Assembly (NCBI GenBank): GCA_030533085.1
Contig: JAUNJZ010000005.1
Span: 1 to 64,000 of the forward strand
Length of the DNA: 64,000 bases
Direction: 5' to 3'
Source of the DNA: Synergistaceae bacterium
GTDB taxonomy: Bacteria > Synergistota > Synergistia > Synergistales > Synergistaceae
Positions 1 through 64,000 of the stretch are shown piece after piece. The translations under genes were made by a program, and so were the position numbers. Every line of letters begins with the position of its first letter. The first letter of the stretch is position 1. Below the pieces are notes generated by a model. That model was not told where the DNA came from. It saw nothing but the letters and a program-made list of their open reading frames with translations, and did no database searches.

Positions 1-2
1 AT

Positions 3-42
3 GTGACATTTTCTCTGAACTTTTAAGGTGACATTTTCTCTG
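3..42. repeat. two 15-bp direct repeats, IS21-type element end suspected
   Basis: GTGACATTTTCTCTG occurs at 3-17 and again at 28-42, a 25-bp period. Short repeats of this kind resemble the multiple terminal repeats I associate with IS21-family insertion sequences. The element itself would lie to the left of the window. No transposase is visible, so the family assignment is an inference. The stretch 43-207, up to the branching enzyme stop, shows no gene. Confidence 0.4.
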
Positions 43-207
43 GCTATTGACAGATATCTTCCGCTCGGCCGGCTGCATCATTTATGTAGCTGCCGTTATC
101 GTCGCCGTACCGGCGGCTATGGCCATTACGAGGCCATTGGCCGCCGTGGCTAAGCCATTATCGGAGCTTCCCCAGCGCGCGGGCCATTCAAGAATCGCCC
201 CGCGGCG

Positions 208-2151
208 TTATTTTTCTTCTTTTCCGGCAGGCTTTTTAGGATCCTTTTCCGGCTCCAGGAGCAGGCAGGCCAGCGGCGGGAGCGTCAGCTCTGCCGAGTA
301 GGGCCGGCTGTGGAAGCCTTTTTCTTCGGCTTGCACGGAGCCAAGGTTTCCAACGCCGGAGCCGCCGTATATCAGCGCGTCGCTGTTCAGCGCCTCGCGC
401 CAGCGGCCGCCTGACGACAGTCCGACGCGGTAGCCGGAGCGCGTGACCGGGGTAAAGTTGGCGGCAAGTACGAGCTGCCGTCCATTATCGTCGCGCCGTA
501 TGAAGGAGACGACTCCGGCGTCGCGGTCGCTGCAATCTATCCAGGAGAAGCCTTTATCGGAGCAGTCAAGCTTCCAGAGCTGCGGGCGCGAACGGTAGTA
601 TGCCCCAAGGTCGGCAAACCAGCGCGCTATGCCGGCGTGCCGCGGCTCGTTGAGCTGATGCCAGTCGAGGCTTTGGTCATGGTTCCATTCGCGGCTCTGG
701 CCGAATTCGCCGCCCATGAATATCAGCTTTTTGCCGGGGTGGCAGAAGAACCAGCCCAGGGCAAGACGCAGGTTGGCAGCTTTCTGCCATTCGTCTCCGG
801 GCATTTTTTCCAGCAGGGAGCATTTTCCGTAGACGACTTCGTCGTGCGAGAATGGGAGCACAAAGTTTTCCGCGTAGGCGTACCACATGCCGAAGGTCAG
901 TCTGTCATGGCAATATTTGCGGTAGATCGGGTCGCTGGAGATGTATGAGAGGAAGTCGTTCATCCAACCCATGTTCCATTTGTAGCCGAAGCCGAGGCCG
1001 CCGAGCCAGACGGGTTTCGTCACCATCGGCCATGAGGTCGATTCTTCCGCCGCGGTCATTATGCCGGGGAAGTCCTCGTATAGGGAGCAGTTCAGCTCTT
1101 TGAGGAAGTCTATCGCTTCGCAGTTTTCTTTGCCTCCGTAGCGGTTCGGCAGCCATTCGCCGTCGCGGCGGGAGTAGTCGAGGTAGAGCATCGAGGCTAC
1201 GGCGTCCACGCGCAGTCCGTCCGCGTGGTAGCGGTCGAGCCAGAAGGAGGCGGAGGATATGAGGAAGCTCCGCACTTCGCTCCGGCCATAGTTGAATATC
1301 GCGCTTTTCCAGTCAGGATGGAAGCCCTGACGAGGGTCTTCGTGCTCGTAGAGCGCGGTGCCGTCAAAGCGCGAGAGGCCGTGCGGATCCATGGGGAAGT
1401 GCGACGGGACCCAGTCCAGTATTACGCCGATGCCGGCCGCGTGCAGCGCGTCTATCAGCGCCATGAATTGCTCGGGCGAGCCGTAGCGCGATGTGGGGGC
1501 GTAGTAGCCGGTGGTCTGGTAGCCCCATGAGCCGTAGAAGGGATGTTCCATTACGGGCATAAATTCCACATGGGTAAAGCCGTTTGATTGAAGGTATGGG
1601 GGAAGTTCTTCGGCAAGTCCCAGCCAGCCCAGCGGGGCGTTGTCTTCGCCGCGTCTCCACGAACCGGCGTGCAGCTCGTATATGAGCTGCGGCGCGTCAA
1701 GTGCGTTTTTTTTCGCGCGTTCGGCCATCCACTGCGAGTCTTTCCATTGGTAGGAGGGGGCTTCGCATATTACAGAGGCGGTGGCGGGCGGCATTTCGCA
1801 GAAGAAGGCCAGCGGGTCGCTTTTTTCAAGGCGCGCCCCTTCCTGTGTCGTGACCGCGTATTTGTAGCGGCAGCCTGCCTTGGCCGAGGGGACGAAGCCC
1901 TCCCATATTCCTGAGGAGTCCCAACGCGGCGCGAGAGGGCAGCTTTCACCGTTCCATGCGTTGAAGTCTCCCATAACGGAGACGGAGCGCGCGTTCGGCG
2001 CCCAGAGGGCGAAGAGCACCCCGCGTTTTCCATCGTGCTCTGTTATGTGAGCGCCGAGAAAATCATATATCCGGCGGTGTGTGCCTTCGCGAAAAAGGTA
2101 TATGTCCTGCTCCGAGGCCAGGGTCGGGCCGTATAGGATATTGTTTTCCAT
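208..2151 (-). CDS. glgB: 1,4-alpha-glucan branching enzyme
   Basis: Makes the alpha-1,6 branches of glycogen in the cytoplasm by moving short alpha-1,4 glucan chains. An N-terminal CBM48-like domain (FALWAPNARSVSVMGDFNAW) precedes a GH13 barrel. The barrel has the nucleophile region DGLRVDAVASM (Asp near 316), an acid/base Glu in TAAEEST near 369 and a transition-state Asp in SHDEV. At 647 residues it is a short-form GlgB lacking the extra N-terminal module of some enterobacterial enzymes. I chose the ATG at 2151 because GGAGG lies 7 nt upstream; the ATG 18 nt earlier has no site. No other glycogen gene is in the window; it is divergent from the GlcD-type gene. Confidence 0.95.
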   Translation of the reverse strand: MENNILYGPTLASEQDIYLFREGTHRRIYDFLGAHITEHDGKRGVLFALWAPNARSVSVMGDFNAWNGESCPLAPRWDSSGIWEGFVPSAKAGCRYKYAVTTQEGARLEKSDPLAFFCEMPPATASVICEAPSYQWKDSQWMAERAKKNALDAPQLIYELHAGSWRRGEDNAPLGWLGLAEELPPYLQSNGFTHVEFMPVMEHPFYGSWGYQTTGYYAPTSRYGSPEQFMALIDALHAAGIGVILDWVPSHFPMDPHGLSRFDGTALYEHEDPRQGFHPDWKSAIFNYGRSEVRSFLISSASFWLDRYHADGLRVDAVASMLYLDYSRRDGEWLPNRYGGKENCEAIDFLKELNCSLYEDFPGIMTAAEESTSWPMVTKPVWLGGLGFGYKWNMGWMNDFLSYISSDPIYRKYCHDRLTFGMWYAYAENFVLPFSHDEVVYGKCSLLEKMPGDEWQKAANLRLALGWFFCHPGKKLIFMGGEFGQSREWNHDQSLDWHQLNEPRHAGIARWFADLGAYYRSRPQLWKLDCSDKGFSWIDCSDRDAGVVSFIRRDDNGRQLVLAANFTPVTRSGYRVGLSSGGRWREALNSDALIYGGSGVGNLGSVQAEEKGFHSRPYSAELTLPPLACLLLEPEKDPKKPAGKEEK

Positions 2152-2211
2152 GTCATCGCCTCCACTCATTTATGCTATTATATCCTGATATTACGAATCG
2201 GAGGTAACGCT

Positions 2212-3642
2212 ATGAGCGGCATCTTTTCTTACGGTAAGATAACTGACGAAATAATAGATGAGTTAAAGGGAAAGATAGGGACGAACAATGTCTGCGCCGA
2301 TGAGGAGAAGCTGGAGAGTTATTCCCGCGACGAGGTGCCGCAGAGCGCTTACGACAGGGAGTACCGCGCTGCTCTGCTGGTCTTTCCGGAGAGTACGGAG
2401 CATGTCAGCGAGGTGATGAAGACGGCTTCAAGGGAGCGGATTCCGGTGACGCCGCGCGGCGCTGGGACTGGGTTGTCTGGCGGCGCTTTGCCGGCTTTCG
2501 GCGGTATTGTGATGAGTTTTGAAAAGATGAACCGGATCCTGGAGCTGGATGAGGCAAATCTTACGATCACGACGGAGCCGGGTGTCGTCACGGCGGAGAT
2601 AAGCCGCATGGCGGCGCGGCACGGGCTGCTTTACGCTGGAGATCCGTGCAGCGGCGACGCCTCTTTTATCGGAGGCAATATTGCGGAGAATGCCGGCGGC
2701 AATAAGGTGATAAAGTACGGCGCGACTGGGGCGCAGCTTCTTGCTTTGGAGGTCGTGCTGGCGGACGGTTCTGTCTGCTGGTTCGGCGGGAAGAGGCGCA
2801 AGGATGTCACGGGGCTTGATTTCGTGCATTTGATGGCAGGCTCCGAGGGGGTGCTGGCGATAATCACGAAGGCGATTCTCAGACTGATGCCGGCGCCGCG
2901 CCACAGCGTCGATTTGCTGGCGGCTTTCCCCGACGCGGAGAGCGCTGTCGCCTTTGTTCCGCAGATCATAAAGGAGGGGGGGCTTATTCCCGCCTCTGTG
3001 GAGTTTATAGACAGGAAGGCGCTGCGTCTTGTGGCAAGCTATCTCAATACCGAGATTCCGGCCGGCGACGCCGGCGCGGCGCTGATAATCCAGCTTGAGG
3101 AGAATGACGCGGAGCTTCTTGAACGGGAGTTTGAGGAGATAGGCAAGCTCTCGCAGAGTCACGGCGCATACGAGGTTTACGTCGCCGACACGCGCGGCGC
3201 GAAGGAGCGGATATGGCAGGCGCGCAAAAATGTACCGGAGGCCGTCTCCGCCATCTATAAGCGATATACGAAGGAGGATCTGGTCGTCCCGACCGCCGAT
3301 GTTCCCGCGCTGCTTGAGCTGCTGAATGATACGGCGCGGAGCGAGGGGCTGGAGTGCGTAGCTTACGGCCATGTAGGCGACGGAAATATGCACTGTACGA
3401 TAATATCCCCGGAGTGCGGGGACTGGCACGAACGGCTGCGCGCGGCGCAGCTCAGGATATATGAAAAGCTGGTCGGCATGGGCGGAACGCTGAGCGGCGA
3501 GCATGGCATAGGCTACAAGCGCAGGGAGTATATGAAGTATTTTCTGGATGAGGCGCAGCTTGAACTTATCCGGCGCGTGAAGCTGGCCTTTGACCCGCAG
3601 AATATTCTGAATCCGGGCAAGCTGGTGGAGTGGGGAGAGTAG
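2212..3642 (+). CDS. FAD-linked 2-hydroxyacid oxidase/dehydrogenase, GlcD family
   Basis: A flavoprotein of the glycolate oxidase GlcD / D-lactate dehydrogenase family, oxidising a 2-hydroxy acid to the 2-oxo acid. The FAD-binding PCMH fold covers roughly residues 40-220, with PRGAGTGLSGG and the GSEGVLAI turn. The C-terminal FAD-oxidase domain carries HVGDGNMH and LSGEHGIG near the end. The 476-residue length is typical. The start is supported by GGAGG 7 nt before the ATG. No GlcE/GlcF or electron-transfer partner is adjacent, so acceptor and substrate (lactate, glycolate or 2-hydroxyglutarate) stay open. Confidence 0.9.
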   Translation: MSGIFSYGKITDEIIDELKGKIGTNNVCADEEKLESYSRDEVPQSAYDREYRAALLVFPESTEHVSEVMKTASRERIPVTPRGAGTGLSGGALPAFGGIVMSFEKMNRILELDEANLTITTEPGVVTAEISRMAARHGLLYAGDPCSGDASFIGGNIAENAGGNKVIKYGATGAQLLALEVVLADGSVCWFGGKRRKDVTGLDFVHLMAGSEGVLAIITKAILRLMPAPRHSVDLLAAFPDAESAVAFVPQIIKEGGLIPASVEFIDRKALRLVASYLNTEIPAGDAGAALIIQLEENDAELLEREFEEIGKLSQSHGAYEVYVADTRGAKERIWQARKNVPEAVSAIYKRYTKEDLVVPTADVPALLELLNDTARSEGLECVAYGHVGDGNMHCTIISPECGDWHERLRAAQLRIYEKLVGMGGTLSGEHGIGYKRREYMKYFLDEAQLELIRRVKLAFDPQNILNPGKLVEWGE

Positions 3643-3691
3643 GCGCGCCGCCGCTTCGACTTCGCGATATAAGCGTTTCATGAAGGATGAT

Positions 3692-3725
3692 AAAGGCCCC
3701 GCGGGAGCGGAGCCTTTATTTTTAT
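3692..3725. terminator. bidirectional terminator between convergent genes
   Basis: AAAGGC and CCGC pair with GCGG and GCCTTT around a GGGA loop, with one mismatch, followed by a T-rich run on the plus strand and preceded by A residues. It sits between two convergent genes and probably serves both. Confidence 0.7.
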
Positions 3726-3742
3726 CATGCGCGGGCGGGGCT

Positions 3743-5257
3743 TTAATCCTTTTCTATCTTCATCTTTCGCAGCTCGCGGCGGAGTATTTTGCCTGTCGGG
3801 GAGATCGGGTATTCGCTGACGAAGCCTATTTTGCGCGGCACTTTGTAGTGCGCGAGGCGCTCGCGGCAGTAATCGGTCAGCTCTTTCGCCGTGAGCTGCG
3901 CCCCATCTTTGACTATGATGAAAGCTTTGACAAGTTCTCCGGCGACTTTGTTCTTTTCGCCTACGGCGACGGCGGCGCTTACGGCAGGGTGTCTGCAAAG
4001 CACAGCTTCGACTTCCTGCGGGTAGACGTTGAAGCCGCTGACGATGATGATATCCGTCGCGCGGTCTACTATTTTGACATAGCCCTCTTCATCTATCCGC
4101 ACGACGTCGCCGGTGTTGAACCAGCCGTCGCGGAAGCGTTCCTTTGTGTTTTTTTCGTCGCGGAAATAGCCTGAAACGACGGAGGGGCCTTTGACCCAGA
4201 GGACGCCCTCCTGATGTATATCCAGCGGCTTTCCGTCGCGGTCGCGTATTTCGACCTGGTAGCCGGGGAAGATCTGCCCCACCGTGCCGAGTTTTCTCGC
4301 CTCTTCGGAGCGGTTGACGGCCACTACCGGCGAGCATTCGGTCAGGCCGTAGCCCTCTATGATGCCGACGCCGAGGTATTCGCGGCTGCGTTCGTCCATC
4401 TGTACGTTAAGGCGGTCTCCCCCGGTTATCACGTGGGTGATGCCTCTCAGCCGCTCATTTTTCTTGGCGAGGGCGCCCAGCAGGAAGGCCATTACCGTCG
4501 GCACCGCTATTATCCGGTTGACTCCGGCCTCTTTTATCACGCGGATGGTATTGTCAACGGGAACGAAAGAGGGTATGAGCGCCTGCTTCATCCCGTATAC
4601 GATGGAGAGCATTCCGGTCATGGTAAAGCCGAAGGTGTGGAAGTTTGGCAGGACGTTGAGGGTTACGCCGTCATCGCTGATGAGGCTGGGGACATGCTCA
4701 ATTACAGGCGAAAGGTTGCCGATTATATTTGAATGACGGCAGGGAACTGCTTTCGGCAGTCCGGAGGTTCCGGAGGTGGAGAATATCACCGCGATATCCG
4801 CCGCCTCCGCCAGACCGCCGCGCCCGCGAAAGGCCGGCAGCGGCCCCTCAAGGGGGGCGGAAACAAGCGGTATGCCCGGCAAGAAGCCGGTTTCCGCCGC
4901 TTTTTCGCAGCCGTCCGCCGTGAGCACTACGGCGTGAACGTCAAGCATTTTTATCGTGTCGGAGAGATTTACCGCGCCGGTGCGGGCGTTCAGCGGCGCT
5001 ATCGCCCCGCCGAGCCGCCAGCAGGCTATTGAAAGCGCTATGACCATCGGCGAGTTCGGCAGCAGCGCGGCGACGCGATGCCCCTCCGAGAAGCCCGAGG
5101 CGCGGAGCTTTTCTTCGCAGTCGTCGGCGAGGGCGCGCAGACGTTCCCAGCTCCACCATTCTCCCTGCCACCAGACGCAGTCTTCGCCTTTTTGGGCGTT
5201 CCAGACGGAATCGATCAGTTCATTAACACGCTTGATTGAAAAATCCACAACAGACAT
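3743..5257 (-). CDS. AMP-forming acyl-CoA ligase
   Basis: Activates a carboxylic acid to its CoA thioester through an acyl-adenylate. Family motifs are clear: the phosphate-binding loop TSGTSGLPKAVP, the adenine-site GYGLTECSPV, the TGD hinge region, the mobile C-terminal domain beginning IIIVSGFNVYPQEVEAV, and PTGKILRREL with the acyl-adenylating Lys. The 504-residue length fits medium/long-chain acyl-CoA synthetases. I chose the ATG at 5257 because AGGTGG lies 10 nt upstream; the TTG at 5266 is too close to that site. Convergent with the GlcD-type gene. Chain-length preference cannot be read. Confidence 0.9.
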   Translation of the reverse strand: MSVVDFSIKRVNELIDSVWNAQKGEDCVWWQGEWWSWERLRALADDCEEKLRASGFSEGHRVAALLPNSPMVIALSIACWRLGGAIAPLNARTGAVNLSDTIKMLDVHAVVLTADGCEKAAETGFLPGIPLVSAPLEGPLPAFRGRGGLAEAADIAVIFSTSGTSGLPKAVPCRHSNIIGNLSPVIEHVPSLISDDGVTLNVLPNFHTFGFTMTGMLSIVYGMKQALIPSFVPVDNTIRVIKEAGVNRIIAVPTVMAFLLGALAKKNERLRGITHVITGGDRLNVQMDERSREYLGVGIIEGYGLTECSPVVAVNRSEEARKLGTVGQIFPGYQVEIRDRDGKPLDIHQEGVLWVKGPSVVSGYFRDEKNTKERFRDGWFNTGDVVRIDEEGYVKIVDRATDIIIVSGFNVYPQEVEAVLCRHPAVSAAVAVGEKNKVAGELVKAFIIVKDGAQLTAKELTDYCRERLAHYKVPRKIGFVSEYPISPTGKILRRELRKMKIEKD

Positions 5258-5352
5258 AATAACCAAGCCACCTATCCCATTTCTTATGATTACATTATCC
5301 CATATTCCACAGATTTTTTCACTAAGCGGCGGAGATTATGCGCCCCCTCCGC

Positions 5353-6963
5353 TCAACGCTCTTTGTTTATCCGCACGCGGCGCTGAAATATTCCCTTGTC
5401 TCCTGCGCAGTAGACCGCCGCCATAGCCTTGTTGAGAGGCAGATGCGTGCGCGGGTCTACTGTAAGGGTGGCGTGTGTCAGCGCCAGATTTTTGGTCGCA
5501 AGCAGCGTGTGCCGTATCGCCTCGCCGCGGAAGCCCGGGGTGTTCTGCAAGGCTGAGGCTATCCATCTGACGCCGTCGTAGGCCAGTATCGCCGCAGTCA
5601 CATCTTCCGGCGGACAGTTTTCGTTGTAGAGGCCGCGGTAGTCGCTGAGAACTGAGCGTACCGGCGGGTCCAGCGCGGAGATTTCATTCAGCCACCAGCT
5701 TCCCTCTATCGCCGCCCCAGCCTCCTGAGAGGTTTTTTCTGTGTAGTCCTCGCCAAGTATCGTTTCGTTGAAGCCGGCGTTTTTCGCCTCGCGGACGATC
5801 GCGGCCGCTTCGCCTCCAACGCCGGGCAGCATCAGCAGGTCTGCCCCGCTGACGGAGAAGGCCTTCAACGCCGCGGCATGGCTGCCGCCGCGGCTGTAGG
5901 GAAGCTCCGCTACTACAGCCGCGCCGAAGCCGAGCGCCCATTTTCGCGCCGAGCGGTATATCTGCGAGGATAGTTTATCGGAGGGGTCGTAGTAGAGGGC
6001 GATTTTCTTCTTTTTCAGCGCCTGCGTCGCAAAGTAGGAGAGCATTTTGCCGCGCGCGGCGGCGTCGTTTTCAAGGCTGAATGAATAGAGGTAGGGCATT
6101 GAAAATTCGTCCAGCAGCTCTTCGCTGGGGGGAAGCGGCGAGACGGCGACCATCGGCGCTTCCATGCTTTCCGCCAGACGGGCTATTTCTGCAACCGCGC
6201 CGTCGTTGCTGCCAAGCAGCATCGCCAGGATGCTTTTGTCCTCCATGGCCTTGCCCACCGCCGCGACAGCCCCTTCAGGCGTTTCGGGCAGGTCAAAGCC
6301 GACAACCTTCAGCCTGTAGCCGCCGCGCAGAGGCCCCTGCCGGTTAATACGCTCCACCGCGAGCTGAGCCGCGCGCAGCTGCACGTGGCCAAGTCTCGCC
6401 TGCGCCCCCGACATTGGGGCGAAGAAGGCGATGCGCAGTTCGTCTCCGACAGGGGTGCGCTGGCTGCTGATCTGGAAGAAGAGTATCGCCAGCACGACGA
6501 CGGAGGCCAGCATTATAAGGCCGTTATAAATTGATTTCTGGCGCGGCAGCTTCCCGCGCGGGCGCTTTGAGATGCCGCCGCTTATTTTTTTCAGATTGCC
6601 CGGAGTGGCGACGAAGATATTGTCGCCGTCGGAGGCAGCCTCCGTATCATCATTACCGCCGTATTCCTGCTCCATCATCCAGTCTATGAGCGAGACGACG
6701 CGCTCCGCCTCTTCGCCGGTGAAGCCAAGCTGCGAGGTCAGCGCGGCGGCGCGCCCTCCCCCGCGTTTCATATATTCCTTGCGCGACGCCCTCCAGCCGC
6801 TTCTGAGAAGGTATCTGAGGGCAAAGGTCAGATGGAAAGTCTCCTCAGGGCGCGCCCCGCAGCGATCCTCAAGGAATTGCGAGAGCCTGTCAGGGTCTTC
6901 CAGTATCTTTATTCCATATGTCTCAATCAGCTCCGACAAAACGTCGCGGATATCTTCCGGCAT
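5353..6963 (-). CDS. membrane-tethered leucine/isoleucine/valine-binding-like protein with cytoplasmic helical domain
   Basis: Three parts are visible in 536 residues. Residues 1-100 form a helical cytoplasmic domain (EDPDRLSQFLEDRC, then EEAERVVSLIDW), a pattern I recognise from N-terminal domains of assorted bacterial proteins. One membrane helix lies near 146-164. The rest is a type-1 periplasmic-binding fold of the branched-chain amino acid kind (LRIAFFAPMSGAQARLGHVQLRAAQLAVERIN in two adjoining segments). There is no cleavable signal peptide, so the binding domain should stay anchored facing the periplasm. No ABC permease or ATPase is nearby, which favours a sensing or accessory role over transport. 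The start is the ATG preceded by GGGGAG with 7-nt spacing. Confidence 0.75.
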   Translation of the reverse strand: MPEDIRDVLSELIETYGIKILEDPDRLSQFLEDRCGARPEETFHLTFALRYLLRSGWRASRKEYMKRGGGRAAALTSQLGFTGEEAERVVSLIDWMMEQEYGGNDDTEAASDGDNIFVATPGNLKKISGGISKRPRGKLPRQKSIYNGLIMLASVVVLAILFFQISSQRTPVGDELRIAFFAPMSGAQARLGHVQLRAAQLAVERINRQGPLRGGYRLKVVGFDLPETPEGAVAAVGKAMEDKSILAMLLGSNDGAVAEIARLAESMEAPMVAVSPLPPSEELLDEFSMPYLYSFSLENDAAARGKMLSYFATQALKKKKIALYYDPSDKLSSQIYRSARKWALGFGAAVVAELPYSRGGSHAAALKAFSVSGADLLMLPGVGGEAAAIVREAKNAGFNETILGEDYTEKTSQEAGAAIEGSWWLNEISALDPPVRSVLSDYRGLYNENCPPEDVTAAILAYDGVRWIASALQNTPGFRGEAIRHTLLATKNLALTHATLTVDPRTHLPLNKAMAAVYCAGDKGIFQRRVRINKER

Positions 6964-7083
6964 TTTTTCACTCCCCATCTCATGTAAAAGTATACATCAA
7001 AGAGGCGGCTAAACAAAACCGGCGGCGAAAATTGTAAATTTGCCCGCTTCGTGCTATCTTACATGGATTGCGAGGTGTTGACT

Positions 7084-7626
7084 TTGAAGATAAGAGGACT
7101 GCTGCCGGATTCTGTGTTTTTTATTTTGTTTTTTCTGCTGTCGCTGGCCGTAAGCATGGCCGGCTGGCGCGTCGATTCGCTGCTTTTTCTCGACAAGGAG
7201 GAGAATATGCTTTTCTCACTCCCAATGGCCTGCGGTCAGCGTTTTACCACCGTCTATATCCACTCCGTAGAGCTGACGCCAGTCGAGGATGAATATATGG
7301 TGAAGGATGGGGCGATTTGGAGCTGGCAGGAGCGCGTCAAATCATCGAATGCAGGTATGCCCTTCCTGAAGCCGGAGCGGGGAAAATATATAAAGAGCGG
7401 CGATTGGATGATTTTTCAGGGCGGGAGGATAAGGTGGGAAAGATATCATCTGCGCGTCGGCGGGGAGCGCTTTGGGAGAAACAGGCTGATAATAGAGCCC
7501 TTCGGCGGCGCCGACCTCTACAGGGTATTCCCCGGCGAGAGGCTGACGGTCACCGCGAAGAGCGCCCCTCTGCTGTTTTCGCGCGGAATCGGAGTTGAAA
7601 AGATTTACCCGGCAGCAGGACTCTAG
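7084..7626 (+). CDS. DUF1850 domain protein
   Basis: A single N-terminal hydrophobic segment (SVFFILFFLLSLAVSM) anchors or exports an about 150-residue domain with the DUF1850 signature (TTVYIHSVELTPVEDEY, then GMPF and LIIEPF). DUF1850 proteins are commonly encoded with TAXI TRAP transporters, where they are thought to be accessory factors of unknown function. Here the gene is divergent from, and about 1.3 kb away from, the TAXI operon at 8.9-12 kb. The start is uncertain: TTG at 7084 has GAGGTG 6 nt upstream, while ATG 7063 and GTG 7051 lack a convincing site. Confidence 0.75.
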   Translation: MKIRGLLPDSVFFILFFLLSLAVSMAGWRVDSLLFLDKEENMLFSLPMACGQRFTTVYIHSVELTPVEDEYMVKDGAIWSWQERVKSSNAGMPFLKPERGKYIKSGDWMIFQGGRIRWERYHLRVGGERFGRNRLIIEPFGGADLYRVFPGERLTVTAKSAPLLFSRGIGVEKIYPAAGL

Positions 7627-7635
7627 CCGCGGCGG

Positions 7636-8556
7636 CTATAGATAAAGCTCAGCCATGAAGAGCAGGACTCCGCCGCATGAGAAGAAGACGTAAGGTGAGC
7701 CGCGATGCCCGAAGGGAAGCATAGACCAGAGGTCAAGGTAGACGGCGCGAATCGGCGGTATCAGTACCGCCTGCACGATAAAGACCTTGAGCCAGAAGAA
7801 GATAAAATCGGCAAGATACATTGAGAGTCCTGTCAATTTCATAAAGGCGCTGATGTTCCACGGCAGAAAAAGCGCGGTGATTATCGCCGGGTAGAGCGTC
7901 GAATGCACAGCGTCAAATATCCCCAGCAGGGAGACATAGCCCGACAGCTCGTCGCAGCGCCCCACGCGGCATGGAGAGATGACTGAGAGCGACATGAAGA
8001 AGAACAGCATTCCCAGCTTTCCCCAGACGTCCGTCATGTCGCTGATAGGCATCGCGGAATAGGTGCTTATATTGAATATGCTGCCCGGTATGCCGGTATT
8101 TATCACATACCACGCCATTGTGACGACGGCGACAAGGAGAGCGAAGGCGAATTTGAAGAGCATGTTTACGCGCTCTCTGTCCAGCGAGACATAGACTCGC
8201 ACCGAATATTTTTTCAATCCTCTGATGTAGAAATCCTGAGCGAGAAGCAAAAGGCCGATAATCAGAAAAAGTCCGGCTTTGGAAGAGAAGAATGGCGGAA
8301 GGGAACCCATCGGTATAAAGAGGAAGACCGCGCAGAGCGACAGGCCGGAAAGGCGAAGGGCTGCCGGTACTTCGGATGATAGGCAGAGGCTGCATCTGAT
8401 GAAAACTCTGAATAGGGCGAATATGGAAAGATGAAGATTGTTCTTATTCGTTCTGTGGAAGCACTCCTCAATCCCCATGAACAAAAGTGCAATACAGACG
8501 ATCAGGCACATAAAGGCCGCCGTTGACAACAGCATAATTATCATTTCCATTAACAT
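7636..8556 (-). CDS. orphan NuoH/EchB-like polytopic membrane protein
   Basis: About 306 residues with roughly eight hydrophobic segments. The part CRVGRCDELSGYVSLLGIF followed by LYPAIITALFLPW resembles the EYSG..ALFFLAEY..I.SALI.TLFFGGW region of respiratory complex I subunit NuoH and hydrogenase subunit EchB. A later FFWLKVFIVQAVLIPPIRA resembles the FWLKVF..L..RA segment of that family. The PFD(L/I)PEAE acidic loop of NuoH is not recognisable. No other complex I or hydrogenase subunit is in the window. The ATG at 8556 is a compromise start; a GTG at 8610 is also in frame and neither has a good ribosome site. This is a divergent homologue at best. Confidence 0.5.
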   Translation of the reverse strand: MLMEMIIMLLSTAAFMCLIVCIALLFMGIEECFHRTNKNNLHLSIFALFRVFIRCSLCLSSEVPAALRLSGLSLCAVFLFIPMGSLPPFFSSKAGLFLIIGLLLLAQDFYIRGLKKYSVRVYVSLDRERVNMLFKFAFALLVAVVTMAWYVINTGIPGSIFNISTYSAMPISDMTDVWGKLGMLFFFMSLSVISPCRVGRCDELSGYVSLLGIFDAVHSTLYPAIITALFLPWNISAFMKLTGLSMYLADFIFFWLKVFIVQAVLIPPIRAVYLDLWSMLPFGHRGSPYVFFSCGGVLLFMAELYL

Positions 8557-8860
8557 TCTCAGACCAGTCCTGTCAATGATATTTATTTGAAAAAGATGCT
8601 GAAAACCCACGCAAGCGGTTCAATTATAATTCTTTGTGCCTAAAGAGAACAGGTACAACCACAGGCGCAGTTATAACCTTACAATGAAACTTTTTTACAT
8701 GGCCGTTATAAGCGATCAAAAAGCAGACGGAACGCCCTATATTTTCCAGCCGGCGGGGCGCCGGCAATGATCCCGCCTGCAGCCACTCAGCTATATTATC
8801 AGCAAAAGCATGGATGCCGTCCTGATTTAGGCCCGTTTTTATAAAGGCCATTTTACAGAA
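8557..8860. other. gene-poor stretch
   Basis: I see no convincing gene here. A minus-strand TATAAT-like box lies near 8626-8631, upstream of the NuoH-like gene. A 75-codon open frame on the minus strand at 8624-8851 lacks a ribosome site and was not accepted. Confidence 0.4.
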
Positions 8861-8893
8861 AAAAAGAGCCGTCTTTGTTGCAAGACGGCTCTT
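8861..8893 (-). terminator. rho-independent terminator of TAXI operon
   Basis: AAGAGCCGTCTT pairs with AAGACGGCTCTT, and on the minus strand the stem runs into a string of T. It lies about 20 nt after the stop of the TAXI binding protein. Confidence 0.9.
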
Positions 8894-8913
8894 TCGGATA
8901 CATTGTTCAGACT

Positions 8914-9870
8914 CTACTTAATGAGTCCTCTCTCTTTGTAGAACTGCTCCGCGCCGGGATGCAGCGGCGCTGTAAGTCCGTCAAGAGCGCCCTTAAGTGT
9001 GATTTCCTTGCCCTTCGCGTGGACGGCGGCGATATCGCTCAGGTTATCGAACATCGCGGTAAGGAATGCGTGAATCTGGTCGGCGGGGACGGAGTCGTTG
9101 GTGATGAGGATCGCCATGACCGCCGGTGTCTTCGTGTCTTTGGTTATACCTTTGTAGGTATTGGCCGGAATCGTGCTGGGAACGAAGAAGGGATATGCCT
9201 TGTGGAGCTTCTCGAGGAAAGCGTCGTCAAAGCTGAGGAGATTGACGTCTTTCGTCGTGGTGAGGTCCATGATCGAAGCGGTCGGGAATCCGGCAACGAC
9301 GAATCCGGCGTCGATCTGGTTGTCCTTGAAGCGGCTGGTTACCGCCGCGAAGTCAAGGTAGTCGGCCTTTCCGAGGTCGTCATAGGTCAGTCCGGCAACT
9401 TTGAATATAGCCTGCACGTCGCCCTCAACGCCCGATCCGGGGGCGCCGACGCCTACGCGCTTGCCTTTAAGGTCGGCTATGCTGTTGATTCCCGCGTCTT
9501 TCGCGACGACTACCTGAACGTTCTCAGGATAGAGAGAGGCTACTGTGCGGATGTTCTTGAGGGGTTTGCCCTGGAACATAAGCTCGCCGTTGTAGGCCCA
9601 GTAGGTGATGTCGTTCTGTACAAAGGCGATTTCGATGCCCTTTGTCGCGATAAGGTTCGCGTTGGCGACGGAAGCGTTTCCGGTCTCCGCCGTGCACTGG
9701 ATCTTGCCGCCCTTGGTAACTGCCGCTGCGAGCGCGCCGCCTACCGCGTAGTAGGTGCCGGATGTGCCGCCGGTGGCAATCGACATATAGGTCGGTGCCG
9801 CCGCCGCGACGGTGCTGAGGGCCAGTGCTGCAAGAAGCGCTACAACTGTTACGATGATGCCTTTCTTCAT
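8914..9870 (-). CDS. TAXI-family TRAP transporter solute-binding protein
   Basis: Periplasmic binding protein of a Na+-driven TRAP transporter of the TAXI group. The signal peptide MKKGIIVTVVALLAALALS ends in an Ala-rich cleavage site. The mature protein opens with the family motif SIATGGTSGTYYAVGGALA, and about 318 residues is typical. The start has GGGAGG 8 nt upstream. The gene follows its fused permease by 134 nt and is closed by a strong terminator, so both form one minus-strand operon. TAXI proteins bind glutamate, 2-oxoglutarate or other carboxylates; the ligand here is not readable. Confidence 0.92.
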   Translation of the reverse strand: MKKGIIVTVVALLAALALSTVAAAAPTYMSIATGGTSGTYYAVGGALAAAVTKGGKIQCTAETGNASVANANLIATKGIEIAFVQNDITYWAYNGELMFQGKPLKNIRTVASLYPENVQVVVAKDAGINSIADLKGKRVGVGAPGSGVEGDVQAIFKVAGLTYDDLGKADYLDFAAVTSRFKDNQIDAGFVVAGFPTASIMDLTTTKDVNLLSFDDAFLEKLHKAYPFFVPSTIPANTYKGITKDTKTPAVMAILITNDSVPADQIHAFLTAMFDNLSDIAAVHAKGKEITLKGALDGLTAPLHPGAEQFYKERGLIK

Positions 9871-10004
9871 TTCTGTTTCCTCCCTGAAAATATTATTTTT
9901 GCAATGCGGACGGCTTTGCGTCGTCCGCTGATCGCCTCTTATGATACTCTTTTTTGCGTAAAGACTCAATGCGCGGCAGGTAAATCCGCTGATGTATTAC
10001 GCTG

Positions 10005-11975
10005 TTACGCCGCCGCTCCGGCCGCCTTGTTTTTCTTCGCCTTAGCTGTCTGCACTACATAGATAACGGCAAGGACGGCAAGTCCGGCAAGGTCGGAGGT
10101 GGTGCCGGGTATCAGAAGCCCGAGCGCTCCGCCGAAGGCCAGTATGCGCATGTACCAGGCCATCTGCGCCTTGAAGAAGCCTATCGTGAACATGGCCAGC
10201 AGGAACACTCCGATAAGCGCCGTGCATATCGCCTGCGCCATTACAAGCGGCACAACGTCAATGAAAAGCAGCATCGGGCTGTATACGTAGATATATGGGA
10301 CGAGGAATCCCGCAAGCGCCAGCTTGAAGGCCGTAACGCCGGTTTTCATCGGGTCCGAGCCTGCGATGCCGGAGCCTGCGTAGGCCGCGAGCGCGACCGG
10401 CGGCGTGAGGTCTGCCGCTATTCCAAAGTAGAAGACGAACATGTAGGCGGCCATGGCCGGAACGCCGAGCTGGAAGAGCGCCGGCGCGGCCATCGTACTG
10501 GTGACGATGAAGTTCGCCGTCGTCGGAAGCCCCGTTCCGAGGATTATACTCGCGCACATCGTGAAGATGAGCGTCAGAATTTTGCTGCCGCCCGCCGCCG
10601 CGACGATGGCTCCGGCGATACGGAGAGCAAGCCCCGTGAGCGTCCCCATGCCGACGATCATGCCGACTGTGGCGCAGGCGCAGGCCACGCCTATAGCTCC
10701 GCGCGCGCCGCTCTGGAAGGCTTCAAATATCCTTACGGGCGTAAGGCGCGTCTCCTTGTTGAGCCAGGAGAGGACGAAGCTGACGAGGATGCCGTTGAAG
10801 GCCGCCTTGAGCGGCGTGTAACCGGCGAGAAGGAAGTAGATTATCGCGATAAGCGGGATAAGAAGGAAGCCCCTTGATTTGAGCAGCGGCCATATCGGCG
10901 GAAGCTGCGACCAGGGAATGCCTTTCAGCCCGAGGCGGCAAGCCTCAAAGTGCACCTGCACCATGACGGCGAAGTAGTAAAGCAGGGCGGGAACTATCGC
11001 CGCGATGGCGACCTCTATATAGGGAACTCCGAGGAACTGGGCCATAATAAAGGCGCCCGCTCCCATGACCGGCGGCATTATCTGCCCTCCGGTCGAGGCG
11101 ACGGCCTCTACCGCCCCCGCGAAGTGCGGCTCATAGCCGACGCTTTTCATCAGCGGGATTGTGAACATACCCGTGGTGCAGACGTTGGCGACCGAAGAGC
11201 CGGAGACCGTTCCCATCAGCCCGGAGCTGACGATCGCGACCTTTGCCGGGCCGCCCGTGGACCAGCCTGCGATAGCCATAGAAAGGTCTATGATGAAGCG
11301 TCCAAGCCCCGTCTTTTCAAGCACAGCCCCAAAGAGGATGAACATGAAGACGAAGGTCGAGGAGACCTCCAGCGGCGTTCCGAATATCCCCTCCGTGCCG
11401 AGATACATGTGGTTCACTATACGCGCGACGGAGAAGCCGCGGTGCGCAAGCATCTGCGGCATCGAGCGGCCGAAATAGCAGTACAGCAGCGCGAGAACCG
11501 CGAGGCAGGGCAGCACCGGGTTTGATATGCGCCGCGTAGCCTCAAGCAGCGTCGCGATGAGAATGAATCCCATCACAAGGTCGGCCGTAGTCGGCAGACC
11601 TGCCCTTGTTACAAGCTCATTGAAAAATATGACCAGATACAACGTGCTGGCGACGCCGAGTCCGGCGAAGATGAAATCGTAGAAAGGAATACCGCTTGTC
11701 TTTGACTGCTTCGACGACGCCGGATAAAGAAGAAACACCAGCGCCAGCGTGAAAGCCAGATGAACGGCTCCCTGCATCTGGGCGAGCAGCAGCCCGAAGC
11801 CGGACGTGTAGAAGTGGAAGCAGGACATAGCTACCGCAAGCAGCGCCACCATCTTTCCCTGCCAGCCTCCGAGCGTCCTGAAACGCGCTTCGGTGTCATA
11901 CTTACGCATAAGATCTTCAATGTCGATCTTTTCGTTTTCCACCACCTGATCAATTACCTTTACCTCTTCGCTCAC
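10005..11975 (-). CDS. TAXI-type TRAP transporter fused permease (DctQM)
   Basis: Cytoplasmic-membrane permease in which the small (DctQ) and large (DctM) TRAP subunits are fused, as usual for TAXI systems. The 656 residues hold many hydrophobic helices, with conserved GTVSGSSVANVCTTG and GTGLPTTANFIV signatures of the DctM scissor helices. It starts at GTG behind GGAGGAGG with 8-nt spacing. It is followed by its binding-protein gene. The N-terminal 40 residues are soluble and charged. A second, paralogous permease is encoded at 31989-33968. Confidence 0.95.
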   Translation of the reverse strand: MSEEVKVIDQVVENEKIDIEDLMRKYDTEARFRTLGGWQGKMVALLAVAMSCFHFYTSGFGLLLAQMQGAVHLAFTLALVFLLYPASSKQSKTSGIPFYDFIFAGLGVASTLYLVIFFNELVTRAGLPTTADLVMGFILIATLLEATRRISNPVLPCLAVLALLYCYFGRSMPQMLAHRGFSVARIVNHMYLGTEGIFGTPLEVSSTFVFMFILFGAVLEKTGLGRFIIDLSMAIAGWSTGGPAKVAIVSSGLMGTVSGSSVANVCTTGMFTIPLMKSVGYEPHFAGAVEAVASTGGQIMPPVMGAGAFIMAQFLGVPYIEVAIAAIVPALLYYFAVMVQVHFEACRLGLKGIPWSQLPPIWPLLKSRGFLLIPLIAIIYFLLAGYTPLKAAFNGILVSFVLSWLNKETRLTPVRIFEAFQSGARGAIGVACACATVGMIVGMGTLTGLALRIAGAIVAAAGGSKILTLIFTMCASIILGTGLPTTANFIVTSTMAAPALFQLGVPAMAAYMFVFYFGIAADLTPPVALAAYAGSGIAGSDPMKTGVTAFKLALAGFLVPYIYVYSPMLLFIDVVPLVMAQAICTALIGVFLLAMFTIGFFKAQMAWYMRILAFGGALGLLIPGTTSDLAGLAVLAVIYVVQTAKAKKNKAAGAAA

Positions 11976-12487
11976 AAAAAATTCCTCCTCCGTGGAGAGT
12001 TTGAGACATATAAACGGCTGCGCGGGAACAGATTAAAAATTTCTCCCTTTCTTTGTACAGCATCGCATGGCTCTACGTCGGTTCTGTCTCCCCTGTAAAT
12101 AATAAAAGTCTCGATAGTTATTATATACGCAAACTCTTCAAGTTTCAACAATCGTCTACGCTCATTTTAAAGCGCGAAAAGTTAAGAGTATCGAAAAAAG
12201 CGCCGTCATTCCGCGCTTTTTTACAGCGCAGCGGCTTTCACGCGGATTTAACGAAGAAAAAAAGTTCCCTTTTATTTTTTCTATTATCAGGGAAATCCGC
12301 CGCCGGACCAACCGATTTTATCTCTCTCTAGCTCACGCTCATTCCTCCCCTAAGTTGAAAATTCGTAATCTGTAAATGCAGCATGCCGGCAGCAGAGGGC
12401 ACTTTATAGCGCCGGCCGGCGGAGGCGCAGGGGAAAATTACCCGTTTCCCGATGAATATTTTATGAAGGAGCTGTGCGCCGCGCCCC
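11976..12487. other. 512-bp intergenic region
   Basis: This holds the upstream region of the TAXI operon on the right-to-left strand and the tail of the lysR-deoC operon. A symmetric hairpin is at 12194-12222 (listed separately). I see no gene; local base composition is more AT-rich than in the neighbours. Confidence 0.5.
12194..12222. terminator. symmetric terminator hairpin
   Basis: AAAAAAGCGC pairs with GCGCTTTTTT around a 9-nt loop. The A and T tracts let it act on either strand; on the minus strand it would end the operon that closes with deoC. Confidence 0.7.
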
Positions 12488-13138
12488 TCAGCTCCCGCCT
12501 CCGCAGATATCGACGGATTTCGAGGCGCCGATACGATCCGCCCCCGCCTCTATCAGGCGCAGGGCAAAGTCCGCGCTGTTTATGCCGCCGGAGGCCTTTA
12601 TCTTCATACCGGCTCCGACGGAGGCGCGCATCAGCCTTACGTCGGCCTCTGTCGCCCCCGCCTTTGAAAAGCCTGTAGAGGTTTTTACAAAATGCGCCCC
12701 AGCCGCCTCGGCGGCGCGGCAGGCGCGTATTTTTTCCTCGTCGGTAAGCAGCGCGGTCTCGATTATCACTTTGACGGCGCAGCCGGGGACGGCCTCGACC
12801 ACCGCACTGACGTCGTTCGTGACAGCCTCGTCATCTCCGTCTTTCAGCCGCCCTATATTGATTACCATGTCTATTTCCGACGCTCCATCCTCAGCCGCTT
12901 TTTGGGCCTCAAAGGCTTTGGCGGCGCTGCTCGCCGCTCCCAGCGGGAAGCCCACGACGGCGCAGACCTTCGGGGCCGCTCCGCGAAGAAGCTCCGCCGC
13001 CAGCTTTACGCGGGAAGAGTTCACGCATACGGAGGCGAAGCCATGCTCCGCCGCCTCGCGGCACAGCTTTCTGATATCCTCCGCCGTCGTATCGGCTTTC
13101 AGCGCGCTGTGATCAATATAGGGGGCCAAATTCATCAT
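12488..13138 (-). CDS. deoC: deoxyribose-phosphate aldolase
   Basis: Cleaves 2-deoxyribose-5-phosphate to glyceraldehyde-3-phosphate and acetaldehyde. The 216-residue TIM barrel has [15 protein letters not shown], the Schiff-base lysine in HFVKTSTGF and the proton-relay lysine in KASGGI. Its ATG follows directly on the stop codon of the LysR gene, so the two are co-transcribed and probably translationally coupled. No other deo gene is nearby, and its placement at the end of a Na+-decarboxylase-type operon is unexpected. Confidence 0.95.
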
Positions 13139-14047
13139 TTATTTCACCTTTTCTCCTTTGCCGAGTCCGTCCACATGCTTCCGAAGCAGCTCGTCAAATA
13201 TTGTAAGCGCCGGTATGGAGCTTGATTTCGGATATCTGTGGGTCAGTTTGTAGTAGATGATATCCGGCGGCGAGTCGGAGAGCCTGTGAAAGACAGCCGA
13301 CGGTGATTCTTTCGCAAACTGCTCTATCGCCGACTGCGGTATCATGCACCACTGTCCGGCGCGGTGCATCAGAGAGGTAGCCAGCTTCAGCGAGTCCACT
13401 CTGACCTTGAGCGCCTTGACAGGATCCCATATATGGTCGTGCCAGAGACGGTAGCCGCCGCTCCACTCGATATAAAATTCCATCTCCTTGTCGAGCGAGG
13501 AGGGCTTGATATATTCCTCCGCCGTTTCGTTGGGATATGGAATGCGGGCGACGGCGAAACCCTCGCGGTAAAAGGGCTCTATCTGCACATATCTGGTGTT
13601 TTCCTCGTGTATCGTTATGGCGACGTCAAGCGCGCGGCTCTCCACAGCCTGATACATGTGGTCGGAAGGGTCGGTGAGTATCCGCAGATAGACGGGCGGC
13701 TCATGCTCAAAGAGCGCGCAGTAGACTGAAGGCAGCAGGCGGTTGTTCACGCTCTCCGTTCCCCCGATGTTGAGAGAATAGGCGGAGCCCGGGGAGCGCG
13801 CGTTGCCGATCTCACGGCTGACCTCCTGCCATTTGAGGGCGAGCGGCAGGAAGCTTTCCCCGGCCGGAGTAAGGCGGATCGATTTCATCCCCTTCTGTCT
13901 GTCGACGAGGATCATTCCCATCTCCCCCTCAAGCTCGCTGAGGTTATAGCTGATGGTCGACTGCGTCACATTCAGAAGCTCCGCTGCCTTTCCCAGCGTG
14001 CGCGACATGGCGACGGCAAGAAATGTTTCTATCCCCTTTTCGTGCAT
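13139..14047 (-). CDS. LysR-family transcriptional regulator
   Basis: The N-terminal winged helix-turn-helix (GKAAELLNVTQSTISYNLSELE, residues about 15-40) is followed by a LysR effector domain of normal size, 302 residues in total. The start has AAGGTG upstream. It sits inside the minus-strand operon, between the decarboxylase beta-type subunit and deoC, rather than divergent from its targets. It may therefore autoregulate the whole operon; the inducer is unknown. Confidence 0.92.
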   Translation of the reverse strand: MHEKGIETFLAVAMSRTLGKAAELLNVTQSTISYNLSELEGEMGMILVDRQKGMKSIRLTPAGESFLPLALKWQEVSREIGNARSPGSAYSLNIGGTESVNNRLLPSVYCALFEHEPPVYLRILTDPSDHMYQAVESRALDVAITIHEENTRYVQIEPFYREGFAVARIPYPNETAEEYIKPSSLDKEMEFYIEWSGGYRLWHDHIWDPVKALKVRVDSLKLATSLMHRAGQWCMIPQSAIEQFAKESPSAVFHRLSDSPPDIIYYKLTHRYPKSSSIPALTIFDELLRKHVDGLGKGEKVK

Positions 14048-14106
14048 TCACATCACCTTACCTTTTTGAAAAATCTCCGCGAACAGGGGCGCCGTTCGGG
14101 TCAATT

Positions 14107-15231
14107 TTACTTGCTCAGCAGCGTAAGCATCGCGCCGGCTGCGACAGCCGTGCCGATAACTCCCGCGACATTCGGCCCCATCGCGTGCATCAGGATGTAC
14201 TGCCCCGGGAACTCCTGCGAAATGACCTTCTGGCAGACCCTCGCCGCCATCGGTACGGCGGAGACCCCGGCCGCTCCGATGATCGGGTTTACCCTGCCGC
14301 CCGACATCGTCTTCATGATCTGGCCGAATACGACGCCTCCGGCCGTGCTGAAGATGAAGGCTACCAGCCCGAGGCAGATTATTTTTATCGTCGCCGCGGT
14401 CAGGAAGCTTTCCGCGCTCATTGTCGCTCCGACAGATATTCCAAGGAAGATAGTCGTCGCGTTAAGCACCTCGTTCTGAGCCGCCAGCGAAAGTCTCTCC
14501 GTGCAGCCGCATTCGCGCATCAGATTTCCGAACATCAGCATACCGATGAGCGGCACCGCCGCCGGAAGCACCAGACCGCAGGCGATAGTCGAAATGATCG
14601 GGAAAAGTATGCGCTCCGTGCGTGAGACGGGGCGAAGCTGTTCCATCTTTATCGAGCGGTCGGCCTTCGTCGTCAGCATCCTGATGACGGGCGGCTGTAT
14701 CAGCGGCACGAGCGACATATAGCTGTAAGCGGCGACGGCGACGGCTGAAAGTATCCCAGGAGCCAGCTTCGCGCAGAGATAAATGGCCGTAGGTCCGTCC
14801 GCGCCGCCGATTATCCCTATCCCCGCCGCCTCCTGTATCGTGAAGCCCATGACCATGGCTCCTATCACCGCTACGAAGACGCCAAGCTGCGCCGCGGCTC
14901 CGAGCAGGAAGGTGACAGGATTTGCAAGCAGCGGGCCGAAGTCCGTCAGCGCGCCGATACCCATAAATATTATTATCGGGTATATCTCATGTCTTATGCC
15001 AAACATTACATAATAGAGAAACCCTCCTTCATCTATTATACCTGAGAGAGGAAGATTGACCAGCAGGCAGCCGAACGCTATCGGCATGAGCAAAAGCGGC
15101 TCGAAACCTTTGGATATCGCCAGATAGAGCAATATAAAGGATACCAGCAGCATCAGAATGTTGCCCCAGGAAAGAGCGACGAGGCCGGACTGCTCCACCA
15201 CGCCGCGCAGCGCCGTCATATAGAGTTCCAT
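14107..15231 (-). CDS. Na+-translocating decarboxylase beta subunit (OadB/GcdB/MmdB family)
   Basis: Integral membrane subunit that couples carboxybiotin decarboxylation to Na+ export. The signature GGADGP at residues 142-147, with the Asp equivalent to the coupling residue of oxaloacetate decarboxylase, is intact, as is GIGALTDFGPLLANP. Its 374 residues match the glutaconyl/methylmalonyl-CoA type beta subunits. A small gamma-type subunit lies 2 nt upstream. The carboxyltransferase alpha subunit and the biotin carrier are not in the window, so the substrate cannot be named. Confidence 0.9.
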   Translation of the reverse strand: MELYMTALRGVVEQSGLVALSWGNILMLLVSFILLYLAISKGFEPLLLMPIAFGCLLVNLPLSGIIDEGGFLYYVMFGIRHEIYPIIIFMGIGALTDFGPLLANPVTFLLGAAAQLGVFVAVIGAMVMGFTIQEAAGIGIIGGADGPTAIYLCAKLAPGILSAVAVAAYSYMSLVPLIQPPVIRMLTTKADRSIKMEQLRPVSRTERILFPIISTIACGLVLPAAVPLIGMLMFGNLMRECGCTERLSLAAQNEVLNATTIFLGISVGATMSAESFLTAATIKIICLGLVAFIFSTAGGVVFGQIMKTMSGGRVNPIIGAAGVSAVPMAARVCQKVISQEFPGQYILMHAMGPNVAGVIGTAVAAGAMLTLLSK

Positions 15232-15233
15232 CT

Positions 15234-15404
15234 TTATTTAGCCTCCGACGATTTTTTGTCAAAGATTGCGACAATGCGGTTTGTCGCTACCATCACGAAC
15301 ATCAGTCCGATTATCACGAGAAAGACGATGCTCATCGCGATAAAGGACATGACAAGCGCGCCGGACGGGCCGGCAAAGTTTGAACTGAGAGCTTCAACAG
15401 GCAT
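15234..15404 (-). CDS. small membrane protein, decarboxylase gamma-subunit (OadG)-like
   Basis: A 56-residue protein with one membrane helix at about residues 17-40 and a short charged tail ending DKKSSEAK. An AGGAGG site 9 nt before the ATG supports translation. It ends 2 nt before the beta-subunit gene. Size, topology and position match the OadG/MmdD gamma/delta subunits that stabilise Na+-translocating decarboxylases, though sequence conservation in that family is low. I read it directly from the complementary strand. Confidence 0.75.
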   Translation of the reverse strand: MPVEALSSNFAGPSGALVMSFIAMSIVFLVIIGLMFVMVATNRIVAIFDKKSSEAK

Positions 15405-15532
15405 AAGTCTCTGCCTCCTATTTAAGAGAACAAAATAATGTAATGTTCCTCACATTACAGCGGAACAACAGTGAACAGCACTATCAGCGTTATTTGGAAT
15501 TATGTTTGGGGGTGGGGTCGTTCTCTTCTCTT

Positions 15533-15919
15533 TTACTCTCGTTTTTGGACGATTTTGGGTTCTGCGATGCCGCAGAGGCGGGTACGCGCTGGCTGGAAGG
15601 CGGGAAGCGGACGCGGCATATTGAGAGAAATGTGCGCCGCGGCGTCGCCGCAGCTGACGGCGGATATCTTTTCCGCCATCAGCGGGGCGCGGCCGCGGAA
15701 GCTCTTTTCCGCAACGGAAGGTTTTGAATCCTCCGATTCGGAGATGGTTCCTATAGGCGCTCCGCATCCGTCGTCAACGCGCAGGAAAGCGGCGTCGCGC
15801 TCCAACGCCTCGACGGGAAGGCACGGCGAAAGAGACGGGGCGGAGAAGGCGGCCAGCAGCGCCATTATAAAAACGGCGACGAAGGCGGCTCTGTTTTTTT
15901 TCCAGTCAAAAGCCCGCAT
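15533..15919 (-). CDS. hypothetical protein with N-terminal membrane or signal segment
   Basis: I do not recognise this 128-residue protein. It starts with positively charged residues and a hydrophobic stretch (AAFVAVFIMALLAAFSAPS) that could be a signal peptide or anchor. A polar, Cys-containing region without a known domain follows. A GGAG site 9 nt upstream of the ATG and the tight operon position, between two small membrane proteins of the decarboxylase cluster, argue that it is real. Confidence 0.5.
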   Translation of the reverse strand: MRAFDWKKNRAAFVAVFIMALLAAFSAPSLSPCLPVEALERDAAFLRVDDGCGAPIGTISESEDSKPSVAEKSFRGRAPLMAEKISAVSCGDAAAHISLNMPRPLPAFQPARTRLCGIAEPKIVQKRE

Positions 15920-16021
15920 ACTCTCCCGCTCCTTTCCTCTTTGCCGGTTATTTCCAGCAGACACAGTCATAATTAAATACTATTTTCCCTTATATTTCAA
16001 CTCGTAAAATTATTTATATAT

Positions 16022-16192
16022 CTAACCCATGAATTTTTTCATCAGCACGGCGCATACGACGACAATAAGAACCATCGCCGCGATACCGATATTGCCGGAG
16101 GCGCTGAATATCCCGTCAGCGGCTTCGGCTGACGAAGCTTCCAGCGCGGCCGGAGCGATTAGCGCAAGGGTGAGAATAACTTTATTTTTCAC
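16022..16192 (-). CDS. small single-pass membrane protein
   Basis: The 56 residues begin with a signal-like hydrophobic run (VILTLALIAPAALEASSAEA). A short polar stretch and a second hydrophobic helix (IAAMVLIVVVCAVLMKKFMG) follow. The GTG at 16192 has AAAGGTG 9 nt upstream. It is the first gene of the minus-strand cluster leading to the decarboxylase beta subunit, and a strong promoter lies just upstream. Its role is unknown; a regulatory or stabilising subunit of the membrane complex is a guess. Confidence 0.55.
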   Translation of the reverse strand: MKNKVILTLALIAPAALEASSAEAADGIFSASGNIGIAAMVLIVVVCAVLMKKFMG

Positions 16193-16209
16193 GGCAACAG
16201 TCACCTTTC

Positions 16210-16231
16210 ATAGGCACACAAAAATGCCTAT
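16210..16231 (-). promoter_or_regulatory. hairpin just upstream of a start codon
   Basis: ATAGGCA and TGCCTAT form a 7-bp stem around an 8-nt loop in the 5' leader, ending only a few nucleotides before the ribosome site of the small membrane protein gene. It could modulate translation. Confidence 0.4.
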
Positions 16232-16267
16232 CAGAAAATATGGCTCTGATAAGTGCTGTTCATAATT

Positions 16268-16295
16268 TTTATATCATAAAAATGTAATAAGTCAA
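16268..16295 (-). promoter_or_regulatory. sigma-70-type promoter for the decarboxylase cluster
   Basis: On the minus strand TTGACT and TATAAA are separated by 16 nt, about 75 nt before the first gene of the cluster. Both boxes are close to consensus. Confidence 0.7.
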
Positions 16296-16387
16296 TAAAA
16301 AAATGCTATATCTCCGGGCGGCGTGAAGGGCGGTGTATCCACGCCGAGGCGCGGAAAGGGCGGCCATCTTAGGGGCGGAACATAAGC

Positions 16388-16420
16388 GCAAATCCCGTGA
16401 AGAACATTCACGGGATTTGC
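16388..16420. terminator. hairpin downstream of glycyl radical enzyme gene
   Basis: GCAAATCCCGTGA pairs with TCACGGGATTTGC around a short loop. It stands about 40 nt after the enzyme's stop codon. The T run is clear only on the plus strand, so on the minus strand it may act as a 3' stabiliser or a weak terminator. Confidence 0.6.
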
Positions 16421-16460
16421 TTTGGTCTGTTTCATGCCGCCGGAGGGCGGCGGGGAGGCT

Positions 16461-18821
16461 TTAGAAGCCTTCCTGCGCGTTTCTCGCGATTATCTCTTCC
16501 TGCTGATAATTATCGAGATCCACGAAGTAGTCGCTGTAACCGGCCACGCGGACGAGGAGGCCGCGGTATTTGTCGGGATTGGCCTGTGCCTCGCGGAGCG
16601 TCGCTTCGTCCACCACGTTGAACTGGATGTGGTGTCCGCCGAGCTTGAAGTAGGAGCGGATGAGATTCTTAACTCCCTCTATCCCCTCTTCCCCGGCAAG
16701 CACGGAGGGGAGGAAGCGCTGGTTCAGCAGCGTGCCGCCCGTCTTTACCTGGTCGAGCTTCGCGAGCGACTTGACGACTGCCGTGGGGCCGTTGCGGTCA
16801 GCGCCGTGGCTCGGGCTGGTGCCGTCTGACTCCGGCATTCCGCTGAAGCGTCCGTTGGGCGACGCCGCGAGCTTCTGTCCGAAGTAGTTATGGCAGGTCG
16901 TCGAGAGGCCGTTCATGTGATATGTCGGGCCAAGGATGCTGCGTCTGCCGTCGATGCGTTTGAAGAGGCTGTCGAATACCCGTCTCGTGATGTCGTCGGC
17001 GTAGTCGTCGTCGTTGCCGAAGAAGGGCGTTTTGTTCCAGAGGGTGAGGCGCATATCCTCGTGTCCCTCCCAGTTGGCTTTCATCGCTTCGACGATCTCT
17101 TCCAGCGTGTATCTGCCCTCGTCATAGACATGCTTCTTGATCGCTGAAAGGCTGTCCGTGATCGTGCCGAAGCCGCAGCACTGGATGTAGTCGCTGTTGT
17201 AGCGCGGGCCGCCGTTGTAGTAGTCTTTGCCGTTCTGGATGCAGTCGCGTATGACGCAGGAGAGGTAGGTCGCGGCCATGTTGGTGGCGTACTGATAGCG
17301 CAGGTAGTTGTCCACTCCGATTTTCGTGTCTATCGCGTGCGACATCTGCTTCTCAAAGGCGGCGTAGAGGTCGTCGAAGCTCTTGAATTCGGAGAGTTCG
17401 CCGGTCTTGATGCTGACCTGTTTGCCTGTAAGGAGGTCTACGCCGTTTGAAAGGGCGTATTCAAGAAGCTTGGGGACGTTGAGGTAGCCGTGGAGCAGAT
17501 AGGCTTCCTTGCCGGCGCAGCCCGTCTCTATGCAGCCGCTGGTGCCGCCCTGACGCGCATCTTCAAGCGTCTTGCCGACGCGCATCTGCTCCTGTATCAC
17601 CATGTCGGCGTTGAACATCGAGGGATAGCCCATTCCGTTGCGGAATACGCGGGCGGCGGCGCGCAGCACGTTGTCAGGCGTGCGCTCGCTGACCTGTATG
17701 TTGCCCTGCGGCTGGAGAAGGCGAAGCTCGTCGAATATCTCAAGGCAGATGTATGTAACTTCGCTGGAGCCGTCCGAGCCGTCGGCTTTCAGTCCGGCGA
17801 GGTTGATATTTGTGAAGTCGTTGTAGGTTCCGCTCTCTTTGGCCGTGACGCCGACTTTGGGAGGCGCGGGGGTGTTGTTGACCTTGATCCAGAGGCAGGA
17901 AAGAAGCTCTTTCGCCCCGTCGCGGGTGAGCGTGCCGTCCGCTATGTCCTTCTCGTAGAAGGGGGTAAGATGCTGGTCGAGATGTCCCGGGCTCATTGCG
18001 TCCCAGCCGTTAAGCTCCGTGATCGTTCCGAGGTGTACGAACCAGTAGGTCTGCACGGCCTCCCAGAAGTTGGAGGGGGCGTGTGCGGGGACGCGGCGGC
18101 AGACTTCGGCTATCTTCAGCAGCTCCGCCCTGCGCTTCTCGTCCTTCTCCTCGGCCGCCATCTTTTCGGCAAGCTCGGCGTGGCGCTCCGCGAAGATTAT
18201 CACTGCGTCGCATGAGATATCCATTCCCTGAAGCTGCTCGTCCTTCGCCGTGGCGTCGGGGTCGTTGATGAAGTCCAGCTTCGCGCGGGCTTCCGCGATA
18301 TCCTTTTTAAGGTCGAGCGCCCCCTTCTGGTAGATGAGGTCGTCAAGGGCCGTATGACCCAGCGCGCGCTGTTCGCCGAATTCCGTGAAGGTGCCGGCCT
18401 CGTAGAGGAGCGTCCAGTCTTCGGGCATACGCTCGAAGAGGCGGTCTCTCATGCAGCGGCCGCGCCAGTACGGCTCGACGATTTTTTCATAAGTATCCAT
18501 ATCTTCCGGCGCGACGGTGTAGTTCTGCTGGGCGCGCGTCGTGAGAATTTCAAAGTCCTGTCTCGTATGGCAGGTAAGCTCGGGGAAGGTGGATACCGCT
18601 TTGGGTTTGGGGCCGCGCTCTCCGACTATAAGCTCATCCTTGCCGATGTATATCGTCTTCTTCTCGCAGATGTACTTGAAGTTGGCGGCGCGGAGCACCG
18701 GCATCGGCAGCTTGCCTTCGTTTTCACGGTAAAATTCTGTTTCAAGAAGAGCCCTTTCAATGGAAATGGAGGGGTGCTGGTCAAAACTTTCGTCGCGGAG
18801 TTTCTGAATACGTTCGTTCAT
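16461..18821 (-). CDS. hypD: glycyl radical enzyme, trans-4-hydroxy-L-proline dehydratase-like
   Basis: An oxygen-sensitive dehydratase using a glycyl radical at Gly761 (RVAGYSDYF) and a thiyl radical at Cys430 (GGTSGCIETG). Its 786 residues match HypD of Clostridioides difficile (789). With a constant offset of four, the HypD active-site residues I remember all recur: Phe148, His156, Ser330, Asp335, Phe336, Cys430, Glu432 and Tyr446, plus a Thr in STTCHNYFG. HypD converts 4-hydroxyproline to pyrroline-5-carboxylate. The activase and a GntR regulator lie just upstream. The usual partner proC is absent from the window. Another GRE subfamily cannot be fully excluded. Confidence 0.8.
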   Translation of the reverse strand: MNERIQKLRDESFDQHPSISIERALLETEFYRENEGKLPMPVLRAANFKYICEKKTIYIGKDELIVGERGPKPKAVSTFPELTCHTRQDFEILTTRAQQNYTVAPEDMDTYEKIVEPYWRGRCMRDRLFERMPEDWTLLYEAGTFTEFGEQRALGHTALDDLIYQKGALDLKKDIAEARAKLDFINDPDATAKDEQLQGMDISCDAVIIFAERHAELAEKMAAEEKDEKRRAELLKIAEVCRRVPAHAPSNFWEAVQTYWFVHLGTITELNGWDAMSPGHLDQHLTPFYEKDIADGTLTRDGAKELLSCLWIKVNNTPAPPKVGVTAKESGTYNDFTNINLAGLKADGSDGSSEVTYICLEIFDELRLLQPQGNIQVSERTPDNVLRAAARVFRNGMGYPSMFNADMVIQEQMRVGKTLEDARQGGTSGCIETGCAGKEAYLLHGYLNVPKLLEYALSNGVDLLTGKQVSIKTGELSEFKSFDDLYAAFEKQMSHAIDTKIGVDNYLRYQYATNMAATYLSCVIRDCIQNGKDYYNGGPRYNSDYIQCCGFGTITDSLSAIKKHVYDEGRYTLEEIVEAMKANWEGHEDMRLTLWNKTPFFGNDDDYADDITRRVFDSLFKRIDGRRSILGPTYHMNGLSTTCHNYFGQKLAASPNGRFSGMPESDGTSPSHGADRNGPTAVVKSLAKLDQVKTGGTLLNQRFLPSVLAGEEGIEGVKNLIRSYFKLGGHHIQFNVVDEATLREAQANPDKYRGLLVRVAGYSDYFVDLDNYQQEEIIARNAQEGF

Positions 18822-18863
18822 TGCTGTTACCTCCCTGAAATTATTGTCTCTATAAAAACGGCG

Positions 18864-19769
18864 CTAACCGCCGATATGTACCTTTAAGCCGTAATCTTCC
18901 AGTATCCTGGCCGCGCGGCGCGTCTGGTTCTCCGTGGGCGGCAGCAGGTCGTTCAGCCTGTATTCCATGTGCCAGCGGTCATGCTTGCCCTTCGCCACGG
19001 TATGATACGGAAGGATGTTCACGCCGGTGATTCCCTTGAGCGGGCGGACGAAAGCGCCGAGCGCTCTGATGTTTTCGTCGTCGCTGTTAAGCCCGGGCAT
19101 GAAGGGGACGCGGATATTTATCTTCGCTCCCGCCTCCGATATTGCGCGCAGGTTCTCAAGTATTACGACATTGTCCACGCCGGTATATTCCTTGTGTTTA
19201 TCAGGATCCATATGCTTCAGGTCGTAAAGATAAAGGTCGGCGCGCTTGACGGAATCGACGATCACGCTCCTGCTCACAAAGCCGCAGGTATCGACGGCCC
19301 GATGATATCCCGCCGCCCCGCAGGCATCGAGCGCCTCAAAGAGAAATTCCGGCTGCATGAACGGCTCGCCGCCGGAGAAGGTGACTCCGCCTCCGTCGCG
19401 GAAGAATATTTCATCCTTATTCAGCCGCTTCATCAGCTCGTCCACGCTGTAACGCACGCCGCACAGCTCGCGCGCCTCAGGGGGGCATACCTCGCAGCAT
19501 TTGCCGCAGCCGCCGCAGAGCCCGTCGTCCGTTGCCAGCCCGCCGTCAAGCACGGATATCGCCCCATTCGGGCAGCTTTTGACGCAGGCGCCGCAGCCGA
19601 TGCACCTTTCGCCGCGGAAGAGCACCGACGGAGTCACTGACTGGCTTTCGGGGTTATGACACCACCAGCAGGCCAGCGGGCACCCCTTGAGATGTACTGT
19701 GGTGCGTGTGCCTGGGCCGTCATGTATCGAATATTTTTTTATATCAAAAACAATTCCGCTTTTACTCAC
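18864..19769 (-). CDS. glycyl radical enzyme activating enzyme (radical SAM)
   Basis: Installs the glycyl radical on the dehydratase encoded 42 nt downstream, using S-adenosylmethionine. The radical-SAM cluster motif CPLACWWC (CX3CX2C) near residue 35 is followed by two ferredoxin-like 4Fe-4S inserts (CIGCGACVKSCP and CGGCGKCCEVCP), as in PflA-type activases of dehydratase GREs. The GTG at 19769 has GGAGGAGGGG upstream and overlaps the end of the GntR gene by 8 nt, indicating translational coupling. About 301 residues. Confidence 0.93.
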   Translation of the reverse strand: MSKSGIVFDIKKYSIHDGPGTRTTVHLKGCPLACWWCHNPESQSVTPSVLFRGERCIGCGACVKSCPNGAISVLDGGLATDDGLCGGCGKCCEVCPPEARELCGVRYSVDELMKRLNKDEIFFRDGGGVTFSGGEPFMQPEFLFEALDACGAAGYHRAVDTCGFVSRSVIVDSVKRADLYLYDLKHMDPDKHKEYTGVDNVVILENLRAISEAGAKINIRVPFMPGLNSDDENIRALGAFVRPLKGITGVNILPYHTVAKGKHDRWHMEYRLNDLLPPTENQTRRAARILEDYGLKVHIGG

Positions 19770-20478
19770 CTGCGCCGTTCCCCTCCTCCGAAAGATCAAG
19801 GTCGAAATGTCTGGAAAAATAATATTTGCGGATAAATCGCTCCTGAACGGAGAAGGACCAGTGAACGTCGCGGATATAGTCGGCGGCTCCGTTAAAATCC
19901 TGCTTCCGAAGCAGATCTATCATGCATTCATGTTCTTCAAGGGAGTGAAGCTCCCACTCTTTTACAAAGGACTTGTTTCTTGGAAAATCATAAAGACGCT
20001 CCTTGCGTATCTTTATCGAATGAAGCATCTCGGAGTTGTCGGACATGTCGAGATAGACGTTGTGAAATTTCAGGTTGGCGTCGTAAAAGACGGAAAAATT
20101 ATCCTGATCCAGCGCCTTCCTCATCTGCTGGTTATACTTTTCCATCTGGTCGGCGTCGCTCTCGCGGAAGCGCACCGCTACAAGCACGAGCGTGGCGGCT
20201 TCAAGCGCGCCGAGGATCTCGTAGATGTTGCGTATCTTTTCCAGCGTCAGCGCGTTCACAACGACGCCGCGCCGCGGAAAGATGGTGACGAAGCCCTCTG
20301 ATTCCAGCTGAAAGAGCGCGTCGCGGAGAGGAGTCCGGCTCATGCCCAGCTCACGGCTGATGTCGTTCAGATTGAGAAAGGAGCCTGGGCGTATCCGTCC
20401 CTCGTTCATCTGAATACGGAGATAGTCGTAGACCTGTTCCCTCAGCGATTTTAATGTGAAATGCGACTCACATGTCAT
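19762..20478 (-). CDS. GntR/FCD-family transcriptional regulator
   Basis: A winged helix-turn-helix (INDLNRELGMSRTPLRDAL-type, seen as ISRELGMSRTPLRDALFQLE) at residues about 35-65 precedes an all-helical FCD ligand-binding domain with the metal/ligand histidines expected of the family. 238 residues from the ATG at 20478, which has AAGGGG upstream. First gene of the activase-dehydratase operon and most likely its autoregulator, sensing a substrate-related carboxylate or amino acid. Confidence 0.9.
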   Translation of the reverse strand: MTCESHFTLKSLREQVYDYLRIQMNEGRIRPGSFLNLNDISRELGMSRTPLRDALFQLESEGFVTIFPRRGVVVNALTLEKIRNIYEILGALEAATLVLVAVRFRESDADQMEKYNQQMRKALDQDNFSVFYDANLKFHNVYLDMSDNSEMLHSIKIRKERLYDFPRNKSFVKEWELHSLEEHECMIDLLRKQDFNGAADYIRDVHWSFSVQERFIRKYYFSRHFDLDLSEEGNGAGE

Positions 20479-20829
20479 AAAATTCTTCCCCTTCCAGTAA
20501 AGTAATTGTCGCACAGATATATCAGGCTGTCAAGATATTCTAAAAGATATTTTCATCAGTCTGAGCTGTTCATTTCAATAATTCTGTGATATCCGTGTTT
20601 TTTCAAGCATCTCGCCTTCTGCGCCGTGATATTTTTCTAATTATTCCATACAGGCTTATCAAATGCCTTCCAGCTGATATGATATATTATAAAACAATAT
20701 CCACTTTGTTGAATAATAATCAAAATAAATGATTACAGCTCTGAAAAAAAAGGTTATACTGTATAGATAAGGTGATATATTGGCTCATTGTGACGCAGGG
20801 AAATTCTAAAGACGAAAGGGGAAACCTTG
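20479..20829. other. divergent regulatory region
   Basis: This AT-rich 351-bp region separates the GntR-led operon (minus) from the aminotransferase gene (plus). It holds a plus-strand promoter candidate (listed separately) and should hold the GntR operator, but I could not pick out an unambiguous palindrome. Confidence 0.5.
20733..20760 (+). promoter_or_regulatory. sigma-70-type promoter upstream of aminotransferase
   Basis: TTACAG and TATACT are spaced by 16 nt, about 70 nt before the aminotransferase start codon. Confidence 0.55.
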
Positions 20830-21963
20830 ATGAGGATTCAGACATTCAAACTTGAACGACTATTTGCGCGCTACGGGGCGATGGCAGAGTACATGCTGAG
20901 CCAGTCGTCATGTCAGGGCTGCTCCATGCAGGAAATACTCGACATGGCCGACCCCGAGTGTAAAAAACTCTGGGACAACCTGAGCCTCGGCTACACAAGA
21001 CCGGAGGGCTTCCTCCCTCTGCGCGAGGCCATAGCGACACGTTATACCTCCATCCGCCCGAACGACATACTGGAACTTACGCCGGAAGAGGGCATTTTCA
21101 TCTTTATGAACAATATGCTGGAGGCGGGCGACGAAGTTATAGTGATGCACCCGACGATGCCGTCGCTCTACGAGATCCCGCGCGCGCTCGGCTGCAAGGT
21201 CATCAAATGGCCGCTGGAGGTAACGAGCTGGGGCTGGCGGCTTGACGTGAGCTTCCTCGCGGAAAATATATCTCCCAAGACGAAGATGCTGATCCTCAAC
21301 ATCCCAAACAACCCCACAGGATATATACCGGTGCGCACGGAGATGGACAGAATACTCAACATAGCGGACCGCATGGGGACATGGGTCTTCAACGAAGAGA
21401 CCTACCGCGGCATGGAACACGACCCCGCGGCGGCGCTGCCGTCGCTGGCGGACATCTATCCGCGCGCGACTGTCGTCGGCGGCCTGAACAAGTACGGACT
21501 GCCCGGCACGCGCATGGGCTGGCTGGCCTCCAAGAACCGCCGGATAATAGAGGACTGCGCCGGCTATAAAGATTACACGACATATTGCAACAACGCCCCC
21601 GGAGAGGTGCTTGCCACTATCGCGATGAGAAACGCAAGCGACCTGCTCCAGCGCAACCATAAGATAGTGCTGGAGAATCTGAATCTCGCAGAGGCATTCT
21701 TCAAGAAGCACCGCGGCCTCTTCCAGTGGGTACAGCCGAACGGCGGAGCGACCGCCTTCCCGCGCCTGCTGCCGCCATTCGACGTGACGGAGATGTGCGA
21801 GCGGGCGATGAATGAGAAAAAGCTGCTGATAATCGGCGAACGCGCCTTCGGACTCAGCACAAACCATTTCCGCGTCGGCCTCGGGCGGCTTGACTTCAGC
21901 AAGGCTCTGGCTGTCTTCTCCGACATCGTAGAGCAGATGGAAGCCGAAAAGGAAAAGAAATAA
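20830..21963 (+). CDS. class I/II PLP-dependent aminotransferase
   Basis: A fold-type I PLP enzyme of 377 residues. Recognisable parts are SLGYTRPEGFLPLREAIA near the N-terminus, NIPNNPTGY, and the Schiff-base lysine in GGLNKYGLPGTRMGW. The loop that usually reads DExYR, whose Asp contacts the PLP pyridine nitrogen, reads EETYR here, a conservative change seen in this protein. It begins at the ATG behind AAGGGG; a TTG one codon earlier is less likely. A second aminotransferase follows after 92 nt. The substrate is unknown; catabolic amino acid transamination fits the neighbourhood. Confidence 0.85.
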   Translation: MRIQTFKLERLFARYGAMAEYMLSQSSCQGCSMQEILDMADPECKKLWDNLSLGYTRPEGFLPLREAIATRYTSIRPNDILELTPEEGIFIFMNNMLEAGDEVIVMHPTMPSLYEIPRALGCKVIKWPLEVTSWGWRLDVSFLAENISPKTKMLILNIPNNPTGYIPVRTEMDRILNIADRMGTWVFNEETYRGMEHDPAAALPSLADIYPRATVVGGLNKYGLPGTRMGWLASKNRRIIEDCAGYKDYTTYCNNAPGEVLATIAMRNASDLLQRNHKIVLENLNLAEAFFKKHRGLFQWVQPNGGATAFPRLLPPFDVTEMCERAMNEKKLLIIGERAFGLSTNHFRVGLGRLDFSKALAVFSDIVEQMEAEKEKK

Positions 21964-22055
21964 CGGCCGCCTTCCGGCGAAGGGGCGGCATTCCTTCGCC
22001 GGGGCCGGTATATAAAGAGATACAGAAGCACGATTTTATCAAGGAGTGATGCAAC

Positions 22056-23225
22056 ATGCGCTATTCAAACAGAATCATGAACACCCCCTCTTCTTTCATA
22101 CGCGATATACTGAAAGTGACCGGAGACCCGAGCGTAACCTCATTCGCAGGAGGGCTGCCGAATCCGATATCCTTCCCTCAGGAGGCTCTTAAAGAGTCCG
22201 CCTGCCGGATCATCGACAACGAGGGCGGAAAGGTATTCCAGTATTCCATGACAGAGGGCTACGTACCGCTGCGTCAGTTCGTCGCCGACAAGTACAACAA
22301 AAACTTCGGCCTCAGCCTGACGCCGGAAAACGTACTGATCACGACCGGTTCGCAGCAGGCCCTTGACCTCATCGCGAAGATACTGCTCAATAAAGGAGAC
22401 CGCGTCATCATCGAAGAGCCGGGATATCTCGGAGCGATACAGGCCTTTACCATGTTCGAGCCTGAATTTCTCCCCGTGACGCTCGAGGAGGACGGCCTCA
22501 ACCTCGAAGAGCTGGAAGAGGCGCTCAAAAAGGATCGCGTAAAGTTCGCCTACGTCGTACCGAACTTCCAGAATCCGACCGGCCTTACATACACGAAAGA
22601 GCGCCGCGAGGCGGTTTTCGCGCTCTTTGACAAGTACGACACTGTGCTCGTCGAGGACGATCCATACGGAGAGCTGCGCTTCAAGGGAGAAAAGCTGCCC
22701 TACATCGGAGCGGGCAAACTGGCGCACAGCGTGCTGCTCGGCACCTTCTCAAAGACGGTAACGCCCGGAATGCGCCTCGGCTTCATAATCACGCAGGATA
22801 AAGAGCTGATGAACCATCTGGTCACGGCCAAGCAGTCAAGCGACCTCCACACAAACATATTCTCTCAGTACATGATCGCCGACTACCTCGCGCACAACGA
22901 GTATCAGAAGCATGTCGACAAGATAATCGCGCTCTACAAAGAGCAGGCTGAGGCGATGCTCGGCGCGATGAAGGAATACTTCCCGGCCGACGTGAAATAT
23001 ACAGAGCCAGAGGGGGGCATGTTCATCTGGGTCACGCTGCCCGAAGGACGCTCCGCGCTGGATCTCTTCCACAAAGCCATGGAAAAGAAGGTCGCCTTCG
23101 TCCCAGGAGACCCCTTCTACTGCGGCAAAAGCGGCGTCAACACATTCCGCCTCAACTACACGAACTCCACGCCGGAGGTCATCCGCGAGGGCATCAGACG
23201 CCTCGCAGAGAGCATAAAGGAATAA
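22056..23225 (+). CDS. PLP-dependent aminotransferase, 2-aminoadipate/MocR-like group
   Basis: 389 residues of a fold-type I aminotransferase related to LysN and the catalytic part of MocR proteins. Motifs: YVVPNFQNPTGLTYT, the PLP-contacting VEDDPYGELRF, and lysine in GTFSKTVTPGMRLGFI. An AAGGAG site precedes the ATG and a strong terminator follows the stop. Such enzymes typically transaminate 2-aminoadipate, branched-chain or aromatic amino acids with 2-oxoglutarate. Likely co-transcribed with the preceding aminotransferase. Confidence 0.9.
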   Translation: MRYSNRIMNTPSSFIRDILKVTGDPSVTSFAGGLPNPISFPQEALKESACRIIDNEGGKVFQYSMTEGYVPLRQFVADKYNKNFGLSLTPENVLITTGSQQALDLIAKILLNKGDRVIIEEPGYLGAIQAFTMFEPEFLPVTLEEDGLNLEELEEALKKDRVKFAYVVPNFQNPTGLTYTKERREAVFALFDKYDTVLVEDDPYGELRFKGEKLPYIGAGKLAHSVLLGTFSKTVTPGMRLGFIITQDKELMNHLVTAKQSSDLHTNIFSQYMIADYLAHNEYQKHVDKIIALYKEQAEAMLGAMKEYFPADVKYTEPEGGMFIWVTLPEGRSALDLFHKAMEKKVAFVPGDPFYCGKSGVNTFRLNYTNSTPEVIREGIRRLAESIKE

Positions 23226-23253
23226 AAAGCGCCTCTGCTCTAATAGCCGGACG

Positions 23254-23283
23254 GCCCCGCCCATCGAGGCGGGGCTTTTTTTG
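23254..23283 (+). terminator. rho-independent terminator
   Basis: GCCCCGCC pairs with GGCGGGGC, followed by eight T residues, 28 nt after the second aminotransferase. Confidence 0.92.
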
Positions 23284-23370
23284 TGGGCGGAGTCCCTTCG
23301 CCAATATCAATTTTTTGTTCCTCAACTGTCAAATTTAGTGTACAATAAAAGAGAAGAGGGGGCGGCGGCG

Positions 23371-24084
23371 ATGAAAACGATCCAGAAAATGAACCCGAAA
23401 TTAAAAATCTTAATTCCAGTCGTTCAAGGGCTGGCTAAAGTCCTTGGCAAAGACTACGAGGTGAATCTTCACGACGTGTCAATGCCGGAACAGTCGCTCG
23501 TCATCTGCGAAAACGCCCACGTCACGGGACGCCGCGAGGGAGGGCCGATGACGGACTTCGGACTCTTCATGCTCCAGTCCGAAGAATACCAGAGCAGAGA
23601 CGGCATCTATAACTATCTCGCGAAAAACAACCGCGGCGAGCTGATAAAATGCAGCTGCATCTTCATCCGCGACGAAAACGAAAAAATCATCGGCTTCCTC
23701 TGCGTCAACTACGACCTGAAAAAGGCAATAGCGGCTCAGGAGCTGATAGAAGCTCTGGTCAATGTGGACATGGGCAGGATAGAGCAATATCCGGAGAGCT
23801 TCGAGCAGCCGGACGAGCCGCGCGGCAGATTTCCGGAGCCGGTGCGGGAGTCCTTCGCGCAGGATCTTGAAGAGGTCGTCGGCGACTCGCTGACACAGGT
23901 CAGAAAAAAAGTGGGCAAGCCCTTCAAATACCTCACGAAGCCGGAGAAAAAGCAGGTAATAAAGGAGCTGCACGACAGAGGCTTCTTCCTGCTCAAAGGC
24001 TCCGTCGACACTCTGGCCGCCGAAATGGGCAACACCAAATTCACCATTTACGCATACATCAGAGATATACAGAAAAAAGATTGA
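23371..24084 (+). CDS. YheO/DauR-like PAS and helix-turn-helix regulator
   Basis: 237 residues. The N-terminal YheO-type PAS domain (LKILIPVVQGLAKVLGKDYE, then NLHDVS) is joined to a C-terminal helix-turn-helix of the HTH_22 kind (GFFLLKGSVDTLAAEMGNT, then TIYAYIRDI). DauR of Pseudomonas, in the same family, controls D-arginine catabolism through a FAD-dependent D-amino acid dehydrogenase. Here the next genes encode a FAD amino-acid dehydrogenase set, so control of that operon is a reasonable inference. The start follows GAGGGGG. Confidence 0.88.
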   Translation: MKTIQKMNPKLKILIPVVQGLAKVLGKDYEVNLHDVSMPEQSLVICENAHVTGRREGGPMTDFGLFMLQSEEYQSRDGIYNYLAKNNRGELIKCSCIFIRDENEKIIGFLCVNYDLKKAIAAQELIEALVNVDMGRIEQYPESFEQPDEPRGRFPEPVRESFAQDLEEVVGDSLTQVRKKVGKPFKYLTKPEKKQVIKELHDRGFFLLKGSVDTLAAEMGNTKFTIYAYIRDIQKKD

Positions 24085-24180
24085 AAGCACCCTCATATAG
24101 GGAAAAATGCTTAGTTTTTTATTGAGAAAACGGCCTTTGCCTGTTATATTATTTTTTTAGTGTAATTTAAAGCTTCTGTC

Positions 24181-24209
24181 TTGACAAAATTTCAAATTAG
24201 ACGCACAAT
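24181..24209 (+). promoter_or_regulatory. promoter of the FAD/Fe-S dehydrogenase operon
   Basis: A perfect TTGACA is followed after 17 nt by CACAAT. The start site would lie near 24216, about 135 nt before the first gene, leaving a structured leader. Confidence 0.6.
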
Positions 24210-24221
24210 AATCTAAGTAAT

Positions 24222-24330
24222 CATCAAAAAATTGACGGAGGGAATCATTTTTTTGATGTACAGATATCTTCACGGCATTTCATTAAGTTCATTCAGCATC
24301 AGCCATGCCGGTCCTTCACTGCCGGCATAA
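24222..24330 (+). promoter_or_regulatory. structured leader with two hairpins and a possible 24-codon frame
   Basis: CATCAAAAAA (24222-24231) pairs with TTTTTTGATG (24249-24258), and ATGCCGG (24305-24311) pairs with CCGGCAT (24322-24328). A short frame, ATG at 24256 to TAA at 24328, lies between them. It is serine-rich, and a GGAGGG inside the first hairpin loop stands rather far upstream. This may be leader control or chance; there is no clear T-run terminator. Confidence 0.3.
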
Positions 24331-24351
24331 CACCAAGGAGGGAGAGGGGTC

Positions 24352-24672
24352 ATGGAACTAATCAAGAACCACCCGATACTGGAATACGCGCACGGAGAAG
24401 AGGTAACGTTCACCTTCGACGGAAAGGAACTGAAGGGGTACGCGGGAGAGCCGATAGCGATGGCGCTGCACGCGAACGGAGTTCATATTTATCGAGTAAC
24501 GCCGGAGATGAAGCGCACGCGGGGATTTTTCTGCGCCATAGGCAAGTGCAGCTCCTGCTTCATGGTGGTGGACGGAGTCCCGAACGTCCGCACCTGCGTC
24601 ACGCCGCTTACGGCGGGGATGAAGGTAGAGACGCAGAAGGACAAGGGGCGAGTCCCCCTGGAAGTATGCTAG
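24352..24672 (+). CDS. 2Fe-2S ferredoxin-like subunit of amino-acid dehydrogenase (HcnA-like)
   Basis: 106 residues with a plant-type 2Fe-2S pattern, CAIGKCSSC, and a fourth Cys in VRTC. This is like the small subunits of HcnABC, opine oxidases and proline/hydroxyproline dehydrogenase complexes. An AAGGAGGG site precedes the ATG. It opens a five-gene plus-strand operon in which electrons from an amine-oxidising flavoprotein would pass through Fe-S centres to a second flavoprotein. Confidence 0.85.
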   Translation: MELIKNHPILEYAHGEEVTFTFDGKELKGYAGEPIAMALHANGVHIYRVTPEMKRTRGFFCAIGKCSSCFMVVDGVPNVRTCVTPLTAGMKVETQKDKGRVPLEVC

Positions 24673-24687
24673 GGAGGGATATGTGAG

Positions 24688-25788
24688 ATGAAAAAAGTGT
24701 ATGAGACAGACCTCCTGGTAATAGGCGGCGGAGCGGCCGGTCTTTGCGCGGCGGCGGAAGCGGCCGGAGCCGGAGCGCAGGTGACGGTGATAGAAAGCGA
24801 CCTTCATCCCGGCGGACAGCTTGTGAAGCAGACGCATAAGTTTTTCGGTTCCAAAGACGAATATGCTGGTACGCGCGGCTACAAGATAGCGGATATTCTT
24901 CTTGACGAGATCAAAGCTCTCGGCGACAAGGTAAAGATCAACTGCAACACGACGGTAACTGGCTGCTATCCCGAAGACGGCGTATACACCGTAATGGAGG
25001 GAGAGGAGAACTACTACCGAGTCAAGGCGAAGAAGACGGTAATAGCGACGGGAGCGCAGGAGCGCATGATCCCCTTCCCCAACAACGACCTCCCCGGAGT
25101 CTACGGAGCGGGAGCAGTCCAGACGCTGATGAACGTCTACGGAGTAGTTCCCGGCAAGCGGGTCGTCATGGTCGGAGCCGGCAACATCGGCCTCATAGTC
25201 AGCTACCAGCTGACCCAGGCGGGAGTCGAAGTCGCGGCGGTAGTGGAAGCCATGCCCAAGATAGGCGGCTACTGGGTTCACGCGGCGAAAATAAGACGCC
25301 TTGGCATCCCCATCCTGCTGAGACACACAGTAGTCGAGGCGATAGGCGACAAAGTTCTTGAAGGCGCAGTCATCCAGGGACTTGACGACAAATTCCAGCT
25401 TATAGGCGAGCCTCAGACGATAGACTGCGACATCATCTGCATGGCGGTAGGGCTCACCCCGACGACGGAACTCTTCTGGCAGGCCGGCTGCAAAATGCAG
25501 TACGTTCCGCAGCTCTGCGGCTACGTTCCCTTCAGAGACGGAGCGATGCGCACCAGCAACCCCGACATCTGGGTAGCCGGAGACGCCTCCGGCATAGAAG
25601 AGGCCTCGGCTGCGATGGTAGAGGGGCGCATAGCCGGCCACTCAGCGGCCAAAGCGCTTGGGCTGAAAGTAGAAGACAAGAAATTTGACGAATACTGGAC
25701 GAGACTCCACCACCTCCGCGCGGGAGAAGTGGGAGAAAAAATCCTGGCCGGAATCAACCAGGTACTCGTCAGCGGATGGGAGGCGTAA
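24688..25788 (+). CDS. FAD/NAD(P)-binding oxidoreductase subunit (HcnB/OoxA-like)
   Basis: 366 residues with an N-terminal dinucleotide fold (LVIGGGAAGLCAAAEAAGAG), a second Rossmann motif (VVMVGAGNIGLIV) and a final FAD-contacting stretch (IWVAGDASGIEEASAAMVEG). The family acts as the electron-handling flavoprotein in HcnABC-like and opine-oxidase-like complexes. The BFD-like Fe-S domain usually fused at its C-terminus is a separate gene here (26317-26586). GGGAGG precedes the ATG. Confidence 0.88.
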   Translation: MKKVYETDLLVIGGGAAGLCAAAEAAGAGAQVTVIESDLHPGGQLVKQTHKFFGSKDEYAGTRGYKIADILLDEIKALGDKVKINCNTTVTGCYPEDGVYTVMEGEENYYRVKAKKTVIATGAQERMIPFPNNDLPGVYGAGAVQTLMNVYGVVPGKRVVMVGAGNIGLIVSYQLTQAGVEVAAVVEAMPKIGGYWVHAAKIRRLGIPILLRHTVVEAIGDKVLEGAVIQGLDDKFQLIGEPQTIDCDIICMAVGLTPTTELFWQAGCKMQYVPQLCGYVPFRDGAMRTSNPDIWVAGDASGIEEASAAMVEGRIAGHSAAKALGLKVEDKKFDEYWTRLHHLRAGEVGEKILAGINQVLVSGWEA

Positions 25789-25790
25789 AA

Positions 25791-26315
25791 ATGGGCTGCG
25801 CATGCAACTGTGAAGACAAAGAGAAACTATTCAACAGCGGAATCCTGGTGGAACACATAGAGGGAGCGATCCTTCCGCCGCGAGAGAAATGGGAAGCTAA
25901 AAAAGGCGGATACGTGGTAATAGAATGTCCGAAACGCATCCCCTGCAACCCCTGCTACACCAGCTGCCCGACCGGGGCTGTGCTTCCCTTTGAAGACATA
26001 AACGACACGCCGAAAATAGACTACGACAAATGCACCGGCTGCGGGATATGCGTATCGAGATGCCCCGGACTTGCCTGCTTCGTGATAGACCTGAGCTACG
26101 CGGCGGACAAGGCTGTAATCAAACTTCCCTACGAGCTTCTTCCGCTGCCGGAAAAGGGCAAGACAGTGAAATGCCTGGACCGCGCCGGAAAAGAGATAGC
26201 GGAGGGAGAAGTCCTTGCCGTGACCGAACCGTCGAAAGACAAGACCTACGTGGTAAGCGTCGTGATCCCCAAAGAGCTTGCCGACGATATCCGTGCTGTG
26301 AAGGTGGTGTGCTGA
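25791..26315 (+). CDS. 4Fe-4S ferredoxin subunit
   Basis: 174 residues. Two cysteine clusters are seen, CPKRIPCNPCYTSCPTGAV and KCTGCGICVSRCPG, fitting two 4Fe-4S centres, plus an extra Cys-rich start (GCACNC). The C-terminal half is a small beta domain. I start at the ATG preceded by GGGAGG; an upstream ATG at 25776 overlaps the previous gene and lacks a site. Probable electron-transfer subunit of the operon's dehydrogenase complex. Confidence 0.85.
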   Translation: MGCACNCEDKEKLFNSGILVEHIEGAILPPREKWEAKKGGYVVIECPKRIPCNPCYTSCPTGAVLPFEDINDTPKIDYDKCTGCGICVSRCPGLACFVIDLSYAADKAVIKLPYELLPLPEKGKTVKCLDRAGKEIAEGEVLAVTEPSKDKTYVVSVVIPKELADDIRAVKVVC

Positions 26316-26316
26316 G

Positions 26317-26586
26317 ATGGCCAAAGCAAATGTTATTTGCCGCTGTGAAGAGATAGAAATAGAAGAGATCCGCGAATGGATAGCGCGCGGATACGACACA
26401 TTCGACGAGCTGAAGAGAGAGCTGCGCGTCGGCATGGGCCCCTGTCAGGGGCGCGGCTGCCGCGACATCATCCTGCGTGAAATTTCCATTGCGACAGGCA
26501 AACCTGTCGCAGAGCTGGCGCCGGGCACAATGAGGCCGCCGGTAAAGCCGATAAAGCTCAGCCTCCTTGCTGAGGACTGCGAATAG
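26317..26586 (+). CDS. BFD-like 2Fe-2S protein
   Basis: 89 residues of a bacterioferritin-associated-ferredoxin-like domain. CRC near the N-terminus and GPCQGRGC further on supply the four ligands of a 2Fe-2S cluster. In related complexes this domain is the C-terminal part of the HcnB/OoxA flavoprotein; here it is a stand-alone subunit lying 1 nt after the ferredoxin gene. Confidence 0.88.
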   Translation: MAKANVICRCEEIEIEEIREWIARGYDTFDELKRELRVGMGPCQGRGCRDIILREISIATGKPVAELAPGTMRPPVKPIKLSLLAEDCE

Positions 26587-26598
26587 GAGGTGCAGAAT

Positions 26599-27747
26599 AT
26601 GGATTTCCCGAAAACAGCTGATATAGTAATCATCGGAGGCGGAGTTGTAGGAACAGCCACTGCCTACTACCTTGCGAAATCTGGAAGAAAAAATGTCGTT
26701 CTGCTTGAAAAGAACACAGTCTGCTCCGGCTCGACCGGACGCTGCGGCGCAGGGATACGCGCCCAGTGGGGGCTTGAGCTGAACTGCCGCATGGCGCTCG
26801 CCTGCCTCGACACCTTCGAGCAGCTCGACGATGAGCTTGGACTGCCCACCGGCCTCAACCAGGGCGGATATCTGCTCGTCGCCTACAAAGAGAAGGAGTG
26901 GGAGCAGTTCAAGAAGAACGTCGAACTCCAGCACTCGCTCGGCATAAAGACGGAAGCCTTCACCGACGTAAAGCGCGCGCAGGAGATATGCCCCGGAGTA
27001 GCGGTAGACGACGCGCTCGGCTTCACATACTACAGCCGCGACGGCCACGCCGACCCCTTCCTCACCACCTTCGCATTCCAGGAGGCGGCGAAACGCCACG
27101 GAGCGAAATTCTGTAAATTTACAGAAGTGACCGGCCTCAAGACAGATGGCGGCAAAATCACGGCAGTAGAGACAAACCGCGGCACGATAGAATGCGGCAG
27201 CGTCATCAACTGCGCCGGAGCCTGGGCGCAGGACGTGGCGGCCATGGCCGGCATCAAACTGCCGAACTGGGCCGAGCGCCACGAAATACTCATCACAGAG
27301 CCGGTCGATCCGGGCGTCTGCCCGCCGATGCTCATGAGCTTCAGCGGAAACTACTACATCCAGCAGCGTCCGCACGGCTCCATAATCGCAGGCGAAAGCC
27401 CCGCTCACGAGCCGCTCCTTGGCTACACCTCGACTGTACATTCAGTCGCCAGCATAGCGAGAACCATACTCAAGCTGCTGCCGAGAGCGAAAAATATCCG
27501 CGTCGTGCGTCAGTGGGCCGGTTACTACGACATGACCCCGGACGCCGCGCCTATCCTCGGCGAGACCGACGTTAAAAACTTCTGGCACGCGACGGGCTTC
27601 TCCGGCCACGGCTTCATGCTCGGACCGGTAGCCGGACAGGTCATGACGGCGCTCCTCAACGGAGACAAACCGCCCATCGACCCGACCATAATGGACTACA
27701 GAAGATTCGAGCGCGGCGAAAAGATAGTCGAGCCGAACGTCGTTTAA
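26599..27747 (+). CDS. FAD-dependent amino-acid/amine dehydrogenase (DAO family)
   Basis: The likely catalytic subunit: a 382-residue glycine/D-amino acid oxidase (DadA, sarcosine oxidase beta, HcnC) family flavoprotein. The N-terminal dinucleotide motif VIIGGGVVGTATAYYLA and the C-terminal WAGYYDMTPDAAPILGE and GFSGHGFMLGP segments are typical. It would oxidise a secondary amine or D-amino acid (proline, hydroxyproline, sarcosine, D-amino acids) to the imine. GGAGG before the ATG at 26599 supports the start. A terminator follows. Confidence 0.9.
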   Translation: MDFPKTADIVIIGGGVVGTATAYYLAKSGRKNVVLLEKNTVCSGSTGRCGAGIRAQWGLELNCRMALACLDTFEQLDDELGLPTGLNQGGYLLVAYKEKEWEQFKKNVELQHSLGIKTEAFTDVKRAQEICPGVAVDDALGFTYYSRDGHADPFLTTFAFQEAAKRHGAKFCKFTEVTGLKTDGGKITAVETNRGTIECGSVINCAGAWAQDVAAMAGIKLPNWAERHEILITEPVDPGVCPPMLMSFSGNYYIQQRPHGSIIAGESPAHEPLLGYTSTVHSVASIARTILKLLPRAKNIRVVRQWAGYYDMTPDAAPILGETDVKNFWHATGFSGHGFMLGPVAGQVMTALLNGDKPPIDPTIMDYRRFERGEKIVEPNVV

Positions 27748-27790
27748 ACGCTCAAACTAAAACGGCGGGAATCAGAAGAAACAACGATAC

Positions 27791-27820
27791 GGGAGGCGTA
27801 GATAATCCGCCTCCCCTTTA
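27791..27820 (+). terminator. terminator of the dehydrogenase operon
   Basis: GGGAGGCG pairs with CGCCTCCC around a 9-nt loop, followed by a C-interrupted T run. Confidence 0.65.
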
Positions 27821-27891
27821 CAATGCGCAGGGCTTCCCTTTTCCATCAGGAAAGGCTTTTTATTACGAGCGCGGCTGCCTACCCCGCCGCT

Positions 27892-28767
27892 TCAATCCTC
27901 TTCGTAGTAATATGAGTAATCTATACCTTTCAGGAACAGTTCGCGGTCGTCCGTCTTATCGGTAAGCGCGGCTTTGAGCAGCTCCTTAATATCGCTGCCG
28001 TCAACGACGCTTCGCGTCATAGCGTCAAGATATTTTTTCTTATCGACCCGGCTCCAGTCAACGCACAGATTGAGGCGTTTTTTCAAAAGCATATCCAGCC
28101 ATATACGCATTGAACGGCCGTTTCCCTCCATGAACGGATGAGCAACGTTCATTTCAATATACTTGCTTATGATCTGATCGATATCGTCATCCGGCATCCT
28201 CTCGACGTCGAGCAGCGTCTGATCCAGATAACGCGCCATCGCGAACTGAAACCCGCCCTTAGCTATATTCTTCGAGCGCAGCTGCCCGGCGAAATCATAC
28301 AGGCCGCCGAACAGATATCCGTGTATCTGCCGAAGCCCCTTTACCGTACCGACCTCGACGCTGTCCATAAAGGAGCTTCCCCACAGCGCATAGGCCCTGC
28401 TTTTGCTCCTGCCGTCAACCGTTTCATCGCCGCGTGCAAACCATTCTATAAATCTGTTCGCGTTTTTTGAAGGGAATTCCCTTGCAAGGGCAATAATCTG
28501 TTCATAGCTCATTACGTTGGACATTCGCCTTTTCCCGTCGGGAGCCGGCAATTTCAACTGGGTAGTGACGCTACCCAGTTCATTTCCCTCTCGCCTTAAC
28601 TTCGCTTTCAGATATTTCCAATAATTTCTCGTCTTTTCGTAATCGTTTTCGTTTCTGAGCAGCGCAACAATATCAAGGACGGAAAACAGCCAGCAGCCGC
28701 TCTCTTCATCCCAGACGGCGCGAATCTCGCGGTCGTCAAAAAAGCGTATGGACACTTTGTTTTCCAT
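27892..28767 (-). CDS. Fic-family protein with BRO-like N-terminal domain
   Basis: 291 residues. Residues 1-115 resemble the Bro-N/antirepressor domain of phage and plasmid proteins (GCWLFSVLDIVALLRNEND). From about 135 comes a Fic fold with the complete catalytic motif HPFMEGNGRSMR at 210-221, so AMP transfer (or another nucleotidyl-type modification) is plausible. No clear inhibitory (S/T)xxxE(G/N) helix or small antitoxin partner was recognised. It sits beside two XRE regulators in a small accessory patch. Confidence 0.85.
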   Translation of the reverse strand: MENKVSIRFFDDREIRAVWDEESGCWLFSVLDIVALLRNENDYEKTRNYWKYLKAKLRREGNELGSVTTQLKLPAPDGKRRMSNVMSYEQIIALAREFPSKNANRFIEWFARGDETVDGRSKSRAYALWGSSFMDSVEVGTVKGLRQIHGYLFGGLYDFAGQLRSKNIAKGGFQFAMARYLDQTLLDVERMPDDDIDQIISKYIEMNVAHPFMEGNGRSMRIWLDMLLKKRLNLCVDWSRVDKKKYLDAMTRSVVDGSDIKELLKAALTDKTDDRELFLKGIDYSYYYEED

Positions 28768-28907
28768 TCCGTCGCCCCCTTACCTGCCCAGCTCAATCAT
28801 TAAATAAAATTATACATCCTTACGATAAAAAGCCCGTAGCTGTAACAGCTCCGTTCGCAATACAATAACAGCGCAAACCTTTCAGGCAGAGATTTTCCTA
28901 TCAGTTG

Positions 28908-29321
28908 TCAGGATTCTCTTTCCTTTACAGCACGATAATACAAGGTTATCACCTTCTGGTCTCTCATGTATGCAATAACTTTTTCCTTCGCTATTCTGTC
29001 CAGATCCTTTAAGAGAGCGATTATTTCGTTATCCAGCGGATCGGTGAATATCCGAGCATCGCACGCTGACATGGAAATCACGACATCCGATGTCTCTCCA
29101 TCCTGCTTTGAATTCCTGCTTACCCCCATTTCTTCGTAGGCCAGCTCTTCGACTTTACAGCGCAAAGCTTTTGCCACATTCGCCAAAACATCAATGGGAA
29201 TTTTTCTCATGCCGTTTTCATATTGACTCATCGTGTTTGGCTTTACGTTTATCAATCTGGCAAGCTCACGCTGGGTGAGACCGATTCTCTTCCTTCTCTC
29301 GAAAATTTCTTTCCCAATCAC
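28908..29321 (-). CDS. XRE-family helix-turn-helix regulator
   Basis: 137 residues. The N-terminal helix-turn-helix (GLTQRELARLINVKPNTMSQYENG) is followed by a C-terminal region of unknown type that might mediate dimerisation or sensing. The GTG at 29321 has GAGGAG 7 nt upstream and is preferred over an upstream ATG. It is divergent from a second small XRE gene, and the shared 150-bp region holds repeated TTGAGA half-sites. Confidence 0.85.
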   Translation of the reverse strand: MIGKEIFERRKRIGLTQRELARLINVKPNTMSQYENGMRKIPIDVLANVAKALRCKVEELAYEEMGVSRNSKQDGETSDVVISMSACDARIFTDPLDNEIIALLKDLDRIAKEKVIAYMRDQKVITLYYRAVKERES

Positions 29322-29383
29322 AATTATTCTCCTCACAATCTGCATATAGCTTTACATATTTCAATATTCCAATATCACCCAAA

Positions 29384-29456
29384 ATGAGAATTTCTAATTG
29401 ACAATTCCCGAATTTGAGATTATATTTATTCACAATTTGAGAATTTTTTTCTCAAA
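29384..29456. promoter_or_regulatory. repeated TTGAGAA-type half-sites: XRE operator region
   Basis: ATGAGAAT (29384-29391), TTTGAGAT (29413-29420), TTTGAGAA (29436-29443) and its inverse TTCTCAAA (29449-29456) form a spaced set. The last two make a perfect 8-bp inverted repeat over a 5-T spacer, ending 15 nt before the small XRE gene. A binding site for one or both regulators is likely. Confidence 0.6.
29398..29426 (+). promoter_or_regulatory. sigma-70 promoter for small XRE gene
   Basis: TTGACA (29398-29403) and TATATT (29421-29426) are spaced by 17 nt. One TTTGAGAT half-site lies inside the spacer, next to the -10 box, so bound regulator would block polymerase. Confidence 0.75.
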
Positions 29457-29471
29457 AGGTGGTGGCAAGCT

Positions 29472-29660
29472 GTGAAAAGGAATGAGTTGCGGTACCTGCG
29501 TCTGAAAAATAAGCTTACCCAGCGGCAAATGTGCGATATTCTCAAAATTTCCTGCGACAGGTATTCGCGTATAGAAAGGGGGTATACGGCTCCAACTGAG
29601 AAGGAATGGAAAAGCATAGCGGGTTTTTTAGGGATTCACGAAGAAGAATGGCTGTCGTAA
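29472..29660 (+). CDS. small XRE-family DNA-binding protein
   Basis: 62 residues, almost entirely one helix-turn-helix domain (NKLTQRQMCDILKISCDRYSRIERG). It starts at GTG behind AGGTGG. A strong promoter with an overlapping operator-like repeat lies upstream, as expected for an autoregulated repressor or antitoxin-like protein. Confidence 0.75.
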   Translation: MKRNELRYLRLKNKLTQRQMCDILKISCDRYSRIERGYTAPTEKEWKSIAGFLGIHEEEWLS

Positions 29661-29740
29661 AAGTTTCCAACAGTGGAATGTAACAATGTATCAGATCAAT
29701 GATGTATCAAAAAACCTATTTTAAGGGAGAGTTATCTATC

Positions 29741-30688
29741 ATGAAAAAGGCTGTCTTGGTTGCTTTGATTTTCACCTTAATCATTTCAACATCGGCGTTT
29801 GCCGCTGAAACCACTTTCATTACAATTGGAACCGGCAGTACCGGCGGAACCTATTACCCGGTAGGCGCCGGACTCGCAAAAATCTGGACAGATCATGTTC
29901 CCAACCTCAAGGCCGACGCGCAGTCAACAGGCGGGACCGTGCATAACATCCAGTTGATGGAGAAAAAAGAGATACAAGCGGCAACGATGGACAACAATTA
30001 TTACAACGCCTATAACGGCCTGCTCAAATACAAAGGGCAGGAACATAAATATCTGCGTGGGGTTCTTCCTCTATATCCCGAACCTGTGCAGATAATGGTG
30101 GCGAAAGGGAGCGGGATCAAGTCTCTAAAGGATCTTAAAGGCAAGCGTATCTCTATTGGAGCGGTCGCAAGCGGCACGGAACTCAGCGCGCGAGAACTGC
30201 TTCTGGCAGCCGGCCTTGACCCGGACAAAGACATTAAAGGCGAAAACCTGGGCGTTGGCGACACAGGAAGCGCTTTTGCCGACAAACACATTGACGCCGC
30301 CGTTATGCTTGGCGCGCTCGGAATGGGAGGCGTAGTCGAACCTTCTACACTGGGACTCGTTGAATTTATCGACATTCCCGACGATGTCATAGAAAAGATA
30401 ATAAATCAGTCGCCATACTGGTTCAGATTTACAATACCGGCCAATACCTACAAGGGACAGCCCAATCCGGTAAAGACCTATGCCGGGCCGAATATCATAA
30501 CCGTTACCGCCGAAATTCCGGAAGATACGGTTTATCAGATGACTAAGTCAGCATTTGAAAATAAAAAGGATCTGGTAGCTATTTCCGCCAATTTACAAAA
30601 TATGACGGAAGAGGGCGCTAAAAATATCATGATCCCGCTGCATCCAGGCGCTCTAAAGTACTACAAAGAAATTGGCGTAATCAAATAA
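29741..30688 (+). CDS. TAXI-family TRAP solute-binding protein (second system)
   Basis: 315 residues with a signal peptide (KKAVLVALIFTLIISTSAFA) and the TAXI opening motif ITIGTGSTGGTYYPVGAGLA. A paralogue of the binding protein at 8914-9870 but clearly diverged, so ligand may differ. The ATG at 29741 follows AAGGGAGAG. It heads a three-gene plus-strand operon: binding protein, racemase, permease. A large hairpin after its stop may set its expression above that of the downstream genes. Confidence 0.92.
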   Translation: MKKAVLVALIFTLIISTSAFAAETTFITIGTGSTGGTYYPVGAGLAKIWTDHVPNLKADAQSTGGTVHNIQLMEKKEIQAATMDNNYYNAYNGLLKYKGQEHKYLRGVLPLYPEPVQIMVAKGSGIKSLKDLKGKRISIGAVASGTELSARELLLAAGLDPDKDIKGENLGVGDTGSAFADKHIDAAVMLGALGMGGVVEPSTLGLVEFIDIPDDVIEKIINQSPYWFRFTIPANTYKGQPNPVKTYAGPNIITVTAEIPEDTVYQMTKSAFENKKDLVAISANLQNMTEEGAKNIMIPLHPGALKYYKEIGVIK

Positions 30689-30713
30689 CCCAACTTACGC
30701 TGCTTCTCTCTCT

Positions 30714-30755
30714 GAGGATGGGAACGAGATCGCGTTACTTCGCGTTCCCATCCTC
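30714..30755 (+). terminator. intercistronic hairpin, possible attenuator
   Basis: GAGGATGGGAACG pairs with CGTTCCCATCCTC (13 bp, 16-nt loop), followed only by ATTTATA. It lies between the binding-protein and racemase genes. Partial termination or protection of the upstream transcript would give excess binding protein. Confidence 0.6.
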
Positions 30756-30846
30756 ATTTATATGACGCAATGTAATATATCAGTTCGTTATAAGCGGTAG
30801 TCTTATTGTCTAAATGCAGAATGTTATTCCATAAGGAGATGAGGTT

Positions 30847-31989
30847 ATGGCGCCTGTCTTTCGCCCAACGTGGGTTGAGGTGGATTTAGAAACAATAAAG
30901 GAAAATTACAAAAATATAAAGAGATATGTTTACGGAGCCGAGGTTATCGCTGTCGTCAAGGCTAACGCCTATGGTATGGGATTGCTGCCGACAGTCGGAG
31001 CTCTGGCTGGTGCGGGATGCCGGCATTTTGCCGTCGCCACGCCAGACGAAGCATTTGAGCTTCGCGCCGCCGGTTTTAGCGGCTCAGTATTGGTAATAGG
31101 GCCAGCTATAGAAAGCTGCGCTCCTCTTTATGTTAAGCACGACATTGAGACCGTATGCCCAGACGAGAATTTTCTCAATCATTTGAACAGCTGCGGCGCG
31201 GAACAGGGAAAGCGCGCGAAGGTACATTTCAAGATTGAGACCGGACTTGGCAGGAGCGGCTTCGCGCCGGAACATTTTCTCGCAAAGGCGGATAAATTTT
31301 ACTCCCTCCCCGGAATAGAGGCGGTAGGTATCATGAGTCATTTCGCCGTAGCGGATGAGGGGCGCAACGGCTTCACGGAACGACAGTTTGAACGATTTCA
31401 AAAGGTACTGAAAGCGCTTGATGCAAAGGGGATAAAAGTCGGTATCCGGCATATATGCAACAGCGCCGGTACGCTGCTCTATCCGCGAATGCACCTTGAC
31501 GCCGTGCGAGTCGGCAAGATTCTATATGGTTTCTGTCCAAAGACGATTGACAGCCCCATTGAATTAAATTGTTCCTTCAGTGTACGTTCGGAGATAACAT
31601 CCGTCAGGCAGGCTTGTTTGGGAGAATCTTTTGGATATGGGCTCCGTTACGTCTGCCGCGATGACGACCTGATTGCCGTAGTACCGATAGGCTATGCGGA
31701 CGGCTACAGCAGAATGTACATGGGAAAGAGCTTTGCGCTGGTTCGTGGACGGCGCGTTCCAGTCGTTGGCAGTATCTGCTGCGACCAGATTTTCTTAAAA
31801 GTGACAGATGTGCCGGACGTAGCCGTAGGCGACGAGGTAATTCTCATCGGAAAACAGGGCGATGAAGAAATTATGGCGGAAGAGCTTGGCGATCGTATCA
31901 GTACAAGCGCCTGCGAAGCCTTCAATATGTTCAGAGGACGTATTCCCCGCATTTATAAGAACAATGATAAGGAGCATGGAGAAATCTGA
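30847..31989 (+). CDS. alr: alanine racemase-family PLP enzyme
   Basis: 380 residues of fold-type III racemase. TWVEVDLETIKENYKNIKR opens the barrel, VVKANAYGMG holds the PLP lysine, and the second-subunit catalytic Tyr is in ESFGYGLRY, followed by PIGYADGYSR. All key residues of alanine racemase are present, and no signal peptide is seen. Its last base overlaps the ATG of the TRAP permease gene, so it is translationally coupled to a transporter. This suggests that it racemises the imported amino acid rather than only serving cell-wall synthesis; substrate range is not readable. Confidence 0.88.
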   Translation: MAPVFRPTWVEVDLETIKENYKNIKRYVYGAEVIAVVKANAYGMGLLPTVGALAGAGCRHFAVATPDEAFELRAAGFSGSVLVIGPAIESCAPLYVKHDIETVCPDENFLNHLNSCGAEQGKRAKVHFKIETGLGRSGFAPEHFLAKADKFYSLPGIEAVGIMSHFAVADEGRNGFTERQFERFQKVLKALDAKGIKVGIRHICNSAGTLLYPRMHLDAVRVGKILYGFCPKTIDSPIELNCSFSVRSEITSVRQACLGESFGYGLRYVCRDDDLIAVVPIGYADGYSRMYMGKSFALVRGRRVPVVGSICCDQIFLKVTDVPDVAVGDEVILIGKQGDEEIMAEELGDRISTSACEAFNMFRGRIPRIYKNNDKEHGEI

Positions 31990-33968
31990 TGAATGACAGC
32001 GAAAATAAAAAAGTCGATCTGCTTGAAGAGCTGACGGACAGCAATGAAGAGATAACGAATCTCATAGAAAAATATGACGCTGAGAGCAGGTACAGGATAT
32101 TAAAAGGCTTGCCGGGTAAGTTTATCAGTCTGTGGCTGGTGGCGATGTCTCTCTTTCATCTCGCCACGGCTGGACTCATTTCAATGCCGCTCGCTATCCA
32201 GCGTGCGATACATCTGACATTCGCGATAACCGCAGTGTTTATTCTCTACCCTGCGACAAGAAAAGGATCGAAAAACCACACTCCATGGTATGACTGGCTG
32301 CTGGCCGCCGCTGGATTTGCCGTAATAGGCTACATCGTGGTTTTCTTTAATGAAATATCGCGGCGCGGCGCCGACCCGACAAAGGCAGAGATATACCTCG
32401 GCATAGCCGCGATTATCCTGCTCGTAGAAGGAGGGCGGCGCGTAGTAGGGAATGTGCTGCCTTGCCTTTCGATGATATTCCTCTCATATTGTTATTTTGG
32501 CAATAACGTCCCAGGAATATTCCAGATAAGAGGGTATTCCCTGAGCAGAATCATCCAGCACATGTACCTGACGCCGGAAGGGATATTCGGTCTCGCACTC
32601 GGCGTGTCGGCGACTTTCGTCATTGTGTTTATCATCTTTGGCGCCTTTCTATCGCAAAGCGGCGGAGCGCGTTTCTTTAATGAACTTGCGTTGGCGGTCG
32701 CAGGGGGGCGTCCGGGAGGCCCGGCAAAGGTCGCTGTTGTTGCGTCGGGACTGCTTGGTACAATAAGCGGTTCGTCCGTGGCGAATGTGGCAACGACCGG
32801 GGCCTTTACCATCCCACTGATGAAACGGGTAGGTTATCAGCCATATTATGCTGGCGCTGTAGAGGCGTGCGCCTCAACTGGAGGGCAGCTGATGCCTCCG
32901 ATTATGGGAGCCGGAGCGTTCATCATGAGCGAATTTTTAGGCATTCCATATCTTACAATCGCCGGAGCCGCTGTCATTCCTGCTTTTCTTTACTATGCGT
33001 CAATCTTCACCAACGTCCATATAAGGGCAAGGAAGCTGGGGCTACAAGGGCTGCCTGACGAGCAGCTTCCGGTATTGAGAAATGTCATGAAAACAGACGG
33101 TCACCTGGTGATCCCCGTCATCATAATCATCGTGACGCTTCTCATGAAATACACGCCGCTTCGTGCGGGATTTGTCGGCGTCATCTCGGTAATTATCGTC
33201 AGCTCGCTGAAAAAGAACACCCGCATGAGCTTCGCAGCTATTCTTAAAGCTCTTGAGGAGGGGGCGCGTGGAGCGCTTGGCGTGGCAATGGCCTGTGCTC
33301 TTGTCGGTTTCATAGTCGGCACTTCGTCGCTGACGTCGCTTGGCCTCACCATTTCAAACAATGTCATTGAGATTGCGGGAGGCAACTTGCTGCCCACGCT
33401 CGTTATGGCGATGTTCGCGTGTATAGTTCTTGGAATGGGGCTGCCAACAACTGCGAACTATATAGTATGCAGCACTATCATAGCTCCGGCTTTGGTTGGC
33501 ATGTCTGTCATGCCGCTCGCAGCGCACCTCTTTGTTTTCTATTTCGGCATCATGGCGGATATCACGCCGCCGGTCTGCCTCGCGGCATTCACCGGAGCCG
33601 GAATAGCCGGGGCGAGTCCGTCAAAAACAGGGCTCACTGCGACTCGTATCGCAATCGCAAGCTTCATGCTCCCTTACTGCTTCGTTTACAACCCCATGTT
33701 GTTGCTGCAAAACGTTGTATATTGGGAGCTTGCCATCCTGGTAATATCCGCTTTCATAGGCGTGATGATGCTGGCGGGAGCCTTTGAGGGGTGGTTATTC
33801 CGCGACCTGAAGACGGCTGAACGTGTTATCGTGGGCATAGCTTCCGTTACCGCGATACATTATGACATCATAGCAAGCGTATGCTCCATTGTTGTGCTGC
33901 TTGCCGCATGTTTCTATTTTTACAAAACAACCGCAAAGCAGAAGCTCAGATGTCAAGTTAATGGGTAA
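31989..33968 (+). CDS. TAXI-type TRAP transporter fused permease (second system)
   Basis: 659 residues, paralogous over its whole length to the permease at 10005-11975: charged soluble N-terminus, DctQ-like part, then DctM with GTISGSSVANVATTG and GMGLPTTANYIVCS. It is the third gene of the operon with the racemase and the TAXI binding protein, overlapping the racemase by one base. A strong terminator follows. The arrangement differs from the first TAXI operon, where the permease gene comes first. Confidence 0.94.
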   Translation: MNDSENKKVDLLEELTDSNEEITNLIEKYDAESRYRILKGLPGKFISLWLVAMSLFHLATAGLISMPLAIQRAIHLTFAITAVFILYPATRKGSKNHTPWYDWLLAAAGFAVIGYIVVFFNEISRRGADPTKAEIYLGIAAIILLVEGGRRVVGNVLPCLSMIFLSYCYFGNNVPGIFQIRGYSLSRIIQHMYLTPEGIFGLALGVSATFVIVFIIFGAFLSQSGGARFFNELALAVAGGRPGGPAKVAVVASGLLGTISGSSVANVATTGAFTIPLMKRVGYQPYYAGAVEACASTGGQLMPPIMGAGAFIMSEFLGIPYLTIAGAAVIPAFLYYASIFTNVHIRARKLGLQGLPDEQLPVLRNVMKTDGHLVIPVIIIIVTLLMKYTPLRAGFVGVISVIIVSSLKKNTRMSFAAILKALEEGARGALGVAMACALVGFIVGTSSLTSLGLTISNNVIEIAGGNLLPTLVMAMFACIVLGMGLPTTANYIVCSTIIAPALVGMSVMPLAAHLFVFYFGIMADITPPVCLAAFTGAGIAGASPSKTGLTATRIAIASFMLPYCFVYNPMLLLQNVVYWELAILVISAFIGVMMLAGAFEGWLFRDLKTAERVIVGIASVTAIHYDIIASVCSIVVLLAACFYFYKTTAKQKLRCQVNG

Positions 33969-33976
33969 TTAAATTG

Positions 33977-34024
33977 CCGCGCAGAGAGGCCGCGTGGTTG
34001 GCGCGGCGGCTCTGCGCGGTTTTT
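33977..34024 (+). terminator. long rho-independent terminator
   Basis: CCGCGCAGAG pairs with CTCTGCGCGG, enclosing a GC-rich inner stem, followed by five T. It separates the convergent TRAP permease and alcohol dehydrogenase genes. Confidence 0.88.
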
Positions 34025-34038
34025 GCGGTGCGGAAAGT

Positions 34039-35154
34039 CTAATACAGCTCCATATATATTTTCAGCACGCGCTCCCTGTCCAGCGGAACGAAGTTGTTCG
34101 CCAGCAGCCGCTGTTGGCATTGCATTACGGAATCGGCAAATTCTTCCAGCTCCGTTTCTTTTACTCCGTATTCGTGGAGCGCTTTTTTATGGAGTATCTC
34201 GTTGAGCAGCTCTTCCAGGGCGTCCCAGCTTTCTTCTTTCGGGCGGCGCAGCAGCGACGATATGAAGCTCATCATTTTTGATATTTCGCCGCTGTCTTTT
34301 ATTTCAAGGTAGTTTTTCATCACTCCGGTAAATACAGCGTAGTTGCTTTCTCCATGCGGGACGTGATAGCTGCCGCCCAACGGATAGGAGAGGGCATGTA
34401 CCGCGGCGCAGCCGGCGGTGCCGAAGGCGATGCCGGCGTAGTTGGAGGCTGTGAGGAAGGAGTCGAGCAGCGGGAGGCGTGCTTCGCGCCCTTTTTCCTT
34501 TATTTCGATGTAGTTTTTTATTATTATTTCTATAGCTCTGTAGGAGAGCATTTTTGTGAAATCTGTCGCTTTAGGCGAGAGAGCTGATTCCACGGCGTGG
34601 ACGAGCGCGTCTATGGAGCTGGCGGCGAATACGTCAAATGGCAGTTCCATAAGCAGCTCAGGGATGAGCGCGGCCTGATCGGCAAAGAGCGCGTCGGAGA
34701 CAAGTCCCATTTTTACGCCGAGGCTGCTGCGGTTTATTATCGAGATGTTCGTAACTTCGCTGCCGGTGCCGCAGGTCGTGGGGACGATAACAAATTGGCG
34801 GAGACGCTTTATGGAGGCCGGGTCGGCGTAGAGTTCGTCCGTTTTTCTGCCGCCTGAGGCAGCCACGACCTTCGCTATGTCTACGACGGAGCCTCCGCCG
34901 ACAGCGATCAGCCGTTTGAAGTCCAGCTTCGCGGCTGCCTCGATTATCGCGTCTGTCGTCAGATCTGTCGGTTCTCCGCTGCCGAAGTCTTCCCAGAAGA
35001 GAGTTTTAACGGGCAGCTTGAGCTTTTCAAAGTAGTTTTCGTAGATGGGGCGAATGGTAAAGATGAGGTCGCCGGCTCCGAGCGAAAATTCACGGGCGAA
35101 TGCGGCGCAGTCTTTGAAGCGATGCAGTTCTGTTTTAAGAATGACTTCTCTCAT
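34039..35154 (-). CDS. iron-dependent alcohol dehydrogenase, 4-hydroxybutyrate dehydrogenase-like
   Basis: 371 residues, the length of clostridial 4-hydroxybutyrate dehydrogenases. NAD-binding GGGSVVDIAKVVAA and TTCGTGSEVTNISII are followed by metal-ligand positions in SIDALVHAVESALS and HALSYPLGGSYHVPHGESN. The family interconverts succinate semialdehyde and 4-hydroxybutyrate, or other alcohols and aldehydes. A GGGAGG site precedes the ATG and a TATAAT box lies upstream at about 35190. No other 4-hydroxybutyrate pathway gene is adjacent, so the substrate is tentative. Confidence 0.85.
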   Translation of the reverse strand: MREVILKTELHRFKDCAAFAREFSLGAGDLIFTIRPIYENYFEKLKLPVKTLFWEDFGSGEPTDLTTDAIIEAAAKLDFKRLIAVGGGSVVDIAKVVAASGGRKTDELYADPASIKRLRQFVIVPTTCGTGSEVTNISIINRSSLGVKMGLVSDALFADQAALIPELLMELPFDVFAASSIDALVHAVESALSPKATDFTKMLSYRAIEIIIKNYIEIKEKGREARLPLLDSFLTASNYAGIAFGTAGCAAVHALSYPLGGSYHVPHGESNYAVFTGVMKNYLEIKDSGEISKMMSFISSLLRRPKEESWDALEELLNEILHKKALHEYGVKETELEEFADSVMQCQQRLLANNFVPLDRERVLKIYMELY

Positions 35155-35342
35155 AGCGGATACCTCCCAAAATAGGCTCTCTCAATTATAATACAAGCGG
35201 CGCGCGGCATGGTTGTTGTCTTTCTTATTTTTTACTTTTTTATCTTTTATTCTGTTCTTGAAATAAAGCCTTTTGCCTGCTGTCCCTTTTGTTTATATGT
35301 CGCTTTCTCTGTCGGGAGGTATATCAGAAGGCAGTCTCTGCC

Positions 35343-35370
35343 TTGACATTTTCTGTGCCGCGAGTATAAA
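35343..35370 (+). promoter_or_regulatory. strong promoter of the metQ-like gene
   Basis: Perfect TTGACA and TATAAA are separated by 16 nt. Transcription would begin near 35377, about 300 nt before the binding-protein gene, leaving a leader with a methionine-rich peptide and a terminator. Confidence 0.8.
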
Positions 35371-35427
35371 ATTTCAGCAATGTTTCTGCGGCGGCTGGCC
35401 GATATTCTGTTGAAGGGGGAAGGCGCG

Positions 35428-35511
35428 GTGTATCAGACGAAGATGTTCTCGATAATGTATATGATGATGCGCGGCGGCTGCGGCTCCCTTCCTGATTTGG
35501 CCGGCGTCTGA
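35428..35511 (+). CDS. methionine-rich leader peptide
   Basis: A 27-codon frame opening with GTG, preceded by AAGGGGG at about 8 nt. It contains MFSIMYMMMR: ATG codons at 35443, 35455, 35461, 35464 and 35467. Its stop is at 35509, 20 nt before a rho-independent terminator. An in-frame ATG at 35380 is possible but lies about 3 nt from the predicted transcript start. The layout (promoter, Met-rich peptide, competing hairpins, terminator, methionine-type transporter protein) is that of ribosome-mediated attenuation. The peptide itself would have no other function. Confidence 0.75.
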   Translation: MYQTKMFSIMYMMMRGGCGSLPDLAGV

Positions 35512-35564
35512 TTTTCGCGTCGTCATTACAGGACCGGAACCGCCCTGCGGCTCCGGTCTTTTTT
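35480..35564 (+). promoter_or_regulatory. attenuator: antiterminator and terminator
   Basis: Terminator: GACCGGAACCGC (35532-35543) pairs with GCGGCTCCGGTC (35547-35558), then six T. An identical GCGGCTCC lies upstream at 35480-35487, inside the leader frame, and can pair instead with GGAACCGC (35536-35543). A ribosome stalled at the Met codons would leave that copy free and block the terminator. A ribosome reaching the stop codon would cover it and allow termination. Confidence 0.7.
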
Positions 35565-35674
35565 AATGTCAACAAGCTTTTGGAAGGAGGTTTTCGCGCC
35601 TTTTCAGCGGCGCGCCGTGAGGGGGATCTAATTTGTCAGGCCGTTTTCGGCACAAAATTTTTGGAGGGATTTTT

Positions 35675-36451
35675 ATGAAGAAGTTTATCGTTGCGTTTTG
35701 CGCCTTGCTCGCGCTCTCACAGCCGGCCTTTGCGGCCGAAAGGATCGTTCTCGGAGTCACGCCGTTTCCGGCTCACGAGATAGCGTCTGTCGCGAAGGAT
35801 GTTCTCGCAAAAGAGGGTTACGATTTGAAGATAGTGGAGTTCACTGATTTCGTACAGCCCAATCTCGCGTTGGAGGATAAAAGCCTTGACGCGAATTTCT
35901 TCCAGCATGTTCCTTATCTGGAGAATATGAAGAGCGAGAAGAAGCTCGATATCGTGCCGCTGGTGAAGGTGCATCTGCTGCCTATAGGCATCTATTCCCA
36001 GAAGATAAAGTCGCTGAATGATGTGCCGGATAGGGCGGTTGTGGCGCTGCCGAGCGACCCGACGAACGGCTTCCGCGCCTATAAGCTGCTGGAGCGCGAG
36101 GGGCTGCTCAAGATGAAGCCTGGCAATAAGCTTACGGCGCTCGATATTGTGGAGAATCCAAAGAAGCTGAAGATCATCGAGCTTGAAGCGCCGCAGCTCC
36201 CGCGCACTCTGCCGGATACTACGATATCGGTGATCAATATGAATTTCGCTGTGGACGCCGGACTTGACCCGACTAAGGAGGCGCTGGCGCTGGAAGCGGG
36301 CGATTCTCCTTACGCGGTGGTGCTGGCCTGCCGCGGCGGAGATGAGGACTCAGCGAAGATAAAGGCGCTCGCGAAGGCGCTCAATTCGCCGGAGGTGAAG
36401 AAGTTCATCACGGAGAAGCTTTCGGCAAAGGGAGTTATTCCGGCTTTCTGA
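35675..36451 (+). CDS. MetQ/NlpA-family substrate-binding protein, probable methionine uptake
   Basis: 258 residues of a type-2 binding fold of the NlpA/MetQ family (RIVLGVTPFPAHEIASV, then YDLKIVEFTDFVQPN, then SLDANFFQHVPYL). The signal peptide ends AFA-AE and shows no lipobox (its only early Cys, in VAFCALL, has Phe before it), so a soluble periplasmic form is likely, unlike typical lipoprotein MetQ. The start follows TTGGAGGG. No MetN or MetI partner is nearby. The Met-rich attenuator upstream is the main reason to infer methionine as ligand. Confidence 0.88.
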   Translation: MKKFIVAFCALLALSQPAFAAERIVLGVTPFPAHEIASVAKDVLAKEGYDLKIVEFTDFVQPNLALEDKSLDANFFQHVPYLENMKSEKKLDIVPLVKVHLLPIGIYSQKIKSLNDVPDRAVVALPSDPTNGFRAYKLLEREGLLKMKPGNKLTALDIVENPKKLKIIELEAPQLPRTLPDTTISVINMNFAVDAGLDPTKEALALEAGDSPYAVVLACRGGDEDSAKIKALAKALNSPEVKKFITEKLSAKGVIPAF

Positions 36452-36483
36452 TAAAAGATCGGTAAGAGAGAGCCGCTGATTGT

Positions 36484-36530
36484 ATGCGCCGGTCATGCCG
36501 CGGTCTGCTTGCGGCGCGGCCGGCGCATTT
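36484..36530. terminator. GC-rich hairpin between convergent genes
   Basis: ATGCGCCGG pairs with CCGGCGCAT with further complementary bases inside, and a second GCCGG/CCGGC possibility overlaps it. A T run begins at about 36541. It probably ends the metQ-like transcript. Confidence 0.5.
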
Positions 36531-36543
36531 GACCGGCGGCTTT

Positions 36544-38061
36544 TTAGTAGATGCTTCCGGCTTTTATTGCCAGCTCTTCAAGCAGCTTCTCCATTTTGCC
36601 GCTCACAGGATGGCCTTTCAAGCCGTATGCTCCGGCCAGCTCTTCCATTCTCGGGAAGGCGATCCAGGTCGAGCCTTTTCCATCTTCCCATACGGAGAGA
36701 CGCAGCGGCAGCTCCAGCGATATGCTAGGATTCTCGAGCATCAGCTTTGTCCCAACCTGAGGCGAGCCGAATACGAGCACTGTGGTAGGCGGCAGCTCCA
36801 TGCCGGCCTCAAGGGCGTTTTTCCTGTGGTCATACTTCGCAAAGAGCGGTATGCCGCGCTCTTTCAGCTCATTTTCAAGGCGTGCGACAGTCTCGTCCAC
36901 GGGAAACTGGCTCTCGTAGAGGAATAATCTGTTGTCGTCGCTCCCCGTTTCCATCTCCTGTCCGAAGGCGGCGGCGATGCGTCTGCCGAGGTTTGTAAGA
37001 TCAACGCCCTCTTTGTTTGCGAGCAGCGTGACGCAGACCAGCTCTGCGGGGTCTGTGAATCGGCTGAGGAAGGCGCTGTAGCCCGGAACGGAGCCTTTGA
37101 TATCCATCAGGCCGGGGTGTCCGTAGAAATGCCAGCCGGCAACGGCCGGTACGTTTTCTCCGTTCGGCAGCTTCCACGGCCCGTAGATGAGCGCCCTGTT
37201 TTCAGGCCGCGCTATCAGCACGCTGCCGGCAAGGGCGATATCCCAAAATGATATATCCTGCGCGCTCGCCCATATATCGGAGTATCCGCGCAGCGCCGAG
37301 GCCGCCGTCTGAGCGGCCTTTTCCCCTCCCTCGCCGCCGGAGGCCGCTTCGGTGGGGTCTATCATGCGGCGGTCGCTTTTGAAGTGTTCGTGCAGGTCGT
37401 TTGTGAGGCTGATATCTTCGTGAGGGAATTTATCAAGGTCGCCGGCGAAGCCGGTGTGACGCAGCCCGAGAAAATCTATCTGGTTTTCTCTGACGAAACC
37501 CTCGTAGCTCCTGCCGCTTACGCGCTCTATGGCCTCAGTCAGCAGCGCGAAGTTCGTCGCGCTCAGAGCGACGGCGCTTCCCGGAGCAAAGGCCAGCGGA
37601 ATTTCCTCTACAAGCGCGAGCGCCTTCGCGAAATCGAAGCCCGCCGCCGCATTCCAGCCCGGCTGCTTGCTGTAATCGGCAATTCCCGACGAATGGCGCA
37701 GCAGGTCAAGCAATGTGATATCCCTCCACGACGCGGGCAGCTCCGGAATATAGTTCGAGACCTTGTCCTCCGCGCGCATCAGCCCGCGTTCGCATAGCTG
37801 CATCAGCGCGACGGCGGCGAAGCCCTGGGATATGGGGCCGGCCGGCCACATCGTATTGACCGAGGCAAGGCGGTGTTTTTTATCCGAGAGGCCGTATCCG
37901 GCGACGCGCGATATATACGGCGCCTGCACTATAGCCAGCGCCATTCCCGTTATGCCCTCTTTTTCCATAAAGTCCCATATCATCGCGTCGACCGTCCTTC
38001 CGAGATATGAGATATCGGCGCTGCCTCTGGCTTTGATCTTTCCGTCCTCTTCCCTGTTCAT
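36544..38061 (-). CDS. beta-lactamase-fold protein without catalytic motifs, fused to DUF302
   Basis: About 505 residues. The N-terminal 370 follow the class C beta-lactamase/serine hydrolase fold (LLRHSSGIADY, GFAAVALMQLCERGLM, GHPG near the end). The SxxK nucleophile motif reads PISQ (near residues 76-79), and the YxN motif reads LSA, so the usual acyl-enzyme chemistry is lost. The C-terminal part, from about 390, is a DUF302 domain (VDETVARLENELKERGI, TTVLVFGSP, LELPLRLSVWED). No signal peptide is present, so it should be cytoplasmic. The start is uncertain among three nearby ATGs. Function unknown. Confidence 0.75.
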   Translation of the reverse strand: MNREEDGKIKARGSADISYLGRTVDAMIWDFMEKEGITGMALAIVQAPYISRVAGYGLSDKKHRLASVNTMWPAGPISQGFAAVALMQLCERGLMRAEDKVSNYIPELPASWRDITLLDLLRHSSGIADYSKQPGWNAAAGFDFAKALALVEEIPLAFAPGSAVALSATNFALLTEAIERVSGRSYEGFVRENQIDFLGLRHTGFAGDLDKFPHEDISLTNDLHEHFKSDRRMIDPTEAASGGEGGEKAAQTAASALRGYSDIWASAQDISFWDIALAGSVLIARPENRALIYGPWKLPNGENVPAVAGWHFYGHPGLMDIKGSVPGYSAFLSRFTDPAELVCVTLLANKEGVDLTNLGRRIAAAFGQEMETGSDDNRLFLYESQFPVDETVARLENELKERGIPLFAKYDHRKNALEAGMELPPTTVLVFGSPQVGTKLMLENPSISLELPLRLSVWEDGKGSTWIAFPRMEELAGAYGLKGHPVSGKMEKLLEELAIKAGSIY

Positions 38062-38186
38062 CTTCATCATTCCTTTCATCGCTTATGCGGGCGGAAATGC
38101 CCTCGCTCTACCTTACAGCGCGAAGGGGACGGCGGAAAGATAATCTTATTCAGCGGCGGCTAGTGATTTATGCTCAATCCGCGGAT

Positions 38187-38210
38187 AAAAAAAGGAGGGC
38201 AAAGCCCTCC
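38187..38210 (-). terminator. terminator of the methionine/B12 operon
   Basis: GGAGGGC pairs with GCCCTCC over a 3-nt loop. On the minus strand it is followed by seven T, 46 nt after the metH stop. Confidence 0.92.
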
Positions 38211-38255
38211 GCTGCCGTTTCGTCTCTTGTAATTTTTCAGCGCGCGGCGGCCGGG

Positions 38256-40610
38256 CTAAAGCTTTTCCGCATGGCGAACCGTTTCCATCGCGTCTTTCGC
38301 GTAACAGTCAGCGCCTGTGTATTCGGCAAGGCTTTCCGTGAGCACTGCGCCTCCGACTATGACTTTTACGCCGGGACATTCCTTTCTCAGCAGCTCTATT
38401 GTCTTTTTCATGCTGGCTACCGTGGTGGTCATCAGCGCTGAAAGGCCGACTATCCCGGCGCCGCTTTCTTTTACGGCGTCGGCTACGCGGCGCGGCGGAA
38501 CATCTTTTCCGAGGTCGGTCACGTCGAAGTTGTAATTTTCCAGTATCACTTTGACTATATTCTTTCCAATGTCGTGTATGTCTCCATGTACTGTGGCGAT
38601 TACGATTTTCGGTCCTTTTCTGTCTGCCCCGCCGCTTTTCGCAAGCTCGGCGCGCAGCGTTTCAAAGGCGCTTTTCGCCGCCTCCGCCGATTTTATCAGC
38701 CCCGGCAGGAATATTTTCCCGCCTTCGTAGTCTTTGCCTATCTTGTCCAGCGCCGGGATTATCTCCTTTTCGACGACGGCGAGCGGCTCCATCTCTTTCA
38801 GCAGCAGCGCCGCCGCTTTCGCGGCCTCATCTTTCAGCCCGCGCGCTATCGCGTATTCAAGCCCAGGAATTTCGCCCTTTGCCGTCTCCGGCTGAGCGGG
38901 CAGAGCCGCGCCGTATTTTTCCATGTAGCAGGCTGCGCCTTCATCCTGCCGCAGCAGCACTCTGGCGGCGGCTGCGGTATCCATCATTCCAGCGTCGCCG
39001 GGATTCATTATCGGGGCGTCCAGTCCGGCGGCAAAGGCCATCGCGAGCATCGTGCGGTTTATTATCGGGCGGGCAGGAAGGCCGAAGGATACGTTGCTGA
39101 CTCCCAGCACAGTCCGCACTCCCAGCTCCTTTTTGACGAGCGATATCGCCCTCATTGTTTCAAGCGCCTGATGCGGCTGCGCGCTGACTGTCATCATCAG
39201 GCAGTCTATCAGCACGTCTTCGCGCGCTATTCCCGCCGCTTCCGCCGCCTCGACTATGCGGCGCGCTATCGCGAGGCGGCTCTCCGCGTCGTCGGGGACT
39301 CCATTTTCGTCGAGCGTCAGGCCAAGCAGCGCACAGCCGTATTTTTTCGCTATCGGCAGAATCCTTTCCAGCGATTCTTTTTTGCCGTTGACGGAGTTCA
39401 GCAGCGGCTTGCCATTGTATATGCGGGCGGCGCGTTCCAGCGCCTCCGGCGAGGCGGAGTCGAGCTGCAGCGGAAGGCGTGTCACGGCCTGTATTTCGCG
39501 CACAGCCTCTTCCAGCGTCGCCGCTTCGTCTATGTCAGGCAGCCCCACGTTCACATCGAGGACTTGCGCCCCCTGCTCCTCTTCGCCTATCGCCTCGCGC
39601 AGCAGGAAGCCGATATCGTGAGAGCGCAGCGCAGCTTGCAGCGCTTTTTTGCCGGTAGGGTTGAGCCGTTCGCCGATTACCGTTATCCGGTCGAAGCTGA
39701 CAACGCGCGACGGAGTGCATATCGCGCAGCGCTTCGTCGTTTTTCTTTCAAATGGCTCCGCGCCTTTCAGAGCTTCGCGGGTAAGGCGTATATATTCCGG
39801 GTCTGTGCCGCAGCAGCCGCCTACGAAGCGCGCCCCCTGATCCACAAATTCTCTGGCGTACATCGCGAATTCACGCGGCGTTATGTCGTAGTCCGTCTTT
39901 CCATCTCTGAGAACGGGCAGTCCGGCATTTGGCTGCACCAGAACCGGAAGGGATGTAGAATCCAGTATTCTTTTGACGATGGGGGCGAGCTGTTTCGGGC
40001 CGAGCGAGCAGTTGACACCCAGCGCCGCCACCCCCAGCGCCTCGAGCGTCGCCGTCATCGATTCGACGCAGCTTCCGAAGAAGGTCGTTCCGTTTTCCTC
40101 AAAGCTCATTGTGGCGAATACAGGCAGCTCTGAATTTTCCTTTGCGGCGATGACCGCCGCCTTCAGCTCGTATAGGTCGGTAAAGGTCTCCAGAAGGATA
40201 AAGTCCGCTCCGGCCTCATCCCCCGCGCGAACTACTTCAGCGAATATCTCTACCGCTTCGTCGAAGGGCAGATCCCCCGACGGAGAGAGCACGCGGCCGC
40301 ATGGGCCGATGTCGAGCGCGACGTATTTTCCCTCATAGGCTGAGGCTGCCTCTTTCGCGTTTGTCACAGCCGCCGTCACCATGTCGCGCAGCGGCAGCCC
40401 GGCCTTTTCCGCCTTGAAGCGGTTGGCTCCGAATGTATTTGCGAGTATCACGTCCGCTCCGGCCTCAAGATATTCCCGGTGTATCGCCGTTATCATATCC
40501 GGCGCGCTTATGTTCAGGCTCTCCGGCACTGTTCCCAGCTTCATTCCCCTGCGCTGGAGCATCGTCCCCATTGCGCCGTCGAATAGCAATATTTTATCAA
40601 GCTTTATCAC
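38256..40610 (-). CDS. metH: cobalamin-dependent methionine synthase (without reactivation domain)
   Basis: 784 residues with three of the four MetH modules. The homocysteine-binding barrel has zinc ligands in GVNCSLGP and VGGCCGT. The methyltetrahydrofolate (pterin) barrel begins RITVIGERLNPTGKK. The cap and B12 domain has DIHDIGKNIV for the cobalt-ligating His. The C-terminal SAM-dependent reactivation domain is missing and is encoded by the preceding gene, which overlaps by 14 nt. It transfers a methyl group from methyl-THF to homocysteine, making methionine. Last gene of the minus-strand operon. Confidence 0.96.
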   Translation of the reverse strand: MIKLDKILLFDGAMGTMLQRRGMKLGTVPESLNISAPDMITAIHREYLEAGADVILANTFGANRFKAEKAGLPLRDMVTAAVTNAKEAASAYEGKYVALDIGPCGRVLSPSGDLPFDEAVEIFAEVVRAGDEAGADFILLETFTDLYELKAAVIAAKENSELPVFATMSFEENGTTFFGSCVESMTATLEALGVAALGVNCSLGPKQLAPIVKRILDSTSLPVLVQPNAGLPVLRDGKTDYDITPREFAMYAREFVDQGARFVGGCCGTDPEYIRLTREALKGAEPFERKTTKRCAICTPSRVVSFDRITVIGERLNPTGKKALQAALRSHDIGFLLREAIGEEEQGAQVLDVNVGLPDIDEAATLEEAVREIQAVTRLPLQLDSASPEALERAARIYNGKPLLNSVNGKKESLERILPIAKKYGCALLGLTLDENGVPDDAESRLAIARRIVEAAEAAGIAREDVLIDCLMMTVSAQPHQALETMRAISLVKKELGVRTVLGVSNVSFGLPARPIINRTMLAMAFAAGLDAPIMNPGDAGMMDTAAAARVLLRQDEGAACYMEKYGAALPAQPETAKGEIPGLEYAIARGLKDEAAKAAALLLKEMEPLAVVEKEIIPALDKIGKDYEGGKIFLPGLIKSAEAAKSAFETLRAELAKSGGADRKGPKIVIATVHGDIHDIGKNIVKVILENYNFDVTDLGKDVPPRRVADAVKESGAGIVGLSALMTTTVASMKKTIELLRKECPGVKVIVGGAVLTESLAEYTGADCYAKDAMETVRHAEKL

Positions 40611-41277
40611 CGCAGCAGGCTCCTCTCATTCTGTACGGACAGGATTCGGCGGCGGCGCAGCCGACGCAGTCCCTTCTTCTGTTTTGCGGGCTGTCGGCGA
40701 GGCCGACGACCGCCGTCACTGATTTCATCGGCGTAAGCATGCTGCTCCGCGTGAGCCTGAGACCGATCTTCCTCCCCGCGTCAAGCGCTTCGATTATTTT
40801 TGCCGATTCCGACTGCGCGACGCCGCCGTAGCCGGGAGAAAAGCGCATGGTAAGAAACTTTCCCTCTCCCGCTTCCGCCATTATCGCAAGCTCCGTCTCG
40901 TCGCAGAGACGTTCCGCCTCGGCAGAGGCGCAGGCGTCAAGGATAAGGGCGCGCGACAGATTTTCGACTCCCCTTCTTGCAATCAGCCTGTCCGTCTCAG
41001 CGCCAAGCGTCACGGCCATCAGCGCCGCTCTGCCGCAGCCGCGGCAAAGCCCGGCCAGCTCCGCGCCGCGCAGTCTGAGGGCGGGGCTTATCTCGATTTC
41101 GTCGCCGCTCACAGTTATATCGAATATCCTATAGACCGAACGGGAGGCGGCACTCCGCCGCAGCTCCGCGTAGGATTCTCTTATCTCCTCTTCAAGCTCC
41201 TCGTCAGCCTCGCCCTTCACTCCCAGCAGCCGCCTTATCTCCGCCGCGACGGATGGCGGCGGGAGCAGTTCAGCCAC
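40597..41277 (-). CDS. separate MetH activation-domain-like protein
   Basis: 226 residues resembling the reactivation domain of B12-dependent methionine synthase (family usually named vitamin B12-dependent methionine synthase activation domain). It has RFSPGYGG near residue 145 and a Cys-rich tail (CVGCAAAESCPYRMRGACC). It lies between metF and metH with overlaps on both sides (8 and 14 nt). The likely role is reductive remethylation of oxidised cobalamin on the split MetH. The Cys cluster suggests a metal or Fe-S centre not present in classical MetH. Confidence 0.85.
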   Translation of the reverse strand: MAELLPPPSVAAEIRRLLGVKGEADEELEEEIRESYAELRRSAASRSVYRIFDITVSGDEIEISPALRLRGAELAGLCRGCGRAALMAVTLGAETDRLIARRGVENLSRALILDACASAEAERLCDETELAIMAEAGEGKFLTMRFSPGYGGVAQSESAKIIEALDAGRKIGLRLTRSSMLTPMKSVTAVVGLADSPQNRRRDCVGCAAAESCPYRMRGACCGDKA

Positions 41278-42139
41278 GCTTGACCCTCAAAGAATAGAGT
41301 ACGCCGCGGATATTTTCGCATATCCGCTTCGCGATGTCCGGCTGGTTCATCGTATAAAGATGTATTCCGTCCACACCCTCCGCGAGCAGCTCTATTATCT
41401 GGTTCGTCGCGTAGGCGATGCCGGCCTCGCGCATTGCCATAGCGTTGTGGCCGTAGGCGCGGATTATCTTCTGCACCGCCTCCGGCACCGACGCGCCGCA
41501 CATGGAGACCATGCGGCTTATCTGCGACGGCGAAGTTATCGGCATTATGCCGGCCTCTATGCGCGTCGTCACGCCGAGCCTGCGCGCGCTGTCGCGGAAG
41601 CTGTAGAAGAATCTGTTGTCGAAGAAGAGCTGGCTTATGAGCACATCGACGCCGCAGTCGCATTTGGCCTTCAGATATTCCAGATCCTGCTGCATCGAGT
41701 AGGCCTCTATATGCTTTTCGGGATAGCAGGCGGCAAAGATGTGAAAGTCATAGTTTTCATTGATGAAGGTTATAAGGTCGCTGGCATGTTTGAAGTCCTT
41801 CGTCCCCTCGTCGCCTATGTCGCCGCGCATGGCAAGTATGTTCTGTATCCCGCGCTCGCGCAGCGAATCCAGCGTCGCGCGCATCTCGCCGCGCGTGCTG
41901 CCGACGCAGGTAAGATGCGCCAGCGCCGGAATGGCGTAATCACGCTGTATGCGCGAGGCTATTTCCGCCGTGTTCTCGCGGCTGGTGCCTCCCGCTCCGT
42001 ATGTGACGCTGATAAGATCCGGGTCGAGGCTCGCCAGCGCGTCTACCGTGGCGAATATCTGCGACAGCTCTCCGCTGCCCTTGGGCGGGAATATTTCAAA
42101 TGAAAATGTCGGTTTGTCCAGCTTAAAAAAGTTTTTCAC
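41270..42139 (-). CDS. metF: methylenetetrahydrofolate reductase
   Basis: 289-residue FAD barrel that reduces methylene-THF to methyl-THF, the donor for MetH. Motifs FEIFPPKG, DLISVTYGAGG and QLFFDNRFFY are characteristic. It starts at GTG behind AAGGAG. Co-transcribed upstream of the split metH; an NADH-linked partner (MetV) was not seen, although the Cys-rich MetH-activation protein overlaps its 3' end. Confidence 0.95.
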   Translation of the reverse strand: MKNFFKLDKPTFSFEIFPPKGSGELSQIFATVDALASLDPDLISVTYGAGGTSRENTAEIASRIQRDYAIPALAHLTCVGSTRGEMRATLDSLRERGIQNILAMRGDIGDEGTKDFKHASDLITFINENYDFHIFAACYPEKHIEAYSMQQDLEYLKAKCDCGVDVLISQLFFDNRFFYSFRDSARRLGVTTRIEAGIMPITSPSQISRMVSMCGASVPEAVQKIIRAYGHNAMAMREAGIAYATNQIIELLAEGVDGIHLYTMNQPDIAKRICENIRGVLYSLRVKRG

Positions 42140-42157
42140 AGCATTCGCTCCTTATGC

Positions 42158-42964
42158 TCACAGCGCAAGCGCCGCCTCTATCGCCCACGCCGCGCCGTCC
42201 TCGCTGTTCGGCGGGGCTACTATGTCGGCAGCCTTTTTCACGGCCTCCTTCGCGTTGCCCATCGCCACCCCGATTCCGGCCCAGCGTATCATCTCCGCGT
42301 CGTTGCCGCCGTCGCCGATAGCCATCACCTCTTCGCGCGCTATATCGTAGCGGCAGCTCACACGCTTCAATCCCTCAGCCTTGTTCACCGTCGGATGCAC
42401 TATCTCCACAAAGGCGTTCCATGAGGTCGCCTGATATATCCTTCCGCCGAAGCGCTGGCGTACCTCGTTGCACATTTGCAAAAAGATTTCCCTGTCGAAG
42501 GATATTCCCAGCAACTTCGCGGAGTCCAGCCCGCAGCTCCAGAAATTATCTCCCAGCGACATCGCCTTCAGCCCGCAGATATCCTCGTAATATTTGCAGC
42601 GTTCGTCGGAGGCGTCCTTTACTATCAGCCTGTCGTCGCTGTATATCTGGATATACCAGCCGCGTTCCCTGAAAAATGAAAGGATCTCCGCCGTCAGCTC
42701 CGCTCCGAGATTTTTTTCGTAAATCGTCTCGTCCGTCAGAGGGTCGCGTATCAGCGCGCCGTTGTAAAATATCGAGGCGCTTTCTATACCCGCGTCGCGG
42801 ATGTGTACCATCGCGGAGGGATACATTCGCCCAGTGGCCACGGCGACCCTGACGCCGGCCTCCTGCGCCGCCCGCAGCGCAGCCTTCGTCCTCTCCGTCA
42901 GACGGCTCCTCTCGTCAAGCATCGTGCCGTCCATATCAAGCGCAATAAGTTTCGGTCTTTTCAT
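42158..42964 (-). CDS. HAD-superfamily (Cof-type) phosphatase
   Basis: 268 residues. The HAD motif I LIALDMDGTMLDE is at the N-terminus and GDGGNDAEMI near the C-terminus, with a Cof-type C2 cap between. Such enzymes dephosphorylate sugar phosphates, PLP or FMN. The ATG overlaps the cobS stop (ATGA), placing it in the cobalamin/methionine operon. In this context alpha-ribazole phosphate dephosphorylation, normally done by CobC, is a possible role, but that is conjecture. Confidence 0.9.
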   Translation of the reverse strand: MKRPKLIALDMDGTMLDERSRLTERTKAALRAAQEAGVRVAVATGRMYPSAMVHIRDAGIESASIFYNGALIRDPLTDETIYEKNLGAELTAEILSFFRERGWYIQIYSDDRLIVKDASDERCKYYEDICGLKAMSLGDNFWSCGLDSAKLLGISFDREIFLQMCNEVRQRFGGRIYQATSWNAFVEIVHPTVNKAEGLKRVSCRYDIAREEVMAIGDGGNDAEMIRWAGIGVAMGNAKEAVKKAADIVAPPNSEDGAAWAIEAALAL

Positions 42965-43773
42965 ATCGCCCACACCGCCAAAGATATAAGTTCCGCCGCA
43001 ACCGCGGCCGCCCCCATCACGTCTCCGTTGACCCCGCCGAGTTTCGCGTTCATCATGCGCGCGATGAAAAAGGCGGTAAGCGCTGAGAGAGCGACGCAGA
43101 GCGAAAAATGAAATATTGAGACAGGAAGAAAAACTACAAGCGTTAATGATGAAATAAACAAGTCGTATGCTGTGAAGCCGTCCACCCAGCCCTTGCCCAT
43201 GCCGCTTTCCCACGGGTATTCGCCGAAATACGCCGCCACATCTTCCGCGAAGCGCGAGGCCGCCCCTGCCGTGACGCAGGCGGAAAGGCGGTATTCGGGA
43301 GCCGTCGAGGCCAGCAGCGCCGTCCAGAGGCCGAAAGCGATTATCAGCGAAGCGCCGCCGTAGGAGCCGAGCCTGCTGTCCTTCATCACCGCCCGAAGCT
43401 CCTCGCCGGAGCGTCCTGAGCCTATTCCGTCCCAAAGGTCGCTCCAGCCGTCCAGATGCAGCGCCCAGCCTATGACAAAGTAGAAGGCCGCGCCTATCCA
43501 CGCGCAGGCGACGGCATTCAGATCAAAGGCGGCCGCCGCCGAGACCACGAGTCCTGTCAGCAGCCCCATCAGACCGCCGGCCAGCGGCGCTAGGGCAAGA
43601 GCGCGGTTGCCGGCCGGAGCCGGCTCCGGCCACCACGCTTTAGGCAGCGGGATTCTCGTCAGCAGCGTCCAAATCACAATGAAACGCGCCGCTAAGTCGC
43701 TTTTAAAGGATTTATCTCTGATTTCCGCGTCAAGCCGTTCGGAATAGCCGCGCATCCTCTCTCTGAAATCCAC
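42961..43773 (-). CDS. cobS: adenosylcobinamide-GDP ribazoletransferase (cobalamin synthase)
   Basis: Membrane enzyme joining adenosylcobinamide-GDP to alpha-ribazole, the last step of B12 nucleotide-loop assembly. The signature HLDGWSDLWDG with the following KDSRLGSYG is intact, and several membrane helices are visible. About 270 residues from the GTG at 43773 behind GGAGGG; the N-terminal 35 residues are a charged extension. A TATAAT box lies at 43833-43838 on the minus strand. Likely first gene of the cobS-HAD-metF-metH transcript. Confidence 0.93.
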   Translation of the reverse strand: MDFRERMRGYSERLDAEIRDKSFKSDLAARFIVIWTLLTRIPLPKAWWPEPAPAGNRALALAPLAGGLMGLLTGLVVSAAAAFDLNAVACAWIGAAFYFVIGWALHLDGWSDLWDGIGSGRSGEELRAVMKDSRLGSYGGASLIIAFGLWTALLASTAPEYRLSACVTAGAASRFAEDVAAYFGEYPWESGMGKGWVDGFTAYDLFISSLTLVVFLPVSIFHFSLCVALSALTAFFIARMMNAKLGGVNGDVMGAAAVAAELISLAVWAI

Positions 43774-43889
43774 TATTGTAACCACCCTCCGAGATTTTTG
43801 GAGCAAGTCTGTCTTTATAGTGATTTTGTAATATTATACCAAATGCGCAAAGCCGGCGTGAATCTCAAATGGGCGCGCCGCGGCGTTTT

Positions 43890-44459
43890 TTATCGCCCGG
43901 GCCAGCCGCCCTTTATCCACAGCGGACAGCCTGCGACTACGAGCGCGACGTTGGCCGCGTATCCCGCGCATAGCTGATTCATTCGCCCCTGCATGTCGCG
44001 GAAGCGCCGCCCCATCAGATATGGCGGAACCAGCCCGAAGCCGACCTCGTTGCTCACGATTATGAGCGAGCCGCCTTCCCTGACGCTTTCGCAAAGCTCC
44101 CGCGTCAGCGCGCCGATTTTCTGCTCGGCGGCGAACCATGCCGCTTCATCCTCGCCCTCCGACTCAGGCGCAGCGAGAAAAAGGCGCGTCAGCCACATCG
44201 TCAGGCAATCCAGCAGCAGCAGCCCGGAGGATGATGCGACAGCCCCCGGCAGCTCCTCAGGGCGTCCCTCCCATGTCTTCCACGCGGCGGGGCGGCGCTC
44301 GCGATGCAGCTCGATACGTTTCTTCATCTCGCCGTCGCGGCAATCGGCCGTCGCCAGATATGTGACGGCCTCCCGCGATTCAAGCGCCAGCCGCTCGGCA
44401 AAGCTGCTCTTGCCGCTGCGCGCGCCTCCTAAAATCAGTGTGATCCCGGCAGTTGTCAT
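43890..44459 (-). CDS. cobU: adenosylcobinamide kinase / guanylyltransferase
   Basis: 189 residues. P-loop LILGGARSGKSSFAE at the N-terminus and the CobU signature VSNEVGFGLVPPYLMGRRFRDMQGR toward the end. It phosphorylates adenosylcobinamide and transfers GMP, supplying the CobS substrate. Its ATG overlaps the stop of the large TamB-like gene (ATGA). It lies 116 nt upstream of cobS on the same strand. Confidence 0.94.
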   Translation of the reverse strand: MTTAGITLILGGARSGKSSFAERLALESREAVTYLATADCRDGEMKKRIELHRERRPAAWKTWEGRPEELPGAVASSSGLLLLDCLTMWLTRLFLAAPESEGEDEAAWFAAEQKIGALTRELCESVREGGSLIIVSNEVGFGLVPPYLMGRRFRDMQGRMNQLCAGYAANVALVVAGCPLWIKGGWPGR

Positions 44460-47400
44460 AGCCCGAAATCTATATTCTTCAGCAGATTTTCAAGCGTCTG
44501 CTCTACGACCTGCCCCTTCGCGTCTCCGCGCGTCTTGTCGTCGCCCGGCCCCATCGGTATCTCAAATTTGAAGCGGAACGTCGTGTTGCCGTCCTTGAGC
44601 AGATTCTTTTCGTTCGGGTCGCTCGCGCTGATGGGAATGTTGTCCTTCGCCGAACTCTGCTGCATCGCGCGAGCCACCTTTACATTGTAAAATTGCGGCT
44701 TGGCAGTCGTGCCGCCTATATTCATAGTGATAAAGCGAAATTCGTTCTTAGCGAAGCCTGACAGGACACCGCCCAGTACGTTTTGCAGCAGCTCGCCGCG
44801 GTCGACCTCTCCAGAAACGAGATCCATTCCCGCGCTGACTATCCCCTGAAATGCTCCGATAAGCGAATTGAGGGCGCGTATGTTGACCTTGCCCATCGCA
44901 AAGAAGGAAAGCTCTTTTTTCTGGTTGACCGTGCCGTCGAGCATCACATAGCGGTAGATAGGATCTCCGACCGGCGCGACTGCCTGACTGCCGGGCAGCA
45001 GATTAAAATCGCCTCCGTCGTAAGTGAATGTCGCAGTTACCGCGCTGAAACGCAGCGGCTTCCCGCCGGTAAATTTTTTCGCCGTCTCTATCGCGTCGAA
45101 GCTTGTCACCTCTCCGTTACGCAGATAGAGCGCTCCCCCAGCCTTGATGGTCGACAGGCGGCCTGTCTCTCCGCCGCCGCGTATCTTCAGGTCGCCTACG
45201 CCGGAGACGGAGCCTTTTATATCCGGCGCGGCCTGCTTCATCAGCATCGCCACATCTGTGCTCGTTACGGTGAGGTTGCCGCCCCATTCGCTGTTGTCCA
45301 GGTCGAAGCCGACGCCGCCGCTGAGCGCGCCGCCGTTAGTGGCCGCTTTCAGATCTTCGACTATCATATAGCTCTTTGAGATATAAAAAGGAGCGCTGAC
45401 ATTTTCAAAATTTATTCCCATCAGCGTAAGATTCTGCGACGTTATGGAGCCGGTCGCGGCAATATCGGAGAGCTTCCCCTTGCCCTTTATCGCAAAATCG
45501 ACCGCGCCGCCGAGCCTCGCGCGGAAGCCCTCGGGAAGATAAGCGCCGAACTGACGCAGCATGACGTTGGCCCCCTTGATGCTGAAATCGCCGTACCATT
45601 CGCCATCTTCCTCATAAAAATGGCCGTAGCTTTTGAAATCTCCGTCCCGCAAAAGGGCCCTGCCCTCGCTGACCACAATCTTTTTCAGCGAGCCTCTGTA
45701 ATTCAGATCCACCATCGGCAGCATAAAGCCGCGATAGCGGAACGGCGCTATCCTCGCAGTGCCGGAATAGCTAGGGTCTCCGACCTTGCCCTCGACCTTG
45801 AGCTTGCTCTCGATCAGCCCCTGCACAGAACGCACTGCGGGAAGATGACGGCGCAGCAGCTCATAGATATTAAGCTTTTCTATCGACATCTCTATCCCCA
45901 GAGCCGACTCCGAAAAAGGCCGCCCGTCCGCCGGCATCTCTATTCTGCCGCCGCCCGCGATGTCGCCGCCCAGGAAAAGCCCCTTTATATTCTTTAACAG
46001 TATCTCATCAGGAGTCCCCTCTACCAGCCCAGTCAGGCTGTCAGCCCTGAATTCGCGCCATGCGATTTTCGTTCCGTTGAAATCGAAGCTCCAGTCAAGA
46101 CCGCCCCCCTCGGCCGAAGCTGCCTTGACCTTGCCGGAAACCTCTCCCGATATATCCTCGCTCGCCTTCAGCAGCCCGTTGATGATTGAAAAGTCCACCC
46201 GCGTCACATCGCCGCTCAGACTCCAGGAGGCGGGGCTTTTCGTTCCGTCTGCCTTTGTCTCCGGCAGCCGGATATCGCAGTTCAGCAGTCCATGGCCGCC
46301 GCTTGCCTGCACCTTCATCGGCGCAAGGCGCAGAGAATTTTCGGAGAAGCTGACATCCGTTTGCAGCGACGCTATCTTCAAATCGCGGAAACGCCCCGCC
46401 CCAACATTGACGGAGGCTCCGACTTGCAGGGACGAGGGGCTGCCGGATACGCTCCAGCCGCCGGAGCCTCTTCCCTCCGCGTCAAGCGTCCGCAGCACCG
46501 GCACAAGTTCATAAAAGCGCTCCAGCTCCGCATTTTTGAAAGTGCCTTTCAGCTCCAGCTTCTTATCCTCCGATGCGGAAAGGAGATAGCTCCCTCCGGC
46601 GGTTATACGCGCGCCGTTCCATTCCGCCGAAGCGTTTTCCAGCTTCAGCGCCTTACCGGCCGTATCGTAGACGCCGGTCGCTTTGATATCTGATATCCGG
46701 CCGATTTTCTCCAGCGTTATCTGCGGAGAGGAAATGGCGGCTCTGACGCTCCAGCCGCCGGGGAGCCCCTTGCAGCTTCCGTTCAGCGCCGCGATCCCCG
46801 TCACCTTCATCTTTTCCGTCTGCGGGAAACTCTTCAAAATCTTCTCCACCGGATAGCCTTCGGCGGAAAAGGTCAGATCCGTCGGCGCCTTCTCTCCAAA
46901 GCTGAGCGTGCCCCTGAGCGTCAGCTTCCTGCCGTCAGCGAGCGCGCCGACGTTAAGCTCTCCTGCCGGACGCCCCTTGAAAAGCACTGCGCCGCCAAGA
47001 GCTTTAAGCGCTATATCCTTATAGGCTACATCGGAAGGGGCAAGCTTAATGCTCCCTTTCAGAGCGTTAACAGGCCCCTCAAGATCTGCGGAGAGAGAGG
47101 AAATCCCGCCTTTGAGGAATATCGCCCGCCCTGCCGTCTCCTTTTCAAACTTCGTGGTCCAGTCCGCGAATTTCAGATTTTTTATATCGGCGGCAAGCTT
47201 CATATATCTGTCGCCTGAGCGCGTCTCCAGCTCGAAACTGCCGGTAAGGGTGGAATCGAAAATCTTTCCCTGAGCCACCTCGACCTTTATATCACCCGGC
47301 CTGTAGCTCCACTTCGTATCCAGCTTTTCCAGCGGTATCCCCTTCACGACCGCGTCAAAGAGACTGCCGCTCCCCTCCGTGATAAAGCTGTCGCCGCTCG

Positions 47401-48178
47401 CGGTGAGAATGGCGCTTCCAGACAACACGCCGCGCACGCCGTAGCTTTCAAGCTCCGGCAGCAGCTCCGCGACGCTGCTCAGATTCAGCTCCCTGATGGA
47501 TATTTTTACATCCGGCGATGGATAGAGCGCGCCGGAAAGATTCGCCGAACCGTCCCTGACGCCTACGGCAACATCCTCCGCCGTCCAGAGCCCCTTTATC
47601 TTTTGCAGCGCGCCGCTGACGGAAATGGGAACGTCTCTCAGCGTGCCCTTGAGCCGCGCGCTGAAATTTTCGGAGTTCCCGATATCGACATTGCCGCTTT
47701 CGAGCTTCAGCTCTCCCCATTCGGTCTCAAGCGAACTGTCGCTTATCACCAGCGTATCGACCGGGATATCTATAGGCCCGTCGGATTTTTTTTCAGTTTT
47801 CGGTATCAGCTTTTCCACATCAGCCACAGAGCTGCGCACACCGTCCAGCGCAACCAGAGAAAGGCGCGGGCTGCCGTGCAGCAGGCTTGTCAGAGAAATG
47901 TCAACGCCGAGATTTCTGATAGAGATAAGCCTGTCGCCGGAGCGGGATATTTCGATGTCAGAGGCGGTGAAGCCCGTGACCGGATTGCCGAGAATGCCGG
48001 ACATCGTCAGACTGACGCCGAGCTTATCTTCGGCCATCTCTTCGGCCTTCTGCCGGACGAAATCTCCGAGAAAATTCATGTGCGAAAGGGCGAAAAGCCC
48101 TCCGCCGGCGATGAAGAGAACCGCCAGCAGCGCAATCAGCCACTTCGCTCCGCCGTGCCTCTCCTTTTCTGTTTCCAT
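44456..48178 (-). CDS. TamB/AsmA-like large envelope protein
   Basis: About 1240 residues. One N-terminal membrane helix (WLIALLAVLFIAGGGLFALS) is followed by a very long, beta-rich repetitive periplasmic region (alternating GxIxxxxxKLxGxxx segments) and a C-terminal part ending in NTTFRFKFEIP. Architecture and size match AsmA/TamB/YhdP-type bridging proteins that move phospholipids or help outer-membrane assembly in diderms. The start is uncertain; I chose the ATG at 48178 with AAGG 8 nt upstream, but in-frame starts up to 48271 exist. It is coupled to cobU by ATGA overlap, without an evident functional link. Confidence 0.8.
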   Translation of the reverse strand: METEKERHGGAKWLIALLAVLFIAGGGLFALSHMNFLGDFVRQKAEEMAEDKLGVSLTMSGILGNPVTGFTASDIEISRSGDRLISIRNLGVDISLTSLLHGSPRLSLVALDGVRSSVADVEKLIPKTEKKSDGPIDIPVDTLVISDSSLETEWGELKLESGNVDIGNSENFSARLKGTLRDVPISVSGALQKIKGLWTAEDVAVGVRDGSANLSGALYPSPDVKISIRELNLSSVAELLPELESYGVRGVLSGSAILTASGDSFITEGSGSLFDAVVKGIPLEKLDTKWSYRPGDIKVEVAQGKIFDSTLTGSFELETRSGDRYMKLAADIKNLKFADWTTKFEKETAGRAIFLKGGISSLSADLEGPVNALKGSIKLAPSDVAYKDIALKALGGAVLFKGRPAGELNVGALADGRKLTLRGTLSFGEKAPTDLTFSAEGYPVEKILKSFPQTEKMKVTGIAALNGSCKGLPGGWSVRAAISSPQITLEKIGRISDIKATGVYDTAGKALKLENASAEWNGARITAGGSYLLSASEDKKLELKGTFKNAELERFYELVPVLRTLDAEGRGSGGWSVSGSPSSLQVGASVNVGAGRFRDLKIASLQTDVSFSENSLRLAPMKVQASGGHGLLNCDIRLPETKADGTKSPASWSLSGDVTRVDFSIINGLLKASEDISGEVSGKVKAASAEGGGLDWSFDFNGTKIAWREFRADSLTGLVEGTPDEILLKNIKGLFLGGDIAGGGRIEMPADGRPFSESALGIEMSIEKLNIYELLRRHLPAVRSVQGLIESKLKVEGKVGDPSYSGTARIAPFRYRGFMLPMVDLNYRGSLKKIVVSEGRALLRDGDFKSYGHFYEEDGEWYGDFSIKGANVMLRQFGAYLPEGFRARLGGAVDFAIKGKGKLSDIAATGSITSQNLTLMGINFENVSAPFYISKSYMIVEDLKAATNGGALSGGVGFDLDNSEWGGNLTVTSTDVAMLMKQAAPDIKGSVSGVGDLKIRGGGETGRLSTIKAGGALYLRNGEVTSFDAIETAKKFTGGKPLRFSAVTATFTYDGGDFNLLPGSQAVAPVGDPIYRYVMLDGTVNQKKELSFFAMGKVNIRALNSLIGAFQGIVSAGMDLVSGEVDRGELLQNVLGGVLSGFAKNEFRFITMNIGGTTAKPQFYNVKVARAMQQSSAKDNIPISASDPNEKNLLKDGNTTFRFKFEIPMGPGDDKTRGDAKGQVVEQTLENLLKNIDFGL

Positions 48179-48503
48179 CTCATCAGCCTTATTATCATTC
48201 AAAAAATCGCTCAACCGCGTAACCACCTTAATCATAAAAACACAAAATGCAAATACCCTTCCCATCGCCATAAAGCCGCCTGTGCCTCAATTTCGCATGA
48301 GACAGAATAATTTTATCACGTCTCTGTAAATTTTAATCGTATATCCGGCATATTCGAAAGACAAAACAAAATTATGCCCGCGCGCCGAACGAAACGCCGC
48401 GGGACATATAAAAACGGCGCGCAGCCTGATAATATTCCGGCGGATATGTAACCTACGCGAACTTTGAATGGAAAGTACAGGCTGACAGCGCGGCGTCAGC
48501 TAT
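48179..48503. other. 325-bp non-coding stretch
   Basis: No gene seen. GCTGAC/GTCAGC at about 48481-48500 forms a short hairpin directly after the glycosylase stop. GCGCGCCG near 48380 and CGGCGCGC near 48413 are inverted over a long loop. Either could end the glycosylase transcript, but neither has a T tract. Confidence 0.35.
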
Positions 48504-49169
48504 TCACCTTGCGGCGGCCCGTCTCTTCTTCGCGCCTCCCGGCGCTGGGTCTGTCAGCGCGGGCAGCGCGCCGCCGGCTACCTCCCACAGGTACAGCGAG
48601 GCAACGCTGCCGCATGGCGAATAGCGTTTCCGGTACTTTTCAAAAAGCGCCGGAGTGATCTCCCTGTGGCGGTAGAGCATACGCAGGCCGCGGCGTATGC
48701 CGAAGTCGCCGAAGCTCAGCACGTCGCGCCGCCGCATCGAAAAAATCAGCAGCATCTCCGCTGTCCAAACTCCGACGCCGCGAAGGGCGCTGAGCCTTTT
48801 TATCACCGCTTCGTCGTCCAGCTTCCACAGTTCGCCCGGGTCAAACTCGCAGGAGGCCGTCTTCCGCGCCAGCTCCATGATATATTCCGCTTTTCTGAAG
48901 GAGATGCCGAAGCTCTGCATCTTCTCCGAACCGGCGGCGCAGATATTTTCCGGCGTTACCTCGCCAAGTCCGGCCAATATCCGCGCCCAGACCGTCCGCT
49001 GCGCCAGCGTCGAAACCTGCTGCCCCACGATATGGTGAACGAGCGCCGAAAAGACATCCGGCTCCACATGCCAGCCTGAGAGCGCCCCAATCTCATCGAT
49101 CGCCGCCGCGAGCCGCTTGTCTCTCTTTTTCAGATGATTCAGCTCTTCTTCCGTATATGAAAAATACAA
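48504..49169 (-). CDS. DNA-3-methyladenine glycosylase (AlkA type, HhH-GPD)
   Basis: 221 residues. The helix-hairpin-helix LRGVGVWTAEMLLIF and the catalytic Asp in LSFGDFGIRRGLR are both in place, with VHHIVGQQVS upstream. It excises alkylated purines during base-excision repair. It starts at TTG behind GGGGGGAG with 5-nt spacing. No Fe-S cluster loop of the Nth/MutY kind is present. Confidence 0.92.
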   Translation of the reverse strand: MYFSYTEEELNHLKKRDKRLAAAIDEIGALSGWHVEPDVFSALVHHIVGQQVSTLAQRTVWARILAGLGEVTPENICAAGSEKMQSFGISFRKAEYIMELARKTASCEFDPGELWKLDDEAVIKRLSALRGVGVWTAEMLLIFSMRRRDVLSFGDFGIRRGLRMLYRHREITPALFEKYRKRYSPCGSVASLYLWEVAGGALPALTDPAPGGAKKRRAAAR

Positions 49170-49259
49170 ATCCGCTCCCCCCTGCCCTTATATAGTCAAT
49201 TATAGACCAAAGGCGCGGCAGACGCGGCAATGCCAACGGCAAGAAAAAAAGCTTCCGCG

Positions 49260-49565
49260 TCACATGTGATTTCCCCATTCTCTCATCACAACATCGCGCA
49301 GATCTTCCTTTCCGAAGAGGAACCTTCTTTCCGGCGGGATATGATAAAAGAGCCGGCAAACTACATTGCTTATTTCGCGCGAAGTAAAATCATACCCGAT
49401 AGCCCGTACAGCCTCGCCGCGTTCGCCGGTCGGGAGCAGCCGCGCGATCTCAACCAGCCGGAGGCGAATATCCTCATTCTCCAGCAAATCGTACAAAAAA
49501 GCCTCAGCGCCCTTTTGCCCCTTTTTCCATTTCTTTAGAAGCGATAGAAAATAGCCTGATTCCAT
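49260..49565 (-). CDS. small protein with Nif11-leader-like domain
   Basis: 101 residues. The middle part, AFLYDLLENEDIRLRLVEIA (residues 22-41) then AVRAIGYDFTSREI (52-65), follows the Nif11 leader pattern: Leu-rich helix with Asp/Glu, then A..xGYDFT..E. Nif11 domains serve as leaders of RiPP precursors or occur in small proteins of unknown function. No Gly-Gly cleavage site, Cys-rich core or modifying enzyme was seen next to it, so a RiPP role is unproven. AAGGGAGGGG 9 nt before the ATG supports the start. Confidence 0.6.
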   Translation of the reverse strand: MESGYFLSLLKKWKKGQKGAEAFLYDLLENEDIRLRLVEIARLLPTGERGEAVRAIGYDFTSREISNVVCRLFYHIPPERRFLFGKEDLRDVVMREWGNHM

Positions 49566-49741
49566 CCTCAGATACCCCTCCCTTAAAGATAAGATAAAAA
49601 GCCGACATAACGCAGCGAGACCGGAAGGAATATTCCGGCGGATAATAGTAATGCTTTCCACGATATCATCGAAATACGGCGGCGCAAAGCGCGATGTGTC
49701 AGGGGGATCAGCGAGAGGCCGCCGTTCATATGCCGCTTTTG

Positions 49742-49776
49742 CTCTCGTCTGCCGGCACAGGGACGGCAGACGAGAG
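49742..49776. terminator. hairpin after the surface-protein gene
   Basis: CTCTCGTCTGCCG pairs with CGGCAGACGAGAG (13 bp) over a 9-nt loop, 10 nt after the surface-protein stop. The T run is weak on the minus strand. Confidence 0.7.
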
Positions 49777-49785
49777 TCAGATGTA

Positions 49786-51477
49786 TTACCTTTTCTTTTT
49801 GTAAAGCGCGGGAAGCAGTGCGATAGCCAGCAGCGCAAGAGCGCCTAAGCCGGCGTTGCAGCCTCCGCTTGAACCGCCGCCGTTGTTTTTGGCATCCGTT
49901 CCGAGGATAACAGACGGATCTGCCACAGCGCCGTCAGTTCTGCGGTCGAGGTCGAACGCGCCGCCGTCCTTAATGAAAAGGACGAGCCGGTAATAGACAT
50001 TAGCGTTAATTTCGCCGCTGTATATCGTCCCCGTATCATCGTCGGCCTGAATAGTGAATTTCTTATCCATATCGGTTGTGATGGCGTTCGTGTAGCTGAA
50101 CAGTTCGCCGCTGTTGGCGCCAAGTATCTTCAGCACCTTCACATCGGCTGGATTCGTCTTCTTCAGATCGGAGCCGAGCACACGATAGGCGATCATAACG
50201 GTCTTGCCCGTGTCGTCGGGACTGGCCTGTGTGCTGAATACCGGCAGCGCTACCACATCCTTGGAGGTTACGCTGTTGAGCGTTCCCATATTCGCGACAA
50301 TGTTGACTGCCACGGCTGACGCCGCCGTCACTTTGCCGTCACCGTTAAGCGTAAGGTCGCCGGAGGTGAGCGCGCCGCCAATCTTTTCAGCCGCAGAGGC
50401 GACGTTCGTCTCGTTCGCCGCCATCTCCGGCTTTATCTCCGCTTTGACTTCATCGGAGACATTACCGATAGTGGGCTTCACAGGCTCCGGCGCGGGCGGG
50501 TCTATCGGGCCGGGAGGAGTGACGGAGGCGACCGTCACACGGCAGTCGGCATACACGTCGTCGTAGCCATAGACCGTTGCCCTGACAGTCGCCGTTCCGG
50601 CCACAATGCCGTTTACCTTGCAGCTTCCGTCGCCGTTGTCCACTATCGTGACATAACTGCCGCCATCTGTTATAGAGAATCTCACGACATGCGGTAAACC
50701 GGATGGGTCGGTAACAGTCGCGGTAAGCGTGCCGCTGGAGCCGACAGATAGCTGCATTGCCGTATTATCCAGCGCAATTGAGGGTTTTGTGGAGCTGATG
50801 ACCGTCACTGTAAGCGATACAGGGCTGCCCAGCAGCATATCTTCTTCGTTAACAGCCTCGATACTTATAGTATATGTATCGGCCGGACATTCGGCGGCAG
50901 CGGATACAGATATGCTCTGACCTGAGCAGGACAGCTCAAGTCCGGCTGGGAGAGACTGCCCGCTGCTCAGCCTCAGAGCATAATTTGTCTCCTCCGCGCC
51001 GTTCTTCGTAAGAGCGCTATCGATATTTAAGACTTCTCCTCCTGCGCTCACATCGACGGAGGCCGGCGTAAGCGTGAGGTTATAAATATCCGTCACGGAT
51101 GAGGCGACCGTCACATTAAACTCTACGGCATCACACAGTTGAGATCCATTTTCGTTAAAGGCTGCGATACTGAAGTGATAAGTGTTGGCCGGACATTCGG
51201 CGGCGGCGGATACGAATATACTCTTATGATCAAAGGACAGATTAAGCCCTTCTGGGAGATCCTGCCCGCTGACATCATTCAGAGCATAGTACTCCACTTC
51301 CTCTCCTTCGCTATTCATAAGAGTGCCTCTGCTCTCTATGCGCTCGCCGCCTGCACTCACATCAACGTTAGCAGGCGCTAGCCTGAGTTTCGCATTTCCA
51401 TCCGCCCACGCCCCCGGCGCGGCGAACAATGTCAGTATCGCCAGGATAGCAAGTATTATTTTCTGTTTTTTCAACAC
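49786..51477 (-). CDS. secreted Ig-like repeat surface protein with Synergistes-type C-terminal sorting signal
   Basis: 563 residues. A signal peptide (KIILAILAILTLFAAPGAWA) is followed by two related repeats (ANVDVSAGGERIE and PASVDVSAGGEVLN segments, each with SVSAAAECPA), a Big_2-like bacterial Ig domain (IALDNTAMQLSVGSSGTLTA) and a Pro-rich linker. Near the end GGGSSGGCNAGLGALAL leads into a hydrophobic helix ending LYKKKR, the SYNERG-CTERM type tripartite sorting tail. It is likely processed at the Cys and displayed on the surface. It starts at TTG (or GTG one codon earlier). A 430-nt leader holds a c-di-GMP riboswitch candidate. Confidence 0.85.
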   Translation of the reverse strand: MLKKQKIILAILAILTLFAAPGAWADGNAKLRLAPANVDVSAGGERIESRGTLMNSEGEEVEYYALNDVSGQDLPEGLNLSFDHKSIFVSAAAECPANTYHFSIAAFNENGSQLCDAVEFNVTVASSVTDIYNLTLTPASVDVSAGGEVLNIDSALTKNGAEETNYALRLSSGQSLPAGLELSCSGQSISVSAAAECPADTYTISIEAVNEEDMLLGSPVSLTVTVISSTKPSIALDNTAMQLSVGSSGTLTATVTDPSGLPHVVRFSITDGGSYVTIVDNGDGSCKVNGIVAGTATVRATVYGYDDVYADCRVTVASVTPPGPIDPPAPEPVKPTIGNVSDEVKAEIKPEMAANETNVASAAEKIGGALTSGDLTLNGDGKVTAASAVAVNIVANMGTLNSVTSKDVVALPVFSTQASPDDTGKTVMIAYRVLGSDLKKTNPADVKVLKILGANSGELFSYTNAITTDMDKKFTIQADDDTGTIYSGEINANVYYRLVLFIKDGGAFDLDRRTDGAVADPSVILGTDAKNNGGGSSGGCNAGLGALALLAIALLPALYKKKR

Positions 51478-51903
51478 TACGTTCTTCCTTTCTTCTCTCT
51501 TCTCTTCTCAACGGTATTTTTTCAGATAAAATTATCTGACGCGCCTTTTGCATTAAACGACGGAGGCTTTAATCACCACCTCCCCTGAGACGCCGGAATA
51601 AGATTCGCGCACCCGCCGGTTAGGGAATACGCGAATATGAGAGGCGAACGAATACGGCCTCTCTTTTGTTTCGTTTTTAAATCGGAAATGGCGGCAGCGG
51701 CGGTATGAAAAGCTGAATAGAGAAGAGTCTTGTTTAGAAACTCTCTCTCGTTAAATGTATATGCCGGAGAAATATATATACTGAAAGCAGCTATGGCGTT
51801 ATGATATCCGCCGTTATCTTCTTTCACGCGCGCCGTCTCCTCCCATGAATGACCGGCCACTTAAACGGAAAATGTGATACCGGGCGGACATGCGAACAGA
51901 GGG
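51478..51903 (-). promoter_or_regulatory. long leader between riboswitch and surface-protein gene
   Basis: 426 nt without an accepted gene. Inverted repeats GAGAGGC/GCCTCTC at about 51636-51661 and CAGATAA/TTATCTG at about 51526-51541 could take part in expression control. An open frame of about 83 codons from a GTG near 51827, with GGAGG upstream, has no recognisable content. Confidence 0.35.
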
Positions 51904-51987
51904 CACGACTATATCCCTGAGGCAACCGGCTGTCATGACTTTCGTCTTAGACCCGTGGTTTTCCGAAACCGCCTTTCAGCGGTCGTG
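51904..51987 (-). ncRNA. cyclic di-GMP-I (GEMM) riboswitch candidate
   Basis: Read on the minus strand, CACGAC (51987-51982) and GTCGTG (51909-51904) close an outer helix. Inside are a hairpin ACCGC-TGAAAG-GCGGT and a second arm CCACGGGTCTAAGAC-GAAA-GTCATGACAGCCGGTTGCC (given here in parts). These carry the conserved CCACGGGTCTAA and ATGACAGCCGG-TTGCC elements typical of GEMM-I aptamers. The usual GCAAAGCC reads GGAAAACC here. It precedes a secreted surface protein, a common target of c-di-GMP control. Confidence 0.75.
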
Positions 51988-52008
51988 GCTTTTTCTCTTC
52001 TCTTTCGC

Positions 52009-52014
52009 ATTATA
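52009..52014 (-). promoter_or_regulatory. -10 box of the riboswitch transcript
   Basis: TATAAT on the minus strand, about 22 nt upstream of the aptamer's first helix. The -35 box is not clear; two direct copies of GTACAACAAA (plus strand, about 52023-52045) cover that position and might bind an activator. Confidence 0.5.
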
Positions 52015-52212
52015 AAACAGCAAGTACAACAAAAGTACAACAAATCCGCCCCCTTTTCGCCCTAAAAGATGTAATTTATACAAATTTTAACGAGAAATTT
52101 TTGCTCTTGTAACTTTTTGTATTAAATGACGCTCTCTCTGTTATCTTTCTGCCTCCGCTGACGGCCTTTTCTGTTAAAATTTACATAATATCCGGCGAAA
52201 GGGGAGTTTTTT

Positions 52213-52677
52213 ATGGCGTTTGAAATCATCAGCGGAGATATTACGAAAATAAAGGCGGACGCCGTCGTCAACGCGGCCAATACGGGGCTGCGCGCGGGCG
52301 GCGGGGTCTGCGGCGCGATATTCGCGGCGGCGGGAGCCGCGGAGCTGCAAAGGGCCTGCGACGAAATCGGAGGCTGCGAAACGGGGCAGGCCGTTATAAC
52401 GCCGGGCTTCAAGCTGGCCGCAAGGTATATAATCCACACGGTCGGGCCGGTATGGCGCGGCGGCGGCAGCGGCGAGGAAGGTCTTCTGAGAGACTGCTAC
52501 CTGAGCTCGCTGAAGCTGGCGAAGGAAAATGGCTGCCGCTCCGTGGCCTTTCCGCTGATATCCGCCGGCATTTACGGTTACCCCAGGGAAGAGGCGCTGC
52601 GTATCGCGGAGGAGTCAATCAAAGAATTTTTACGGGAAAACGGGGATATGAAGGTCTCGCTGCTTCTCTTCGGCTGA
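52213..52677 (+). CDS. macro-domain ADP-ribose-binding protein
   Basis: 154 residues of a MacroD/YmdB-type macro domain: [20 protein letters not shown] binds ADP-ribose, and [17 protein letters not shown] forms the second loop. Members hydrolyse O-acetyl-ADP-ribose or remove ADP-ribose from proteins. An AAAGGGGAG site precedes the ATG. It is slightly shorter than usual at the C-terminus, ending in the last core strand (SLLLFG). It stands alone with no ADP-ribosyltransferase nearby. Confidence 0.92.
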
Positions 52678-52802
52678 GCGGCGGCTCTCATACAGCGCAG
52701 AAGAGGCGCGTCGTTTTTTGCTCTGTAAAAACAGTATAATAATATACGATACGGCGCTCGATTTTTACGCGGGCGCTATTTCTGCGGCGGGGCGGAGGCG
52801 CT

Positions 52803-54191
52803 ATGGAGGGCAAACTGAGTCAGAGAGAGATAGAAATATTTGAAACGATGCCGGCTCCGCGGGCTGTGGCGGCTCTTGCCGTGCCCTCCGTTATCAGCCA
52901 GCTGATCCTCGTGGTCTACAATCTTGCCGACACATGGTATATCGGACAGCTCAACGATACGGAGATGATGGCGGCGGTGACGCTCTCCTTTCCGGTATTT
53001 CTCATGCTCACGGCGCTGGCGAATCTCTTCGGAATCGGCGGCGCGAGCCTGCTTTCGCGGTCGCTGGGCGAGCACAATTACGAGCGGGCGCGCGCGGCCG
53101 GAGCTTCTAGCGCGTGGCTGGCGGCCGCAATTACGCTCGCCTGGTCGCTGGCCGTAATGCTCTGGCGCGTACCGCTGCTGCGCGCGCTTGGCGCGGACGC
53201 CGGTACGATAGATTACGCGAGCGGCTACCTTTTCTGGACTGTAGTCGTCGGCGGTCTGCCTACGGTGATGAATATGCTGCTCGCGCATCTGATCCGCGCG
53301 GAGGGGGCGTCGCGGGAGGCAAGCGTCGGCATGAGTATCGGCGGTCTGCTGAATATACTGCTCGACCCTCTTTTCATTTACGACCAGGGGCTGGGAATGG
53401 GGATAGAGGGAGCCGCCGTAGCTACATGTATCTCGAACGCCGCCGCCGCGCTCTATCTCCTGCGTTACCTTTTCCGCAGCCGGAAAGAAAATGTCATTTC
53501 GCTCTCACCGCGCTATTTAAGCCTCAAAAGAAAGGTCTCCGGCGACATCATCTTTGTCGGCTTGCCCTCGTCGATTCAGTTTATGATGAGCGTCTTCTCC
53601 AACGCCGCGCTGAATTATCTGATGGCCGCTTACACGGCGAGCGCCCTCTCCGCCGTCGGGATCGTCAAAAAGGTCGATATGGTTCCAACTCATGTCGTTC
53701 AGGGAATATGCAGCGGAGTTATCCCGCTTATGGCGTATAATTACGCCTCCGGCAGCTACGGGCGTCTATGGCGCTGCGTCCGGATAGCGGGGCTGTGTTC
53801 GTTGGGAGTCACGCTGTCTTATCTGGCGCTCTGCGAGTCGTTCGCCCCTCTCGTCATACGGATATTCATAGATAACAGCAAAACGGTGGAACAGGGGGCG
53901 GCGTTCCTGCGGATGCATTGCATGGCTACTCCGTTTCTTGCGATATTCTTCCTCATAGTAGCCTTTTTTCAGGCCACGGGCAGGGGCACGCCGGCGCTTT
54001 TCCTCTCTTTCCTGCGCAAGGGGGCGCTGGACATTCCATTCATGGCCGTGATGAATATCTTCTGGCCGATGTACGGAATCATGGCCGTGCAGCCGATGAT
54101 GGATTTTATAACCGCCGCCGTATGCCTCATGATGTACCGGCTCTTTCAGAAAAGCGACGGGCGGAAGCCGGAAGCGCGCGAAAGCTCCTGA
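52803..54191 (+). CDS. MATE-family efflux transporter
   Basis: 462 residues with twelve predicted membrane helices in two related halves. PSVISQLILVVYNLADTWYIGQ at the N-terminus and IGGASLLSRSLGEHN are characteristic of Na+- or H+-coupled MATE drug/metabolite exporters of the MepA/DinF-like group. Monocistronic in appearance, between the macro-domain gene and transketolase. The exported compound is unknown. Confidence 0.92.
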   Translation: MEGKLSQREIEIFETMPAPRAVAALAVPSVISQLILVVYNLADTWYIGQLNDTEMMAAVTLSFPVFLMLTALANLFGIGGASLLSRSLGEHNYERARAAGASSAWLAAAITLAWSLAVMLWRVPLLRALGADAGTIDYASGYLFWTVVVGGLPTVMNMLLAHLIRAEGASREASVGMSIGGLLNILLDPLFIYDQGLGMGIEGAAVATCISNAAAALYLLRYLFRSRKENVISLSPRYLSLKRKVSGDIIFVGLPSSIQFMMSVFSNAALNYLMAAYTASALSAVGIVKKVDMVPTHVVQGICSGVIPLMAYNYASGSYGRLWRCVRIAGLCSLGVTLSYLALCESFAPLVIRIFIDNSKTVEQGAAFLRMHCMATPFLAIFFLIVAFFQATGRGTPALFLSFLRKGALDIPFMAVMNIFWPMYGIMAVQPMMDFITAAVCLMMYRLFQKSDGRKPEARESS

Positions 54192-54347
54192 AGGCCGCGT
54201 GTATATAATCGGCGGCTGTTTGCGTTGTTTTCCCGCGCGGGAGGATTATCTGTATAAATTTTTCCACAAGGCGCGCATTTAGGGGTAAAATCTTTTAGGT
54301 TGTCTGATGAGATAATTTCCTTTAACTTTGAGAGGAGTTTTTGTTAA

Positions 54348-56282
54348 ATGAGAGTCACAGAGGAGATGCGGAATTTCAAGGCGGAGAGTATCGGCGAGGA
54401 ATGTGCGGCAAGGCTGCGGGAGGCGGCGCGCGAGGCCCGTATGTGGGCCGTCGTGGCGACCTCGGCCGCTAACAGCGGCCATCCGGCGGGGGCGCTTTCG
54501 TCGATGGATATTTATATCACGCTGCTGGGCGCGGCCAACGTCTCGCCGGAGCTGGCCGACTCGCCGGAGCGCGACCGTATCGTCGTAAGCCACGGCCATA
54601 CTTCGGCGGGCTTTTACGCGGCGCTTGCGGCTTACGGCTTCTTCCCCGCCCATGAAATGGCGGCGAATTTCCGCCGCGCCGGCAGCCCCTATCAGGGACA
54701 TGTCGAGCGCGACGTCCCCGGCGTGGACTGGGGTACAGGCAATCTCGGCCAGGGGCTGGCGGCCGGCGTCGGCTTCGCGCTCGCTGCGCGCGCCCGCGGC
54801 TCAAAGGCTCACAGCTGGGTGGTGATGGGAGACGGCGAGCAGGTCAAGGGGCAGGTAGCCGAGGCTCGCAGGATCGCGGCGAAGGAAAAGCTGACAAATC
54901 TCACCGCGCTGGTGGACTGGAATGACATTCAGATAAGCGGACGTCTTGAAGATGTTATGCCGGCCGATATCCCCGCGCTCTGGGCAGCCGACGGCTGGAG
55001 GGTGCTGGAGTGCGACGGCCACGACTACAACGCGCTGTATACGGCGATGAAGTCCGCCGCGGCTTCGGAGAAACCGGCCGTTATTCTCTGCAAAACGGTT
55101 ATGGGCAAGGGCGTCTCCTTTATGGAAAATATTCCGGATTATCACGGAAAAGCTGCCTCCGGCGAAAAGCTGGAAGAGGCTTTGAAGGAGCTGGGCGGCG
55201 ATATGTCGCTCTTTAACGCGGCGCTGGCCGAACGCAAGGGGCCGCTGCCGGCCGGACGCAGCGTAAAGCTCGAAAGAGCCGCGCTCGACACAGGCGCGCC
55301 GCGCACATATACAAAGGATGACAAGAAAGACAACCGCGGAGCTTTCGGCAAGGCTCTGGCTGACGTCGGAGAGCTGAACCGCAAAAAAGAGGGGGCCGCC
55401 CCGCTGCTCGTCTTCGACTGCGACCTCGCCGGGTCGGTAAAGGTGGACGGCTTCGCCAAGCTTTGCCCTGAGAACTTCATTGAGGCCGGAATACAGGAGC
55501 ATTGCGTGGCCACGGCGGCGGGGGCCGCCTCTGTAGCCGGAGTCGTCTCCGTCTGGGCCGATTTTGCCGTTTTCGGCAGCGACGAGGTCTACAACCAGCA
55601 GCGGCTCAACGATATAAACCGCGCCGGAACTAAAACGGTGCTCACCCACTCCGGCCTCGACGTCGGAGAGGACGGAATGACGCACCAGTGCATAGATTAC
55701 GTCGGCCTTTTCAGAAACTGCTTCGGCTGGCGCGTGATCGTGCCTGCCGACCCGAACCAGACGGACCGCGCGACGCGCTGGATGCTCGCCGAGCCGGGCA
55801 ATATCTGTCTGGCCATGGGGCGCGGCACGCTCCCGGTGATTGTTGACGAAAAGGGAGAGCCCTTCTACGGCGGCGATTATAAATTCCGCGACGGAGAAAT
55901 CGACCTGCTGCGCGACGGCAGGGACGCCGTGATACTCTCTATGGGACACATGGCGGGGCGCGCGATAGAGGCGCGCGAGACGCTTGCCGCCGAGGGGATA
56001 AGCGTCAGGGTGCTGCACTGCGCGACGCCGCTTTCGATGGACAGCGAACGGCTCTTCGAGCTGACGGGCGGCCTGCCGCTGCTCACCTGCGAGGATCACC
56101 ACGCGGACAGCGGCCTCGGCGCCGCTGCGGCGCTGGCCTTCGCGCGCGCAGGCAAAGCCGTGAAGATAAAGAATATAGGCGTCACCCGTTACGGACTTTC
56201 CGGCTCCAATAAGGACGTGCTGGCCGATATGGGGCTGGACGCGGCCGGGATAGCGGCCGGCGTAAGGGAACTGCTGAAATGA
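54348..56282 (+). CDS. tkt: transketolase
   Basis: 644-residue single-chain transketolase. The thiamine-diphosphate motif runs from MGDGEQVKGQVAEA to DWND, HGHTSAGFY and SGHPAGALSSMD contribute substrate histidines, and a pyrimidine-binding domain (AGIQEHCVATAAGAAS) and a C-terminal domain follow. It transfers two-carbon ketol units in the pentose phosphate pathway. Starts at ATG behind GAGAGGAG. Its stop overlaps the trmI start by ATGA, opening a coupled run of five genes. Confidence 0.95.
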   Translation: MRVTEEMRNFKAESIGEECAARLREAAREARMWAVVATSAANSGHPAGALSSMDIYITLLGAANVSPELADSPERDRIVVSHGHTSAGFYAALAAYGFFPAHEMAANFRRAGSPYQGHVERDVPGVDWGTGNLGQGLAAGVGFALAARARGSKAHSWVVMGDGEQVKGQVAEARRIAAKEKLTNLTALVDWNDIQISGRLEDVMPADIPALWAADGWRVLECDGHDYNALYTAMKSAAASEKPAVILCKTVMGKGVSFMENIPDYHGKAASGEKLEEALKELGGDMSLFNAALAERKGPLPAGRSVKLERAALDTGAPRTYTKDDKKDNRGAFGKALADVGELNRKKEGAAPLLVFDCDLAGSVKVDGFAKLCPENFIEAGIQEHCVATAAGAASVAGVVSVWADFAVFGSDEVYNQQRLNDINRAGTKTVLTHSGLDVGEDGMTHQCIDYVGLFRNCFGWRVIVPADPNQTDRATRWMLAEPGNICLAMGRGTLPVIVDEKGEPFYGGDYKFRDGEIDLLRDGRDAVILSMGHMAGRAIEARETLAAEGISVRVLHCATPLSMDSERLFELTGGLPLLTCEDHHADSGLGAAAALAFARAGKAVKIKNIGVTRYGLSGSNKDVLADMGLDAAGIAAGVRELLK

Positions 56283-57094
56283 TAGAGGCGGGAGATCTGG
56301 TCTTCATCTGGAATCCAAAGAAGGGCGACAGCTTCCTCGTCAAGGTTCAGCCGGGGCAGTCGCAGGGAACGCACTTCGGACAGATAAAGCACAGCGAGCT
56401 GATGCAGCATGACTACGGCGAGGGGGTCAGGACGCCGAAGGGAGAGATATACTTCCTGCTGCGCCCGACGCTTGGAGAGTATACGCGCCGCCTCAAAAGG
56501 CAGACGCAGATAGTATTCCCCAAAGAGGCCGGCTTCATCATCGAACATCTGAATATATTTCCGGGCTGCACGGTAGTCGAGTGCGGCACCGGCTCCGGCA
56601 GCCTCTGCTGCACCTTCGCCCACTTCGTAGGCGACGGCGGCAAGGTCTGTACCTACGACCGCCGCGAGGAATTTTCCGCGCTCGCGCGAAAAAACGCCGA
56701 AAAATGGGGCGTCGCTCACCGGATAGAATTCAACGTCCGTTCGCTCGACGAGGGCTTCAAGGAGCGTAACGCCGACGCGGTATTCCTCGACGTACCCGCG
56801 CCGTGGGAGTATATTGACAAGGCATATGAGGCGCTGGCGCCCGGAAATCATTTAGGGATACTCGTGCCGACGACGAATCAGATATCCGAAACGCTCCGCG
56901 CCTTGCAGGAATTCGGCTTCGCCGACGTGCAGGTCGTGGAGCTGATGCTTCGATACTTCAAGACGGAGCCTAACAGGATACGCCCGGAGGATATGATGAT
57001 AGGACACACCGGTTATCTTATCTTCGCCGCCAAGGCGCTGCCGCCGGAGCCGGAAGAGCCGGAAAGCGGCGGCGAAGCGGAGGACGCGAAGTAA
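56279..57094 (+). CDS. trmI: tRNA (adenine-58-N1)-methyltransferase
   Basis: 271 residues. An N-terminal beta domain (LVFIWNPKKGDSFLVKV) is followed by an SAM-binding fold (VVECGTGSGSLCCTFA, then VCTYDRREEFSALARKNAEKWG) and DAVFLDVPAPWEYID, all typical of bacterial/archaeal TrmI. It methylates A58 in the tRNA T-loop. ATGA-coupled to transketolase and followed 3 nt later by queH, another tRNA-modification gene. Confidence 0.93.
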   Translation: MIEAGDLVFIWNPKKGDSFLVKVQPGQSQGTHFGQIKHSELMQHDYGEGVRTPKGEIYFLLRPTLGEYTRRLKRQTQIVFPKEAGFIIEHLNIFPGCTVVECGTGSGSLCCTFAHFVGDGGKVCTYDRREEFSALARKNAEKWGVAHRIEFNVRSLDEGFKERNADAVFLDVPAPWEYIDKAYEALAPGNHLGILVPTTNQISETLRALQEFGFADVQVVELMLRYFKTEPNRIRPEDMMIGHTGYLIFAAKALPPEPEEPESGGEAEDAK

Positions 57095-57096
57095 AA

Positions 57097-57666
57097 TTGG
57101 AGCGAAAAAAGCTGCTGCTGCATATCTGCTGCGCTCCGGACGCATCGACGCCGTGGCCGGAGCTGATAGCGGAGGGCTACGACGCGGCGGGATTTTTCTA
57201 CGGCGGAAATATACAGCCGCGCGGGGAATATGAAAAAAGGGCGGAGGCCCTCTCCGCGCTCGCCCTCCATACCGGCGCGGAAGTTTTTTCAGCCCCCTAC
57301 CTGCCGGAGCGATGGCTTGTTGCGGTCGAAGGGCTGGAGGACGAGCCGGAGCGCGGCGCGAGATGCGCCGTATGCTTTCGCGTACAGCTTGAGGCCGCGG
57401 CGCGTTTCGCATCTGAAAACGGCTTCCCGCTCCTCTGCACCACGCTCACGATAAGCCCGCACAAGGATGTGAGGCTGATCAATGAAATCGGCGCAAAGCT
57501 CTGCGCGGAGCGGGGGCTTACATGGCTGGAAAGGATATGGCGCAAGAAAGAGGGCTTCAGGCGCTCAGTCGAAGAAAGCAAAAGGCTGGGGCTGTACAGA
57601 CAGAACTACTGCGGCTGCCTTTTTTCGCTCAGGAGCCGCGCGGAATCAGGGGTGAAGCAACAATGA
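57097..57666 (+). CDS. queH: epoxyqueuosine reductase QueH
   Basis: 189 residues of the former DUF208 family, the QueG substitute that reduces epoxyqueuosine to queuosine in tRNA. Conserved Cys pairs are seen at HICCAP (N-terminus), ARCAVCFRVQLE and NYCGC (C-terminus), which hold the 4Fe-4S and mononuclear iron sites. Starts at TTG. The stop overlaps the next gene's ATG. It fits with trmI as a small tRNA-modification pair. Confidence 0.9.
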   Translation: MERKKLLLHICCAPDASTPWPELIAEGYDAAGFFYGGNIQPRGEYEKRAEALSALALHTGAEVFSAPYLPERWLVAVEGLEDEPERGARCAVCFRVQLEAAARFASENGFPLLCTTLTISPHKDVRLINEIGAKLCAERGLTWLERIWRKKEGFRRSVEESKRLGLYRQNYCGCLFSLRSRAESGVKQQ

Positions 57667-58649
57667 CGGAAAATAAAAAGCTTCCGGCGGGCAAGCTCTC
57701 GCCGGAAGCGCTCAAACGCAGCGTACTTTCATACCGCGGCGCGCCGCGCCCGGAGCTGCTTATAGGCCCCGGCGTCGGCGAAGACGCCGCCGTGATAAAA
57801 TGGCCCGAGGGGAAATATATGATATTCGCCTCCGACCCGATAGTCGGCGCGGACAAAGGTGCCGGACGCCTGCTGGTGAGGATAAATTCAAATGACATCG
57901 CCTCCAAGGGCGGAGACCCCGCCTATCTGACGGTTACGCTGATATTGCCCCCCTCCATGGGCGAAGAAGGGGCGGCTCGCATAATGAATGAAATAGACGA
58001 GGAGTGCCGCGCGCAGGGGATAGCCGTTGCGGGAGGGCACACCGAATTTAACGACCGCTACGACCGACCGGTCATAATGGGGGCGCTTGTCGGCACAGCC
58101 GACAAAGTGATGCGCGCGACGGATGTATCAGAAGGCGATATGCTCATCGTGACAAAGCATCTCGGCATAGAGGGAATGTCGATATTGGCGCTCGACAGAC
58201 CGGAGCTGCTCTCCCCCTTCATGAGCGAGGAGGAGATCTCCGAAATAGTCTCATGGTCTGAAATGACCTCCGTGCTGGCGGAATCGCGCATTCTGCGCGG
58301 CTTCGCGAAGTTCATGCACGACCCCACAGAGGGGGGCTTCCTGGGCGGCCTTGATGAGATATCTTCCCTCTGCGGACTCAGCGCCGAGATAGACTTTGAC
58401 GCGCTGCCCGTCCACCCGCTCACAAGGCGCGCCGCTGAAATGCTGCGCTTCGACCCGCTGCGTCTCATCGCCTCCGGCTCGCTGCTGGCGGTAGTTCCGG
58501 AGCGCCGCGCGAAGGAGGCGCGGGAGGCACTGAAAGCGGCAGGCTTCGACTCCGTAACGGCCGGACGCATGGCGGGGGCTTTGAAGACCCCTCTTCCGGA
58601 GCCTGCGGAAGAGCTGTGGCGGCTGCTGAAAATGGGTAAAGAAGCATGA
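57663..58649 (+). CDS. AIR-synthase-related protein, HypE-like
   Basis: 328 residues with the PurM/HypE fold: LLIGPGVGEDAAVIKW near the N-terminus, GGHTEFNDRYDRPVI, HDPTEGGFLGGLDEIS and a C-terminal AIRS_C domain. HypE makes the cyanide ligand of NiFe hydrogenases. The C-terminal Cys of true HypE is not present (the protein ends WRLLKMGKEA) and no hydrogenase genes are near, so a different ATP-dependent role is likely. Start overlaps queH; stop overlaps the next gene by ATGA. Confidence 0.85.
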   Translation: MTENKKLPAGKLSPEALKRSVLSYRGAPRPELLIGPGVGEDAAVIKWPEGKYMIFASDPIVGADKGAGRLLVRINSNDIASKGGDPAYLTVTLILPPSMGEEGAARIMNEIDEECRAQGIAVAGGHTEFNDRYDRPVIMGALVGTADKVMRATDVSEGDMLIVTKHLGIEGMSILALDRPELLSPFMSEEEISEIVSWSEMTSVLAESRILRGFAKFMHDPTEGGFLGGLDEISSLCGLSAEIDFDALPVHPLTRRAAEMLRFDPLRLIASGSLLAVVPERRAKEAREALKAAGFDSVTAGRMAGALKTPLPEPAEELWRLLKMGKEA

Positions 58650-59737
58650 TGAAAGAACATATCATAAAAAGATGCTCTCTGCTGCGCGAAGAGATGAAGA
58701 AAAGCGGCGCGGACGCCTTCGTCATACTGACGGAAGAGGATACGAACTGGGAAAGCCTCTTTTATATGAGCGGCTTTCGCGGCACGTCAGGGGCGCTGCT
58801 GCTCTATCGCGACGACGAGGCGGAGCTTATACTTGACGGGCGCTACGCGGCGCAGGGGCGCGAGCAGTCCCCGCACCGCACAGCCGAACAGCGCGGCGAC
58901 CTCGTCGGCGAGCTGCGCGAGAAGCTGAAAAAACACGGCGCGGCAAGGATACTCTGCGAGGCCGAAAAGACATATCACAAAAGCTGGCAAAAGCTCTCTG
59001 ACGGGCTGGGAAGCTGGGAGGACGGCGGAGAAATCATCAGGAGGCTGCGCCGCCGCAAAGACGCCGGCGAGATAGCCGAGATCAGAAAGGCCGCCGATAT
59101 CGGCGCAAAGGCATTCCTTGAAGCGCTGGAATCAGTCCGTCCCGGCATGACCGAAAAAGAGTTCGCGGCGCTGCTGAATTACAGAATCGCGGCCTCCGGA
59201 GGCGAAAGCGGCTTTGATATGATCGTCGCCTCCGGCCCGCGCGGCGCGCTGCCGCACGGACGTGCCACGGATAAGGAGATAGGGCGCGGAGAAGCTGTAA
59301 CAGTAGACTACGGCGCGCGCTGGAACGGCTACTTCTGCGACATCACGAGAAATTTTTCCATCGGCGAGCCGGACGGCGAGATTCTTGAAAGGCACGCGCT
59401 GATAACTGAGGCTCACAGAGCCGGAGCCGCGTCGCTCCGCGCGGGGGCGTCGGGAGCGGCGGCGCACGGCGAAGCGGTGAAGATATTCGCCGCCGAGGGG
59501 CTGGAAAAATATTTCACTCACAGCCTGGGGCACGGCCTCGGCCTGGAGATACATGAATCGCCGCTGCTCTCGCCGCGCAGGGACGACATACTCCGCGAGG
59601 GAGACGTCGTGACGATAGAGCCGGGGCTGTACATTGAGGGCAAAGGCGGCATGAGGCTGGAGGACGACTACCTGATAAGCGCGGAGGGGGCCGAAAGGCT
59701 GACGAAAAGCTTAAATCAGCGTTTTTACATTGCCTGA
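58646..59737 (+). CDS. M24-family Xaa-Pro aminopeptidase
   Basis: 363 residues. An N-terminal creatinase-like domain precedes a pita-bread metallopeptidase domain with the metal ligands Asp in VDYGARWNGYFCDITRNF, His in SLGHGLGLEIHES, and Glu in IEPGLYIEG and RLEDDYL. It removes N-terminal residues before proline from cytoplasmic peptides. ATGA-coupled to the AIR-synthase-like gene; last of the five-gene run starting at transketolase. Confidence 0.94.
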   Translation: MMKEHIIKRCSLLREEMKKSGADAFVILTEEDTNWESLFYMSGFRGTSGALLLYRDDEAELILDGRYAAQGREQSPHRTAEQRGDLVGELREKLKKHGAARILCEAEKTYHKSWQKLSDGLGSWEDGGEIIRRLRRRKDAGEIAEIRKAADIGAKAFLEALESVRPGMTEKEFAALLNYRIAASGGESGFDMIVASGPRGALPHGRATDKEIGRGEAVTVDYGARWNGYFCDITRNFSIGEPDGEILERHALITEAHRAGAASLRAGASGAAAHGEAVKIFAAEGLEKYFTHSLGHGLGLEIHESPLLSPRRDDILREGDVVTIEPGLYIEGKGGMRLEDDYLISAEGAERLTKSLNQRFYIA

Positions 59738-59806
59738 AAACAACTTAAAACTGTTATAATAGTCCACGTAGTTTTCGACAAAAACGACAAAGGAGAGAAT
59801 AAAACG

Positions 59807-59965
59807 ATGAAAAAATATGTCTGCACAGTCTGCGGTTACGTTTACGACCCGGAAATCGGCGATCCTGATTCAGGAATAGCGGCGGGAACGGCCTTTGAAG
59901 ATATCCCCGACGGATGGGTCTGCCCCGTCTGCGGCGTAGGCAAGGATATGTTCGAAGCCCAATAA
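59807..59965 (+). CDS. rubredoxin
   Basis: 52 residues, too short for most open-frame listings. [10 protein letters not shown] (Cys6, Cys9) and [11 protein letters not shown] (Cys39, Cys42) bind one Fe. It is a soluble one-electron carrier used by anaerobes in oxygen and superoxide detoxification. An AAGGAGAG site lies before the ATG and a TATAAT box is at 59755-59760. Confidence 0.97.
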
Positions 59966-60034
59966 AAACATAAGGGCGAATCTCCGGGGGCGCGTGAAAC
60001 GACAGCCGGCCCCCGCGGAAAAGAGCAAAAACAG

Positions 60035-60060
60035 TGCGGAGCCGGCAGGCTCCGCATTTT
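60035..60060 (+). terminator. terminator after rubredoxin
   Basis: TGCGGAGCC pairs with GGCTCCGCA over a 4-nt loop, followed by TTTT. It stands between convergent rubredoxin and YaiI-like genes and may work for both. Confidence 0.85.
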
Positions 60061-60502
60061 ATATTTCCTTCGCTTCCGAAATCATTCTTTCCAGCTCTTT
60101 CGCAAAGCGTTCGTCGTCCTCCTTCGCGCGTTTGTGCGGGCCTTTCGTCCTCCCGCCGCTCCGGCGGTATCTGGCCTTCAGCTCGCGCTCTTCGAGGCTG
60201 GCGTCCATCGTCTCCTGCCTGTATTCAAAGCCTGACGGACTGATGGCGCGGGCCCTTTTCCCAAGCGCCATCGCAGCGAGGCCGATATCCTGCGTCACTA
60301 TCAGGTCTCCGGCTTCGCTGAGGTTTATTATCCTGATGTCGGCCTCCTGCGGGTCTCCGCCTGTTACTATGTGATTGGCGGAGATTATCTCGTGATTGAA
60401 GTTCGCGACGGTCAGCAGCTCTATCCCGGCTCTCGCGGCGATTGCCGCCGCCCGCTCGAATGCGCCGCGCGGGCAGGCGTCTGCGTCGATTATGAGCTTC
60501 AT
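60059..60502 (-). CDS. YaiI/YqxD-family (UPF0178, DUF188) protein
   Basis: 147 residues with the family opening IIDADACPRGAFERA and the later VTQDIGLAAMALGKRARAISP. The fold resembles PIN-type nucleases, but function is not established. The start overlaps the stop of the upstream gene by one base, so the two are translationally coupled. The basic C-terminal third (RYRRSGGRTKGPHKRAK) could bind nucleic acid. Confidence 0.9.
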   Translation of the reverse strand: MKLIIDADACPRGAFERAAAIAARAGIELLTVANFNHEIISANHIVTGGDPQEADIRIINLSEAGDLIVTQDIGLAAMALGKRARAISPSGFEYRQETMDASLEERELKARYRRSGGRTKGPHKRAKEDDERFAKELERMISEAKEI

Positions 60503-60870
60503 CAGCCCTTCATGCAGCCGCAGATGTCCGCGTTTTCCCCGTCTCCAGCCTCCGCCTTTATTTCAGTTATCTTTATCGCCCCTTCTCTGTGCAGCGTGAG
60601 CGCCAGAGAAATTATCGTGGCCGGCGTCACCCCGATGGAGGCGGCGAGCTCTTCCGGACAGATAACGCCCTTTTCCTCAACGGCGCGCGTCAGCTCGCCG
60701 CCAAGGCAGCCGACCCACTGTGAAAAGAGCTGCTGCATCTCCGGCGTGACGGAGCTGGCAAGCTGGTTCGTCTTTATCACGGAGTCGAAAATCCGCGCCG
60801 AAACAAGTTCAAGCGATTTGACGAGCTGTTTCATATCCTGGTCTTCAAGGTTTTTTATATCGATATTCAT
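60502..60870 (-). CDS. hypothetical protein, possible winged-helix fold
   Basis: 122 residues I do not recognise by family. ICPEELAASIGVTPATIISLALTLHREGAI looks like a winged-helix DNA-binding segment of the MarR/ArsR kind. The C-terminus is Cys-containing (DICGC), which might bind metal. AAGGAGG upstream of the ATG is strong. First gene of a two-gene operon with the YaiI-like protein. Confidence 0.7.
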   Translation of the reverse strand: MNIDIKNLEDQDMKQLVKSLELVSARIFDSVIKTNQLASSVTPEMQQLFSQWVGCLGGELTRAVEEKGVICPEELAASIGVTPATIISLALTLHREGAIKITEIKAEAGDGENADICGCMKG

Positions 60871-60956
60871 AAAAATTGCCTCCTTTTGCTGTCTCTTTCG
60901 TGCCGCTGTGAATTATAATATAAAATGATACTTTAGGAGAAGGGATTGATTGCCGT

Positions 60957-61529
60957 TTGTCCGTTCACAATATAGATGATGAAAAGATAGCCATTCTCTC
61001 CGACACTCACGGCAGCCTCCCCGCATGGAGGCGCGCGCTGGAAGTCTTCGGAAAAGATATTCGCACAGTGCTGCACGCCGGAGACGTGCTTTATCATGGG
61101 CCGCGGAACAGCATTCCCGGCGGCTACACCCCCGCGGATCTGGCAGAGGCGATGAACTGCTTCGCCGATGACGGCGGGCGGCTGCTGATTTCGGAGGGAA
61201 ACTGCGACGCTCCGGTCGACCGTATGCTGTTAAAGCCGCAGCTTGAGCATTACATATCGGCACTATGGCGCGGCAGGAAGATCCTGATGATGCACGGAGA
61301 CAATTTCCCTCTGCTGCGCGAGATGGCGCTTGCCAACAGCGTCGACCTGGCCATATCCGGCCATACGCATGTGGCCTCTCTGGTGCGCGAGAAGGGGACG
61401 ATTTTTCTGAATCCCGGCTCGACGACGATACCAAAGGGGCGCGACCCTGAGAGCGCCGCGTTGGCCGGCGCGGATGGAGTCAGGATAGTCACGCTGGACG
61501 GAAGGGAATTGCACTTTGAGAACTGGTAG
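60957..61529 (+). CDS. YfcE-type metallophosphodiesterase
   Basis: 190 residues with all calcineurin-like phosphoesterase motifs in order: ILSDTHGS, HAGDVLYHG, EGNCD, MMHGD and SGHTHVA. Members hydrolyse phosphodiesters with two Mn2+ ions. The likely start is the TTG at 60957, with AAGGG about 12 nt upstream and a TATAAT box at 60914-60919. The next gene starts inside its 3' end, forming a compact operon. Confidence 0.9.
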   Translation: MSVHNIDDEKIAILSDTHGSLPAWRRALEVFGKDIRTVLHAGDVLYHGPRNSIPGGYTPADLAEAMNCFADDGGRLLISEGNCDAPVDRMLLKPQLEHYISALWRGRKILMMHGDNFPLLREMALANSVDLAISGHTHVASLVREKGTIFLNPGSTTIPKGRDPESAALAGADGVRIVTLDGRELHFENW

Positions 61530-62334
61530 GAGGGCGGCGAGGCCGCTTTTTAGGCGGCGCGGCTTCTGGCAGTCCGTCCTCTGGCTGCTCTTTCTAGCGG
61601 CCGGTTCGATATTCAGCTGCGTATTCGGGGTATTCGCATTTTTTACGGCGGTTTTGACAGCGGCATTCGTCGGCCTTAATGAGTTTGGCCGCTGGTCGTA
61701 CCGCACAAATTTGATAATATGCACCGGCACGGCGGTCGCCGTAGCGGTAGCCGGTATCTTTTCATGGCTCGAAGTGGCGGCGCTTTTCGTGCTATTCTTT
61801 GCCGTCAGCGCTTACCTGCTCTATTTTCGCGACAGGACGAAGCGTCTGCTCCCGCTGCTTGAAGAGTTCGCGGCGGGGCTGGCTCTGGCCCCCGATTACC
61901 GCACTGTGATTGAAAGCGGCTGGGAGGGAGTGCAGGAGATGGCTCCCGACGCCGCTGTATTCATCGTTCTTGCGGACGGCGACGGCGGCCTTTATATACC
62001 GGAACATTTCGGCGAAAAGCCACGGCGGCTGCGGAGAAACGGCGGGACGCCGTGGAAGGTGTTCGCCTCCGGAAAGCCTGCCTGTGTCGGCCGCGTTGTA
62101 ACGAGCCGCGACCAGCCGCTGGACAGGGACGCCCTCTCTCTGATATCCGTCCCGATAGCGGCGCGCGGGGAAAAGATCGGCGTTTTGCAGCTCGAGGCGG
62201 CGACGGCCGGCTTTTTCTCGGAAGAAGACATGGCGAAGCTGTCGCTTATCGCGATGCTGCTGGGACATGAGCTGTACATGTTTGAGACGGACGGGCTTCC
62301 GAACGGCGAGGATGAATGCGATGCTGATGATTGA
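61516..62334 (+). CDS. membrane protein with GAF domain
   Basis: 272 residues. Basic N-terminus, then three to four membrane helices over residues 15-100 (SVLWLLFLAAGSIFSCVF and TAVAVAVAGIF segments), then a cytoplasmic GAF-like domain (LLEEFAAGLALAPDYRTVIESG to LSLIAMLLGHELYMF). No output domain (kinase, GGDEF or HTH) follows. It may sense a small molecule and signal through a partner. Start at TTG overlapping the phosphodiesterase gene by 14 nt. Confidence 0.75.
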   Translation: MRTGRRAARPLFRRRGFWQSVLWLLFLAAGSIFSCVFGVFAFFTAVLTAAFVGLNEFGRWSYRTNLIICTGTAVAVAVAGIFSWLEVAALFVLFFAVSAYLLYFRDRTKRLLPLLEEFAAGLALAPDYRTVIESGWEGVQEMAPDAAVFIVLADGDGGLYIPEHFGEKPRRLRRNGGTPWKVFASGKPACVGRVVTSRDQPLDRDALSLISVPIAARGEKIGVLQLEAATAGFFSEEDMAKLSLIAMLLGHELYMFETDGLPNGEDECDADD

Positions 62335-63139
62335 TATGCACGTCCACAGCCGTTATTCCGACGGCAGCCTCGGCACCGCGCAGCTCGCGGCGGCGGCGAA
62401 GAGGCGCGGGCTGTCGCTGCTGGCGCTCACCGACCATGACACGACGGCCGGGCTTCCGTCATTTGCCGAGGCCTGCTCCGCGGAGGGGATAGCCGCCCTT
62501 TCCGGCATAGAGCTTTCGGCGGAGGCCCCTTATACGCTGCATATACTCGGATACAGGATAGCTCCCGGCGGCAGGCTGGAAGAGCGGCTGGCGGATATAC
62601 GGAACAAGAGGAACGCGCGCAACCTGCTTATCTGTGAGAAGCTGCGGCGGCTTGGGCTGGACGTGACGGAAGAAGAGGCGAAGGGGATATCGGGGGGCGA
62701 GGTGGTGGCCCGCCCGCACATCGCGCGGCTTCTGATAAAAAAGGGCTATGTCGGCTCGACGGCGGAGGCCTTTACAAAATATCTCGACAGGGGCGGAGCG
62801 GCATATGTCGAACGCGAGAGGCTATCCGCCGAAGAATGTATCTCGCTGATCCGCGAGGCCGGAGGTCTCGCCGTGCTCGCGCATCCGGCGCAGTGCCGCC
62901 TGGACGACGACGGGCTGCTGGCTCTGCTGGCAAGGCTCAAAGAGGCCGGACTGTGGGGCATGGAGGCGCTCTACGGCGCGAACTGCGCGGAGACGACTTA
63001 TAAGCATTTGAAGATGGCCGGACAAATGGGGCTGTATCCGACGGCGGGAAGCGATTTCCACGACGGGAGCCGCGGAACCGGGCTTGGTATGGCGGTAAGC
63101 GAGGACTTTCTGCCCTGGGCCCGTCTTCGTGTCAGATAG
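62321..63139 (+). CDS. PHP-domain phosphoesterase
   Basis: 272 residues. The PHP metal motifs DMHVHSRYSDGS and LTDHDT are at the N-terminus, VLAHPAQ and GSDFHDG further on. The family includes RNase AM / 5'-3' exoribonuclease and nucleoside 3',5'-bisphosphatase (YciV/TrpH-like), whose length matches. I start at the ATG preceded by GAGG at 9 nt; it overlaps the end of the GAF gene by 14 nt. Confidence 0.9.
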   Translation: MLMIDMHVHSRYSDGSLGTAQLAAAAKRRGLSLLALTDHDTTAGLPSFAEACSAEGIAALSGIELSAEAPYTLHILGYRIAPGGRLEERLADIRNKRNARNLLICEKLRRLGLDVTEEEAKGISGGEVVARPHIARLLIKKGYVGSTAEAFTKYLDRGGAAYVERERLSAEECISLIREAGGLAVLAHPAQCRLDDDGLLALLARLKEAGLWGMEALYGANCAETTYKHLKMAGQMGLYPTAGSDFHDGSRGTGLGMAVSEDFLPWARLRVR

Positions 63140-63202
63140 AAAAACCGGGAGGAAGCGCCGCCTTGCCGGCGGTGTGAATTTTTGCTATTGGAGGCTGGAT
63201 AG

Positions 63203-64000
63203 ATGCACAGGATAATGGATTTCAGAAGCGACACTGTAACAAAACCCACTGAGGAGATGCGCGCCGTAATAGCGTCGGCGGAGGTCGGAGACGACATATA
63301 CGAAGACGACCCCTCGTCGAACGCGCTCTGCGAGTACGCCGCGGAGCTGACAGGAAAAGAGGCGGCAATTTACGTCTGCTCAGGCACGATGGGAAATCTG
63401 ATCGCCTTCGCCACGGCCGGGCGCGCCGGAGAAAGTCTGCTGGCGGGAAAACGCTCTCACGTATGGTGTTCGGAGGTGGGCGGCTTCTCCGCGATAGCCG
63501 GGCTCTGCCCCTATCCGCTCACCGACGACGAGGGCATACCGGAGCCTTCGGAGCTTGCGGCGGCAAGCCGCGCGGACGGAGACATACATCATCCGGATAC
63601 TACGATTCTTTCTCTGGAAAACACTCATAACTATACCGGCGGCCTCGCCGTCTCGCCGGAGCGTTTCGCGCGGACGGCGCGGGAGGGCAAAAGGCTCGGC
63701 TTTCACGTTCATCTGGACGGAGCGCGCATATTCAATGCCGCCGTATTTTACGGCGTGGATGTGGCAGAGTTCACCCGCGAGGTCGATTCGGTGCAGTTCT
63801 GCCTTTCAAAGGGACTTGGAGCGCCGCTTGGCTCCATGCTCTGCGCCTCGCGCGACTTCATCGAGAGGGCGAAAAAATGGCGCAAGCGTCTGGGCGGCGC
63901 TCAGAGGCAGGTCGGAATAGCCGCCGCCGCAGGCCTTTACGCGCTGAAAAACAATATCGGCCGCCTGGCCGAGGATCACGCGAACGCGCGTCTCTTCGCG
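63203..64000 (+). CDS. ltaE: L-threonine aldolase (3' end beyond window)
   Basis: The first 266 residues of a low-specificity threonine aldolase, cut by the window edge. It opens MDFRSDTVTKPTEEMR. PLP contacts appear in HLDGAR, and the Schiff-base lysine is in FCLSKGLGAPLGS. It cleaves threonine or allo-threonine to glycine and acetaldehyde. GGAGG 8 nt before the ATG fixes the start. Threonine-to-glycine cleavage fits an amino-acid-fermenting host. Confidence 0.95.
   Translation, partial: MHRIMDFRSDTVTKPTEEMRAVIASAEVGDDIYEDDPSSNALCEYAAELTGKEAAIYVCSGTMGNLIAFATAGRAGESLLAGKRSHVWCSEVGGFSAIAGLCPYPLTDDEGIPEPSELAAASRADGDIHHPDTTILSLENTHNYTGGLAVSPERFARTAREGKRLGFHVHLDGARIFNAAVFYGVDVAEFTREVDSVQFCLSKGLGAPLGSMLCASRDFIERAKKWRKRLGGAQRQVGIAAAAGLYALKNNIGRLAEDHANARLFA

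Follow-up and report, generated by a model that had tools for sequence, protein, structure and literature searches.

The window analysed here, a 64,000-nucleotide stretch of Synergistaceae DNA, carries a gene for a MetQ/NlpA-family substrate-binding protein (35675-36451; all features of this locus lie on the plus strand), and the question raised by the locus is how expression of this gene is controlled. Methionine genes are usually controlled by SAM riboswitches, T-boxes or repressors, and ribosome-stalling attenuation operates in the trp, his, leu, phe, thr and ilv operons. The initial annotation proposed that the metQ-like gene is preceded by an attenuator in which ribosomes stall at methionine codons.

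The metQ leader and its conservation

A sigma-70-type promoter was located at 35343-35370, with TTGACA at 35343-35348, a 16-nt spacer and TATAAA at 35365-35370; the promoter pattern scan gave 11/12 matches with TAAAAT (35367-35372) taken as the second hexamer. The promoter is followed by a ribosome-binding site (AAGGGGGAAGG, 35413-35423) and a leader peptide reading frame (35428-35511) with a GTG start at 35428, 27 codons and a TGA stop codon at 35509-35511, which translates as VYQTKMFSIMYMMMRGGCGSLPDLAGV. An upstream ATG at 35380 is also in the open leader frame, and the starts of the homologues align with the GTG at 35428. The control region (35443-35469) contains five Met codons, at 35443, 35455, 35461, 35464 and 35467. 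The promoter, ribosome site, leader frame and Met codons had been described in the initial annotation and were confirmed to the base. The rho-independent terminator (35530-35564; arms 35530-35543 and 35547-35560, T6 at 35559-35564), which begins about 20 nt past the leader stop codon, was likewise present as described; it was seen by folding and was absent from the list of the pattern scanner. The start of its 3' arm, GCGGCTCC at 35547, is repeated at 35480 within the leader frame, as had also been noticed. Chance was excluded as an explanation of the arrangement, the pattern ATGNNNATGATGATG being found once in the window and not at all in 60 Markov shuffles.

The initial annotation had made its proposal depend on conservation of the leader frame in relatives and had suggested an alignment of metQ upstream regions across Synergistota. 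In every close metQ orthologue examined (73-86% identity, same family; loci L003-L007 and L083-L099, with some genomes present twice, in two collections) a leader with a Met run and a terminator were found upstream of the gene. These leaders contain M.MMM or a similar run (M.MMM or MMM being the conserved form of the control region), mostly end in G-S-S-P-E-x-x-G-A at the stop codon and are followed by the terminator, and sites resembling TTGACA...TATAAT were found at the same place as the window promoter. More distant Synergistota have the leaders MMMCMMPRGSSPGMVGA (L012), MMMCLKLPGSSPEMVGA (L017) and MMMCMSPGSSPGAAD (L104). A Met-containing frame before metQ in Ktedonosporobacter (L060) was dropped, as it had no visible terminator and no match to the covariance model described below.

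Alternative pairings of the leader RNA

Two structures, the antiterminator and the terminator, were examined in 19 aligned leaders. In the window, segment 2 (35480-35507, starting with GCGGCTCCC) pairs with segment 3 (35517-35543) to give the antiterminator, a long but imperfect helix with the leader stop codon in its loop. Segment 3 overlaps the 5' arm of the terminator, and given that both hairpins use 35530-35543 they are mutually exclusive, in agreement with the competing pairings that the initial annotation had deduced from the duplicated arm. Both also covary in the alignment. For the antiterminator 82.6% of the cells were paired and the compensatory cells numbered 20 compared to 8.4 in shuffles, well above the slid registers also; for the terminator 93.3% of the cells were paired and 21 were compensatory. 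In a register-free comparison the pairing of segments 2 and 3 was stronger within a leader than between swapped leaders (-26.6 versus -22.1 kcal/mol). None of 500 shuffles was as high for either structure and none of 10,000 permutations was as good for the pairing of segments 2 and 3, but because the leaders share descent these permutation p-values overstate independence and are not true probabilities. The advantage of own over swapped segments, for 2:3 as well as for the terminator pairing 3:4, was confirmed in metN and metY leaders that had been left out of model building. Folding energies were -21.3 kcal/mol for the terminator and -27.5 kcal/mol for the antiterminator (35480-35548). When 35480-35564 was folded alone, the minimum-energy structure retained some of the antiterminator next to the terminator, and the regulatory outcome therefore rests on the order of folding.

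A third pairing, which goes beyond the initial annotation, is predicted between the leader ribosome-binding site, which would act as segment 1, and segment 2. Among 87 leaders the own pairing was -18.9 compared to -16.2 kcal/mol for swapped ones; own pairings were better within the metY and metQ classes and the difference was not significant for metN (p = 0.12); the reservation about shared descent applies to these permutation values too. The pairing recalls hairpin 1:2 of the classical attenuators, except that segment 1 is here the leader's own ribosome site, and it appears to be a distinct feature of the methionine attenuator. A ribosome halted at the Met codons would leave segment 1 uncovered, and when the leader is not translated its pairing with segment 2 would favour termination.

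A family of leaders in Synergistota

A covariance model of the antiterminator was built from Met leaders, and the downstream genes were not used in building it. Matches were found in 109 of 188 Synergistota genomes (E ≤ 0.01). The model matched none of 32 genomes belonging to other phyla at the same threshold and, at E ≤ 0.001, none of 399 from the phylum of Thermoanaerobacter. Loci were parsed around 97 matches, and 72 of the leaders had a Met run; L210, framed by hand, is a Met-run leader before metY. Among these 72 leaders, 66 precede a methionine gene: 25 an O-acetylhomoserine sulfhydrylase gene (metY-like), 21 metN, 17 metQ, 2 metX and 1 a cystathionine synthase/lyase-type gene; of the others, 4 precede a gene for an uncharacterised protein and 2 have no assigned gene. 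By comparison, a methionine gene follows none of the 16 leaders with Ile/Leu/Val or aromatic runs (Fisher's Exact Test, p = 5×10−13), other amino acids being under-sampled here because the model was trained on Met leaders. Where the downstream gene could be assigned, the Ile/Val/Leu-run leaders precede either ilvN (acetolactate synthase small subunit) or the gene of a 2-oxoacid oxidoreductase. Truncated model matches that lack the Met block include Val/Leu/Ile leaders before ilvN, and Phe/Tyr-run leaders on the same scaffold precede phenylacetate-CoA-ligase-like (paaK-like) genes. This correspondence between codon type and gene type, which like the leader frame, the Met codons, the exclusive hairpins and their covariation was obtained from sequence and comparison, supports the attenuator reading of the initial annotation, given that Met runs occur almost only before methionine genes.

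The genome of the window has five matches. Apart from metQ, one leader (MSFVTGYFANNMMMCAYSRGSSCDLPDA, C53) is situated before metN-metI-metQ (metQ2), one ending in QMYMMMCDNGRAFLRQ (C58) before metY-metX, one with an IVVVVI run (MRRESFINNVTRIVVVVISSGSPEVTGA, C40; L115 and L228) before ilvN-ilvC-ilvB and one with six consecutive Ile codons (MLRSISNQNIIIIIINAAPPRGIGA, C52; L116 and L229) before a 2-oxoacid:ferredoxin oxidoreductase operon. The first genes of these operons were named by family scan, and MetI, MetX as second gene, IlvC and IlvB by reading the sequence. That uptake and biosynthesis genes stand under these leaders fits with induction by starvation. The single gene considered in the initial annotation is accordingly one member of a phylum-wide regulon.

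Two groups of loci point to functions of downstream genes. The aromatic leaders of L190, L198 and L219 (FGFVYFY or CFFEYYY) suggest aromatic amino-acid control of a phenylacetate-CoA-ligase-like pathway in Synergistota. In L199, L203, L209 and L220 a 420-residue protein is encoded directly under a Met-run leader, followed by an aspartokinase gene in L199 and L209 and an aminotransferase gene in L220. This protein had no sequence match in Pfam, NCBIfam or PDB, and the leader above it hints at a function in the metabolism of methionine or the aspartate family.

The MetQ-like protein of the window is a full-length NlpA match (PF03180, E = 6.8×10−83, residues 24-258), and its matches to the NCBIfam MetQ/NlpA models are below the curated cut-offs. 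The initial annotation held that the leader independently fixes the substrate of this protein; the leader gives reasonable support for methionine but falls short of proof. The protein has a signal peptide (35675-35740), but no lipobox cysteine is obvious where it would be cleaved (MKKFIVAFCALLALSQPAFAAE), and the protein may for this reason be a soluble periplasmic protein rather than a lipoprotein. Adjoining metQ on the minus strand (38256-42139) are a MetH-like methionine synthase gene, a short reading frame after it that possibly encodes a MetH reactivation-type domain, and a gene resembling that of methylenetetrahydrofolate reductase, all named by reading the sequence without a family scan; the model search found no leader of the metQ type in this neighbourhood. 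Elsewhere in the window a c-di-GMP-I riboswitch scored above the gathering threshold (51918-51999, minus strand).

The predicted mechanism and its alternatives

The metQ leader has the features of a classical attenuator, that is, a translatable leader frame with a ribosome site, a run of cognate codons, a terminator and an exclusive antiterminator placed for control by a stalled or a stopped ribosome. On these grounds we consider it to be, with a probability of about 90%, a ribosome-mediated transcription attenuator with methionine control codons. From the positions of these elements we infer how ribosomes would stall, how stalling would depend on methionine and in which direction the gene would respond. 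With ample Met-tRNA the leading ribosome would reach the stop codon at 35509 in the antiterminator loop and cover approximately 35493-35521, including the inner half of the strand; with the antiterminator blocked, the terminator would fold and transcription would end near 35560. With scarce Met-tRNA the ribosome would stall at a Met codon. At the last one (35467, in the A site) its leading edge would lie at about 35479-35480, just short of the start of the antiterminator strand at 35480, and the antiterminator would form before the 3' arm of the terminator is made, leading to read-through into metQ. Both the stall and the stop positions agree with ribosome footprints.

What could modify this scheme is that translation itself starts with methionine, and severe starvation could for that reason halt initiation on the leader; through the pairing of the ribosome site with segment 2 this could favour termination, contrary to the simple scheme. 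The attenuator might then be read by way of elongation and initiation together, with a bell-shaped response that follows from segment 1 being the leader's ribosome site and from fMet-tRNA starting the leader. At moderate methionine shortage a stalled ribosome would open the gene, and at severe shortage, with no initiation, the ribosome site would pair with segment 2 and close it again, while a conserved Cys codon might bring a second sulphur amino acid into the signal. We regard this elaborated form as a tentative possibility, with the odds against it.

The Cys codon, a feature that the initial annotation did not have, is also the main argument for a different signal, namely cysteine, or sulphur amino acids generally, rather than methionine alone. 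In 75 of 81 blocks the codon after the Met run is one for Cys, 74 times spelled TGC, and many leaders have a further Cys inside the run (MCMMM), so that cysteine could contribute to the signal. However, the leader of the window itself has Arg (CGC) after the run and Tyr within it, Met codons outnumber Cys codons, the controlled genes are methionine genes, and the near-exclusive use of TGC may reflect a constraint on the RNA. A signal of this wider kind is improbable.

It is still harder to maintain that the leader peptide acts as a TnaC-like nascent-chain arrest peptide, the conserved C-terminus of which (GSSPE...GA) would respond to a metabolite within the ribosome, with the Met codons being incidental. 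The tail G-S-S/P-P-x-x-x-G-A is indeed kept in a wide range of leaders as far as the stop codon, but it occurs in Met, Ile/Val and aromatic leaders alike, which stand before different genes, and it is missing in metY leaders of the window's family (GRAFLRQ, GSFLMR, GATLKQ) in which the pairings are kept. Changes in the tail codons moreover covary with segment 3, and for the former two reasons especially an arrest peptide is very unlikely.

Least credible of all is that a riboswitch or T-box in the leader region drives the terminator, with the reading frame as its by-product. In the family, 11 of 53 genomes have SAM-I riboswitches (the genome of the window has no match) and 47 of 53, the window's genome included, have T-box matches. 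However, the Rfam search gave no family match at the leader site, SAM riboswitch and T-box included, and frame, ribosome site and codon identity are conserved, with the codons changing with the gene served.

If the metQ leader is a methionine attenuator, a control amino acid that is also the initiator poses a mechanistic puzzle, and a phylum-wide scaffold in which the codon run is exchanged according to the gene served amounts to a natural codon-swap experiment. The scaffold also offers a route to function, for which the 420-residue protein and the substrate of the MetQ-like protein are candidates.

Similar to the classical attenuators of the trp, his, leu, phe, thr and ilv operons, the Synergistota leaders have a short translated frame rich in codons for the controlled amino acid, exclusive hairpins and a stop codon at which a ribosome would block the antiterminator. 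They differ in that the control amino acid, methionine, is also the initiator, that segment 1 appears to be the leader ribosome site and not the control codons, and that a single conserved scaffold is used for several amino acids throughout a phylum. SAM riboswitches and T-boxes likewise control methionine genes at the RNA level through a terminator, but they read SAM or uncharged tRNA directly without translation of a leader, and the site in the window matches neither. In the open-access literature searched, methionine-codon attenuation with a complete antiterminator/terminator pair was not found, and for the methionine operons of Actinobacteria a survey reports no conserved RNA structure (PMC1262725). 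The only earlier suggestion in the literature searched appears to be the predicted Met-containing leader peptide 'metL' before metNIQ in Streptomyces lividans TK24 (PMC8079986). Like the leaders described here it stands before a methionine importer operon; it differs in being leaderless, with scattered Met codons only (RCMCRRMCAF) and no typical terminator, and is known there from prediction. New in Synergistota would thus be the methionine specificity, with its presumed response to methionine, and the distinct pairing of the ribosome site, conserved across the phylum.
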